Below are positions 1 to 64,000 of a DNA stretch of 64,000 nucleotides, piece after piece (within the stretch, counting starts at the first letter, position 1; the number at the start of each line of letters is the position of its first letter). The stretch is from contig NC_089275.1 in assembly GCF_963678975.1 (NCBI RefSeq), positions 38,788,819 through 38,852,818 on the forward strand, in the 5' to 3' direction. Under the pieces are notes generated by a model. It did no database searches. It was given only the letters and a program-made list of their open reading frames with translations, and was not told the origin of the DNA. The stretch comes from Dysidea avara. Lineage: Eukaryota; Porifera; Demospongiae; Dictyoceratida; Dysideidae. A program made the translations under genes and the position numbers.

Positions 1-529
1 TGTTTTACGTGGTTGTGGCCAATCCTATTTCCTTGGCTCTAATATCAATGGCCTGCTGTCACCACTTCTTTCACAAATCAAAACCACAAGTGTCACAAAT
101 ATCATTAATCCTATACATAGAATGGTGTACATACAAAGGACCATGTGAATGTGTCTGATGTTGTAGATGTAGTTTTCATATAATGCTCAGTAACTGTGGA
201 TGATTCTCAGTAGTGTTACATATGGTGACTGTTCTATTAGAGTATTTTACTGACTGCTTTATTAGAGCATCTCGATCTTGTTTAAGGCATGCATGAAAAT
301 GCATTTATATGTACACAGCACTGCTACACAGGTACATGCACACATGTGTGCAACACACACACACGAACACACACCTGTACATGGACACACAAATACAGCA
401 TGGTCATTGGTCACAAAGAACACACACCCACACGTGTCATAGTATATTCCTTACGGTACAGCAAGAACATGGACATAAACTCCAAACACTAAGTTATATG
501 CCAAGGACATACTTTGAATGGTGAATATC
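1..529. other. No gene seen; AC-rich simple sequence and one dispersed motif
   Basis: I see no convincing exon here. A CA/AC-rich stretch lies at about 344-372. The dispersed motif GTTCTATTAGAGTAT, discussed in the findings, occurs near 230-246, followed by a weaker copy near 258-275. The short open frames here are mostly AC-repeat translations. Confidence 0.5.
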
Positions 530-935
530 CAGCAAAAATTAGATAAAGTCTCCATTTCTTACAAATGCCAAGCAAAGAATAATGGAGAAGCTTGTAAATG
601 GCACAAACGGTTTGTAATAATTGAACTGACACCGTTTTCTCCTCAAATAACAGGCACTCAAAATTTTCATGCTACCTATAACACTGTGCTAATCACAGTA
701 CAGAAAGCACAAGTACATAACCAACTGAAATACCAACCTCAATACACAACTGATGAAAGAGGGGAAGTAAGCTGATACAATGGAATAAAAAGCAATCGCA
801 AGTATGATAAAGATATAATTTATATTATATGCATTATAGAGCCACCTGCACTGATATCCAACTGATACACATGAGATCCATGTGACATCATGCTCCCATG
901 GGGATGTCTCCAGTGTATCTACTCATTACCTGAAA
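530..935 (-). pseudogene. Decayed copy of two JmjC-domain exons
   Basis: Read on the minus strand, 867-929 matches the JmjC exon at 22404-22466 (same AG acceptor, GTAATGAGT start, and a shared run through the following intron). The copy has a small deletion, so the metal-binding PHVEHD motif is lost and a stop appears. A second block near 533-580 matches the VKGAKKW exon (22033-22113): AAGAAATGGAGACT is shared, and the rest is diverged with a stop. The flank between exon and composite repeat is also shared with copy 2. This is a relic of a paralogous gene carried in a segmental duplication. The window edge hides whatever lay further 3'. Confidence 0.6.
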
Positions 936-1020
936 CAAAATAGAGTCACAATGATAACATGGAGCACACCTGCTTTAGTAGATCTAGAAGTATAAGCAGT
1001 ATATATATATATATATATCT

Positions 1021-1355
1021 AAACCAAAACAGCCAAGCTGTAAAAAAAGAGTGCGGCCCCCAAAAAGGCCAGGATGAAAAAAGATGTGAAATCCAAGGTG
1101 GCGGCCAAGAAATGGCTGTAATGGTAGGTTAATTGCAAAAATTTTAATTACGACAATTCAGGTGAATTTGCATTGCCTCCTCCACTAGGATTCGGCACCA
1201 AATTCAACTGAATTGTCGTAATTAAAATTTTTGCCATTAACCTACCATCACAGCCATTTCTTGGCCACCACCTTGGATTTCACATCTTTTTTCATCCTGG
1301 CCTTTTTTGGGGGCCACACTCTTTTTTTACAGTTTGGCTGTTTTGGTTTAGATAT
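1021..1355. repeat. Palindromic head of composite element, copy 1
   Basis: About 155 bp at the left (from AAAACAGCCAAGCTG) reappears inverted at the right (ending CAGTTTGGCTGTTTT). Both arms carry GGTGGCGGCCAAGAAATGG or its near-exact complement. The centre is a short loop near 1184-1196. It matches the head at 22566-22885, and a lone half-arm occurs at 43995-44110. Confidence 0.9.
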
Positions 1356-1529
1356 CACTTCTTTTTGTATTGCAAGCCACAAATCCAGCCATTAACTGGC
1401 TTTGGTGCTTCCTTCTAACTTGTTTTTTTCTTTTCTGCAGGAATATTGGAACAAAGGAAGAAATGTTGTTAACAGTTTTTTGTATATTTAACAATGAAAG
1501 ATGATTTTGTTTCCGACACATATTTCTAC

Positions 1530-3385
1530 AGGGTGATTTGTTTGTAGCTGATCCCTATAAGGTAACTTGTATCCAGCTGATATCTCCACAGGGTGACTTG
1601 TTTGTAGCTGATCTCTCTACAGGGTGATTTGTTTGTAGCTGAATTCTCTACATGATGGTTTCTTTGTAGCTGAACTCTCTACAAGGTAACTTGTTCTAGC
1701 TGATCTCTCTACAGGGTGAACTTGTTTGTAGCTGAGCTTTCAACTTGATGGTTTCTTTGTAGTTGTATTCTCTACAAGGTAACTTCTTCTAGTTGATCTT
1801 TCTACAGGGTGACTTGTTTGAAGCTGAACTCTCTACATGATGGTTTCTTTGTAGCTGAACTCTCTACAAGGTAACTTCTTCTAGTTGATCTTTCTACAGG
1901 GTGACTTGTTTGAAGCTGAACTCTCTACATGATGGTTTCTTTGTAGCTGAACTCTCTACAAGGTAACTTCTTCTAGCTGATCTTTCTACAGGGCGATTTA
2001 TTTGTAGCTGAATTCTCTACAGGGTGGTTTGTTTGCAGCTGAACTCTCTACATGGTGGTTCTTTGGAACTGAACTCTCTGCAAGGTGACTTCTTATAGCT
2101 GAACTACACTGTGAAAAAGGTGGGATATAAGATGGTATTTCCAGTGGCTTATTGAATACAAATAAGCTTTAATATAAACCCTGTATTATACTCATGTTAT
2201 ACTTTAGTATAATGCATACTATACTATTACATATATGGTTTCAGTTTATTGACCACATTACCTGAAATAGTTTATATCTAGTATAATTCCCACACTATAC
2301 CATCACATATATGGTTTCAATATGTTTAACACATTAAGTAAAGCCTTACATGAGATTGTTAGTATAATATAGGTTATATCAAGCTTTTTTGTATTCAATA
2401 AGCCACTGGAAATACCATCTTATATCCCTCTTTTTTCACAGTGCTATCTACACAGTGATCGTTTCATAGCTGAACTCTCTACATGGTGATTTGTTTGTAG
2501 CTGAACTCTCTACAAGATGATTTGTTTATAGCTGATCTCTCTATAGGATAACTTGTTTGTAGCTGAACTATCTACAGGATGGTTTCTTTGTAGCTGATCT
2601 CTCTACAGGGTGACTTGTTTATAGCTGAACTCTCTACAAGGTGATTTTGTTTGCAGCTGAACTCTCTACAGGGTGGTTTTTTATAGCTGAACTCTACAAG
2701 GTGACTTCTTCTAGCTGATCTCTCTATAGGGCAATTTGTTTGTAGCTGAATTCTCTACAGGATGATTTGTTTGCAGCTGAACTCTCTACATGATGGTTTC
2801 TTTGTAGCTAAACTCTATGCAGGGTGATGTGGTTGTAGCTGAACTCTCTACTGGATGGTTTCTTTGTAGCTGAACTCTCTGCAAGGTGATTTCTTCTAGC
2901 TGATCTCTCTACAATGTAACTTCTTGTAGCTGATCTCTCTACAAGGTGATTTCTTCTAGCTGATCTCTCTACAGGGTGATCTGTTCATAGCTAAACTATC
3001 TGCAGGGTAATTTGTTTGTAGTTAAACTCTCTACAAGGTGATCCTTCTAGTTGATCTCTCTACAGGATGACTGGAACTCTCTACAGGGTGATTTGTTTGC
3101 AGCTGAAATCTCTACATGGTAGTTTCTTTGTAACTGACTTGTCTATAAGGGGATGTCTTGTAGCTGATCTCTCTACTGGATGACTTGTTTCTAGCTGATC
3201 TCTCTATAGAGTTATAACTTTCTCTATAGAGTTATAACATGTTTGTAAGCTGAACTCTTTACAGAGTGGCTTTTTTGATTGATTGCTGAACTCTCCAGCT
3301 ACACGGTGACTTGCTTGCAATACAGAGTGACTTGTTTGCAGCTGAACTCTCTACAGAGTGACTTACTTGTAGCTGAACATTGTAT
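1530..3385 (+). repeat. 31-bp minisatellite array, composite copy 1
   Basis: Tandem units of about 31 bp read roughly TAGCTGAACTCTCTACAGGG followed by TGATTTGTTTG, with variants (GATCTCTC for GAACTCTC, AAGG for AGGG, TTCTTC for TTGTTT). The array is interrupted at 2107-2443 by a MITE and ends at the hAT insertion at 3386. A few diverged units continue at 7230-7440, so the array was contiguous before that insertion. Confidence 0.9.
2107..2443. mobile_element. MITE with 60-bp inverted ends starting CACTGTG
   Basis: The left end CACTGTGAAAAAGG matches the right end inverted (TTTTTTCACAGTG), and the match extends about 60 bp to TTCCAGTGGCTTATTG. CTA sits directly outside both ends, suggesting a 3-bp target duplication. 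The CACTG terminus with a 3-bp duplication suggests a CACTA/EnSpm- or Chapaev-type non-autonomous element; the family is inferred. It was inserted into the 31-bp array. It has no coding capacity. Confidence 0.8.
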
Positions 3386-4069
3386 AAAGTAACCAGTGTT
3401 GGGAGTAACGCGTTACATAATATTATTACTTTTGTGGTAACAAAGTAATATAACGAAATACGCTACAAAAAACAAGTAATATAATTCAAGTTACTTTACT
3501 TACAAATGTAACGCATTACCTAAGTAATATAGTTACTGTAACGATTCTAATATTACATAATATTATTACTACAAGTAACGAAGTTACTAATCTTGTTAGT
3601 AATCCACTGAGTAACGCTTAGCCACAACGAAGTAATGAAGCCTACTGCATGAAGCTTATTCACAGCTTCTTACTTACAATCAAGATTTGCACATTGTCCA
3701 ACAACGCAATCATGTCACGTAATAAGGTGGTAGTTTCACACATGACAGCTTAAGGCTGTGGACACAAAGTAATATAATATGTAATATTATTACAGTTACT
3801 TTATTTTATGGGTAATATGCAGAGTTGGGGTAGTTACTTCAGAAAAGTAACTAGTTACAAGTTACTAGTTACATTTGTTCCATGTAACTTAGTTGCAGTT
3901 ACAGTTACTTTTGTAAAAGTAATAAAGTACTTTAGTTACTAGTTACTTTCAATATTGTGTTTTAAATTATTAATTGATATGTTAATGATGAATAACAATG
4001 GCAAATTACAATGGCAAATTACAATCAGTTCAAAAAAGTCCATCCAATATACCACTGTGTATGTAAAAT

Positions 4070-6082
4070 CTAGATATCTAAGTACTCTTTATTATACTTC
4101 ATAAGCAGTAATTTTTCAAACCGTTCATCAACCAATCTGTTGCGTTTGGGTGATAATACTAATCCTCCAAGACTGAAGAGTCTTTCAACAGGTGCAATAG
4201 AAGGCAGTGCTGTGTTGTACAACAGGAAAAGCCTTTTCACGAGAGGATATTTGTGGAGATTATCAATGCTCTTTGCATTAGCCAAATAGTCATTGGCTTC
4301 TATGTCGACATTACTTTCTGATGTAGACTCATCATCTGATTTGAGGTCATAAAAGTCATCCTTTTTGCTTCTTGTTGATGTTGCCATTTCATCCTGTGAG
4401 TCTTGTACAACTGTTACTCTCATCTCTTGAAGGAGCATCTGCTTATATAAATCCTTTGTGTTCTAGGATTCCACCCATTCAAGCTTAAACTTAGGCAATG
4501 TTACTGCTGCTAAAACGGCACTATCATTTTGAAACACATTTTCAAAACAATATCTGATGGCATCCTCTATAGTCCCAGCAAGCCCACAGGTCTCATGGAA
4601 GAGAGGTCAGGCTGAAGAGCTACCACCTTTTTGATAATTGTCTCTAGCATTGGCAAAAGAGTACCAAAAAAGCAGTTGTCTTCCCCTTGTAAGATGTCGA
4701 GCCCTCTTGAAAGAGGTTTTAAAACAATGACATACTCTTTCAAAAACTTTAGCTCACGTTCACTAAAACACCGTAGCCCCAGTTTGGTGCAAAGATCATT
4801 TAACTCTACTAAAGAATTGTCAGTAACTCGAACTACTGCGTCATAAAGTGAGTTCCACCTTGTGGCAGTAGGTACAATGAGCTTCCTCTTGACTACTTCT
4901 TGCACGGCATCAGATGCCACAGTCGATCTGCTGGCTTTGTTCCACAAAGCTGAGCTTTTAGCAAATGAACTCCGGTAAACACCTTTAGATGTTGAGGAAG
5001 ATGACAGGAATTTATCAGCATCTATGCTTGCAATGAGATTAAGAGTGTGTGCAGCACACCTATAATGTGGCAGCAATTCATATCGTACCTAGGTGAGATC
5101 ATCATCAGTATTTGCTTCCTCGGAGTCAAATGTTAGCAATTCATCAACATTTTCAAAAGCTGTATCATCCTTTGTTTCTTCTTCTGGATCCTCCAGGGGT
5201 GCAGCTGCAGAATCAGAAGAATCTGAATATACTGTGAATGCTTTCACAAAGTTTGACCCATTATCTGTTATGGTAGCACATACTTTCCCAGTAAGACTAT
5301 AGCTTGCATGAACTTGCTCTATCTTGCAAGCCAAAACATCATAAGTATGCCTCCCCATCATTCTTGCACATGCTATGGCCGCTTTGCATCCGAGGGTCAA
5401 TCCAATGGACGGTCATCCCCAAATAGCTTCGGTGGTGTGCCGTTCATACATCAATAGTAGTCGAAACAATATCAACTGTTTCCAACGTCTTTTTGACTTT
5501 GCTGACCATTGAATCATAAACTGTATCAAGATAAACTGTAAAAGAGTTTCTGTCATGTAATTGGGTTGGACAAATACTGCCTAAAAGCTTTCTAAAAGCT
5601 GGGGATTCCACGGTCGACAAAGGTCGCATGTCTTCTATTACATACTCTGCAAGCAAACTTTGTAGCTTATTGGGAGGAATGGAATACCTACTCAACATTG
5701 CTGGTAAAGTGCACTGCCTCTTTGGATCACCATTATTATTGCTATCACCATCAGCCTCCAATCTTCGTTTCCACTGCTCAGGTTTTTAAACTTCTTTTGC
5801 TATCAATGTTGTATTCTTGTGTATAGATGTCAGATGTTTCTTGAGATTTGAAGTTGTATTCTTAGCAGACGACAGCGTTTTATTTCCAGCACACAAAGTA
5901 CAACGGACCTTAAAATTCTTTGCATCTTCACTCAGGAAAACAAAATAATGTCTGTATTTCCATCCGTAAAAAGCTGTCCCTGTCCCTGCTGCTTCGCTGC
6001 TAGAAGCATCGATAGAATCCCGTGTAGAATTCGAAGCACCACTGTTATCTCCCATAGTTTCCACGAAGTTACCCACGCTCAA
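4070..6082 (-). pseudogene. hAT transposase, broken into five frames
   Basis: In N-to-C order, the pieces are as follows. 6082-5786 is a BED-type zinc finger (VRCTLC and LKKHLTSIH giving the C2-H2 pattern). 5761-5444 carries RPLSTVESPAFRKLL, the usual hAT segment before the first catalytic Asp. 5400-5089 has GRHTYDVLA and ATITDNGSNF, the second Asp region. 5076-4567 has YRCAAHTLNLI and RWNSLYDA. 4438-4070 ends with the hAT dimerisation signature ([27 protein letters not shown]). At least four frame changes or stops separate the pieces, so no active enzyme is encoded. The order and motifs leave little doubt about the family; the subgroup was not determined. Confidence 0.92.
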
Positions 6083-6407
6083 ACACGAGGTCCAACACGT
6101 GGTAGATCATGAGATAGTAAGGTGTGCATTAGCAAGAATGGTTTTGTTTATTATTGAAGTCATGCCGCAAAGTCGCCATCCAGCCCATCCTGCTATATAG
6201 CTGCACCTGAACCTGCTGGGTTTTGGGTGCACAAAGGCTACTGAAATCCTGTTTGTTACTTCGCTCTGAATTATTGCTGATGTAGGGTAAGCAACTGTAT
6301 TATACATTACGCGAGGGCGACATTACTAGCTGCCTCGAGTAGACCTAGTAGGTTTACTAGTCAGTTGTTGTAACAACGTTAGTTTACGTAACTTTGTAAC
6401 TGCATTA

Positions 6408-6935
6408 GGGGCACTCCAATTGGTAATTATGTTTCTGGTCCATTGAAAATCAGTTTTAGGTGTGGGCGGGCGAAATTCAGCAACAATGAAGTGACTGCTC
6501 AATTAGAGTATTTTGTGATTTACTGACTGTTCTATTAGAGTATATCAACCCGTATCATGCACTCTGCCCATTTCTTGCAGGTTTTCACTAATAAAATACA
6601 AATTATGATAGTTAGATTTAGCATACTTGTTGCAGCCCAATATATATATATATATAAATTATTAATGAACACGTTTTAACAACACATAAAAACAATTGTT
6701 CTAATCAGTAAGAATACGGCTCTCCACTAAGCGTAGCTCAGTGGAGACAGCGGGGAGCTCGGTTGACTGCAGCTTTCTGCTCCCACGAATGGCCAGTAAT
6801 ATATACTTGTTTCTGAAATCCAGGTTTTTCAAAAAGCTGATGCGGGCATTTTACCCATGTATTTCTGAAATTTCACATTCTCCAAAAAAGGATGCGGGTG
6901 GTGGACCAGAAACATAATTACCAATTGGAGTGGCC
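6408..6935. mobile_element. Harbinger-like MITE inside the hAT transposon
   Basis: The left end GGGGCACTCCAATTGGTAAT and the right end, inverted, GGCCACTCCAATTGGTAAT, match over about 33 bp (through ATGTTTCTGGTCCA). TTA lies just outside both ends (6405-6407 and 6936-6938), the 3-bp target duplication typical of PIF/Harbinger. The interior contains the dispersed GTTCTATTAGAGTAT motif near 6530 and an AT microsatellite near 6641. Confidence 0.8.
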
Positions 6936-7469
6936 TTACTTAATAACCATCATTACTTTACAGTCTCAACTATTGTAACTAGTTACTAACGCGTTACTAT
7001 TGTAACTTAGTTACTATTTCAAGAAGTAATTTTAGTTACAAACTACTAGTTACAAGCTATGTAACGCGTTATATTACTTAGTTACTTAAAAAGTAATATA
7101 TTACGTAACGGCGTTACAATTGTAACGCGTTACCCCAACTCTGGTATAACTAAATAGTTCAGCTGCAAGTAATATGTAATACGTAACTAGTTACTTTTAC
7201 CAAGTAACTTGCCCAACACTGAAAGTAACTTGTTTGTAGCTGGTCTAGATGAACTCTCTACTGGATAGCTTTTTTGTAGTTGAACCCTCTACGCAGTGAC
7301 TTAATTGTTTGTAGCTGAATTCTCTGCAGAGTGACTTGTTGTAGCTGAACTCTCTACAGGGTGACTTGCTTGTAGTTGAATTGTCTATAAGATTAACTTT
7401 TTGTAGCTGAACTCCATACAGAATAACTTGCAATGTAATATAATTCTATAATCGAGTAAGTTATAAACG

Positions 7470-8297
7470 TAGCTGAATGCTCTATTAGGGTGACTGTTCT
7501 ATTAGAGTATCTCGATTTCCCATATGCTACACGTAGTTGGCTTTGGAATCATAACTCAGTGGTTTGTACTCCGATTCTTCTGTACTACTGCAAGGACTTT
7601 CTATGATAATTATTCCAGCTACACACCAATTTTCAGCTCATTGCTCTAAGCGGTTTGCCTGGTAGGCGTGAAAACTAATAGTTTTTTTATTCATAAAAAT
7701 CTATCGCGTAATTGTGACACAGGTTGGGTTTTGTGTCATATCTCGATAGTCTTTAACTGGATTCCTTTCAAACCACAAAAAGGCACTCCTAGGATAGTTA
7801 CTCCATCTACATAGCAATTTTCAGCTCATTCCTTCAAGCGGTTTACCTTGTGGGCGTGACAGACCTTCGACCTTATTCTACGCAAATAATCGGTAATAAC
7901 TCCGTGACTGTTCATCGGATTCCTACCAAACTTGGTACTGAGATTTGCCTTAATGAGCCCTTTAAGTGGCCCAAATTTCAGCCCAATTGGAGCACGAATT
8001 CGTGTTTTATGGCGGATTCTGCAAAGTGTGTGAAAAGAAGTAGAAGAAAAAAACGAAGAAAAAAACCCTAAGTTTGGCCGCTCGTATCTCGGAAATGGCT
8101 GAAGCGATTTTCTTCAAATTTTGAATGTGGACTCCCCTAGCTAGCCAGCACGTCTGTAGCAACTTTGGTTTCAATCTGATAAGGAATCACGGAGCTACAA
8201 AGGTGTGAAAATCGCGTTTACTTTCTTCCTGTTAATATACTCACGGTGTGGCGCGCCGGCTTCTTGGGCCGCACGACACACTACCGAGTGTCTTGAT
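7470..8297 (+). repeat. Conserved tail of composite element, copy 1
   Basis: It is about 828 bp and alignable along its length with 26190-27018. It opens with TGCTCTATTAGGGTGACTG followed by the dispersed GTTCTATTAGAGTAT motif. It ends with a GC-rich hairpin around GGCGCGCC and GGGCCGCACGACACAC. The open frame at 7850-8071 is not conserved in copy 2, so I do not call it a gene. Confidence 0.85.
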
Positions 8298-10337
8298 ACA
8301 CTTTTATTAGAATGCAAAGAACCAATAGCTAGAACTAAATGTAATTAGTTCATTGGTTTTGATACATGGAACCTCATCTAGACACACCTGAAGTAGTATT
8401 GCTCTCTGAGAACGTGTGTTGTAAACTCAGTAAAATTTAATGCTGTTACTAAATTTACCAACCTGATGTAAATGTACAAAAACAATCCTTCCGGTTACTA
8501 AGCCTAAGAAGAATAAGAACAAGAAACCTGGAATCAAGTAATCCACTAAATGAATGCCAAGAGTTATTTCCCCTGCACGTATTTGGTATGGAAACAAAAG
8601 ATCTATAGACCTGGATGCCTGCCATAAGTGGATAGAAGGCTTCATGAGTTATTCACAATTGACGATGACCAGTGAACTAACTGATTCAGAAATAGTATAT
8701 ATACCTTCAAAGAAGAAGAAGAAATGAAGCCAGGAAATGCAAATAACACTAGGAACTATAAGTAGACTGTCACCGGCTATACTCAAGATGATGATTCAAG
8801 AAGACCACAGACAAGACCTAATTTTGAGGACTTTGAAATCAAGAGATGAGCATACACATTTTATACTAAGACAACAGATGACTACATTACAACATCAGAT
8901 GACCAACAGGTAACTACATTGATTTAACAGCAATAAGTCAGGTGGCTAACTACTGAAGTAAGATCAACTCTTACACATTCATTCCTTTTGGCAATTAAGT
9001 TTGACCCGTGCTCTATTTCTCATGCTTTAACTTGTTGGAGTGATCAGTCAATGATAAATATTTCTGTCATGAAAAAGTGCTCTGGAGGTGAGCTTCAGCC
9101 CCATTGTGTAGGTGAACTCCTTCCTTTTTGATGTCTAGAGACTTAATGACAATGTAATGCAAAACCTTACTAACTACAGATACAGTAGGCAATAACTTTT
9201 GGTCTTGTCTGTAGGATTGATCAATGAAAAGAAACAAATACAAGGAAAATTTAAGGGTTTTAAACTTAATTATAGGGATTATAGAGATAAAAACTATTGA
9301 AAAAAGAGAGGTCATCTACACCTGCAGCTATACTAGTTTTATTGGCTTTAGTACAAAGACTGAAGTAGGAATATGCGGAGGTGTATAGATGATCTCCCTT
9401 GTTTAATTACTTTTTCTGTGATTGCTACTTGAGTTAGAGATTTGGTGAATAATGACAATTAGGTCCGGTAGAATTGATCTCATTAAAAATTACAGCAACA
9501 GCAGATTATCTGTCACTAGCTACAGGAATAACAAAACCTTCTTAAAGCTTATTCTTACACTTTACCACCTTTCTCTGAAGCATGAAGAAATGTTTTCCGT
9601 AGCTAAAAATAATGGTTGTTTGTCTAAACATTGAATGCCAGAGCACGTGATCAATTATAGCAGTTATGAATTTAGAAGGGGCAGGGTGTGGGTGGGTAGT
9701 GCTTCCTTCAATAATGACTACTGCCCACACAAAGGTTGAGGAAGTGGCTGATAAGAACTAGCAATAATTTACTTTGTGTGGCCTTGGGAAAAGCTAAAGT
9801 TTGGACCCAGTTAACTACATAAACCTTGCAAATAGAAATTTATTTCAGTTTGCCAAATTTTGTAAAACTTTGTTCCTAATTTATGTTCATTATGGTGGAC
9901 TGGAACATTTACATTCCAAAGATAGTAGGAATACTGTTAGTACAAGTATGTATATGCAGCTGGTTACAGAGAAGCCATTATCAACTATGTAAAGGAGCCT
10001 TCAGGCTTGTTGCTAGTGAATGGTACATTTTTGTATAAACATCATTAAGTTTGTTTTTATGCTTTTGTATAAAGGTTCTCTATAGCTATTTGCACTTGTT
10101 ATGAGTGGTTGTCTTAGCCATCTACACTACCGAAACAAGCAAGTCATACAATGTCTCAATGCCAATCCTCAGTTCAGTTAATCCTGTGTATTTTCTGTCC
10201 ACTTATGTATCGCACCGTTTAAGTAGGGATCGTGGTGAATGTTTCGCGTGCCGCCCAAAATTCCACCTTTAAAAATCATCCTACAAACATTGTATGAAGC
10301 GAAAACCACCTTTACGGAATAGTACTAGTCCATATAA
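8298..10337. other. No gene or repeat recognised
   Basis: About 2 kb of AT-rich sequence. A minus-strand frame at 8427-8645 has a hydrophobic stretch (GFLFLFFLGLV) but no supporting homologous copy, splice context or family resemblance. The last 70 bases (10270-10337) belong to a repeat shared with 35105-35160. Confidence 0.4.
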
Positions 10338-10834
10338 CAAGGGGGTGTCACTCAGGCTCTTGCTGTAGGTAGATCTGCGACCGCGGTCAAACTCTAAGTC
10401 AACGGTCAAGGCCACTAAATAGCTCTTACAGTGGGTCAAGGGTCAAGACGATACGGAAGGTTCGAAACCCACAATCGAAAACTATACGTAGCTATTATCA
10501 AGTTTACGGGATTATACGTAACTCACAAGAGGTAAGGATCTCTAAGAAGATGTTTTAAAGCTCCAACAGGCATTTCGCCGTAATTATAATGATTTTTCTC
10601 TCCCAGCTGCTGGTAGCACGCACTAAGAAAATATTATACTAGGTTACAAGCGCAGGTGCGTATAGGAAAATAGAGAAATAAGTGTAGGTCAAAAGTTCGA
10701 CAAGAAATGCTCAAGTCACAGGTCAAAGACGATAAATGCTGCAAGTCAAGGGTCAAGGTGAAATTTTCCCCGGTCAAGACTTTGACCGCGGTCGCAGATC
10801 TACCTACAGCGTGAGCCAACGTGACACCCCCTTG
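10338..10834. mobile_element. MITE with CAAGGGGGTGTCAC ends, copy 1
   Basis: The left end CAAGGGGGTGTCAC and right end GTGACACCCCCTTG are exact inverted repeats. The inner inverted stretch GTAGGTAGATCTGCGACCGC continues the match. The interior has many GGTCAAGG/GGTCAAAG words in both directions. A second, shorter copy lies at 51943-52216. The sequence at 35105-35450 resembles both flanks without the element, consistent with insertion into an older repeat. Confidence 0.85.
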
Positions 10835-10844
10835 CCATTTACGC

Positions 10845-11015
10845 TACAACAACAAGCTCACCGGTGGGATGTGCCTTTTGGGGTTCCGATGAGTGTACAC
10901 CCTATGCGCCTTGTCTTTTCTTTTATCTTCAATCAGGCTGCTTGTCTTCTTCTTCATGCAACGAAACCATATCGAGGCGTTAATTTTCCATATCAACACT
11001 TTCTTTAAGCAGCAT
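10845..11015. repeat. Dispersed repeat shared with 35300-35450
   Basis: GGGATGTGCCTTTTGGGGTTCC here matches GGGATGTGCCTTTTGTGGTTCC near 35327 (shown in short), and the relation continues through the GTTAATTTTC block to AGCATA. It is a diverged repeat of unknown type. The open frames across it are not conserved between copies. Confidence 0.65.
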
Positions 11016-11370
11016 AATAGATGCCACAAAATTGTACGCTACTGTAGCTACGGAGGTACCGGTACTCCACGATAGGTCACAAGGTCACGCCCATTCTTTA
11101 TTCTACGTATATCGATCTATGGATCGAGACCACGCCCCTTTTACGCTAGCTGTATTTTTGACCACACACCTTCAAGTTAGTAGGCTGATTCGAGATACTC
11201 TAGTCTAATAATCAATCGAAACCACGATGAACACACTCTTTTTCGAGCCCTTTTTGGGAAAACACACATCTTTTGCAAGCTGACTCGAGATACTCTAATA
11301 CAGCAGTCACCCTAATAGAACAGTCACACGTTTATAGCTAGCTGTATGCTATAACAAAAAAACTAAACAA
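11016..11370. other. Short diverged direct repeats containing the dispersed motif
   Basis: Two related blocks run ACACACCTTCAAG to GAGATACTCTAG (near 11163-11203) and ACACATCTTTTGC to GAGATACTCTAA (near 11265-11302). Both end in the inverted dispersed motif. CACCCTAATAGAACAGTCAC follows the second. No gene is seen. Confidence 0.45.
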
Positions 11371-11652
11371 ACTAGTATATTAAAAATTATGAATTTAAAA
11401 ATGAAGTAGGGATCCAAGCGATAAAAAGTAGTGAAACAAGAGATGAACAATGGTAGTTATTACAACATAGCTCAGTGGGAAATCCCTACTTTGGCATGGT
11501 ATAACAATTATTTTGTGTTCATTGCCAAAGTAGGGATTTCCCACTGAGTTATATGCTGTAATAACTATACCATTGTTCATCTTTTGTTTCACTACTTTTT
11601 ATCGCTTGGATCCCTACTTCATTTTTAAATTCATAATTTTTAATATACTAGT
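11371..11652. mobile_element. Foldback element, near-perfect palindrome of 280 bp
   Basis: The left arm begins ACTAGTATATTAAAAATTAT, and the right arm ends with its complement. The arms are about 125-130 bp with a loop near 11500-11520, and both carry AGTAGGGATCC and GTGGGAAATCCCTACTTTG. A related but decayed palindrome lies at 37350-37515, sharing GTAGTGAAACAAGAGATGA. Confidence 0.85.
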
Positions 11653-12444
11653 CAGATATAGAACTTAAGAGTTGTACCCTTTAGTCCCTTTTCTAAAATA
11701 AGCTGAACTGCCTCTCTGATCAGCTGAGGCAGTGAATCCATCAGTTCTCCTTATTAAAATGTTGCAGTGCAACTAAAGGTCCATCAAAGAAGGTATGCAA
11801 ACAATATTACATATTTTATGAACATATTAATCTGTTAACCAGAACATATGGCACATTCATAACCACAACAAATCAGTGGTGCCTAATCTCTCAGCTCTGA
11901 CAGCTCACAAGAGGTAATTACTATCACAAAGCTTGTGGTATATAGCATGCACTTCTAATCAGGATAAAAGCAAACACTTACACTGCATTCGATAGTATGA
12001 TGTTGCTATGAAAAAGCCATTAAAGATCTTGAAGTTGGAAAAAAAGCTGTGACTACGTTATGTGTATGTACATAAGGTAGAGTCCAATCTAGTATCCTTT
12101 CTACAATTTTGAAATGCTAGGCAAATACACAGATAGGTTTACAACGGTCAATGCAATGCAGTGGGTAGCAAGAATAGTAGTCAAAGAACCAATGCAATTA
12201 CACTTGTGCGTAACAAAGATGACAAACAATACTTAAAGTTTCTTAGTTTACTAGAGTGGTATATTACCAGTATATGGAACAGTTTATATTTTAGTAGCTT
12301 TTCAGTAAACCCGCATTCACTGATGTTTTACTGAGAGTTTAAAAACTTAGTAAAACAATAATACGTTCCATATAGTTGATATTTTGCTATCAGTATAACT
12401 GGGTACAGCTACAGTAAAGCAGCTTAACAAATTAGTACATTAAG
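11653..12444. other. No gene or repeat recognised
   Basis: AT-rich unique-looking sequence upstream of the collagen gene. No splice-flanked coding segment was found. Confidence 0.4.
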
Positions 12445-12592
12445 CAGTGAAAGGTATCACGATTCAACCTTAAGACTGAGTATTGTGGCTTGTAAGCTAT
12501 CAACTTTTATGGGTATACTGATATATATTCATATCGTGAATCAATTTTGCCATGATATATGACAAAAGAAAAATCTATATCGCCCAACACTA
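12445..12592. mobile_element. Probable hAT-type MITE fragment
   Basis: The right end reads TATCGCCCAACACTAG, the complement of a CTAGTGTTGGGCGATA start that is common in hAT MITEs. The left end CAGTGAAAGGTATCACGAT is only an imperfect inverted match. No clear target duplication is seen. Confidence 0.4.
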
Positions 12593-12603
12593 GTATATAT
12601 ATA

Positions 12604-12842
12604 TGTGAGCGGATTTGCGAAAATGGGTCTTCCACACACATCCAATTCTATGAACTTGGAAGACCATAACTTTGCATTCAAGAAAGATACAAGCCTGAAA
12701 ATTCCACCATCTATTAACCTATGTTGGTGTTTACCGTTGCTTAAATTTCAAGGCAATACCTTTTCCCAATCTTAAGTTATGAATTGCCAAAGTTGATAAA
12801 TTAGATGTGTGTGGAAGATCCCTTTTCGCAAATCCGGTCACA
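12604..12842. mobile_element. MITE with 44-bp inverted ends (TGTGACCGGATTTGCG), copy 1
   Basis: The left end TGTGAGCGGATTTGCGAAAA and right end TTTTCGCAAATCCGGTCACA are inverted repeats extending to the ACACACATCCAATT block. TAT flanks both sides. A second copy in the opposite orientation lies at 59913-60152 with the same internal words (CTTGGAAGACCATAACTT). It has no coding capacity. It lies 175 bp upstream of the collagen start codon. Confidence 0.88.
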
Positions 12843-13017
12843 TATATTTATACAGTACAGTATAAATTGTCAAGAGAAACCATAGTTGCAGTGATGTAAA
12901 AATAACATAATTCTGAGGAGTCTATTGGCTGCACGAAGCCATGCATCAGCAACTACATAATTACTATAATATGAGCATACCAATTGCCTTTACAACACAA
13001 ACAAGGTCATTCGCAAA

Positions 13018-16000
13018 ATGGCTACCAACTCAAAGGATAGTGTGTTGGTAGCCAGTCTAGTACTATCAGTAGTTAGTCTAGTATTACTAATAATGTTTGG
13101 TGTGACTTGGTACTTTCAGGCATCACTGAGTCTACTACAACAACAAGTAGAGTATGATAGGGAACTGTTGGTGAAATTACAGGAACAAGTGAATGTAAGG
13201 CCTATCATTAATGTATTGGATGTAAAAGGGAGTGTACTGATGGGCAATTTATTTTACTGTAGTTATTGCTTAAACAGCATTACCATGCATATTTCTATGA
13301 ATAGTGACTCATGTAGTCCCAATTACTCTAATAGAGTATACACTTATTGAATTTTGGTAGTCACACACATATAGTGCACCACTCAGATAGATGATAGAGA
13401 ATTTCAGTTTAAAATTTTAAATCGTAGACACATTGCACTACTGATGTTACTACTAAGGCTCGTGATATCAGATAATTGTCACTGTAAAGATGGTACACCA
13501 GGTCCTAGGGGTCCTCCTGGAGAAAAAGGATCAATGGGAAGAGATGGTGCTAAAGGAGATACTGGACCAAGAGGAGACCCTGGTGACAGGGGACCTAGAG
13601 GAGTACTAGGTATGTACAGTAAAATGACCTATATGCACTCAATGTACAGGTAGTACATGTCTTGTGCATAATTATGATGCTGCAGTTTAGTTAGAATTTT
13701 GATCAGTCACAAAACGTTTCAATCTTTGTTGATTCTATATCAAAAGAAAGTGCTATCCTCTAAAACCTGATGTTCACTGATAGTGAAATCAGCAATAGAT
13801 GAATTTCATAATGCATGATAATAAAAATTGCTCCTAACAATCTAAATTTGTAAATGAGAATGTCTAAACTAATCTATCCAAGTTTTAAAAAGGGATAACA
13901 TTTTCAAAATTCATGGTTTCTCATATATTATGAATGTGACTGCCCAGAAAAGGCAACAGGGTCGGGATATAGCATTTTTAAATTCATAGTTTCCCATGCA
14001 GCTGCATATACATAATACATTGTGCATACTCCCATACATTACCATATAGGGGGAAACTTTGGCAAATAGCAAGCTAAATCACATTTGGCAAAATAAACTT
14101 TGGTGAATTCAAGCTCAATCTGTAGCTATGAAGATGCTAATCTCAGGCACTACGAGCAATTGGCAGGTTAACTTTGGCGAATTTGTAGTGAATCGCCAAA
14201 TTCACCAAAGTTTTCCCCCGCCAAAGTTTCCCTCTATACGGTATGTACAATGACCGCATGCATGTCAGAAATTGGTAGATAAGCAAATTCTTTGATAGCT
14301 GAGCCCCATAAATTTATAATAGAGCTCTGTTGAAGTGTTCTACACCTTAATATCTAAAAGAACAGTCATTCAAATAAATGAGAATATGGATGAACAAGGG
14401 TCAGAAAATTAAGGGTCTACAATATGTGACTGCCTAGAAGGAGCAATAGTTGCTTCTTAATTCTGGGCAATTCAGCCACATGCATTTGTGTATGGAAAAC
14501 CATGAACTTGAAAATTTCAGATACTGCAGCTACGTATATTGATATTATACAGTACAGTAGTACTGTATGTTAGGGTTCATGGAGATTTGGGGTTTTCTGG
14601 CCAAAACTGCTGTATCAAAATTAATTTATTTTAATTTTATACACTGTACCCATATCAAAACTTGCCAGATATTCCAGATTTCTGCATATTGGTTTTCCTC
14701 GTTTCATATAACATAAACACCATCTGTTAAACAAGGCACAATGATATCCGCATACTTGGTCAATAGACATGAGGTTTGGTTCATCAGATTCTCAATTAAA
14801 GGTGATTCAAATTAGTGTGTAAGTTTTTGCATAGCAATGAAGGAAATGCTAAAAAGAGACCTTGTACCATGAAATGTACATGCTCAGAATGTTCGTAAAA
14901 ATATATATGTGTTTTCAGCATGTTCTACAACATATCTCTGTAAACTAACCTGTTAAGCAATTTATACAGTCAGAATCTTATTAATAAGCATCTTTCATTG
15001 CATAAAATTATAAATTTGTTTGAGAGTAACAACTTGTAACTTTTGATTTTTCCCACCAAGGTATTATAATTTATTTTCTAACAGGTTAATGTATGGAGCA
15101 CACATTACAGATTAATTTCAAGTAAAAACCAAGTTGAATTGCTTACAAGACATTTACTTTGGTGCCATGTGTTAACAAGTTAATTAATGCCACAGGGAGA
15201 TAAGACAGAAATGGTCAAATTTCTGTGCAAAAATGACCATAAAGGTCAAATCTACGATGGTACATATCTCGAGGAGTACTATATAATTACGTGGAATGTT
15301 TCGTGGTTTCATGAAAAACTACATGATTTGGCCAATTTTGGGGGCTATGCCACTATACTTTATGTACAGTGAAAACAACTAGTACTAATTATTGTTCAGT
15401 TTGCTATGTAGCTACTTACATATACTGTTAAAAATAGTGAAAATTAATAATAATGGTTGCATTGATCAGTGCAATGATTGTGGAAACACTCTATATACTG
15501 TAGCATATAACCTGAATACATGCAAATTTAACCCATTAACAGCCATCACTGAAATAAGGCAGTATGGCATCATAACCGTGATCAGTCACCCATACAGAAT
15601 AAACTTGTTAGCAAGATGTGCTAGTACTGAAGCAGACAAGCCCATGTGTGATTGTTATGTAATAGTGCAAACTGTAACCTTTCATAATAGGCGAGTTAAA
15701 CCATTCTTCAAGTTGAAAGGTATTATACTCAATAACAAAGAAAGTGTTATACATCGATGTAGACAGCGCTAGGTAAGGTTGACAGTCAGCTGTTTTATCA
15801 GATGTGGCATGATGAGCATGGGTACATATACTGTATATGCACTGGTGTTTGCAGGCCTAAATATGTTGATTTTGTTTACAGAACAATTATTGTAACGAAG
15901 TTATCAAACAGAAAAGTCTGAACTTTTTTAAAAACCAACCTGAATAAACAATGGAACTATTTAAAATATGTCTTAAACTCCAAAGAACTATTCTATATAG

Positions 16001-18954
16001 TTAACATACCTTGTGATCCATCATCCATTCCACAGCTGGTTTATTTGTGATTTGCCCCCTTTTTTACTGTTGCACATGCGTATATTCATCTTAGTAAATA
16101 GTTCCATTATTTATTCAGGTTGGTTTTTTTTTTTTAAGTTTAGACTTTGCTGTTTGATAACTTCTTTACAATAACTGTTCTGTAAACAAAATCAACATAG
16201 TTAGGCCTGCGTGAAACATGCCGGCATAATAAAAAGCATAATAGGCTGGAGTGCTATGCCAGTATAATGTTAGCATATTAGGTGGATATTTCAAACTGTG
16301 AAGCTTAATTCCATAAAAACAGATCGATAGCTACTCCCTAATAGAGCAGTCAGTAGAAATTGTAAACTGCAATAGAACACTTAAATGCATTGTACATAGC
16401 TCCTTACATTGATACTCTCTAATAGGACAGTCACTTATAGTGAAATACTCTAATAGAGCATTTTCACTGATTAAAATGTTCTAAGTACGGACCCACCGAT
16501 TATGCTGGCATAATAATGAGCATAATAGGTGCCTGAAAGCATTGAGTATAATGCTAGCATAATAGGCAGAACACTTGTGCACTACTATAAATTCTTACTT
16601 AACAAAATACAATCACACAAAAAGATCAATATACTCTAATAAAACAACCCCCTTTGGATTAACTTGTAACTCAGGGGATGGAGCCTACCAACAGTCTAGT
16701 TTTAAACAGTGAGTTCAGTAGAGACCAAATGTTTTCCGCGAGGCCTTCCATTTGGGATATAGCCATACATGTGTTGTAAATTTTGACAGATTTCGGCTCA
16801 TATTCATAAAAATGGGCAGGAAGCCAGGAACATCTATAAATGTTGTCCAGTGCTTTTATGGGTTATTGGGTGAGGTACTCTACAAAATACACTTGCTTAA
16901 AAGATGATTTGTTGTACTTCAATTTTCACAAAAACGGCACTGGACGGGTCTGCAATAAAAAAGTCAACCCACTGAAACTCACGTAACAAAGTACAAAGTT
17001 GGTTTACTAACTCCCAGGCACCTTTTTGGACCTTATTAAGTGTAGGTTTACTGTGTTTACGTGTCAACGCAAACTGATGCTCTTGCTCATGCTCATGATG
17101 ATTTAGAAACTTGCAGCATCCGTTTCCCCAAGAATATGCATCCGTTTTCAATAGTATAATGACCACCATGTGATGTATACCATTCATGGAAACACTGAAG
17201 TGCGCTAAACAGCATCACTGATGCTGCTGCAAATTTCTGTTCAAAATCCTGAAAAATTGCTAAAATTTAAGATGTGTGCTACAGAAACAGCAAGGCTGGG
17301 GAATTACTGTACTATTACCTTATGGTTTTGATACAGACTTGGGTAGAATTGATCACCCAGAGTTGGGGGAAAACTATAGAGGTTTTTCATTGCCAACCCT
17401 ACTGTTCTATTAGAGTATATTGATCTTTTCTGTGACAAGCCTTTTGACAAGCAAGGATTTAGTTACAGTCTACGCTTCAGCCACTTACTGTTTTCCTCTA
17501 AAGTGCAAAATTACTAGAAAAACATGGAACTGAGGTATAAATATTGAGCATAATTGGTGAATAATATTGAACATTAATTTAAGCATAATAGGTAAATTTT
17601 TGAGCAGCACAGCATAGCATAATATGAGCATAATTGGTGGGTCCCTAGTTCAAAGATACTTGTAACAAATGAAAGACAGCACGATGGGTGAAAATTTTGG
17701 GAAATTCCTTAAAGCGTTTTGGTTTGAGCATATTTGACTCAGGCCTAAACATAGTCAACCTCCTTAGTTTATAGCGAGTATTTTATATATGTTATAATTA
17801 TAGTAGTTCTGTGTATTGAGTGGTTAGTTGGCAATGCTCAGAATTCTGTACTGTAGCATTCATATTATTTTATAATCCTTGACAGCAGATATATTTGTTG
17901 TGCTTGTGTTTTTCTTTTTTACATGTATAGATTGCTTTGCTAGATAAACAATAGGCAGTTGATATAGTGCCGACACCAGTTATGAGCGTGAATGGCTATG
18001 TTACTTGCAATATAGTATTTACGCGTTGAGCTGAATCCTCAAAAACATTTAATAACTCATGGATGTAATTACACACAATCTTGAAATTTGGCTCATTTTT
18101 AGAACTGCTTGACCTGATAAAAATATTTCAAAATCTTTTTGTTCAAATGTCTGACATAATATTTACGGCCAATCAAAATTTCACAATAAATTTCCTATGT
18201 GAAGCCATATAAGTACAATGTCCATTACAGCCCTTTCCCAAACTAGTAATAGAGCCAAACTGTAATGTGTCTGTTGTTGGCACCTTTGTTGTTACCACTA
18301 ATCATCTGGTTGGCTGAAATGTTAACTCTGCTGAGAAAAATCCACTTAAAATTTTTAGCTGTTTTTCAGGATTCAGCTCAACTTGTACATACTATAGTCC
18401 ATCATTTAACTGGACTATCAAACACACTAGGTGTATCAAGGCAAGCTAGGGTTGGCATGCATCCAGTATGCCCCGAGTCTTCAACTTTAAGTCACCCATC
18501 TACCCAAGTATTCAACTTTAACGTACACAATCAGTAGTTTGTCTCGGATCTTGTACTTTAGGACACGTGACAAGTAGTTATTAGTGTAAGGGTCGGGTTC
18601 AGCTTTGGTTTCTTTTTCACTCTTGTTATATAAAAATAATATAGAAGTTACTTCATTTGGACATTTATAAGGTAGAAACTAAGGAAGGTGGGTAGCTGCA
18701 GCACCATTGATACAGTGGTTATGAGTATGGACTATGAATACAGAGGCTTGGGCTCGAACCCCAACTTTTTTTGCTTTCCTAGGTTTTTTTGTCAAAGTTT
18801 TTTTAATGTACGTGACTGCTGGCACTATATGACCTGCGTAATACAATAATGACTACTAGCTGTAATGCTAAATCAGCTCAATCAATACGTGCACTGCGTG
18901 TCAATGTAAAGTGGGTGTGCGTGCATGGGTGTGTGTGTGTGTGCGTGTGTGTGT

Positions 18955-19003
<49 letters not shown>

Positions 19004-20495
19004 TGAATGCATGTGTCAACTTTACATAATGTAGTGTGTGCATGTGTGGACGTGTAGTGTGCCAAGCATGCATGTTACAATGACTGACCACATAGGCAAT
19101 CAAGGTTATCAAGGAATTCAAGGAGAAAAATGCAAACAAGGTAACATCAGTATTATTATGTAAAAATTCACATAATTACTTTCTATATAGGTGAGAAGGG
19201 AGAAACTGGAAACGAGGGACCAAAGGGTCAGCGTGGAAGTAATGGTCGCAAAGGGAAAAAAGGAGAACTGGCCATGGGACAAAAGGGAGATGTAGGGAAT
19301 GTTGGACCAAGAGGAGATCCTGGTGATAGGGGACCAAGAGGAGTATTAGGTCAAGTACATTGTAAATAGTACACACTGAATTTTAGCTTTGCAGGCAATC
19401 AAGGTTATCCAGGACCATTAGGGAACCCAGGTTAGTTCAAAACTCTCATGTGACTACTCGAAACACCACAGCTCATTTCTTAAAGGCGAAAAAGGAGAAC
19501 CTGGAAAGGAGGGGCCAATAGGCCAGCCAGGAAATGATGGCAGTAAAGGTGATAAAGGAAATGTGGGAGATACTGGTGACGTTGGAATACAAGGTGTGAT
19601 AGTCAATACCAAGAGTTCACATGAACTTCTGTCATTGCTATAGGGTATATTCATAGAAGTTTTACCTGCGTACTTTTAACTGTGTTGTGTGTGCATTCAC
19701 ACGCTCACGTGTGTGTGCTTGTTTATGAACATCACAGGTTTATACACTGCATTTTCTATTATATTCTTAGTTCCTCACTATAATATGCACTCATAGGCAT
19801 TCCAAGGACCAACAGGACCACCTGGACCAAGAGGACTCAAGGGAGAAATTGGATATCAAGGAATGAAAGGAGATAAAGGAGAGAACGGTAGAAGTGGATT
19901 GCCAGGACCAACTGGTCCACCGGGTCAAAAAGGTACCAAAGGAGATAAGGAAGAGATAAATGGAGGAACTGTGTATGTAAGATGGGGACATGACCGGTGT
20001 CCATCAGCTGCTGAACTGGTATATAGCGGAAGAGTAGGTGGAGAGAAGTATACACACTCTGGTGGTGGTAGCAATCCACAATGCTTACCTTTAGATCCAA
20101 ACTATCTCAGAACACAACCTGAATTACAGGATGATGTAGCAGTAATGGTTGGAGCAGAATACCAAACACACATTTTCAACAGAGCTGTCCATGATCATGA
20201 TGTACCTTGTGCAGTTTGCTATGTCAGTCAACGTTCTACAGTCTATATGGTACCAGCAAAGTACACTTGTCCTAGTGAATGGACCAGAGAATATTACGGA
20301 TATTTAATGGCTGAACGTTGGAATCATAATCCTTCTCAGTTTACATGCATTGACAGTACCTTCAAGTCAGTAGTTGGATCAGCAGCTAATAAGGATGGTC
20401 TACTATTCTACCCAGTGGAGGGAAGATGTGGATCATTACCTTGTCCTCCATATGATGAAACTAGACAGTTATCATGTGCCGTGTGTACCAAGTAA
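13018..20495 (+). CDS. Membrane-anchored short-chain collagen C4-like (spongin-family) protein
   Basis: Exons inferred from GT-AG sites and frame: 13018-13194, 13408-13609, 19096-19140, 19191-19349, 19395-19430, 19486-19593, 19807-20495. They total 1,416 nt, 471 residues plus stop, with all phases compatible. Residues 9-33 form one hydrophobic segment (a likely signal anchor), followed by a short stalk. Then comes an interrupted Gly-X-Y region whose exons of 45, 36 and 108 nt are multiples of nine, as in fibrillar-type collagen genes. The last exon encodes the globular domain of sponge short-chain collagens ([55 protein letters not shown]), with regularly placed cysteines. The likely role is extracellular matrix or spongin. 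The acceptor of the last exon (CATTCCAAG) is weak but is the only one keeping Gly-X-Y phase. Intron 2 is 5.5 kb and full of repeats. Family identity is strong; the membrane anchoring is predicted. Confidence 0.88.
13610..14045. other. Start of collagen intron 2; nothing further seen
   Basis: AT-rich intron sequence following the donor GTATGT at 13610. No Gly-X-Y exon was found between here and 19096 on reading through. Confidence 0.45.
14046..14238. mobile_element. Small MITE in collagen intron 2
   Basis: The inverted ends TATAGGGGGAAACTTTGGC and GCCAAAGTTTCCCTCTATA enclose about 150 bp with further ACTTTGGCGAATT words in both directions. A TA duplication is possible but merges with the ends. 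Confidence 0.75.
14239..15852. other. Collagen intron 2; no further element recognised
   Basis: AT-rich sequence. The longest frame, 15392-15772 (126 codons), has no recognisable domain and no splice support and is probably chance. Confidence 0.4.
15853..16212. mobile_element. Foldback element in collagen intron 2
   Basis: GCAGGCCTAAATATGTTGAT at the left reappears inverted at the right (ATCAACATAGTTAGGCCTGC). Arms of about 110 bp include the block AACCAACCTGAATAAACAAT. The loop is about 130 bp. No coding capacity. Confidence 0.8.
16213..16486. repeat. Fragments of the TTATGC-rich element and of the dispersed motif
   Basis: Near 16215-16290 are GCCGGCATAATAAAAAGCATAA and similar words (given in short), related to the ends of the element at 16487. 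Three copies of the CTCTAATAGAGCA/CTAATAGGACAGTCA type motif follow at 16338-16475. Confidence 0.5.
16487..17647. mobile_element. TTATGC-rich TIR element, copy 1, interrupted by about 750 bp
   Basis: The left end CGGACCCACCGATTATGCTG and right end GAGCATAATTGGTGGGTCC are inverted. Subterminal regions repeat AGCATAATAGG words. The uninterrupted copy at 45738-46184 has a central palindrome around GATCGATATACTCTAATAGA. Here that palindrome is split: the left half ends near 16648 and the right half resumes at 17401, so 16649-17400 is an insertion or replaced segment. Confidence 0.8.
16649..17400 (-). other. Inserted segment with an unrecognised protein-like fragment
   Basis: On the minus strand, segments around 17250-16897 look protein-like ([19 protein letters not shown] in one frame; [20 protein letters not shown] in another). 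I do not recognise the family and cannot say whether it is transposon-derived. It appears broken. Its limits come from comparison with the intact element copy at 45738. Confidence 0.4.
17648..18697. other. Collagen intron 2; nothing recognised
   Basis: AT-rich, no recognised repeat. The frame at 18265-18537 has no family resemblance. Confidence 0.4.
18698..18765 (+). repeat. tRNA-like sequence, probably a SINE head
   Basis: ACAGTGGTTATGAGTATGG resembles a pol III A box, and GGCTCGAACCCC about 30 bp later resembles a B box, at the spacing of a tRNA gene. The acceptor stem does not pair and a T-run follows, so this is a tRNA-derived repeat or tRNA pseudogene rather than a working tRNA. Confidence 0.5.
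18929..19003. repeat. GT/GA microsatellite in collagen intron 2
   Basis: An almost uninterrupted (GT)n run ending in GAGAGAGAGAGAG, about 90 bp before the third collagen exon. Confidence 0.9.
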
Positions 20496-20672
20496 CTAGA
20501 TAGTAATGTTTACAACTTTAACTACTTTATACAATAATGGCTAGCTTAGTGTAGTTTTCATTCGACTGTAGCTACAGTGTAGAGAAGACATACGTAAATT
20601 ATACATGTGAAGTAATGCTCCCTATGTAAATTTAATCAAGTGACAAGATTATTCATGGATCAGTGGATACCG

Positions 20673-20884
20673 TATAGCCTAAATATTTCGATAGGGAATT
20701 TTTTTACTGATTTTGCAGTTTTTGGGGTTACCAGCAAAAATTTTATCCTTGAAATATTTAGACTTCTATATAGTCTAATACATTTCAGGTATGTTTGCAA
20801 ATCCACAAAAATATATATTTTTAGCAGCACTGCTCATTCTCAAAAAATTGCCCCTTGAAACATTTAGGCTATACTTCTTCAGAG
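20673..20884. mobile_element. MITE with GTATAGCCTAAATATTTC ends
   Basis: The left end GTATAGCCTAAATATTTC and right end GAAACATTTAGGCTATAC are inverted. A related piece lies at 31616-31735 (ATATTTTTAGGAGGGAAATT and GTATTTAGGCTGTAC). It lies between the convergent ends of the collagen and JmjC genes. Confidence 0.75.
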
Positions 20885-21172
20885 TTGTTTGTGCTAGGCA
20901 CACATCAAGAACAAGATCCAATGGTTGAAACATTGTTTCATATAGTAGAAGGTCCACGGGTTTGTAACTCAGATACATATTCCTCTTATTAAAACCAAGT
21001 GAAACAAAATGTTCATATTTTTTAATACTTTTAGTATATAGAATACATGCATAGTTGTTGTGCCATAGTATCGCAATACAAAACTCACCATGGTATAAAT
21101 TATTTCAGTTTGTACTATATGTATGATGTCGCTAACACATATCAAGACTTAAAAAAAGTTACGCGTTATGAA

Positions 21173-24100
21173 CTATTCATAAAAACTATGAGAGTCACAT
21201 TCACTAAAGCACTGTACCCCATGTCTGTTATAGACAAGATCAACTTTATAGTCACTCTTCACAACTGTTCCTCTATCACCAAGCCAAGCAATTTCATCAG
21301 GCCAAGTGCCAGTTGCAATATTGACTAACTCGTTCAGTCAGTTCATGATGAAAGTTATTTTGGTATACACTAGTACTGGGACTATCAAAATGTAATGACA
21401 GACTGACAGATGGGCCTTCTGTGATGTGGGTTTCGTGTTCCCAGCCTGGAAACCACACAAGTCCATCACCATTCCAAAGAGTGACTTCAGCTGGCTTCAA
21501 AACCTACGTAAGAAATTGGATGGAAACAAGGATGACCTGACTGCATATATACAGGAGACATGTATAGTTAGACACACAGTTTAACATGAACAACTAGAAT
21601 ACCACAAGGGCATCACATATTAATGGATAGACAGTTCATAGGCATCCACATTGATACATACCGTAAATGCAACATGCATGCAGACACAGAACATCAACTG
21701 TGTACACTCAAAAACACACACACACAAACATACAATAGTGCATGCTGCAAAAGAATATGTTTCGAAGTGTGTGAGAGCTTGTATGCATGTAAATCTATGC
21801 ACCAATTAAAGCATGCACATACACACATATATGCAAACATATGTACACACAGCAACAGCATGACCACACAGACACATGCATGCATGTGCGCACACACACA
21901 CACACACACGCACGCACACAAACATGTGTGCACGCACACACGCACGAACACACACCCCTATTACAGCTTACAATGACATGAGCACACACTCATTGCACAG
22001 GTTATATACTAATACGTACATTACATACGTACTTCACTCCAGTTTGAAAGATGAAGATCCAAGTCTGTCCCAGCAACAATTGGATACAGTCTCCATTTCT
22101 TAGCTCCTTTAACCTGGACAGAATTATGGCAACATATATGACTAAGAACAGAGGAGCTTGTAAATGATATATATACATACCGTAGGTAATTGACCAATTT
22201 TACAGTTTTGCCCTATAAGAGAGACTCAATCTACATTTCAGTCCTATCACATTGTACTAATCATAGTGAACATATACAAAGTAAATATCTGTGTTGTTCC
22301 AACAGCCCCTTCATACATTTAACCCATGAGGGAAGTGTACTAAGTTTTATGGTAGACATATGTACACATTTAATAGTCACCTGCACTGATATCCGACTGG
22401 TACACATGAGGTCCATGTGACGTCGTGCTCCACATGGGGGATACCCCCAGTGTATCCACTCATTACCTGAAACAAATGCATCCGAATAATTTTAATGTGA
22501 ACAAACCAAGTTGATGTGCTACTTCTAAAAATCAGACACTCAGTTAGATCTTCCTGCTATAAGTATCTAATCAAAAACAGCCAAGCTGTAAAAAAAAAGG
22601 TGCGGCCCCCAAAAAGGCCATGGTGAAAAAAGATGTGAAATCCAAGGTGGCGGCCAAGAAATGGCTGTGATGGTAGGTTAATGGTTACATTTTAATAACA
22701 ACAATTCAGGTGAATTTTGTGCCAAGACCAACCGGCACCAAATTCACCTGAATTGTCGTTATTAAAATGTAACCATTAACCTACCATCACAGCCATTTCT
22801 TGGCCGCCACCTTGGATTTCACATCTTTTTTCACCATGGCCTTTTTGGGGGCCGCACCTTTTTTTTACAGCTTGGCTATTTTTGATTAGATATCACTTCT
22901 TTTTGTATTTGTATACTGCCTTTGGGGCTTTTTTAACCCATGTGTTTTTTTCTTTAACACAGGAAGAAGAAAAGAACTTAAAGAAGAATTTTAGTACTTC
23001 AATTATTTTGATTTTATTAGTAATTATACAAATTATATACATATATTTATTACATGCCCATTATTCCCCACAGGATTTTTTTTGCAGCCGATCTCTCTAC
23101 TGGGTGACTTGAAATGTAGCTGAACTATATACAGGATGGTTTCTTTGTAGCTGAACTCTCTACAAGGTAACCTCTTCTAGCTGGTCTCTCTACAGGGTAT
23201 TTTGTTACTAGCTGAACTCTCTACAGGTGATTTGTTTGCAGCTAAACTCTCTACATGGTGGTGTCTTTGTAGCCGAACTCTCTACATGATGGTTTCTTTG
23301 TAGCTGAACTCTCTGCAGGGTGATTTGTTGTAGCTGAACTATCTACAAGGTAACTTCTTCTAGCTGATCTCTATACAGGGTGATTTGTTTGTAGTTGAAT
23401 TCTGTACGGGTGGTTTCTTTGTAGCTGAACTCTGTACATGATGGTTTCTTTGTAGCTAAACTCTTTACAAGGTGACTTCTTCTAGCTGAACTCTCTACGG
23501 GGTAATTTCTTTGTAGCTGAACTCTCTATATGATGGTTTCTTTATAACTGAACTCTCTACAAGGTAACTTCTTCTAGCTGATCTTTCTACTGGGTGATTT
23601 GTTTGCAGCTGAACTCTCTACATGGTGGTTTCTTTGTTGCTGAACTCTCTACAAGGTGAATTCTTCTACCTGATCTCTCTACAGGGTGATTTGTTTGTAA
23701 CTGAACTCTGTACAAGTGCGTTTTTGTGGGTGATCTCACTGCAGGTTGATTTGTTTGTAGCTGAACTCACTAGAGGGTGATTTTGCTTGTAGCTGAACTC
23801 CTTGCATTGTATCTAGTATCTAGCTGATCTCTCTACAGGGTGATTTGTTTGTAGCTGATCTCTCTACAAGTTGATTTGTGTGTAGCTGATCTCTCTGCAG
23901 GTTTATTAATTTGCAGCCGATCTCTCTACAAGGTAATTTGTTTGTAGCTGAACTGTCTATAAAGTGATTTATTTGTAGCTGATCTCTCTGCAGGTTGATT
24001 TGTTTTAGCTGAACTCTCTACAGGGTGATATACTTGTAGCTGAACTCCTTACATTGTGTCTAGTTTCTAGCTGATCTCTCTACAGGGTGATTTGTTTGTA

Positions 24101-27100
24101 GCTGATCTCTCTACAAGTTGATTTGTGTGTAGCTGATCTTTCAACTGGTTGATTTGTTTGTAGCCGATCTCTCTACAGGGTAATTTGTTTGTAGCTGAAC
24201 TCTGTACAAGGTGCTTTTTTGTAGGTGATCTCACTGCAGGTTGATTTGTTTGTAGCTGAACTTACTAAAGGGTGATTTGCTTGTAGCTGAACTCCTTACA
24301 TTGTGTCCAGTTTCTAGCTGATCTCTCTACAGAGTGATTTGTTTGTAGCTGAACTCTCTACATGGTGGTTTCTTTGTTGCTGAACTCTCTACAGGGTGTT
24401 TTGCTTGTAGCTGAACTCTCTGCAGGGTGATTTGTTTCTAGCTTATCTCTCTACAGGTTGATTTGTGTGTAACTGATCTCTCTACAAGCTGATTTGTTTG
24501 TAGCTGAATTCTCTGCAAAGTGTTTTGTTTGTAGCTGACCTCTCTTCAGGGTGATTGTTTATAGTTGATCTCTCTACAGGGTGATTTTTTTGTAGCTGAA
24601 CTCTCTACAAGTTGATTTGTGTGTAGCTGATCTCTCTGCAGGTTGATTTGTTTGTAGCCGATCTCTCTACAGGGCAATTTGTTTGTAGCTGATCTCTCTA
24701 CAGGGTGATTTATTTGTAGCTGACCTCTCTTCAGGGTGATTTGTTTCTAGCTGATCTCTCTACAGGGTGATTTTTTGTAGCTGACCTCTCTTCAGGGTGA
24801 TGTGTTTCTAGCTGATTGCTCTGCAGGTTGATTTGCTTGTATAGATGAACTCTCTACAGGGTAACTTGCTTGTAGCTGAACTCCTTACTTTGTGTCTAGT
24901 TTGTAGCTGATCTCTCTACAGGGTGATTTGTTTGTAGCTGAACTCCTTACATTGTGTGTAGTTTCTAGCTGATCTCTCTACAGGGTGATTTGTTTGTAGC
25001 CGATCTCTGTACAAGGTAATTTGTTTGTAGCTGAACTATCTATAAGGTGATTTGTATGTAGCTAATCTCTCTGCAGATTGATTTGTTTTAGCTGAACTCT
25101 GATTTGTTTTTAGCTTATCTCTGTACATGCAGGTTGATTTGTGTGTAACTGATCTCTCTACAAGCTGATTTGTTTGTAGCTGATCACTCTGCAGGTTGAT
25201 TTGTTTCTAGATGATCTCTCTGCAGGTTGATTTGTTTGTTGCTGATCGCTCTAAAGGTTGATTTGTTTGTAGCTGAACTCTCTGCAAAATGTTTTGTTTG
25301 TAGTTGATCTCTCTACAAGGTGATTTTTTGTAGCTGACCTCTCTTCAGGGTGATTTGTTTCTAGCTGATCGCTCTACAGGTTGGTTTGTTTGTAGCTGAA
25401 CTCTCTACACGGTGATTTGCTTGTAGCTGAACTCCTTACATTGTGTCTAGTTTCTAGCTGATCTCTCTACAGGGTGATTTGTTTGTAGCTGATCTCTCTA
25501 CAAGTTGAATTGTGTGTAGCTGATCTCTCTGCAGGTTGATTTGTTTGTAGCCGATCTCTCTACAAGGTAATTTATTTGTAGCTGAACTGTCTAAAAGGTG
25601 ATTTATTTGTAGCTGATCTCTCTGCAGGTTGATTTGTTTTAGCTGAACTCTCTACAGGGTGATTTATTTGTACTGAACTCCTTACATTGTGTCTAGTTTC
25701 TAGCTGATGTCTCTACAGGGTGATTTTTTGTAGCTGAACTCTCTTCAGGGTGATTTGTTTCTAGCTGATCTCTCTACAGGTAGATTTGTGTTGATTTGTT
25801 CATTGCTGATCGCTCTAAAGGTTGATTTGTTGCAGTTGAACACTCTGCAAAGTGTTTTGTTTGTAGCTGATCACTCTAAAGGGTAATTTGTTTGTAGCTG
25901 AACTCTCTCCACAGTGACTTGTGTGTAGCTGAATTCTGTGTAACTGAATTCTCTAGAGAGTGACTTAATTGTAGCTGAATTCTCTACACAGTGCATGACT
26001 TGTTTATAGCTGAACTTTCTTCAGTGTGACTTGTAATGTTCTGAATCTCTATACAGATATATTTGCTTAACTCTCCTCATTGTGACTGTCTTCTTGCTGA
26101 ACTGTCTATAAGATTAACTGTTTGCAGTTGAACTCCCTACAGAATAACTTGTGATGTAATAAAATTCTATAATGGAGTAAATAAATTAGCCTAATGCTCT
26201 ATTAGGGTGACTGTTCTATTAGAGTATCTCGATCTCGCATTTGCTACACGGAGTTGGCTTTCGAATCATAACTCAGTGGTTTGTAATCCGATTCTTCTGT
26301 ACTACTGCAAGGACTTTCTATGAAGATTATTCCAGCTATACACCGATTTTCAGCTCATTGCTCTAAGCGGTTTGCCTAGTAGGCGTGAAAACTAATACTT
26401 TTTTATTCATAAAAATCGATCGCGTAATTGTGACACAGGTTGGGTTTTGTGTCATATCTCCGTGGTCTTTATCTCGATTCCTTTCAAACCACCAAAAGGC
26501 ACTCCTACGATGGTTACTCCATCTACATAGCAATTTTCAACTCATTCCATGAAGCGGTTTACCCTGTAGGCGTGACAACAAATCGATCTTGTTTTACGCG
26601 AATAATCGGTCATAACTCCTGAACCATTCATCGGATTTGTACCAAATTTGATGCTAGGATTCGCCTTTGGACTCCCTTTCTGTGTACCAAATTTCAAGGC
26701 GATCGGAGTACGCGTTTGCTTGTTATAGCAATTTTTGCAAGTGTGCGAAAAGACGAAGAAGAAAAAAAAAACGAAGAAAAAAAAACGAAACTTTGGCAGC
26801 TCGTATCTCGGAAATGGCTGGAGCGATTTCCTTCAAATTTGGAATGTAGACTCCCTTGGCTGGCGGGCAACTGTGTAGCAAATTTGGTTCCAATCAGATA
26901 AGTGATCACCGAGATACAAAGGTGTGAAAATGACGTTTTCGTTCTTCCTGTCAATATACTCACGGTGTGGCGCGCCGGCTTTTTGGGCCGCACGACACAC
27001 TACCGTGTGTCTTGATATATTTATTTTTAAAATTCAATCTGGTTTTGTATTAAATGGTACATACATTTTGCCATAAATCGTAACTCCAGGTATATTTTAC

Positions 27101-29059
27101 TTCATTCTTTGTTTCATAATTCATTATAATATGTTTATTGCTGAAGAGGCACAAAAAGAATTGCCTCCTTAATTGTTATAGTTTGTGTACGATGTTTTAT
27201 TTCTTGACAAAGTTTTGAGCCTGCCCTGTGTATGTATGAGAGGGACACGCCCTTTTAACTCAAAGAAACATGCCATTTTAGGTAGTCTACAAAGTTCACA
27301 AAGCACATTTATCCACAAAGAGGCTCTAAGACTCGTCGTTAACCACACCAGTTAATTAGTTATCACCATGCACACAAGAATTTATTGTTAAGCACTGAAA
27401 TATAGCCAAGAAGTACCTAGCTCATGCTCTTCACCACCCGGCTAAACCAGTGAGTTAACTGCAGTGCCAAGGCAGGTATCGGTGTCTTATTTCCTAGAAA
27501 ATGGGCCATTGCCATGATGTGACAAGCAGCATTTTAACATTACTAGCTTGATGACACACACTTTCACTTCTACACGAACACGGTGAAGCGATCCATTAAC
27601 TGATCGAGTCTCACTTGTAGTAATTGCAAGGATACTTGTCTGGACTTACTTTTGCACAAGTTTCCTTGCTCGAACTGATGCAATACTTGCAGAGAGTATC
27701 ACCAGTTTACCACAGTAAAACGCCTGGCTCTGTATTCAGAAGGCAGGTACATTTTTGAGCGGAATTTCCTGTACAGCGTTTTGTAAACTCTTCACTAACT
27801 TGGCAAAGACGAGCCATTAACTAGTCCCAGGCTGACCATTTTCTAAAACAGTTTAACATCAATACCAGCGACTTAGAGGCAGAAATGTTTCGTAGGAGGT
27901 GTTTAGAATGAAGCAATAGAAACCTCAGCTACGTCTTGGAATATATATGTTGTGTCATTCTAACACCTCCTACTTAGCATTTATGCCTCAAAGACGCTGG
28001 TATGTGGTATCTAACTATAATTAAGAGACCAAAAACCTCCAAAAAAAGGAACAATGGTTAAACTACAGTATGCACTTATGGTTTGATATACAGTAGCAGA
28101 ACCTCTTAAACTACTCTTCAAAGTTATTTACTAAGATTTTGGTGCCACCATGCAGATTAAACTCTATATTTTTTCTATGAACAGGAAAACCTTGCAAATA
28201 TGGACCAAGATTCTGGGTCCCAACATGACCTACATGGAGGAGTTTCACTGCACACCTGTATTCTTCAGTGGCTTACCAATATTTCTCCATTCCTCCGGGA
28301 TAAAATTAGGATACTGATAATCTGTGCGTAATTTTTCTGATAATTTTTCATCATTCAAAAATACACCAAAGTAAACCTCTTCCATAGTGTGATTTGATGA
28401 AAACGTTGGCATATCTAGTGTTGAGAAGGTTGAAGAAAATAGTTCACTATCAGCAAACAATTCCTCAAAATAAGCGTGGGTCCATCTCTCTGTTCTCTTC
28501 CAGTCATGTGTTAATTGTGAGACAACAAATGGAGCACCGATGTTCATCCTGTCAACCACAAACTCATGTGTTATGTCAATCAATGGTATCTTCTTGAGTA
28601 GTTCAAACTTATCACTTGGTGGGAATTCATTCTTGTAGCAGAAATCAACCATACTACTTGACAGATCATTCAGTACACAAACAACAACCCCTAAAATCAG
28701 CTGCAATCTCGGCTGCAATTGATCTACCATTGTACACCATGTACCTATCAAGAAAGGTTCGTCTTCGAGGTTCTTAATGCGGTAGGCGCTCCGGCAATTT
28801 TACACTGGTTAAATCACAGAACCAAGGAGGTACTAGCGGTAATAGCGACGCAAACATACATGAAAAAGTACTTATTATCGGCTACATCCACGTTTACAAT
28901 CGTATGGGAACAACATAAATGTCCGTAAATAACCGAATTATTGTCAATCCATTTAAAGCACATCATAGTGACACGCTTAGCAACCGTATGCCAAATCCAA
29001 ACAAACCTCTCGCGGATCTTATCGCGGATTGCTTCAAGTGATGTTACAACTACAGTCAT
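21173..29059 (-). CDS. JmjC / cupin-8 domain protein
   Basis: Minus-strand exons: 29059-28834 and about 28762-28234 (N-terminal part with IPLIDITHEFVVDR, VVSQLTHDWKRTERW and the FIPEEW segment, as in cupin-8 proteins); 22466-22404 (GYTGGIPHVEHD, the first metal-binding His-x-Glu); 22113-22033 (VKGAKKWRLYP, the co-substrate Lys region, donor GAA|GTACGT); 21503-21173 (NGDGLVWFPGWEHETH with the last metal-binding His, then PSVSLSLHF). The last three exon junctions are all phase 0. The family comprises Fe(II)/2-oxoglutarate oxygenases acting on protein side chains; the substrate is unknown. Oddities: the reading frame near 28245 needs either a tiny 29-nt intron or a GT duplication to connect, and the last exon needs a 1-nt shift near the ELTER segment to reach its long open end (stop at 21173-21175). 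Without that shift the protein stops at 21297. It may be a recent pseudogene or contain sequence errors. The first exon and its start are tentative. Confidence 0.7.
21876..21960. repeat. AC-rich microsatellite in a JmjC intron
   Basis: Imperfect (CA)n with CG interruptions. Long overlapping open frames here on both strands (His/Thr or Val/Cys-rich) are products of the repeat. Confidence 0.85.
22566..22885. repeat. Palindromic head of composite element, copy 2
   Basis: Arms of about 150 bp around a loop near 22722-22740. Closer to perfect than the copy at 1021-1355. Confidence 0.92.
23070..25990 (+). repeat. 31-bp minisatellite array, composite copy 2
   Basis: On the order of ninety 31-bp units (by length). 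Parts show a higher-order pattern in which blocks of several units recur (for example the ACTCCTTACATTGTGTCTAG variant near 24044, 24292, 24878, 25430 and 25677), indicating local block amplification. Confidence 0.9.
26190..27018 (+). repeat. Conserved tail of composite element, copy 2
   Basis: Alignable with 7470-8297. Contains poly-A-rich GAAGAAAAAAAAAACGAAG near 26757 and ends in a GC-rich hairpin (CACGGTGTGGCGCGCC and GGGCCGCACGACACACTACC). Confidence 0.88.
27019..27861. other. JmjC intron; nothing recognised
   Basis: Unique-looking intron sequence between the composite element and a small MITE. Confidence 0.4.
27862..28003. mobile_element. Short foldback MITE in JmjC intron
   Basis: The inverted ends ATACCAGCGACTTAGAGGC and GCCTCAAAGACGCTGGTAT continue through GTAGGAGGTGTTTAGAATGA and its near complement. 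Total about 140 bp. No clear target duplication. Confidence 0.8.
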
Positions 29060-29081
29060 CCAGAAATAAGGCCCTACAAGA
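29060..29081. promoter_or_regulatory. Shared start region of two head-to-head genes
   Basis: The predicted minus-strand JmjC ATG (29059-29057) and the predicted plus-strand CCDC66-like ATG (29082-29084) face away from each other with only 22 bp between. Any promoter must overlap the first coding exon or 5' UTR of the partner, or one start is wrong. No TATA box is evident. Confidence 0.35.
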
Positions 29082-30746
29082 ATGGAGAAAGGTAAGAAAC
29101 TTTGTGCATTGCAAAAGTCTGTTAAAACTGTGCCAATCGGTGCGTGGGGGGGAACGATGACGAATTAGAGCGTCTGGGTGGCATAAAAGACTTTTCCTTT
29201 GACTGTCCATGCCATTTTGAAGGTGATAACTTCCAGCAAACAGATTTTAAACTCATAACTTGTATTGTGGCCAATAAACTCTAGCTTGTCAAACTTGTCC
29301 TGTGTGTATGTTGTCTTTATGTGTGTGGGGAGCACGTTTGCAGGCTATAGCCTTCTGTGTACCCATGTATTTTGACAAAAATTGATAATCTATTTACGTA
29401 CCTACGTAATTCATGTTGTGCTCGACACATCCTAGTCTCACACCCAGACCTTTTGTATTTGGGTGGGGCCTTTTCCCCTCCTCCCAAATACAAAAGGGAA
29501 AAAAGTGGTCTGGGTACAAGACTACACATACCCAGGAAAGGTGGGGGCTGTTTGACAAATCAGCCCCCTCACAATATATGGACAACTAGGCTTCATGCCT
29601 CTAGAATAATTATGTTTACCTGTACAGTACTACCGATAGTCCTGTAGAACCATCTGCAACCGAGATCAAGAGGTAAAATTAGCACTGAATCAAGTGATCA
29701 AGATGTCGATCCTAGAAAGTGGTAGCTCGCAAAAATAAAACATGAGAATTTACAAAAATGTGCACTAAATATCAAGCAATCAAGGATGTTTTTAAGGCGA
29801 AATCAAGTGATCAAGGTATATTTTCATCAATCAAAATCCTTGATCCCAGTCACAGATGGCTCTACAGGACTATTGCTAGTGACCACTCCTTGCAGTACTT
29901 ATCCAGGTGACAAATCTCTACCTTCTTCCCGAGTGGGACACAACACAATGTTTAGGTGTACTGTTAATTGTGTGGTATTATAAATGCCAAATAGTACCAT
30001 GGTTACTTAAGCAATTGATATATTTGGTACTCACAGAAGCAAACTAACTTTCTACAGAGGAACAAGTTGGCACTAAAGCAAAACACTAAACAGTCTTCCC
30101 TCAAGAACGATGGTGATATCAAGAAGCCCAACATTAAGGCAAGGAAGCCACCTACCCCCAGGCCACCTGCAACAAGCAAAACAACAAGAGGGGATAACCC
30201 CAAGCGTCATCGTGCTCCAGCAAATGAAGATAGTGTAGTCATAAGTAAGAGTGCCCTCGATGATTTGCTCAAGCAATTAGTGGATGCCAAACAAGCTGCA
30301 ACTGTCTTACCACCAATAAACAATACTGGGATTGTTTCTGCTGTGGATGTACACCAGGATGGTAACAATGAAGCTTTAACTGGTCATGACAAAACTACTG
30401 CTCCAGTTAGAAAGGATCAAAGGCAGCACCCCCAACAGATTAACAAGCATGTTGATTTAGATCATTCTGATATTCCCGGACTTTCTTCACTAAAGTCACC
30501 TCCCAGTAGCCATGTGGAGCCTGCAGTTACTGAAACAACTTTCCATACTTCAGGTAAGCACAGTGTTTGTACCACTGCTGTGTATAGCCTATAACCACAA
30601 TACCGTAATTATTATGTACTGTATGTATATTGAGGGACTTTAAATTTTTATTTGCTTTTGAAAATGTCTGAAAATTGTGGCCCGTATTTGCTCACTAGCT
30701 GGCAAATGTAAACTTTTTGTTCACTATTGTACAGCATCTACCATGT

Positions 30747-30786
<40 letters not shown>

Positions 30787-33700
30787 GTGTACAATGATGT
30801 TCAACTTTTCAATATGCAAAAAAATTGTAACATGACTTTCATATACATAAGAAATTGTGGTGGTAATAAACCTTGTGCTACATGATGGACCTCTCAACAG
30901 ATCTTCGTGATAAAAGTAGGACCAGAAAGTCCACGGATGTTGAGCATGTCTACTTTCCCTTTGGTCGACCTGGTGGAGGAGCTCCAAATAAACCCCGCCA
31001 TCCCAACTTTGTTGAATCAAATTATGAGGTACTATACATAAGCTATGCATTTAATTGTATGCATTAGTTGGGATTAAAATTGTATCCCAGTAATGAAGTG
31101 TTCCAGCTAATTAGTAGTTGCATTGAAATGTCAGTGACCATGTCAAGTTGATCCCAAACATAGCTAAGGTGTATTTCATGACCTCATTAATAAGACTACC
31201 TCATCATAGTGACCGGTCTCAAACACAGCTAAAAGATTCTGTAACATTTTTAGTAGATCAAGCAATACTACAAATGCAAATTTCCAGATCTTGTGTAACT
31301 GTATCCATGACTTATTATATTTTTTTTAGGAATCAGCTCAGCATGAACGAACCATAATAAAGTCATGAAGTACACCTTTGCTATGTTTAGGACCTACTTA
31401 ATATGGTCAATATAATGAGGTGGTCTTATTAATGAGGTCATGAAGTACACCTTTGCTATGTTTGGGACCTGCTTAACATGGTCACTACAATGAGGTGGTC
31501 TTATTAATGAGGTCATGAAGTACACCTTGACCATGTAGGCTCCGAGGTGCACTTCATGACCACATTAATAAGACAACCTCATTATAGCAACCACGTCAAG
31601 TAGGTCCCAAACATACCGTATATCAAAAATATTTTTAGGAGGGAAATTTTTGCTGATTTTGTGGTTTTGGGGGTTATCAGTGAAAACTTTATAATTGAAA
31701 TATCTAGCTCACCCTCAAAGTATTTAGGCTGTACAGTAGCTAAGATGTACTTCATGACCTCATTAATAAGACCACCTCATTATAGTGACCATGTAAAGTA
31801 GGTCCCAAACATACACAGCTACTATAGTGAGGTCCACTTATTACTAAGGTCATGACGTACATCTTATCTATATTTGGGTCCTACGTACTTGACATGTTCA
31901 CTATAATGAAGCAGTCTAACAAGTGAGGTAATGAAATACATCTGTGTTTTGGACCTACCCAACCCAGACATTATAATGGACTGTGTCCTTGTCATGATGT
32001 ACAACCTACAATATATCAACAAGGTCTTACGTATGTAGAGGTGGCCCCACTAAATAAGCGGTTTTACTATAATTATTGTAATCATTTGTGTGCATTGCTT
32101 TGTATAGGTGTGTGTGTGTGCATATGTATATTCCCTATTGAAATTGACCCTGTAATGTTTTCTATTAGATTCATGCCACTAATCAAGACATGAGCTCACA
32201 GCACTTGGACAAAGTTCAGCAGTCAAAGACAATAACTTCTGATATATACTCTCCTCAGGGCTCAACAAACACCAGTCCTAGAAAATACACTGAGTAAGTG
32301 ATGATATAATGTATCAATCTATCCACCAAGAGTTCCATGGAACCCTCCTTTTGAGAAGAGCTTTGGTCACTTTTTTGGCTAACATTTGGTGATCAGGTTA
32401 TGAATTACTTATTGCACAACTTTTAGTCCTCAGATCACTTGCATTTGTCACAAACCCATCTTGAAACTGGATCCAGTCTCAATAAACGTATCCATCAAGT
32501 GCCTCTAAAAATAATTTTTGACGTGTTGATTTTCAGCTTTTATTGTATCTGCTTTGTTAAGGCTTCAAATCTTTCAGCAAATGGTATTGTGAAACAATGT
32601 TGAGGAGTGATTTTTACTATTAGCAATGAGTTTAAATTATGGGAGGAAATGGATGATTTTGTGTGCTGTCAAACTTCCACACTAAAAAGGCCTTTGATGG
32701 CTACATTAAATGTTAATCTAAAGCCTATGTACACTCCCTGTATGTACAACTTATGCCTTCCCAGATGTTGTGCGTACACACATGCACACTTCAACTAGTA
32801 TAGAAACAGGAGCTCATAAGTGCTGCAAGGCGTTTATAAGCTCCTGATAGAAATAATCACCTACAGCTTGTTATAGTCATGGCGGCCTGGTCACAGTGTG
32901 TACATGTAGGCCACTCCATGCTTGTTTACAGAAAAATTATATTGTCACCATTACTTTTGCTCATCTGTATACATTGCATGATGTTGGCTACATTACAGGT
33001 ACAGTACATATGTATATTTTATAATAGAATGTATGCATGTATAATGTGAATGCATATACTTTATACGTATATGTACATACATAAAATGATCACATATTGT
33101 TTACCAGTACCCTGGTAATTCCACCATACTAGCAGAATAAAACATGTTTATATTAATCTGTATTATTTTTGTATGTTCAACCAAATGTACCTGTACATTG
33201 TGCTTTACAGATTTGTGAAAGATACTGTAAGACTAATACTGTAATTTATCCTTGCTCTTGGTGTCCCTCTATACATATGTATGTAGTTACACTGTAAAGC
33301 ATTCATGAGTACTACAAACTATTAATTTGAAACTTATGTAATCAGGTGTTCTTTGTAAACTAAGAGGGTGTCAGGGGTGTCTTTAAGATGAGTTCCACGT
33401 TAGTTTACAAGTGTTTTGCTGTAATTTCACTGCTTATAAAATATACATATGTTCATCAATGTATGTCAATTTCTGCAGACATACGTAGCAATGATCATAA
33501 TAAAAAGTTGGTTATTTGTGCCTTCAAGAATTGTTGTTTACACTATAATACTTGTGATTGCACGCCTTTGCTTAGTGTACACGTGTATTATGTCAGTGTG
33601 TTCTCACTATAGTATTAGTCCTACTCATGCTAAAAGTGTTTATCTTGAGCAGTGGCAGATTGAGGAGAGAGAATCAAAGCGACGAAAGGGGCTTGAACAC

Positions 33701-36700
33701 TATGTAAGTGAGAATTACAGACCACACTGTATTATGTTTGGCTCTAGTCAATGCTCACTGTATGTTACAAAGTCTAAACATCTTGGGGTGGTAAAATACT
33801 AAAATAGAAGAGAGACTGTGTGACTTTGTGTTGCATTTGTATGTGTGTGTGTGTGTCCTGGCTGTGACACCAGATGCAAGTATGTAGCAGAACACTTGGC
33901 CTAGTATTTGCAAGGGTCCAGGTTCAATGCTAACTGATGCCCAGTTACTGATGTTGTTTCTTTAAGCAATACACTTTACTCACAATGCTCCGCTTTGTTC
34001 GACCGTACAATTAATGACAGCTTGGTGTTACTATAGCTAGGGAAACAACTGTGACATTATTTACTGGCCATATCTCACTTAACAGGTAAAATTCTGTTGG
34101 GACTTCTCTGTGACTCATGCATACATGTAATGTACAGTGTGTACGTTGACTGTAGTACTATGTGCTGTACACCTAAATTTTACAGTTTCAAATAAACAAG
34201 TTGTTGAGGCCAGGGTCAGATAACCCAATATCTGCCCTAACAATGCAACACAGCACTCCACTATGCCAATACATTCAACCAATAAAATGTTTATTCTGTC
34301 ACTGTAATAGAGTCTAATAGAACATACGCCTTTTGATAAAGAACTAAACAATCACTCCTATTGTTAGAATGATCAAGGGTTCGATCAAACGAAATTTGCA
34401 AGTTTACTGTACACACATACACACACACATGTATAACATGTGATCATTTAACAACACATTCTGGTGTACCATAGGAACACATAAAGGCTCAGGTAGCAGA
34501 GAAGGAGCGGAAGAAGGAAGAGATCAGAATGAAGAAAGCTCTTGAAGAGAGACAAGAGGAAGAGAGACTAGCTAGACAGAGAGAAAGGTTACAGAGAGAA
34601 TACCAAGAGGAACAGGAACGGATTAGAAGAAAAGAGGTGTGTGCATTGTGAATATACGTATCTTTAGTCATACTGTAGTTTTCTACTAAGTCTTAAAAAG
34701 TCATTAGTATCAAAAAGGTATACTTGTATTTCTCTGTGGTGATTTTGTAGTAGTTTCAGGCTGGTAACTACACCTGTACTAAGTATGTGTGTATTATATA
34801 GTAATCAGAATGTCTTTTTGTTTATAGTCTTAAAGTGAATAATTATGTCTCACTTGACTGGTTAATGTCTTAGCACATTTTATAAACATGCAACTCTGGT
34901 AGTTAGATGTGCATTACAACCACTCTTTGTAACTTGCTGTGTTACATATACTTACAGGAAGATGTGGCTAGAAGAAATGCTCATTTGTACCAGAAAATAC
35001 AAGAAGCAGAAAGTGGTGCTTTTGACGTAAGCTAACTGCATGTACACACATACGTGCCATAAATACAGTAAATACAGTACATGCGTATGTCTTAAAACCA
35101 TCACACAGATATCACACACGATGAAAATCACCTTTACAGAATAGTCTTACTCCATTCAACATCAAATATAGCATTAAAACCATGAAAATACCTGTACTCA
35201 CAGGCATCTGGATATAGAATTTTTAAAAAGATCATCAAAACCTCGTAATTTAGTCTGTATTTTTGTCTGACCACAGTCACAAGGCTAAACGCCAAATGAA
35301 GGCAACAACAAACTCTCACAGGAGGGATGTGCCTTTTGTGGTTCCAATGAATATCTGCCTTTTATGTTCAATGGCCATCTTCTTCCTCATGCCAGTAAAA
35401 ACTAAGGTGTTAATTTTCTATTATAACATCTTTCCTTGAAGGAGCATATTTCAGACCTCGATTTAATTCTTAAGGTGCCTAAATGTCCTCACATATTCAC
35501 AGTTGTAATGGTGTACAGTCAAATTGTACAAACATGAGCTGGGAGTGGGGAGTACTTTGCACTGCAAGAATTGGAATAGGGTGTTTCTATTGGGGTAGGT
35601 AAAAACAGGGGACCCAGGGACCCACAAAAATCCAACTCTTCTTGGAACTTTTTACACTTTACAGTATTCTATACTTGTACTAGATACCTCTGCAAGCAGT
35701 CGTGCATGGCCAATCCACTTTTCCCTAATCTTTCCCCCCCTCACAGCATCTCACACGATGTTTACACCAATTAGAAATTATAAGCACCTCTGAAAAGTGT
35801 CTGAAGCTGACTGCATTAATTACAGGTCACTCGCTATTTTCCCAGAGTATTTGTTTGCACAATGTTTCTAAACTTTAGTAGCTAGGTGACATAATAGACT
35901 AGCATGCTCATTGTGCAGCAGGCGAACAATTACCAGCTAAGCCAAGCTAAGCAAGTTCCAGCAGCTCTTCATATGTCATGATGCATTTGCACAATGTTCC
36001 TAAACTACTCTAGTAGCTAGGCGGCATAATAGACTAGTATGCTTACTGTGCAGCAGGCAGTGGCCTATAAATGCAGTCAGCTTCAGACACTTTTTAGAGG
36101 CGCTTATAATTTCTAATTGGTGTAAACATCGTGCGAGATGCCGCAAGGGGAGAAAAAAGTGGATTGGCCATGCAAGACTACAGGTACCTAGTACAAGTAT
36201 GGAATATTGTGAGGTGTATAAAATTCCAAGCAGAGTTGGATTTCCGTAGGTCCCCGGATCCCCTGGTCCCTGTTCCACTGTTTTTACCTACCCTTTCTAT
36301 TGTGCTCCCTTTATGCATGCCATGATTGAAAGTTATGAGGTTAAAGATGCAACCACATAGCTGCAGCATATCACCAGTCTGTTGTCAGCTGCTGGTAATA
36401 GTAAACAAAGGAAAAGAGGCATTGAAAAATCCTTGGGTTGAGAAAATGTGGTATCTCCTAGCAACAAAGTGACAGTTATTGTTAACACTAAAACAAACAT
36501 GTACACATTACCCTTTATCAATGGCGGATCCAGGATGAGGCATTTGGGGCAAATGCCCCCCTCCTCCCTCACCTTGTGGAGGAACCATATACTTTTGAAC
36601 TTTGTCAGGCCAAGATCAGCTTATAAAATTCACAAAAATATGCACATTTTACTATCATTTATTACAAATTCACCTGAAACCAAAGTGAAACTAACTATGA

Positions 36701-39700
36701 AAATGTCACCCAGCACCTTCGTGCATACTAAGCGCCTCTAAAAATAATTATCGTGTTGCTGTGTTTAAGACATTCAGAGCCTTTTAACAGCTTTTAAGAC
36801 TTCACAACCATCTGCAAAGGCCAAAATAGTAAAAATCAACAGTGAGAGACTATGTGTATTATTTGCTGCTTCAGAAATGCAGCTACATACTAAACAAGAG
36901 AATCTGGGTCTCCTCAACCACCTACAGCTTGGCCTGTTTGTACCCCTCCCCTTGTCAGGTCCTGGATCTGCCCCTGTTTATGGTATCACTATTACTTTGT
37001 TCAAGGACATCTGTGTCCCCTCAAATCTCATTATGATCAGACATCATGCCATAAGTACAGATTTTGTCTGCCAACCTGATATTTATACATACGTCACAAA
37101 ACTATTTGATGTGCTTGACTGACCTTATAAACGATTGCACCATGCCCCTTAAATAACCAGAACGTACCACGACACCTCTACTGAGGTACACCCCTTAACA
37201 ATCTAGTTTTGTAATAAACAAGGTACCACGCCCCCAACTTAATCTACAAGATATCCCAATACAGTTGAGCAATCACACCAACATGGGCATTACATAGGTC
37301 TACAGTGTACGTATGCTCTAACGAAAAAGTTTTAACAAACTAGTGCAATAAACAATTAGTCATTAAAAATGAGTAAGATTCCAGCAGTAAACTAAAGTAG
37401 TGAAACAAGAGATGATAGTAGCTACGAGAAAAAATCCCTATTTGCATTGTAGTGATGTGGAAAATCTGCTTCTTATCACCGCAATCCTACTTCATTTTTA
37501 AATTAATGCTTTTTATTGAATCATTGCAAGAATCAGCCATTTTCACACATTCCTCAAATTCCATTTATTGCTTCACTGTTAAGCTGCACAAATAAATTTT
37601 TTGCTGTTATAAGTTTAGTCACTTTAGTTCTACAACTCCAAGACTAATGCATCATAAAAGGATGAAACTTTGGCTGTCCACTTCTTGCAACAATATAGCA
37701 AATAAATTACAGGTGCTTATTATAATGGAGCTTTAAATCCATCAAGGTATAGTGTTTTCCCAAGACAGGCCATTCCTGCAAAAAAAATTGGCAACAGTAA
37801 AAGCTGCATCATAAATAAATGCTCATAACTCATGTCCATTTTACTCTACAACTACAAACTAAAGATTTCTTACTCTCCACGAACAGGAAAATCTGATGGT
37901 ATATAGCTTTGAACTGTAGTTTCAGTGCATACTGAAGTGATTAAAATCTGAGTATTTTGCGCACATATTTTTACTCCAGTTTATTTCAAAAGCAGTTGGT
38001 TTTGTTACATACTACACATATGCAATATACTGTAGGACTGCAATAGCAGACATTCACGTATCTGTAGTCATATCCTATGCAGAGACAAATACAACAGTCA
38101 GTCACTGGACATTTGCCGTCCAAATAGCCTCTGTGCCTAACCATAGCTCAGTTTGCTCAGACATAATATCCTAGCTATCGGGATCGATTAAAACCCAGAA
38201 TATGGAATAACGGAACAGCGGGATTACGGAATAAGCATTCTTAACATTATACGTTTATTTATACCATCTATAACGTTTACACAATACTTACCTTGTAGCA
38301 ACTCCCCCGAGAATGCAACCATGATGGCAGGCAGATCCTCAGGGTGGTCTTTAAATAGAATATGCACAAAACTAACCACTCTATAATAATGTAACTAAGC
38401 TAAACTACTTTCTAATACACTTTGCTACATAATCGCTACAAAACTATTAAGTTCTTTCTGCTACACTTGCTACTACCAGCTATCACACTAGTAGCTGCCT
38501 GAATTTATTAGAGTCACGAGGTGTAAAATGATGGGAGCTTAAAACAGCACTTAACCCTTCAAATTTCGTTTTAAACTCGTTTGGTGATACATAACTAACA
38601 AAGTTGAGGAAGGTTAGCTAAAGTAGACCATTTCAAGGTAGATTGTTGGGGGTGGAATCTTTTGTCACTAATTAATTCGGGCAGTTACTCGTGTATGATA
38701 GCTGGAATAAGCAAGTGTAGCAAATAGTTTTGTAGCCATTATGTAGCAAAGTGTATTAGAAAGTAGTTTAGCTTAGTTAGGCTATTCTAGAGTGGTTAGT
38801 TTTGTACATATTCTATTTAAAGATTGCTCTGAGGATCGACGTAGTGCTGCCTGCCATCATAATTGCATTCTCGGCAGAATTGCTACGAGGTGTGTATTGT
38901 ATAAATGCTATAGATGGTATAAATAATCGTAAAATGTTAAGAATCCTTATTCCATATTCCGGGTTTTAATGAATCCCCTAGCTATCAAAAGAAAAGGGAT
39001 GGAGCCTAAGGAATACAGTTTATCTGTTTGGTTTATGGCTTGTACTGCTTATCATAACTACTACTTGGTTGCTAGGAGACATTACATTCTTACAACCCAA
39101 GGGGGGTGGTCATGAATGTACGTACTAGACCTACTCCCATTCAATTAGCAATGTTACAGTAGAGCAATGAATGATGTGAACAGTAGATACCAGAATTATT
39201 GACCATGTGCAATCTAACTCTTAGTTGAAATGTCTCACTCTGTCCTACCACGACCAATCAAGCCTGCACATGACAGGACATTATGACCAGTTTATTGCAA
39301 AATGTTATATTTGTCTCTGATCCTATGTATGCATCAGTATGTGCACATATGTACAAAGCATAATATAGTGAAACTGTGGCTATCCACAATTCAATCATCC
39401 ATTTCTCCACCTGGACACCATGGTGCTACATTTTATATCATACAGTTGTACATTTGTATGTTCTATTAGAGTAGTTTAGATACACGTACAATCTCACATA
39501 CTTTTTTACTACTTGACGCTGCCTAGTTACAACTAGCATCACATTTATTGCATGTGAAAAGTGGATTCAGCGTATGTTGATTATGAAAACAAGTTACTTA
39601 TTGTACAGTGTATATAAGTCAACTACATACATATATTATTAGATCTTTTTCCTTTGTATGTAGGCCAAACAGAAATCCAAGTTAGCCCCAAGGTTTAGTC

Positions 39701-42487
39701 ATGGCCACAACATCAGTGTACCCAAAATATACGAGGAGCAATATTCTGACTATGAATCAGGGACTGATGACCCGGACAGCAGGACAAATCTTGACCAATT
39801 TAAAGTCCGTCTTTCATTTGATTCAGCCCTCAGAAGTCCTTCAATGTGTAATGTAGTTGATAGCACTCATGAGCAAGACGTTTCTACTTCACCAAGAAAG
39901 CATGTTGCTAAATTCAAATCTAAGTCACCCCAGAAGCAAAATATTAAGTTAGCTGTTAGTGAAACAAAAGACAAGAAAGTAACACAGGGCACTAGGCATC
40001 GTGGCTTATCTAAAGACAAGAGTATTGCTGATAAGCAAGGTGATCAAGATGTAGCAAAGAGAATCAAGCAAGAAAAGCGGAAAAGCATGATACCAATATC
40101 AAAAGAGCACATAAAGAAAGCCACCCACCAAACTGAAAAGGATAAGGTTGATACTAATGCTAGATCAAATTGTGCCATTAAGAAACACAGAAAAGAAATG
40201 GCTGGAGACAATGTAGTGACGCAGCAAAGGAGGCAAAAGGTATCCAAGATAAAGGCCGAGACATCTAACACTAGTGTGGACACTTTTGCTACTCAGAGCA
40301 GTACTCACATAAGACCTGACTCCCCACCTGTGCCAACGTTAGCAAAGAAGCTTGCCAACTCTGCGGCTAGTAGCTCAGGTCAATCAACAGATGGTGGTAG
40401 CATAAAATCTCCAACTATTCTCTCTAAGAGAACTCAGCGAAAAGTTGCCAGAAGACTTGATTATAAGGAGTTGCCATCTAAACCAAAGCCAAATTCTGTG
40501 GTTAGAATGCAACAGCAACAACAGCTACAAGAACCATTGAATCAACAGCATGAATACTTACGAAGGCCTTCTAACTCTCCACCTGTCCCTGCATTAGCTA
40601 AGAAACTTCAGACCCATCAACTTCATAAGGAATCCTCTGTTGATTTTGATGATAACAAAAGACCTGTACTACCACCAATAACAGGTCAAAATGATTCAGG
40701 CCCCAACAACATAGAATTAGATGAGAATACTGTACCAATGCAAGCAAATAGAAGACCACAGCCAGTATTACCTCCTGTTGGCAAAACTGACCAAGTTCCG
40801 GTTGAGTTTAAATCATATTCACCTCCAGTTCCTGCCTTAGCAAAGCGATTGAGTCAGCAGATATCACACAGTCATGGTAATCACAGTTCGAATGTTACAT
40901 CCAACAATGAAGGAAATAGGTTTACATCATCAGAACTGCACTCTGACAGTAGGTTTACTTACTTTTCTGAACCAGATACAAACCTGACTGCTGGGAACAA
41001 TCCGTACTACAGCGCACAGCCTCTACAGCAAGTTGTATATGTGCCAGTGTCACCTCAACACTTCTCTGCCATGTATTCTCAGTCTGCAGTGAACTCTATA
41101 AATTTTCAAGGTCCCCAACCAGGAGTACCTGTGCCTCCTCAAATAATGTCACCAATTCCAATCATGATGTCCCCACAGACTCTATCCCCTGTTCACTCAC
41201 ATTACTCACAAAGCTCTGGAGTTACTGTTGGAATGAGCAAACCAGCTGACAACACTGTTCAGTCTCCACACATAGAAGTATCCAACAGTAATATTGAACA
41301 GTCAAATGTAACAATTCAACAACATGATAGTAGAACATTAGGACATGATGAACCACCATTAGTTGTTACTACACAGGAACATCAAACACATTTACAAGGA
41401 CGCTCCAGTCCTGTTCATTCTCCTACGTCCCAGTCATCACAGGAGAAGGAAGCTGTACTACAACATTTAGCTCTTATGAAGAAGGTACGTGTGCTTGTGT
41501 TTTGTGGTGGACTGCATTTGTGTCATTCAGTATTGTATATTTTTATGCAAAAGTACATAAACACATGCATGTATTTACTTACATACCTATATGACCATCT
41601 CAGTAAAAACTCACCTAGTTTGCAATCTTCTTTTCATTGTCTACAATGTTCAAAGAATGGGTTACCAAAGTTTCATGGTGAGTGGTTTTGAACTAGCATT
41701 AAAGAGTAGGAAGAGCAAAGATATCAATGTGTGCGTCAATTATAGTGAAAATATACTGAAAATAATCTACACGTGCTTACATTCAAAGCCATAACATCTT
41801 TTTTAATTGATCTACATGCAATGATGGAATTTGACATAAAATGTATGCCATGAATTGGCAAATTGGCCAAGGTATAGTTTTGGCTCTGTATTCACTTGTG
41901 CATACAAGTGTGAAGGTGTTTTAAGCAAAGAAATGATAATGATTTTGTTTACATCTGCCTCATGCATTGTAAATGCATGCGTGTGGCATGCATATCGTTG
42001 GAGCTACAAAGATGTTCAAAGTTTCTGTGAGCAGGCAAGTGTGATGGTAGTTTGAGACTTGCTTCCCTGAGTCATGGCTCGATCGAAACTTACTTCTTTA
42101 AAGTATGTGCAATTTCATCTATTTTTTAAAAGCACGTTTGTGCAAACTATGCGGGTTTTTACTGAGACAGTCGCATACGTACATACATGCACACATACAC
42201 ACATGCATACATACGTACGTACATACGTACATACATACATACATACATACATACATACATACATACATACATACATGCATACACACATACGTACATACAT
42301 GCTGCTACAGGTATGCACGTTTGATGCGTAGGTATACATGTTGCAATGCTGTTGTAGACAAGAGGCATATGTAATACTTTATTTTTTTCCCATTCTTTAG
42401 CGTTTGTTGGCACAGCAGCAAAGTATTACAAAGAAGCAATCATCATTTACATCACAACCGGATGATAAACAACCACCATCACTATAA
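29082..42487 (+). CDS. CCDC66/CSPP1-family centrosome-cilium coiled-coil protein
   Basis: Exons inferred: 29082-29091, 29856-29932, 30058-30553 (or from 30037), 30901-31028, 32169-32293, 33613-33703, 34475-34636, 34958-35026, 39664-41484, 42401-42487. They sum to 3,066 nt (1,021 residues plus stop) with compatible phases. Key matches to vertebrate CCDC66: an N-terminal DGSTGLLLV block like DGKTKLILS; SKSALDDLLKQLVDAK like the short helix after the basic N-terminus; and QIEERESKRRKGLEH followed by IKAQVAEKERKK and a long charged coiled coil to QEEQERIRRKE. FPFGRPGGGAPN resembles the GGGGAP motif of CSPP1. CCDC66 works at centriolar satellites, spindle poles and primary cilia; that role here is inferred. 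The 1.8-kb exon is low-complexity, with three PPVPxLAKKL-type repeats. The first two exons are the least certain. Confidence 0.85.
29092..29855. other. CCDC66-like intron 1 with a hairpin repeat
   Basis: At 29435-29522, CACCCAGACCTTTTGTATTT and its near complement GGTCTGGGT form an 88-bp hairpin around GGGTGGGGCC. A piece of the same word family (AAAAAGTGGTCTGG) occurs near 51518. A short CAATCAAGG-type repetition follows near 29660-29830. No other gene is seen. Confidence 0.5.
30749..30784. repeat. (AC)n microsatellite
   Basis: A perfect run of AC of about 34 bp in an intron of the CCDC66-like gene. Confidence 0.95.
31131..31960. repeat. Cluster of direct and inverted repeats (TTATTAATGAGGTCATGAAG)
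   Basis: Units of about 80-95 bp carry the core TTATTAATGAGGTCATGAAG, preceded by ATAATGAGGTGGTC and followed by TACACCTTTGCTATG and TTTGGGACCTAC. Plus-oriented units lie near 31365-31530; inverted units near 31140-31230, 31540-31615 and 31740-31815; decayed ones near 31820-31950. A MITE-like piece (31616-31735) is embedded. It is all within the intron 31029-32168. Confidence 0.75.
31616..31735. mobile_element. Fragment related to the MITE at 20673
   Basis: Shares GGGAAATTTTTGCTGATTTT and TTTGGGGGTTATCAG-type words with 20695-20745, and ends in AAGTATTTAGGCTGTAC, like the right terminus of that element. Confidence 0.6.
32294..33612. other. CCDC66-like intron 5; one diverged repeat
   Basis: 32485-32620 shares AAGTGCCTCTAAAAATAATT and nearby words with 36717-36845. 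Otherwise AT-rich with no recognised element. Open frames at 33388-33612 include intron sequence read up to the exon at 33613. Confidence 0.45.
33860..34050 (+). repeat. tRNA-derived SINE
   Basis: AGTATGTAGCAGAACACTTGG (in short) resembles an A-box region and CCAGGTTCAATGC a B box. The tail GTTTCTTTAAGCAATACAC then TTTACTCACAATGCTC is the kind of conserved 3' domain shared by several invertebrate SINE families. The SINE near 61846 has a similar tail. Confidence 0.6.
35027..35582. repeat. Intron with the uninterrupted version of the 10.3-11.0 kb repeat
   Basis: 35105-35160 (AAAATCACCTTTACAGAATAG) matches 10295-10330, and 35300-35450 matches 10845-11015. No CAAGGGGG element is inserted between the blocks here. 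Confidence 0.6.
35583..36303. mobile_element. Foldback element with 240-bp arms
   Basis: Left arm 35583-35819 (GGGTAGGTAAAAACAGGGGA to CTGAAGCTGACTGCATT) and right arm 36071-36303 are inverted. The loop holds two direct copies of about 75 bp (35852-35930 and 35988-36060) sharing TAGTAGCTAGG and CATAATAGACTAG. Non-coding, in CCDC66-like intron 8. Confidence 0.85.
36519..36976. mobile_element. hAT-like MITE with GGCGGATCCAGGA ends
   Basis: The left end CAATGGCGGATCCAGGAT and the right end, inverted, CAGGGGCAGATCCAGGAC, resemble the CAGGGGCGGATCCAGG terminus found in many animal hAT elements. TTTAT lies outside both ends, possibly the remains of a target duplication. The interior includes GGCAAATGCCCCCCTCC. 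Confidence 0.65.
36977..38174. other. CCDC66-like intron 8; decayed palindrome related to 11371-11652
   Basis: 37350-37515 is a weak palindrome (ATTAAAAATGAGTAAGATTCC against CCTACTTCATTTTTAAATTAA, in short), sharing TAGTGAAACAAGAGATGA with the foldback at 11371. The remainder is unrecognised. Confidence 0.45.
38175..38982. mobile_element. Foldback element with about 300-bp arms
   Basis: Left arm from GGGATCGATTAAAACCC to GCTACACTTGCTACTACCAG; the right arm repeats it inverted, ending GGGTTTTAATGAATCCCC. Loop about 200 bp near 38485-38690. Arms include AGGCAGATCCTCAGGGTGG and AAACTACTTTCTAATACAC. Non-coding. Confidence 0.85.
38983..39663. other. End of CCDC66-like intron 8; one dispersed motif
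   Basis: GTTCTATTAGAGTAGTTTAG occurs at 39460. No other feature is seen before the acceptor at 39663. Confidence 0.4.
42176..42300. repeat. (CATA)n microsatellite in last CCDC66-like intron
   Basis: Almost continuous ACATACATAC over about 125 bp with a few G or C substitutions. Open frames across it (Tyr/Ile/His/Thr or Val/Cys/Met) are artefacts of the repeat. Confidence 0.95.
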
Positions 42488-43059
42488 ACCCAGCTATCCC
42501 AACCCTTCAAATACATGAGAAATATTTTTGAAGAAAATTGAGTTTTCAATTGTGTTACATGTACATATACGGTATATGAAGTGTTCTATACTGTGGTAGC
42601 TGCTGTGTTTATTATTATGGTGAATTTTTACAACACAGTAATTTTCTTCATATTTGCTAAACATATTAATAATTATTATGTATGAATAACTCTTTGTGGT
42701 AATTACCAAATAATACAACTTGTAATACTGTATGTAGATGCTTGATAGCAGGCGCTTCGTGTAATAAGAGGTTCCATCAAAATACCGGTAGCACTCACAA
42801 ATTAAACTAACTAGAAATCACTGCTGTAAAACAGGATGTTTTCATTTATTGTGGTAAGATTCTCAAATTTCACAATTGTGACTGGACCTGTGAAAAATAG
42901 GGTATGTGGGCACATAAAATTTTCCAAGTTTCCATTGTCAATAACTTTTTGTACCATCTGATATTGCTATGGCCTCAGCATGTATTAGTGCTTTATAATA
43001 AAAGTTGCAGAGTGCAAATATTCTGTTCCTGTACTGAGATATGTCATGTTGGGTGTAGT
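42488..43059. other. 3' flank of the CCDC66-like gene; nothing recognised
   Basis: AT-rich sequence after the TAA at 42485-42487. ATTATTATGTATGAATAAC near 42670 could include a polyadenylation signal variant, but I cannot decide. Confidence 0.35.
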
Positions 43060-43790
43060 TTGTGTCCACACACCCCTGGCAAGCCTGTTCACAATGTTGT
43101 GAAAACCGTTTGTGCACAGACATGCAAAGATTCAGTGATCTTATGACTAATCCGTACCATAACTTTAATGACAATAGAAGTTAGGCTGATGGGTCTATAG
43201 TTTGATGGGAGTCACTTGTCATCCTTGTGCACAGGCACTATATTTGCAGTGACCCAATCAAGAGGCCTAGGTAAGCAGCCCGATGCATAAACAATTTGGA
43301 CAGTGGTACACCAATAAAATTAACGGCGTTTTTTACCAAGAAAAAGTAGGTATGGACCGAGTTTGGTCAACTCCTGGTTGCATCTTCAAGTGTAAAGGGG
43401 TATAGAAGATTACAAGGTTACTGAAGATTTACCAAAACCATAAAGATCTTCAACTGAAAAAACTGATTTAAAGTACTGGTTGAAAACATCTGTCTTGGTT
43501 ATCTTATCATCTAAACATCTGCCTTGGTGAAATCATCTATAACATCTCCAGGAGCAGACTAAAGGATTACAGTGATGATGGAATTATATACCCACCTCCA
43601 GAATTGCATCCTACCTGGTCAAGTTGTGAACAGGTTACTCACTTGTCTATATTCACGTTGAAGGTGAATATCTGTAGGATCGCATTTCATTGCATGATAG
43701 AGTTTTCTTTTTCAATGCATAGTATCAATATGGAACCAATGCTTTACTTGATGCCTTTTCCCTAGGAACAGCTGAGTCCATTGCAGAAGG
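43060..43790 (-). mobile_element. LINE (non-LTR retrotransposon) fragment with reverse transcriptase pieces
   Basis: Minus-strand translations give, from 5' to 3' of the element, KRKLYHAMKCDPTD and YRQVSNLF (43720-43625), ADVFNQYFKSVF-like FNQYFKSVFSVED (43500-43440), WVTANIVPVHKDD (43260-43215) and PSNYRPISLTSIV (43210-43165). These are the typical linker and first motifs of the reverse transcriptase of CR1/Jockey-like LINEs. Several stops and frame changes are present, both ends are missing, and the catalytic YADD region was not found. Confidence 0.8.
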
Positions 43791-43994
43791 AAACAGGTCC
43801 TTCCACATGGACCACAACACTATAATATTATCACCAGAAAAATCAATAACATCTCAACTGAAAATAATACTGTTCAAAATCAACTCTCTTATAGTTGTAT
43901 AGATACTAGATATTAGAGGATAGGATAGACAGGAAACAGCTGCAATGATCAGTGTTAATGTCAGTCATTTTTAATGATGATGTGTGTGTGTACC

Positions 43995-44110
43995 GGATCA
44001 TTAATATTACATCATTGCAGCCATTTCTTGGCTGCCATTTTGATTTCACAACTTTTTCACCCTGGCCTTTATGGAGGGCAGCTCTCTTGTTTCAAAGCTA
44101 GTCTGTTTTG
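43995..44110. repeat. Solo half-arm of the composite element head
   Basis: CAGCCATTTCTTGGCTGCCAT to GTTTTGGTATAGATTA (in short) matches the right arm of the palindromes at 1195-1355 and 22737-22885, without the left arm, array or tail. Confidence 0.7.
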
Positions 44111-44139
44111 GTATAGATTAATTTTTTATTGCTGAAGAT

Positions 44140-44700
44140 GGTTTTAATAAGGAATTCTCTTGTATTTGTTCTTTAGCATAATAATAATTATAAAACATTT
44201 CTATATATACATGCAATATAGCTAGCTACACCTAATAATTATTATGTACACGTCTCCAGCAGTAAAACAAAAAGAATTAAACAAAATAAAATAAAGTATA
44301 TCAAAAACTTTTGAATTTAAAAACTAAAATAGGGATCTATACTACAGAAAGCACTGAAAAAAGGGTTGTCTTACTTGTCTAGCTAAAATGGTGGTATCTT
44401 ATCACATCAACAATATGATAGATAATCCCTGCTTGTGGTGGGGTGCCATAATGAAACAAAACATAGATACTAGCACTCCACCACATGCTGTAGGGATTAC
44501 CTGTCATATTGTTTGACAGTGATATTATCACCATTTTTAGCTAGACAACCCTTGTTTCATAGTGATTTTTGTAGCATACGTATATCACTACTTTAGTTTT
44601 TTTTGTATCTACTAGTTTTCTACTGCTGGAAAATTCTCTTGTATTTGTTCTTAGCATTATATACATACATACAATAATAGCTAGCTACACATACACCATG
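44140..44700. mobile_element. Foldback element between two direct repeats
   Basis: Inner palindrome about 44320-44606: TTAGCTAGACAACCCTTG in the right arm pairs with CAAGGG..GTCTAGCTAA-type sequence in the left, and the TACTTTAGT/ACTAAAATAG ends also pair. It is flanked by direct repeats of about 80-90 bp (44140-44235 and 44615-44695) sharing ATTCTCTTGTATTTGTTCT and ATAGCTAGCTACAC. Confidence 0.7.
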
Positions 44701-45737
44701 CAACATGTCTGTTACAAGGATTTGATTCTCTTTCACTTTAATTACCATTGCCACCTTTTCTAAACCTTCACAAGCCTTTAATCAGTGAAAAAGAATGAAA
44801 TTCACACACAAAAAGCTATACCAATGTATGTAAAAAGCTGATCACAGGATTCTTAAAATAAATTGTGTGTGTACTGATAATCATCATAAGTCTTGAATGC
44901 TACAGTAGTAGTGAGAGGTACAGCCTCCTTGTACTGACCTTGTAGAAGTTCATTTATACGTAAAACTTTAGTAACTTTAACTGCATTAATAATGTGCATT
45001 ACCTTGTTATTTTGATTGTGTGCTGTATCACTATGCTTTATACGGAAATTACATAAGTAAATTTGATATGAAAAAAATTAAATTTCATTGCACCAGGTTT
45101 CTTATAAGGAAACCAACATACTTCTTGTGGGAAATCACAGTGTCATATCTTGTGATGAACTAACTGCAAATTTGTCTGAAATATTTTCTGGATGGTACCT
45201 TATATGCTTTAGCAAATTCTGCCAGCAGAAGCTGGAAAATTCTCACCTTATTCTGGAATAGGAAACCTGACAACCAATTAAAATACATAGATGTGGTATG
45301 CAATCAGAGTTTCAGGCATACTGCTTGGAACACGAAATCTCTTAATTCTCCCAGTGTGCAATTGCAATGACGTCATCACTATTAATCCTTCACTGTATAC
45401 TGTAGCACGCTTTTATAATTTCTGATCGCCCATACTATCCTGAATTCCTGATGTGTAAAATTCAATATGAATATTTGGTGTCAAATGACACACAGTGTTA
45501 TGGTACATTATTAAACAAACACTAAAATGATCAACCAGACTCTTTATGTATACATACATAGCACACTAACTACATACATAATTATATCTGCCTTCTTATA
45601 ACATTATTATAACATTATATAACATTATTATGTTATTTTATTGTATAAAATTTGACTGTTTGGGAGCAGTAATATTACTTGAAGTACCTATGTATGGCTA
45701 GGTGGTTATGCCATTAGTGGTTGTAACAAGTAAATTT
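44701..45737. other. No gene or repeat recognised
   Basis: AT-rich sequence without recognised structure, apart from a small tandem AACATTATTATAACATTATA near 45601. Confidence 0.4.
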
Positions 45738-46184
45738 TAGGGACCCGCCGATTATGCTCATAATTTTACCTATTATGCTATGCTGCACTGCTCAAAAATT
45801 TACCTATTATGCTTAAATGTATGCTCAATACTTACCTATTATGCTCAAATTATGCCCAATTATTTATGCCTCAGTTCTCATGCTCTGCTAATAATTTCCA
45901 ATTTATGGATAAATAATAAGTGGCTGAAGCACAAACTTACTTGTCAAAATGCATATCACAGAAAAGATCGATATACTCTAATAGAACAGTCTGCTATATG
46001 ATTGTTCTATTAGAGATACTGACTGTTCTATTAGAGTATATCGATCTTTCTGTGATAGCTATTTTGATAAGCAAGAATTCATACTATTACACAAATATTC
46101 TACCTATTATGCTAGCATTATGCTCAATGCTTTCAGACACCTATTATGCTCATAATTATGCCAGCATAATCGGCTTGTCCCTAG
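45738..46184. mobile_element. TTATGC-rich TIR element, copy 2, uninterrupted
   Basis: Ends are TAGGGACCCGCCGATTATGC and GCATAATCGGCTTGTCCCTA. The subterminal zones reiterate ACCTATTATGCTC. The centre is a palindrome built from GATCGATATACTCTAATAGA and its complement, the densest cluster of the dispersed motif in the window. It provides the reference for the interrupted copy at 16487-17647. Confidence 0.85.
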
Positions 46185-47984
46185 TAATTTACCAGTAGCA
46201 CATGAATGTATGTACAGACATTACTGCGTGTACTGTACCAAATTCATGACGCCAGAATAAAGAGAAAAAATCATTCCATTCACTAGTGATAATAATGTCT
46301 CTTGGTGATGTTTGTATGCTTGGCATCATATTCAAGTCACAATCTTAGGATTCTGACTTAGCTGTATGTACTTTAATCCTAGTGTTCTTATAGTGTTAGG
46401 TAAAATGATGTGTCAATTATAATTAATAAGCTCAATTTGTTACTATTAAATTTTTACTTTCTATTTAGGGTATTGACTGCTTTATATGAATGGATTTCCA
46501 TATAGATATGTGTCAATCAATGGGAACTATCTGGCACCTTGGACTGCCACTGGCCAGCTCAAACACACAAGGGCACAGACACCTTGGACAGTTATCTAGA
46601 TGAATTCCACATCATTCATTTCCTTTATTTGACAGGTGATCTTTAGAACTCGGCATTTAGGCTGCTGGAGACTCCATATTACCTGTTTGGCCATTTTCTG
46701 TTGATATACCAATATTATACAATTGCCCACTCACCATGGCCACCCCCACCACCCATGGTCATTACAGATACCACATCCAACTATTCACTTTAATACACAG
46801 TACTGATGTAACCATGATTATGAACAACTTCTTTCATGGGTGAAGATTTCATTTGGTCTTGTAAATTGAAATGCTTAAATTCGCATAATGATGAGCATAC
46901 ATCAATGATGAGCATACATCAATGATGAGCATACATCAATGATTTCCCGTCACATAATAATGTAAAGTGCATCATGTAATGTATGCATGTATGTACAAAA
47001 ATTGTTTTTGAATTAAAATGGATACTTACTATTATACATATATATGTACACATGAAATGCGTAAATGTGTAGTATAACTTACAACAACTGGAATAAATAA
47101 CTATTTAAAGTTACGTAAGTATGGTGATAAAAAAGAAATAGTACAGAATATGGACACTATACTACTGTAGGAAAAACCTTCCTTACATACACTATCCATG
47201 CATACATGTATCATGAACAGATTAGTGTGCACACTGTGTTTCATTTTGCATTTACCCATCACCTAACAACTGAAACTAATAATATAACAATTTCCAGAAT
47301 GGTGATTTCAATCACTTCAGATACCATGAACTGTTTAACTGTTTTAATTTTATTTGCATTTGTCTTCTATTTATGCTTTAATGATATCGAGTTGGTGTTT
47401 TAAATTATCCACTTGGCTTTCAAATTGTTCCACCCTTCCCTCAAATTGTTTAAAATACTCTAAATCTTTTAGCTGATGTTCATGGTACTTTCACCATGCA
47501 AAAAGTTTGAAATACTTAGGTGTATAACTGATGTATGATTATGATATACGCTAAGAGTACACATGTGTGGCGCATCTGTTATACACCATGGTTGCACCTG
47601 TGTATAGATACCATTTACAATACTATGTATAATTATGAGTATAATTGACTCATACACTACTGGTTAACCATGTGTATAACCTCTGTTTACATAAGTATAA
47701 TGTGTGTATATATAAGATATACATACTTAGATATACAGACCATTGTATAATTGTGGTGTAACAGCTGAGTATAACTGATGCATATTTCTGCTATTATAAG
47801 ATTAGAGGTTTTTAAAAATTTAATTAAAATATGTTATACAACATTAAATAAACATTGTTGCATGTGTTCAGTACAGTGTTCACATTTCTTGGATAGCTAC
47901 AGCTACGTTGTTCTTCCTTCCTCTATATAGGTCTCATCATCAAACAATGAAAGAGATCACTTGACAATGATTCGCATGCTCTCT
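46185..47984. other. No gene recognised; one short tandem repeat
   Basis: AATGATGAGCATACATC (17 bp) is repeated three times plus a part at 46887-46942. Related GTATAACTGATGTAT / GTATAACTGATGCAT words occur near 47522 and 47773. Otherwise nothing recognised. Confidence 0.45.
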
Positions 47985-48347
47985 TGCTATATCACCACTG
48001 AAAACAATTATATTGACCAGGTGTACAGTACCGACATATTCCTCTTCCTAGAAAAGGCACAATTATAATAATTAGACAACTGTGCAAAGCCATTATACCT
48101 GTTCACTACATAAACACATTTAGATCAAAGGCTGACTCAATTGAGATCATGTGCCTGTACATCTAAACATGAAGTATCAGTGGGATTGATTCTACTAGCC
48201 AACCCTACAAGATGAAACTTAACAGTCAGTAATTCAACATTAATACATACCTGCAAAAATATTGATGTGCCGTACAGTCGTAATAAGCAGTGGCAGTTCC
48301 ACTGTCACTTATTCCTGGAATTAAAAATGATTGGACATTAAAACTGA

Positions 48348-48897
48348 TAGTGTTGCACCGATAATCGGTTCAATAATCGGTATCGGGCCGATATTGGCTA
48401 CTAGCCGATTAATCGGTTTTGATTAAATCAAGGCCGATGTTAATCTCCACTGCGCTGTGTAGTATAATGATGTGGGGGAGGTTAGACATAAGTTATTTGG
48501 CATTTTAATTAAGTTATGTGTTAATGGTTTAGCGGTGACTACAAGCCATGCCCATAATAAACTGTCAGGGTTTAGGCCATGCCCAACAATAAACTGAGGT
48601 TTTTAGGTTTCTATGTAGTGCCAGCCACTTGTCTCAACTGTATAGCAGTAGTAAAATGTACTTAAAACCTGTTTACCATGAGTAACTTTTACTTGTGGTA
48701 TACATCTAACTTTACATTTTAGCCTAGAATAAGCTGTATATCAATGGTTATGTCACTAATATGAGCCATTTAATGATGATGAGGATGAGTGTTAGTGTTA
48801 TTAGTGTATATCGGATCGGTTATCGGTATCGGCTAATTCTGTTGCTTAATATCGGTTATCGGAATAATCGGCTAATTTGGATATCGGTGCAACACTA
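48348..48897. mobile_element. hAT MITE with GTGTTGCACCGAT ends and perfect 8-bp duplication
   Basis: Ends are TAGTGTTGCACCGATAATCG and, inverted, TAGTGTTGCACCGATATCC. AAAACTGA flanks both sides (48340-48347 and 48898-48905). Subterminal zones are full of ATCGGTATCGG words. Length 550 bp; no coding capacity. Confidence 0.92.
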
Positions 48898-49559
48898 AAA
48901 ACTGACAAGAAAATGTAGTACAACTGCTTACCTATCCACAATGTGGCAAAGTGATGCCAGCATTTCTAGCCATCTGAAATGCATCATCTGCCGTTTAAAA
49001 CACACACCTAGCAAACAATAAGATTTAGTATACCCCTATATCAAAGAATCAACAGACTCACATGTGGAAGTGCTCCTGTAAAAGTGTTCCTATGACTAGC
49101 AACATCCTAGAACAATGCACGATGAAATAAATGAAATGAACTACCAGAGTCTGCACATTTGAATAACTTGCTGAAATAAGCTATCGTCATTCACAGTTAA
49201 TTCAAATGTTGTTTTATTTGTGGTCTCACCATTGAATCTGGTATATTCCCGTGTGTGTTCTTCTTTGGAGTTTACATCTCTATAAACCCCAGTGAATTAC
49301 AAATACTAATGTCAATAGGAATAGCACATTGTTAAATAGACAATGTAAGCCCACTATACCTGTTGGTTACACAAACACAGTTAGATCAAAGACTGACTTG
49401 ATCAACACTGTATGCCTGTACATCTACTGATTGTACCAACCAGTCCTACAAGATTAATTTTTAACAGTCAGTAATTCCACATTAAACATACCTGCAAAGT
49501 ACAGGCCTTATGGTTGTAATGAGCCTTATCCAAATCACGTCACAAACATAAATAGGCCA

Positions 49560-49905
49560 CCATAGTAGGGGCACTTTCATGACTTTTGTATGGGCAACTA
49601 TCGGAAGAAGACTTTGAATGGTCATATCTCAGGTAAAAATGAAGATATCGAGCACTAACTACCAAGTATGATTATAAGGCATTACAATAACTACGAACTA
49701 GCGGTTTTCAGTTGATTTTCAAAACAACATTAGATCCCTCTTCTTTCAGTTAATATATAATCATACCTGCTGGGTATACCTCGACATCTTTGTTCTTGGC
49801 TGAAATATGGCCATTCAAAAATCTTCGTCCGATAGTTGCCTACACAAAAGTCATGAGAGCTCGCATGAGAGTCCCCTACTATAGCAGCCATTTTTATGTC
49901 TGACA
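49560..49905. mobile_element. MITE with about 60-bp inverted ends
   Basis: AATAGGCCACCATAGTAGGG to GGGCAACTATCGGA on the left matches, inverted, TCCGATAGTTGCC to CCCTACTATAGCAGCC on the right (in short). The interior also shows an inverted ATGGTCATATCTCAG / CTGAAATATGGCCATTC pair. It lies in the second unit of the tandem duplication. Confidence 0.8.
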
Positions 49906-50500
49906 TATTCCACTATTACTGGGATGAAAAAATGATTTAATTAAGTAATTATAACTGACAAGAACATAGTGCAACTACTTACCTACCAGCAATGTGCCAA
50001 ATTGATGACAGCATTTCTAGCTGACAGTTAAGTTTAGACAAGAAGTGAACAAACACACCTTTCAAATGTCTCATAATTGCTATTGTACTCCAAGCAAAAT
50101 CTAAATTAAAACAACTTCAACAAGCACAGGTACAAATTGATGTACACTCACACCACAGCAAGTGACACACGACCCCTGTCTCTAGCCAAGTGAACAGAGA
50201 ATACAGCTTGACAGGCACAGCTACACGAGCCTTACCAGCTAACGTACACCTAAAACAATAACATTAACACCACTAGAATTGAACATAGTCGTTCACCTGT
50301 GTGGAAGAATGGCTATCGGAAGAACGGCTATCTTTATCCCAGAACAGGAGGTTAATAAATAATCAATTACTTCTGGAAGTGCACCTGTAAAGGTGCCCCC
50401 CTACCCGCCACATCCCAGAACAATGCGCGATGAAACATATCGACGAAATAAACCACCAGACTCCACACATTCTAATCACTTGCTGCTCAAACTGTTGAGT

Positions 50501-50812
50501 CTTCACCCAATGGTCCAGAATGATCTAACCGCATCCGGTAGTAGCTAGTGTGTTTATAAATTCGAGCACTTAGTTAATTGATTCAAGTGTATATGTTTAC
50601 TTTTGTCTCCAGGAATCTGCCCCTGGTTCAGTCCCGTCTTTCCTTGCCCCGTACAGAATTTCCATCGAAGTTAAGGCAGGTCTGTTTCTCTCGAGCGTGC
50701 GTGTCATTGATGTTTTCCTTCTTTGCTTAGTGATCATTATTTAGAGTTTAAGCGTCTCGACATCAAAGAACTCGTTGCCCTAATATGTCACAACTGAACA
50801 GCCAGTAGTCTT
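50501..50812. other. No gene recognised
   Basis: Somewhat less AT-rich sequence that could be a 5' region for the minus-strand duplicated segment. I cannot support a promoter call. Confidence 0.3.
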
Positions 50813-51235
50813 GTGAGGGTGGTGTTACTGATATTTCGCTAGGTGAGTGGTTATGTTGTTAATGCACCTATCAATGTAATCCTTGACTACCAGGGATACT
50901 AGTGTCGCATGTTTGGGTGGGGAGAAAAGAATCTGGTGCAACTCCAGTAGCTGTTTACTTCTGAGCCGTTCCCAGAATCTGGGGACGTTAATTGAATAAC
51001 ATTGTCCACAAAGGAGGCGTGTGAGGGTGGTGTTAATGACATTTCGCTAGGTGAGTGGATATGTTGTTCTGCACCTATCAATGTAATTCCGCGACTACCA
51101 GGGATACTAGTGTCGCGTTTTTTCCATGTATTGGGTGGGGAAAAAAGAGTCTGATGCAACTCCAGTAGCTGTTTACTTCTGAGCCGTTCCCAGACTTTGG
51201 GGACGCTAATTGAATAGCATTGGCCGCAAAGGAGG
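50813..51235. repeat. Two tandem units of about 210 bp
   Basis: 50813-51018 and 51020-51235 share GTGAGGGTGGTGTTA, CACCTATCAATGTAAT, CTCCAGTAGCTGTTTACTTC and CGTTCCCAGA..GGGGACG. A third, inverted partial copy lies near 51429-51516. On the minus strand, both units can be read as a related peptide (SGNGSEVNSYWSC). Confidence 0.85.
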
Positions 51236-51347
51236 CGCCAATGACATCAGTAAGTAAACTCGAGATGGCTTCGATCTGTTTATCCTTTAAATGATTCTTA
51301 ATTTGCTCCGATATCTCTTTCATAGCATCTTGAAAGTTCATCCTCAT
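51078..51347 (-). other. Uncertain small open frame over the tandem unit
   Basis: An 89-codon frame whose first half (MRMNFQDAMKEISEQIKNHL) is helix-like and lies outside the repeat, while the second half is repeat sequence. No family is recognised. It could be an exon ending in repeat or chance. Confidence 0.25.
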
Positions 51348-51942
51348 TGTGTAGCAAGACTCACAACCACAACAGGAGTGTACGAATATTTCATTCTTTT
51401 ACTGATGTTATGATGCCTCTTTTGCAGTCAATGTTATTCAATTAGTGTCCTTAGAGTCTTCAGAAGTAAACAGCTATTGGAGTTGCACCAAACCCTTTTT
51501 TCCCACCCAATATATGGAAAAAGTGGTCTGGCCACACGAGACTACAGGGATATGGGCTAAGGTGGGGGAAGGTGGGGATTTGCATCACAGAAGATTACTA
51601 TTCCTCACCTACTGGGGAAGTATTGGTCATACAAACCCTGACTAAGCCTCGACTAGCAAACCCTGGGGATAGTGTGGCTTGGAGGGGATTTGTATGATAA
51701 TGTGGCGTTCAGGTGTTGGCCAAGAGATTCAGGTTGTGAGTGAGTACAAGTGGATTCTAGTAGTTAGCTAGCATCTGAGTAACTCCTTTCTAAAACACAC
51801 GCCTTTGTTTCAGTAAATTTCTTAGTGAAGACAACCCCCCATGGAAATTTGGCGATTGATTCCCCCATCATCCCCAACCTTCCCCCACCCTCAGCCTGTA
51901 TCTGTGGTAGTCGGGCATTACATTGATAGATGCATTATAGTG
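51236..51942. other. Inverted partial copy of the 210-bp unit; no gene recognised
   Basis: 51429-51516 is the inverted copy. AAAAAGTGGTCTGGCCACACG at 51518 (in short) resembles the hairpin repeat at 29435-29522. Confidence 0.45.
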
Positions 51943-52216
51943 CAAGGGGGTGTCACACATATACTCACTGTAGGTCGATCTGCAACCGCAGTTAAAGTCT
52001 TGAACCACCCAAAATTTTGCTATGACCCGTAACTAATAGTCTTTCGATCTTTGACTGGTGACTTTAGCAACGATATTTCACTAAGTACTTTTCAATTGTG
52101 GGTTGGAAATTTTCACTCTTGACCGTTGACTTAGTACGAATTTGGTGGCCTTGACCTTTGACTTAGACTTTGGTTGCAGATCTACCTACAGTGAGTGTCT
52201 GTGTGTCACCACCATG
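51943..52216. mobile_element. MITE with CAAGGGGGTGTCAC ends, copy 2
   Basis: The left end CAAGGGGGTGTCACACAT and inner ACTGTAGGTCGATCTGC are matched by the inverted GCAGATCTACCTACAGT on the right. The right terminus is eroded. Shorter than the copy at 10338-10834. Confidence 0.75.
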
Positions 52217-52248
52217 TAGTGCCGTTCCTTGAAGTTAAGAATACCCAT

Positions 52249-52920
52249 AGAGCATTTACATATCCATGGTAACATAATTAAGGCCATGTTCTTGTACCAA
52301 GCTGAAACTTCTATCAGCTGAATTGGGCCAGAAACTAAGTCAATAAGTAAGTGATTTAGGTGTAGATAACAGGAATGATATTTTAAAAAGGTACCAGGCC
52401 TAGGAGATCTGTACTGAATCCCAAAAGGGCAGTTTTGTAGGGAAGGGAAACGTATATTGATCTATTAGGCCAGGTTACAGGCAATTCACGACTCCAAACT
52501 GGCTAGAACAACACAATCTGTAGTACAGGATTATATCCACCACCACAGAACCATACAGTAACGTTCAACTTCAGCCAGAGCTCCATCAATGTCCCATACC
52601 AAACGCATTCTAGCTTACCACTCAGTTCGGAAAAGTAGCTAGCAAAACCAAACCACTTAACTCTGGTTGGTTTTACACATGAAGTTCGAATGTAACATAT
52701 TTATTGTCAAAAGTCAATTAAGTGGTCTGCCTTTACTGGTTCCATTTAGGACGGATCTCCTATACCTGGTAACTTTTCTAAATAGCATTCCTGTCACTTA
52801 CACCTAAATCACTCACTTATTGACTTAGTTTCTGGCCCGATTCAGCTGATAGAAGTCCCAGCTTGGTACAAGAACATGGCGTCGATTACGTTACCATGGA
52901 TATGCAAACGCTTTATGCTG
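52249..52920. mobile_element. Foldback element with about 200-bp arms
   Basis: Left: AGCATTTACATATCCATGGT to AACAGGAATGATATT. Right, inverted: AGCATTCCTGTCACTTACACC to ACCATGGATATGC (given in short). The loop near 52440-52700 has its own partial repetition. No coding capacity. It starts just beyond the MITE at 51943. Confidence 0.85.
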
Positions 52921-55236
52921 AAGCATACACACTGTGATGTACTATGACACATTGGGCTACAAAATAATAGAAGGCTCTATAGTTGAGATAAGGCTAGTGG
53001 GATCATTACAGTGATGGTGCAGCCATTAAACAGCCCTCCACTAATAATCCTACCTCCCCAGAAATGCATTCATTAATGATGGTTGTAAGTGCTTGAGTGT
53101 GACGGTCCCACTCTGTCATGTTGGTCATTTCACTGTGTCATTTTGTATGTCCGCTGTATAACTTTTAGTGATGTGCAATTGTAATATTACATATTATGAT
53201 GAGTTTCTATATTCATGAGTGTACACTACAAATGGGACCATGGATTAAAACTAAAAGTGTCTTGAGTAGTATTTGACTGAACTTAATGTTTGCTACATGC
53301 ATGTGCTTAATCTTTTCCCAGATTGCAAAATTTATATGTGTGTGTGTATGCAGAGCTGTGTTGTGGGAGCCATGATTATATGTAAGCACTGATGTACATA
53401 AGTTGGAATACATTATGATATTCAAAATGATGAAGTACCAGTGCTTTATATTGATGTCAGTGGATTGGTCAGTTAGTACGCCCATCCTAGACGTGCTGCT
53501 TGTCACTTGAGAGATTATCAATTACCCATTAATGCTGGTGAGTATATTATATGCTATATACGTGTGTATTGAGTATAAACTAAACAAACATGAGCAAAAC
53601 CGTTTATTCTCATTTGTAACTCTGTGCAAGTGAAACATGTAGAGTCAAAATAAAGTAAACGACTGGAATTTTTAAAACAAAGAATAATCTGTGCACACAC
53701 AGTACATACACTGTATGTAAAGCTGTCAGCTTTCTAAAGCTCTTTGCTACATAGTTGATCTTGTATGTTTCACAAAGCGAAGGATGTAATGTACTTAAAA
53801 GGAAAATTACTTATGGGTATAAATACAAGTGTGCACTATTAGGAATTCACTTGGGTGTCTGAGTGGTGCATAAGCACCCCAGTTGTCATTCACTGGGAGG
53901 TGATAGTTATGGTAGTAGGGCTGGGCTGCCATTTGTAGTGCACACACACATACACTACACTACACACACACACACACAAAACATGGGAGGTGTTACTCAT
54001 ATTTCGTGGTGTTGATTAGTATGAGAGGCGCGGGCAAAGTCAAATGATGGTGAAAGACACATTCTTCTACTGAACGAGAGGACGCGGCAAATCAATCCGA
54101 GGTTGGGTTCCATATCATGCATTTTTGCAGGATGATCCAGATTGTTCCAATCACCCAGTATGTGCACGATGGTAAGTCCCCTTATACTTGCATGTTTTAC
54201 CCTCTCTTTGGAGTTTTTCTCTAGCAAACATTGTACCAATTTATAAAGTGATACTTTTATTTGTAAATCATTATTGTTAGTGTAATAGTGTGGATGGTCA
54301 AGTTTAAGGAACTGCAAGTTGAACCATTATTAAGAGGTAAAGGTGTGGACTCAGTGCATACAGGGTAGGCTTTTGTGATATACTGGGCGACTGTTCGTGA
54401 TACGTATGTAAATACTTACACATAGTGTATGTGTCATACACACTGCTATACCTCTATTGTGTTTCATACAGGCTGCTGTCGGTGATGAAGATAAGATTGT
54501 CCATAGTTCTTTTCCTAGTTCTAGTGTGTTTGTGTGTGTAGTGGTATGTCGTGTTTGCATTGCACAACCCACAGTGTCACGCACACAGACACTCTCACAT
54601 ACACACATGCACACACACATGCAATATATACACATGTGACAAGATGTGGGAAGAAAAATTGTTACATGTGCGCACATACATACACATACGCATGCACGCA
54701 CGCGCGCATGCACACACGAGCACGTACACGTGCACATACACGCACATGTACATACACACTCGCATACAAGCATATTCCTGAAATTTACAGTACAGTGTAT
54801 TTGTTGCTTTTTTTAATTAGTGCTTGTTGAAGATACTCATGATCACTTAGGGTTGTCTATTGCGATCACGTCGTGCTTTTAAATGCATTCTAAATGCATT
54901 GTATGCTACATGTTTGCAATGGTCAAGCCTTGTTTCGTAATATCTACTGTACCATTGCAACTACAGAGCACAATGAGTATGGTATATGCTCATAAGTTAG
55001 TCATTTATACTGTTACATTTCATTTCATGCTGTTTGAATTTATAGGGGCTGTTGAAATGTAGTCTTACCATTGAGACAGGTATCATGTGGTGTACTGCAG
55101 TGTTTCTTGCTTGTTTGTTTGTTTTGTTTTTTACAGTATAGGTACTCATGCAATCAATATTTTATATACTGTGGTCTTTAGTATTTCTACAATGCATCCA
55201 TATGCATCTACCATATTGAGTATGAGTGGATAAATA
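52921..55236. other. No gene confirmed; AC-rich sequence and possible short exons
   Basis: 54131-54170 (TTTTTGCAG before, GTAAGT after) could encode DDPDCSNHPVCAR, and a segment after CATACAG near 54472 could continue, but neither is supported by a family match. AC-rich simple repeats occupy about 53940-53980 and 54575-54770. Confidence 0.35.
54575..54770. repeat. AC-rich imperfect microsatellite
   Basis: Mixed CA, CGCA and CATA runs. Long frames on both strands are Cys/Val or His/Thr-rich translations of it. Confidence 0.85.
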
Positions 55237-57674
55237 GTGAGTTCTCTCTCATGTTTCGTCTAGTCCATTTTATGCTTCAATTTATAGAATTCCATTTGTG
55301 AACGTGGGTGGATTATCATGCAGCTCGGACCTCTTATCATCATGGAAATTGTGACAGTGTCTTGAATGTTTATATGCATAGTACGCATGATTATTATATT
55401 ATGTATATAGTATGTATGATTTTATTTTATCAAGTGATAGAGAATTTATAATAATTGTAGTATAGAAAGGTAGTGACGTACTGGAGCAGTTGGGTGGTTT
55501 ATCAAATTAAGTTGCATGGCTTCATAAATAAAATATAAACAGCATTAATAGTAAACAGTGTAAATATTTCATACAATTGTTAAATAAATCATACAAAACT
55601 AACAATTTCGTTCGTGATGCTTACCCATCACTTATTTGTAAAGGAAGAGAATTTCCCGTTGGCTCATATGGCTTCTCAAATAATTGAGTTGGACAGGTTG
55701 GTGGCAAAGTATAAGTTTCACACTCCTTGTACTCTAATAGAACATCATTGCTTGGAAACACAATCAATTGAATGAATAATAAGACCACCCATGGCCACAC
55801 ATGGTAAATTCACTGTCTCACAGGTGTGAGGCATAAAGTGCTGTGGAAGAGGTTTGATACTAAAGTCAGATTGAGTGGAAATATGTAATTGATCATGATG
55901 ACTTTCAGTTTACGGAATTTGACATCCTATAAAAGAATCGAACTTATTGCTAACGACATGCACGCATAAGTAAAATTCTTTTTTGCATACGTGGATACAC
56001 AATACCACACTACCCACCACTAGAGTTTCACCCATTAAATAATTATTATTATTTTATTGAATTGCGGAGATTAACATAATTTGAAATTCATTCCATGTTC
56101 AAGTTCATAATAATTTTTATTCTGACCACAGGATACACCCAAATATGTTTGTTATGGATTTTTAAGTTTATTTATGGCCTCTGTGACACTTTACATCATC
56201 CAAAACATCAGTATTGATGCTTCAAGTGCCTATAGGTTTACAAATTTGAGGTACTATTAATTTTTATGTTTTAATAATCATAACTATTATAATATTTTTA
56301 AGGATACTCCCACTAGGCTCAATTTTTTTATAGAAGGTATTACTTAAGGCTTGTAATATTTTTTTGGCCAAAGGAACCTTGTACATCACACGCTGTTTGA
56401 TATAGAGAGCAAATAGTGATAAAAATCCTGTAAAAAGTACACTCTTTGCAAGGCAAGTTAAGGTTACTGTAGGCACTGTAGCTATTTTTATGATGTGCAC
56501 CTTTAGCCAATTTTATCACTATTTGCTCTCTACATCAAACAGCGTGTGATGTACAAGGTTCCTTTGTCCAAAAAAATATTACAAGCCTTAAATAACACCT
56601 TCTATAAAAAAATTGAGCCTAGTGGGAGTATCCTTAAATATATTATAATAGTTATGATTATTAAGTTTAAACTAAATTATAAAATTATTGTTACCTCAAG
56701 TTTGTAAACCTATAGGTACTTGAAGCATTAATTTGATGTTTTGGATGGTGTGAAGTGTCATTGTGGCCCTAAACAAACTTCGAAATTCGTAACAAACATA
56801 TTTGGGCGTGTCCTGTGGTCAAAACATGAACTTGAAACAGGGAATGAATTTCAAATCATGTTATAATCTCCGGATGTCAATAAATAATTATGTAATGGAT
56901 GAAACTCTAGCGGTGGGCAGTGGTATTATGTATAAAAATTGTACATCCACATGGTTAGCAATAAGTTATTTTATGGGATGTTGAATTCTGTAGTCATCAT
57001 GAACAACGCATATTATATTTCCACTTTATTTGACTTAATGTTTTTTATCAAAAAACTCTTCCACAACACTTCATGCCTCACACCCACTGACTCTGTGAGA
57101 CAGTGCATTTACCATGTGTGGGTGGTCGTACGCGTATTATTCATTCAATTGTGTTTCCAAGCAGTGATGTACTATTAGAGTACAAGGAGTGTGAAACTTA
57201 TACTTTGCCACCAACCTGTCCAACTCAATTATTTAGGAAGCCATATGAGCCAACAGGGCAATTCTCTTCCTTTACAAATAAGTGGGTAATCACCACAAAA
57301 AATTGTTAGCTTTGTATGATTTATTTAACAATTATATGAAATATTTACACTGTTTACTATTAATGCTGTTTATATTTTATTTACGAAGCCATGCAACTTA
57401 ATTTGATAAACCACCCAACTGCTCCAGTACGTCACTACCTTTCTATACTACAATTATTATAAATTCTCTATCACTTGATAAAATAAAATCATACATACTA
57501 TATACATAATATAATAATCATGCGTACTATGCATATAAACATTCAAGACACTGTCACAATTTCCATGATGATAAGAGGTCTGAGCTGCATGAGATAATCC
57601 ACCCCACATTCACCAATGGAATTCTATAAATTGAAGCATAAAATAGACTAGACGAAACATGAGAAAGAACTCAC
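55237..57674. repeat. Giant near-palindrome (arms about 1.17 kb, loop about 85 bp)
   Basis: The left arm starts GTGAGTTCTCTCTCATGTTT, and the right arm ends with the complement of GTGAGTTCTTTCTCATGTTT. The match runs with small indels to a loop at about 56425-56509. Stretches of over 100 bp differ at only a few bases (for instance 55345-55545 against 57367-57565). Outside 55237 and 57674 similarity falls off quickly. No protein family was recognised in either arm. It is either a very large foldback element or a recent inverted duplication. Confidence 0.92.
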
Positions 57675-57992
57675 CCAGTGTAGCCAATATGGCAGATATA
57701 AATCAGGTTGATTGTTAACTAATATGTGTGGTAGCAATAAGTGACAACTCCCATCTAAAGAAAAGAATAATTTGTATGTGTATCTGTATTGTTCACATAT
57801 GTGTATGTATGTGTATGTGCATGTGAGTGTGCGTACATGTGTCTGTACATGTGTCTGTACATGTATGCACATAAATAATAACAAACACTGCAGTACACAC
57901 AATTTAATAATGAATTCATTACCAGCTCCCCTACAGCTACTATCACCTCTCACGATTCCAATATCACAACTGTGTTGAAGCTAATTTTTTAC
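57675..57992. other. No gene seen; short GT-rich stretch
   Basis: A GTATGT/GTACATGTGTCT tandem-like stretch lies near 57775-57870. Nothing else. Confidence 0.4.
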
Positions 57993-59571
57993 AGCTAGTC
58001 CTAAATCAAGAGTTTGGGAAGTGTAGCAGTATGGAGGAAATTGACGTATACCACTCACAATCTACTTTGACCTACACAATGATCCTGTATATAAAAATGG
58101 ATACTCTGAATGTGTGCTTACATTATTACCCTTAAGTTTGACTTTTATACAGTTCTGTGATGAACGTAACTTACATCTATCGCCATCACCATTTGTTAGA
58201 TCCACAAAAGGCCATTCCAGGTTTGACTAATCTTACCTCCTCGTGTTTTAGCCTATCACCTTCAAAGCAATATTTATAGGGATACAATGTGATGCTGGTA
58301 CCACATTCACAAGCCAAGGTATGGGTTGCCAGGTAGTAATTATAAGTCCCTTTATTGCAGATCTGGTCACATTAATTTTGATTTATGCTCTGATCTCTGA
58401 TTTTTGACAGCTTTGGAGTAATAAAACAACTTTCAAGGTCTGAAGCTATGTCCCAGCACTAGTGTACGTGTGCACACACACAAGTGCAATCAAATGTCCT
58501 GAGACAGAACCAGTAACCCACAGGAGTGCCAATTTTTGTATGAGGTCATGTAATTGGTACATGTTAACATCAGGAGTAAATAAGCACCACTATAAAATAA
58601 TGTTTTTTTATGGGCTACATGTATGTTGCTTACTTATTCCCCAGAAAATTTGGGACTGCTACGTCACCTGCTGTGAGTTGACCAGAACTAGTGATTCCAT
58701 GCTACAGAACATTTTGTAGGAATTGGCAAATGCCACTCCTTAAATAGTCATTGGGAAGCCATGTAGCAATCTCTGCTGGACCTGCCAACAGAACATCATG
58801 GCAACAATGAAAATGGCAAATAATTCAGACCACCAAAAAGAAATGGTACTGTAGATACACCATGCATATTACATTACCAATGATCGCCTTTACACAGATC
58901 ATTGATGAAGACACAGTAACGACTAAAATGTTATTGGATCACAATGTCTGCAAATCCAGCAGAGAAACCCTGAATTTTCACCACAGAAGACTTGTTCCAG
59001 CCTCCATCATACTCACTGTATCTATTACCTAAGAGTCACAAGAGTACAGCACATTACAGCTTTGGCACGACATGACAAGTGAAAATATGCTATATGTAAA
59101 TGCACAAAACTTTACTACTAATAGGTTCACTATCTCAGCAAGCATAAGTAAAATTGCAATATCAATACTATTAGGTGACATACTTGATTGGCCTTCAATG
59201 TCAGCAAGAGAACTAACTCTATAATGCATGATGTACTACCTAATGTGGCGAGTTCTTACCGGTCTACATGAGGAGGTGAAGATCTTACTTTTACCATTCG
59301 AGCACACAGAATTAGGACTCCTTACACAGAGATTCTGGGAACAAAGATTGGGGATCTTGACAATACCACCAACAGCGTCCCTCTGTCTTCAGTAAATGTA
59401 GCACAGCTTGGTGGTTCACTGGATGGCACCAATTTTGTTTCTATGTACAATTGGAGTGAAGATCAGATCATCATAACTGCATTGAAGGGATTTAATCAGA
59501 TGCACCATTTCAGATATATTTCATGCTCACCTGGTGTAGTATTTGTCAAGTCAGTGGGATCAGGAGCAGGG
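57993..59571 (+). other. Possible multi-exon gene, unrecognised
   Basis: Several coding-looking segments lie on the plus strand behind AG acceptors: about 57993-58100 (SSMEEIDVYHSQSTLTYT), about 58251-58319 (PITFKAIFIGIQCDAGTTF, then GTATGG donor), about 58900-59030, and 59269-59571 (open for over 100 codons without Met: DLTFTIRAHRIRTPYTEIL, then NVAQLGGSLDGTNFVSMYNW, then GTGAAA donor). Phases between segments do not all agree, so it may be a pseudogene or my boundaries are wrong. I do not recognise the family. Confidence 0.35.
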
Positions 59572-59835
59572 TGAAAGTGCTCAAGAACACAACATGGGCA
59601 TAAACTGCCTGCTGTAATAGTTCCCATGGGGCTTAATTTCCACTGAGATTAAGCAGTATCTATTTGACAAAATTAGAGAGCAATGTCAAAAACCAAACTA
59701 ACAAAACACCTGTACGTATTACATTTATCATTAACTGTGTAGCTAGTATTTGGTAAAAACTGACAAGAAGGTGGTTGTTGAATGAAAATTCACTAAACCA
59801 AGGCCATTTGCTGTACTTTTTTAACTTCTCATATG

Positions 59836-60352
59836 TAGTAATGCACAGATTAATTGATAAATAATTGGAAATCAGTTTATGGCCAAATTTCAGCAATACT
59901 GGTATCAGTAATTGTGACCGGATTTGCGAAAAGGGGTCTTCCACACACATCCAATTTACCAACTTTGGCAATCTGTAACTTCAGCTTGGAAAATGCTAAT
60001 GACTTGAAATTTGGTCAGCAGTGAGTACCATCTTTAACTTAATGGATGGAGAAAATTTCAGGCTTATATATTACTTGAACACTAAGTTATGGTCTTCCAA
60101 GTTCATAGAATTGGATGTGTGTGGAAGACCCCTTTTCGCAAATCCGGTCACAATTATTAGCAGATTATTCAGCTGATTAATTTTACTGACCCTTATGCTA
60201 CAATTTTCATCAAGTTCAAAAATGACAATTTTTCAATATACGTGTGAAATTTCAGTAAACATAAATATCAGATTGGTTATCGGTATCAGACATTTCCTTA
60301 TATGAATTTCAATAACGGCTAACTGGTAAAATCTCTTATCAGTGCATCACTA
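59836..60352. mobile_element. hAT MITE carrying a nested MITE
   Basis: The left end TAGTAATGCACAGATTAATTG and right end, inverted, TAGTGATGCACTGATAAGAG (in short) resemble hAT MITE termini. CTCATATG (59828-59835) and CTCATAGG (60353-60360) are an 8-bp duplication with one mismatch. The element at 59913-60152 is inserted in it. Confidence 0.8.
59913..60152. mobile_element. MITE with TGTGACCGGATTTGCG ends, copy 2, nested
   Basis: Nearly perfect 44-bp inverted ends (TGTGACCGGATTTGCGAAAA). The interior is the inverse of copy 1 at 12604-12842. ATT flanks both sides. Its ends match better than those of copy 1, suggesting a younger insertion. Confidence 0.9.
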
Positions 60353-60360
60353 CTCATAGG

Positions 60361-60977
60361 ACCATATATTGACATTAAAATACTGTGCTCCATCCCTTTG
60401 TAATGCTTACCGGTGACCATGTGTATCTGGAATAAAGAATGTTATATATTACTAGGTAAATAACTAGACTGGTTTTAGTATCAACAGTATAAGGGTCTTG
60501 TTACAATAGTGACACTTTACCACTATTTGAATTCCAGGAGTCACTCACAACCATCCAAAATAACATCTGGTCTTGAATAAAGGCTCCATTGAATTGTAGG
60601 TCTGGTCAAACTACACTCTTGAGCCTTCTTTATAGTACATTTAAAGTACTTTTGTTGGCGAGATCAAAGCAAAAATAGTACTCTATTTTCTGTAACGTAT
60701 TCAAGTGTGCTATATTTTTCATTTGCATCACAATAAAGTAGTTATGGAAGATAAAGAACAGTTATGCATTGATTGGAAAATAAATACTAAAAACAAGATC
60801 ATGTGCGTAACATTTCTAATCACCAAAAGTAGCCAAAAAGATACTATTTGCTTATATTACTACCACAACTGTACTACATAGACACTAACCGATTGTCTGA
60901 TGGCTGAAAGCTGACGCGGTTCAAATTCACTAAATGAATGCTCCAAGCAAGACAAGACAGCACTCTAAACCAGTTAA
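60361..60977. other. No gene or repeat recognised
   Basis: AT-rich sequence between two MITEs. Confidence 0.4.
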
Positions 60978-61124
60978 AGCACCGCTATACTTGTACAATA
61001 TGAAAATAATAGCACTTGGGCATGGTATAAAGCCTAATATAGCACGAGGCGAAGCCGAGTGCTATATTAGGCTCGATACCATGTTTGAGTGCTTTTATTT
61101 CCATATTGTATGCGTGGTGGTGCT
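60978..61124. mobile_element. 147-bp hairpin MITE with TTAA target duplication
   Basis: AGCACCGC..GGTGGTGCT ends are flanked on both sides by TTAA (60974-60977 and 61125-61128), the target of piggyBac-type transposases. The interior is a long hairpin: GCCTAATATAGCACGAGG faces CCGAGTGCTATATTAGGC. A lone TTAAAGCACC occurs again near 61491. Confidence 0.8.
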
Positions 61125-61128
61125 TTAA

Positions 61129-61845
61129 ATAGTATGTAATTGGTACACATTAACATCAGAAGCCCATGCACATAAGCATTAAACTCCACTGATACAGTTA
61201 TTAACAGTCATCAATTTGTGACCCACTGAGCAAAAACCCAACTTATTTGCATGATTCTGTTTTAGAGATAATGTCATTGAAATACATTAAGTAAAAATGC
61301 ATAATTTTATGTAACGTTTGAATCACTTCAGTATGCAGTGAAGGAAGACTCAAAGTGAAATGTCTAAATATACCAATGGATTAGCATCTTCATGGAGAGT
61401 ACGAATAATTATAATTGTTTCATTTCTGTGCTATGAAGTAAATGTGAGTTAGCTTACATTGCAGTAAAACTCAACTTTATTGTCGCCATTTTAAAGCACC
61501 TTCTTACTTGATAGCATGGGTGTATTTAGGTCAAAACATATACTTTTATGAATTCTCCAGTTCATTGTAAATAAGCTCATTGAGCCATTACAAAAATCAT
61601 GCTTAACATTTTACATAGGACACATACGCACACACACATACTATACCTTCCTGTTGCACCACTGTGTGCACATGCTATTTACTTGGCAACAGGTTTAGCC
61701 TCATTTTTATACCTACATAAATATTTAATTTCACATGCAGTACACTAAAATGTAGCAATTTTAAAATTTTAGTAAGGATGGTAAAACTAAAAATGCAACG
61801 TTTCACATACGTAGTGTGGAGCATGTGTGCACATGTGTGTGTGTG
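61129..61845. other. No gene recognised
   Basis: AT-rich sequence, with one TTAAAGCACC word near 61491 that may be an end fragment of the preceding MITE family. Confidence 0.4.
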
Positions 61846-62126
61846 AGGCAGCATAGCGAGGTGGTTAGAACATTGGCCTGGCAATTAATTTGGTATTTTC
61901 CTTGTGTAAGAAACTTTCTCTGTTTTCTCCAGTATTGTAAAAAAAGCAGCCCATCCAGTTGTAACATAAAAGGGCACCCGATATTGACTGGGGAAACAAA
62001 TACCAAACTGTATTTGTCTCACTTAGCTGTGTTGAGGTCACTGTGGAACTTTGGAATCCGAACCTTTCCGTAAGACCTGGTAGTCCTCCTGCGGGTTACT
62101 GTATGTGCGTGTGTGTGTGTGCGTGG
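61846..62126 (+). repeat. tRNA-derived SINE with GT tail
   Basis: GGCAGCATAGCGAGGTGGTTA and GAACATTGGCCTGGCAA look like the 5' half of a tRNA (A-box region). TTCCTTGTGTAAGAAACTTTCTCTG (in short) is the same tail type as in the SINE at 33860. It ends in a (GT)n run at 62103-62126. Confidence 0.6.
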
Positions 62127-62700
62127 TAGACATGTATCCCATATACATTAGCAGCACATTCATCAATTTGTATATCATATAAGTTAATAACAACTGAGAC
62201 AGCCAAATTAAGACTGTGACCTACATGTACCACCACTATTTATACAATAATTCTAAGAAATTCTACACATAATTATAGTGAGGCAATTATTTTTCGTGCT
62301 GCGGTTAACCTGCCTACGTTGCTACAGCCGCCTCATCAATTTTTTTTATATAGCTAACAGCAAGGAATAGAGTACATCATTCCGTGAGGCCGCGTGGGCG
62401 AACAACTGAAATACGCCTGCATTTCCACATTGACTAGCGAGGTGCATCGTTGTTTAGTGTGTAATGTAAAACACGGACCTGTAGAGCTGATATTATACCC
62501 TCATATTATCCCTGAGCCTTGGTGGAGGCTCTGCATAGCAATATTAAAGTAAATAATAATAATATTATTATGGAAAAACTGACCTTATATTAATACTCAT
62601 CATTCAAAGAGGCAGCGAGAGTTGCGCCACTCCATTGTCAATCACACGATTTCAAGGGAGGCCGGTCTTCATCTCTGTCATTCGCCCCTCTTGGTGAGCC
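62127..62700. other. No gene recognised
   Basis: Intergenic sequence upstream of the last gene, moderately GC-richer from about 62300. No repeat was recognised. Confidence 0.4.
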
Positions 62701-62757
62701 CACAGATAGTATAACTACGTACAAGCCTTTGAGTGTTTCTTTTTCCTTTCCTGTCAT

Positions 62758-62773
62758 CACGTGCTATCACGTG
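62758..62773. promoter_or_regulatory. Two adjacent CACGTG E-boxes
   Basis: CACGTG at 62758-62763 and again at 62768-62773, 44-59 bp before the start codon at 62817. Such palindromic E-boxes bind bHLH factors (USF, MYC/MAX, TFE families) near many animal promoters. Function here is inferred from position only. Confidence 0.45.
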
Positions 62774-62816
62774 AACTAGAAATAAACCCGCGAGTTTCTG
62801 GTACCTTTGGCGCAAG

Positions 62817-63850
62817 ATGACTTCTCTATCAAGACCTGCAACTGGTGTACGTATACGAGTATCTGGAAACAGGGCACCCCAGCAGCATCCGGTAACTATT
62901 TTTATACAGTGACACTTTAATAGCTAACATTATGTCAACATGAGCAGCTAGACGGGCGCACCGCATCATCGAGTGCTGAAACTCGAGGCAAAATTATTAT
63001 GTTTAGGGATATAAGCATCAAGGCGCTCATGTAGTAAAAGTGTAACTATACCTAGTCTGGTAAATTCATTCCAGCATGTGCTCACTGCCATGTCCCTATA
63101 GCTGTTGTCTGTGTGAGTGGGATAGCATTGTGGAAATTGTTTTATTCGCAGTAGCTATATTTTGTACTTTATCATGATTACAGCCTCCAGCAAGACGCAA
63201 CTTGTTTGTTTCTGGATCTGCAAATTCTGATGAATGGTCAACTACCAGCGGCCATGAATATAACACAGCAGTTCCCACCAACCGGTTCTATGGCAGTAGC
63301 CAACCATTGTCTACTCACTATGATGCTGAGCTCGAGCCCCAAGACTCCACTCAACGTTGGCTACCTGGACAAACAATCCCCATTGTGGCTAATGATATTC
63401 ATGCCATTTTGGCTGAAATGCAATGTTGCATCACAAGGGAATTTGATAGGCTAAATGGTGCTATTGAAGACATTTCGCATCGCCTTGATGCAATTGAGAA
63501 TACCATGGCTTCTCATGCTGTTACAATTGAATCTCTTCCTTCAGTAACTCCAACTACATCTCCATCATGTGAGGGGGTTGGTAGTGGCAAACGAAAACGT
63601 CATGTACCGACAGAACTCACTGTAAGTGAACAAAGGGTTTACAATTGTTTGTCAATGTAGGTGTCATTGCTTTTTTATTATTTATTATTATCAAGTCTAC
63701 CAGTTGGGCACCAAAGAGTTTGAACAGAAGGCAGAGCCTGTACAAGTACTTCACCGCTTGTTAGTGTTGGCTTCCCTTTACCAGCCTGCTGAACTACATG
63801 ATTTCATAGCTATTAATTTTGATCATGCAACCTCAAGTCACTATTACTAA
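62817..63850 (+). CDS. Unrecognised protein with coiled coil, three exons
   Basis: Exons inferred: 62817-62891, 63184-63621, 63704-63850. All junctions are phase 0 (GTAACT and GTAAGT donors; TTACAG and CTACCAG acceptors), giving 219 residues. It starts MTSLSRPATGVRIRVSGNRA, then a Pro/Ser/Thr-rich stretch. A heptad-like segment follows (ITREFDRLNGAIEDISHRL, DAIENTM), then the basic GKRKRHVPTELT, a possible nuclear signal, and a hydrophobic-helical C-terminus (VLHRLLVLASLYQPAELHDF). I do not recognise a family. The last exon is the least certain; an alternative is read-through of the second donor to a stop at 63658, or further exons beyond the window. Confidence 0.6.
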
Positions 63851-64000
63851 CCACAAGGTGATGATGAATAGACCTCTCACCTGAAACCATACAAGAAAAA
63901 CTATCAAACTTATTAATAATCAGTCTTGAGTATTAGCTAATTATTGTCAAGTTATAAATTTTCAAAAATAGCTACATTGATGATGTGTCAGCTATTTCCA

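Follow-up and report, generated by a model that had tools for sequence, protein, structure and literature searches.

In a window of 64,000 nucleotides from Dysidea avara (NC_089275.1, positions 38,788,819 to 38,852,818), a palindromic head, an array of 31-bp units, and a conserved tail are found together at two loci. Do these three modules move as a single unit and, if so, by what mechanism? Our analysis indicates that they form what is very probably a non-autonomous Helitron-like (rolling-circle) transposon. The features of the window are listed below.

1018 to 8296, forward strand: copy 1, which belongs to an older subfamily of the element seen in copy 2 and carries nested insertions
1018 to 1352, forward strand: head palindrome of copy 1
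2107 to 2443, no strand assigned: MITE-like insertion of 337 bp with 63-bp inverted ends, within the array of copy 1
3394 to 7221, reverse strand: hAT transposon within the array of copy 1, with a BED finger, a hAT dimerisation region, and an 8-bp TSD
7462 (approximate start) to 8296, forward strand: tail of copy 1, 85% identical to the tail of copy 2
22566 to 27015, forward strand: copy 2, the complete element (TC...TTGA; probable non-autonomous Helitron-like element), with host A at 22565 and host T at 27016
22566 to 22890, forward strand: 5' head palindrome of copy 2, beginning exactly at the 5' terminus
23077 to 25932, forward strand: 31-bp tandem array of copy 2 (TRF, 92.5 units)
26180 (approximate start) to 27015, forward strand: conserved tail of copy 2, 99-100% identical across 40 scored genome copies
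26994 to 27011, forward strand: 3' hairpin of copy 2, GACACAC-TACC-GTGTGTC, from sequence and fold
44018 to 44130 (approximate end), reverse strand: diverged solo head arm; 44018-44109 matches head arms at 81-83%, and no second arm was seen in the surrounding sequence

The boundaries of copy 2 were set from 30 head loci, 11 tail ends, and two nested insertions. The element starts with TCTAATC and ends with GACACACTACCGTGTGTC-TTGA. The host base preceding TCTAATC was found to be A at all 30 head loci, and the 11 tail ends of the young family all read TTGA/T, where the slash marks the junction with the host. An earlier reading made from the sequence alone had placed the element at 22566 to 27018; the start was correct, and the end is now moved to 27015 since 27016 is the host T. 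The 3' hairpin has a 7-bp stem that ends 4 nt before the terminus, and it is directly adjoined by a second hairpin (about 26965-26993), the GC-rich terminal hairpin that had been described previously. The palindrome of copy 2 is 325 bp long, with inner arms of 133 nt (98% complementary) and outer arms of 51 nt (84% complementary).

The modules of copy 1 have the same order and orientation as those of copy 2, as the sequence-only reading had proposed. The heads are 87% identical, and the tail of about 830 bp is indeed alignable between the two loci at 85% identity. The inner arms of the copy 1 palindrome are 114 nt long and 96% complementary. Copy 1 looks different from copy 2 partly because the hAT transposon and the MITE-like element were inserted in its array, which is now in three pieces (1525-2105, 2447-3206, and 7273-7430); the hAT target-site duplication, AAAGTAAC, flanks both sides (3386-3393 and 7222-7229). 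Diverged duplicates of exon-like pieces lie upstream of both copies (86% over 110 bp and 91% over 33 bp), and the two copies sit at different points relative to these pieces, with unrelated 3' flanks. Insertion of both copies at the same site was considered and rejected: neither the final 80-90 bp before the heads nor the 3' flanks match, and thus the two copies are separate insertions.

The genome contains 10,849 heads and 12,665 3' ends (three or fewer mismatches each), and the 30-bp 3' end has 5,092 exact matches compared with 0 for a reversed control. The copies, all from one assembly in which no polymorphic insertion was seen, are spread over many contigs and are mostly about 3-5.5 kb in size. 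Of the 39 exact heads in the sampled interval C1:0-9.4 Mb, 26 are followed on the same strand, at a distance of no more than 12 kb, by an exact tail; random rotation gave a mean of 2.4 and a maximum of 9. All four tails that were followed have a head upstream. The 31-bp array adjoins all 8 tails and all but one of the 30 heads; the remaining head locus, L032, has a nested copy inserted in it. The head, array, and tail therefore occur mostly together, in agreement with the earlier proposal of a unit that is moved or duplicated as a whole. That they are unrelated neighbours, or that the joint copies all lie in one segmental duplication, has almost no chance of being correct. Solo arms do exist, as at 44018 in the window and in 26 of 40 places examined, where only one diverged arm is present; L050 is an array and tail without a head; and L029 and L030 have a common flank. 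This is the only such pair among the 30 head loci, the flanks of the others differ, and these counts together with the linkage refute both versions of the proposal.

The manner of insertion was determined from the two nested insertions, by comparison with paralogous uninserted repeats. For the insertion formed by L031 and L047, the uninserted counterpart is AAGGTGA/TCCTTCTAG, and the joined unit is found in copy 1. For that formed by L048 and L032, the counterpart is AATAAATA/TATGTATATAATTTG, and the joined form is found in other heads. Both place TC...TTGA between a host A and T without a target-site duplication. The 5' TC beside a host A (30 of 30 heads and both nested insertions), the A/T target, the lack of a duplication, and the 3' hairpin are shared with the canonical Helitron1 elements such as Helraiser/Helibat. 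The young family differs from Helitron1 in ending with TTGA (11 of 11) rather than CTRR, in the spacing of the hairpin, which is 4 nt rather than 10-12 nt from the end, in the 325-bp palindrome at the 5' terminus, and in having no protein of its own. In the sections of PMC4778049 compared here, the hairpin of Helraiser is 11 nt from the end.

Twelve older tail relatives were examined, including L072, which is the locus of the query itself. Eight of them end in CTGA/T, L075 ends in CTGG/T, and L082 ends in CTAA/T; thus, 10 of the 12 have the CTRR end of Helitron1. L076 and L080 have decayed. A palindromic head is found upstream in four (L073, L074, L078, and L079), and none of these four has the 31-bp array, which from this comparison looks to have been acquired later by the family. 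The palindromes of L075 and L076 were considered as versions of the head and found to be unrelated.

The sequence-only reading had likened the element to non-autonomous derivatives of Helentrons. Such Helentron/Helitron2 derivatives are known as HINEs, and DINE-1 and the Cg_HINE elements of the oyster are examples. In the portions of PMC4067079 and PMC7492417 consulted, the body plan is similar: a palindromic 5' part, central tandem repeats between fixed flanks, a 3' hairpin, palindromes near the ends, and no target-site duplication. A short match, GTGCGG..CCCAAAAAG, also connects the head and tail of copy 2. This repeat is not significant, however, since 98, 333, 863, and 633 of 1000 shuffles score equally high for the four copies evaluated. 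The target is A/T instead of the T-rich TT, or TTTT followed by T or C, and the palindrome arms are about 150 bp rather than the 5-15 bp described in those portions. Marks of Helitron1 are seen in the 5' TC and in the CTRR with which 10 of the 12 older relatives end. A Helentron derivation is not supported by these properties, and we consider it improbable.

At least 150 matches to Helitron_like_N were obtained (150 of 230 candidates scored), and thus Rep/helicase genes are present in the genome. Nineteen of the 150 Rep matches listed were inspected together with their downstream sequence, and none of these is an autonomous element with the ends described here. Ten terminate in CTAG and have a hairpin some 12 nt upstream of this terminus, eight have no match to the ends of the element (the best is at chance level, E 0.07), and the remaining one is a neighbour of an ordinary copy. 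At the Helitron locus C5:5450409, the gene is followed by a 31-bp array and by a tail that is related (73.6% identity). This locus was rejected as the autonomous partner: the 3' end of its copies A1, A2, and A3 is reached sooner, at GCGCATTTTGCGCGGGTACCACTAG/T or a similar sequence, and neither the array nor the tail is present in A2 or A3. Families B and C likewise end in CTAG/T. Downstream of one of these, L068, lies an ordinary head in the opposite orientation. A form of the end with one mismatch is found 7.8 kb downstream of the Rep match at C1:8486802; this candidate was rejected because an ordinary copy, identified from its head and 31-bp array, is situated in between.

The missing partner among these 19 matches, the TTGA end, and the 4-nt spacing of the hairpin were all counted against a Helitron. 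Some transposases leave no target-site duplication, for example the Replitron-type HUH Reps. Movement of the element by another enzyme of this kind, with only a superficial resemblance of the element to a Helitron, would be consistent with the 0 of 19 Rep matches that share the ends and with a hairpin that nearly abuts the 3' terminus. The TC start, the A/T target, and the CTRR-ended older relatives occur together, and we regard a different transposase as quite unlikely.

Tail/head junctions without an intervening base were found 137 times at two or fewer mismatches, 26 of them exact, and four occur in succession at C3:35139267-35154626. For the Helitron-like element we infer the following enzyme and strand chemistry. 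A Rep/helicase supplied in trans would nick at the host A/TC, and one strand would be displaced through the head, array, and tail until displacement stops at the 3' hairpin and TTGA. The displaced strand would then insert between A and T, leaving the target unduplicated, and a failed stop would yield head-to-tail multimers. The junctions can also come from a second copy inserting at the 3' A/T of the first, and this slightly lowers our confidence in the Helitron assignment. The head and tail would be the conserved chassis, and the array a later cargo that expands and shrinks. Once the strand is free, the palindromic head would fold, and occasional copying between its arms would keep them matched.

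The unusual feature relative to known Helitrons is the 325-bp palindrome at the 5' terminus. Compensated changes were found at 39 of 154 paired arm positions, a value reached by 0 of 500 shuffles; this count used 10 heads and excluded L073, L078, L075, L076, and most young copies. The arms mostly change together. In a comparison of 19 heads, the two arms of L048 and of L044up clearly resemble each other more than they resemble the arms of other copies; for win1, L079, L074, and L073 this difference is only slight, and L078 and L068 show the opposite trend. The arms of the young family differ by about 4-6% and are not re-matched at each jump. A lysine-rich peptide can be read in the arm, yet it belongs to no Pfam family and the older arms differ by indels, and the arm was therefore treated as structural rather than as a captured exon. 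Three Rfam miRNA-precursor matches at the hairpin are all below the gathering scores and were taken as matches to a long hairpin.

The palindrome might conceivably be a working part of the element: the free 5' end would fold into a hairpin, and its arms of about 150 bp would template each other during copying. In this way one 5' module would have given rise to two inverted copies that are kept matched, in a self-priming or end-protecting step. No such step is described in the parts of the Helitron literature compared here. In the excerpts of PMC3627910 and PMC5148889 consulted, Helitron2/FoHeli elements also have a hairpin at each end, two related Helitron2 elements show compensatory changes in their terminal structures, FoHeli1/2 start with TC, and the 5' terminus is repeated in some FoHelis. 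They differ from the present element in their 8-16-bp ATIRs, short 5' hairpins, and 3' ends such as ATTTT and CTCCTGT.

This family, with about 11,000-13,000 ends and thousands of identical 30-bp 3' ends, illustrates how a minisatellite can travel around a genome as the cargo of a transposon. Ends like those of Helitron1 are combined here with a body plan resembling that of HINEs, and so the two plans are not exclusive. The long terminal hairpin, the tail/head junctions, and the identical ends make this family a natural experiment on how rolling-circle transposition starts, stops, and acquires satellite-like arrays.

The sequence-only reading had described a palindromic head, an array of 31-bp tandem repeats and a conserved tail at two loci, and these three modules were found in both copies.

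Features of the two copies (window coordinates)
1018-8296: copy 1, with the same three modules as copy 2
2107-2443: MITE-like insert within the copy 1 array
3394-7221: hAT transposon within the copy 1 array, flanked by an 8-bp target duplication and encoding a BED finger and a hAT dimerisation region
22566-22890: palindrome (head) of copy 2
23077-25932: 31-bp array of copy 2
27015: 3' end of the copy 2 tail

The array of copy 1 is interrupted twice, by the MITE-like insert and by the hAT transposon. The tails of the two copies are 85% identical and the heads 87%, which places copy 1 in an older lineage. No likeness was detected in the 80-90 bp adjoining the heads, and the 500 bp located 3' of the tails are not alike; the two copies are therefore separate insertions. 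Exon-like pieces with similar spacing are found upstream of both copies (22367-22476 and 832-939, 86% match over 110 bp; 22070-22102 and 529-561, 91% over 33 bp). A peptide tried from these pieces matched no Pfam family, and they are probably a diverged local gene duplication. The motif CTATTAGAGTA is present at 12 places in the window (e.g., 6532, 7499, 26216, and 46028), both in the tails and dispersed outside them. Across the fetched loci, some of which overlap, it was counted 49 times. Two short tandem duplications identified by TRF (31355-31528 and 50812-51237, with units of 75 bp and 218 bp) are unrelated to the element.

The head and the tail were searched for separately, as had been proposed, in the genome of 550.8 Mb and 108 contigs (window at C4:38788819-38852818). 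The tail gave 1,751 first-look candidates, of which the 40 scored were 99-100% identical; the head gave 1,474, with 40 scored at 97-100%. The 30-bp 3' end was found exactly 5,092 times (reversed control, 0), and the genome-wide pattern counts with up to three mismatches were 12,665 for the 3' end and 10,849 for the head junction. At 3-5.5 kb per copy, the element would account for very roughly 5-10% of the assembly. Within C1:0-9.4 Mb, 26 of 39 exact heads are followed by an exact tail on their own strand no more than 12 kb away, at distances of 1.8-10.9 kb, compared with a mean of 2.4 and a maximum of 9 in 2000 random rotations. Of the 39, 3 have an exact tail on their own strand but in the wrong direction, and 8 have one on the opposite strand at a distance of up to 12 kb. 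Counted from the tails, an exact head was found for 27 of 100 exact tails, a value that is low because the list excluded heads with any mismatch. All four tails traced upstream in longer stretches reach a head in the same orientation. An array of the 31-bp type adjoins 8/8 tails and 29/30 heads, the one exception (L032) being interrupted by another copy. The proposal that head, array, and tail move as one unit is thus borne out by the linkage and the traced tails. The copies do not belong to one segmental duplication, since the 5' flanks differ among the 30 head loci, with the sole exception of the pair L029/L030. The heads of this pair lie 292 kb apart on C8 with the 5' flank in common, and belong to a duplicated segment in which the element is included.

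The base preceding TCTAATC is A in 30/30 head loci, and 11/11 tails end in TTGA followed by T. Two nested insertions were compared with uninserted sites taken from other repeat copies. In L031 with L047, the array unit AAGGTGA|TCCTTCTAG is split, and the joined unit is present in copy 1; in L048 with L032, the post-head stretch AATAAATA|TATGTATATAATTTG is split, and the joined form is present in other heads. No base was duplicated at either insertion. The placement can slide one base in either direction at the A|T site, and TC...TTGA follows the Helitron convention. The terminus is preceded, at a distance of 4 nt, by a 7-bp hairpin, GACACAC-TACC-GTGTGTC, which adjoins a second, GC-rich hairpin. 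For Helraiser, the hairpin is described as the terminator, and circles are described as forming (PMC4778049). Tail|head junctions without an intervening base number 137 at up to two mismatches, of which 26 are exact. Four successive junctions (two exact, two with one mismatch) lie on one strand at C3:35139267-35154626, and the junction positions are separated by 4.1, 6.0, and 5.2 kb. This run has the appearance of a tandem multimer, but an identical tail|head junction would arise if a second copy were inserted at the A|T site of the first copy's 3' junction.

Pairing between the palindrome arms was analyzed in 10 heads from several subfamilies, using the pair structure of copy 2, and 96.5% of cells are paired. 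Two-sided changes occur in 39 of 154 pairs (70 cells versus 19.2 expected; 0/500 shuffles, which do not preserve relatedness), and slid controls gave at most 10 such pairs. Of the remaining pairs, 80 are invariant, 26 depart only in unpaired cells, and 9 vary on one side only. The scarcity of one-sided steps is more suggestive of copying from one arm to the other than of slow compensation. Frequent copying is countered by the ~4-6% differences retained between arms in the young family of TTGA-ended copies, and by L078 and L068, in which the arms resemble other copies more closely than they resemble one another. The pattern may reflect selection on structure or occasional conversion of one arm by the other. 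A diverged single arm is located at 44018. Among 40 places scored from matches, where decay could hide a second arm, 26 have a single arm and 14 a second, inverted arm.

A diverged tail beside L004 gave 879 candidates, of which 40 were scored and 12 fetched; the first of the 12 is the locus from which the query came. CTRR ends were found in 10 of these 12 older relatives: eight read CTGA|T (L072, L073, L074, L077, L078, L079, L081, and L083, the last read beyond its match end), L075 reads CTGG|T, and L082 reads CTAA|T; L076 and L080 are decayed at the end. TTGA and CTGA differ by one change. The exact CTGA-type pattern occurs at 54 places; the one-mismatch count, 1,951, does not measure CTGA ends, as 46/46 of the one-mismatch places listed read CTTGA. 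A palindromic head lies upstream of the tail in L073, L074, L078, and L079, the end of the head and the end of the tail being ~1.15-1.3 kb apart; the 1.5 kb upstream in the other eight yielded no such head. No 31-bp array was found in the 1.5 kb upstream in L073-L083. Judging by the four array-free examples, an originally compact head-tail element appears to have gained the array later.

At least 150 Helitron_like_N matches are present in the genome (150 of 230 candidates scored), and the sequence downstream of 19 Rep matches was inspected. Ten have a CTAG|T end preceded by a hairpin at a distance of ~12 nt (A1, A2, and A3, copies of one autonomous Helitron, grouped with L066; and L051, L065, L067-L069, and L071), eight have no match to the element ends (L058-L064 and L070; best, 24 bp, E 0.07), and one neighbors an ordinary copy of the element. 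An autonomous partner sharing the element ends was not found among these 19. L059 and L070 each have a different tandem array (GTAAACAAAAGTGCACTTTAAAAAG type) downstream of a Rep-like gene whose open frame is large, with 95-99% likeness between the two copies; this is another Rep element with array cargo. A headless array with a 73.6% tail lies downstream of an autonomous Helitron at L050 2250-3769, and it was taken as a separate insertion rather than as part of that Helitron.

Helitron1 elements are described as having a TC start, a CTRR end, a hairpin 10-12 nt from the end and an A|T target; Helitron2/Helentron elements have ATIRs, hairpins at both ends and T-rich targets (PMC5148889, PMC3627910), and the non-autonomous HINE elements have subTIRs, central tandem repeats and a 3' palindrome (PMC4067079, PMC7492417). 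The Helentron-like plan suggested earlier holds in part: the plan is HINE-like, yet there are no significant subTIRs and the ends are Helitron1-like. Titles and abstract openings in the open-licence literature, with Repbase outside the search, gave no Helitron with a comparably long 5'-end palindrome. The element is real, very abundant, and recently active, and is most likely a non-autonomous Helitron-like transposon of variant build. Since the young family misses two strict Helitron1 marks, the CTRR end and the hairpin spacing, we do not claim canonical membership; what we claim is Helitron-like function and a relationship to CTRR-ended elements.
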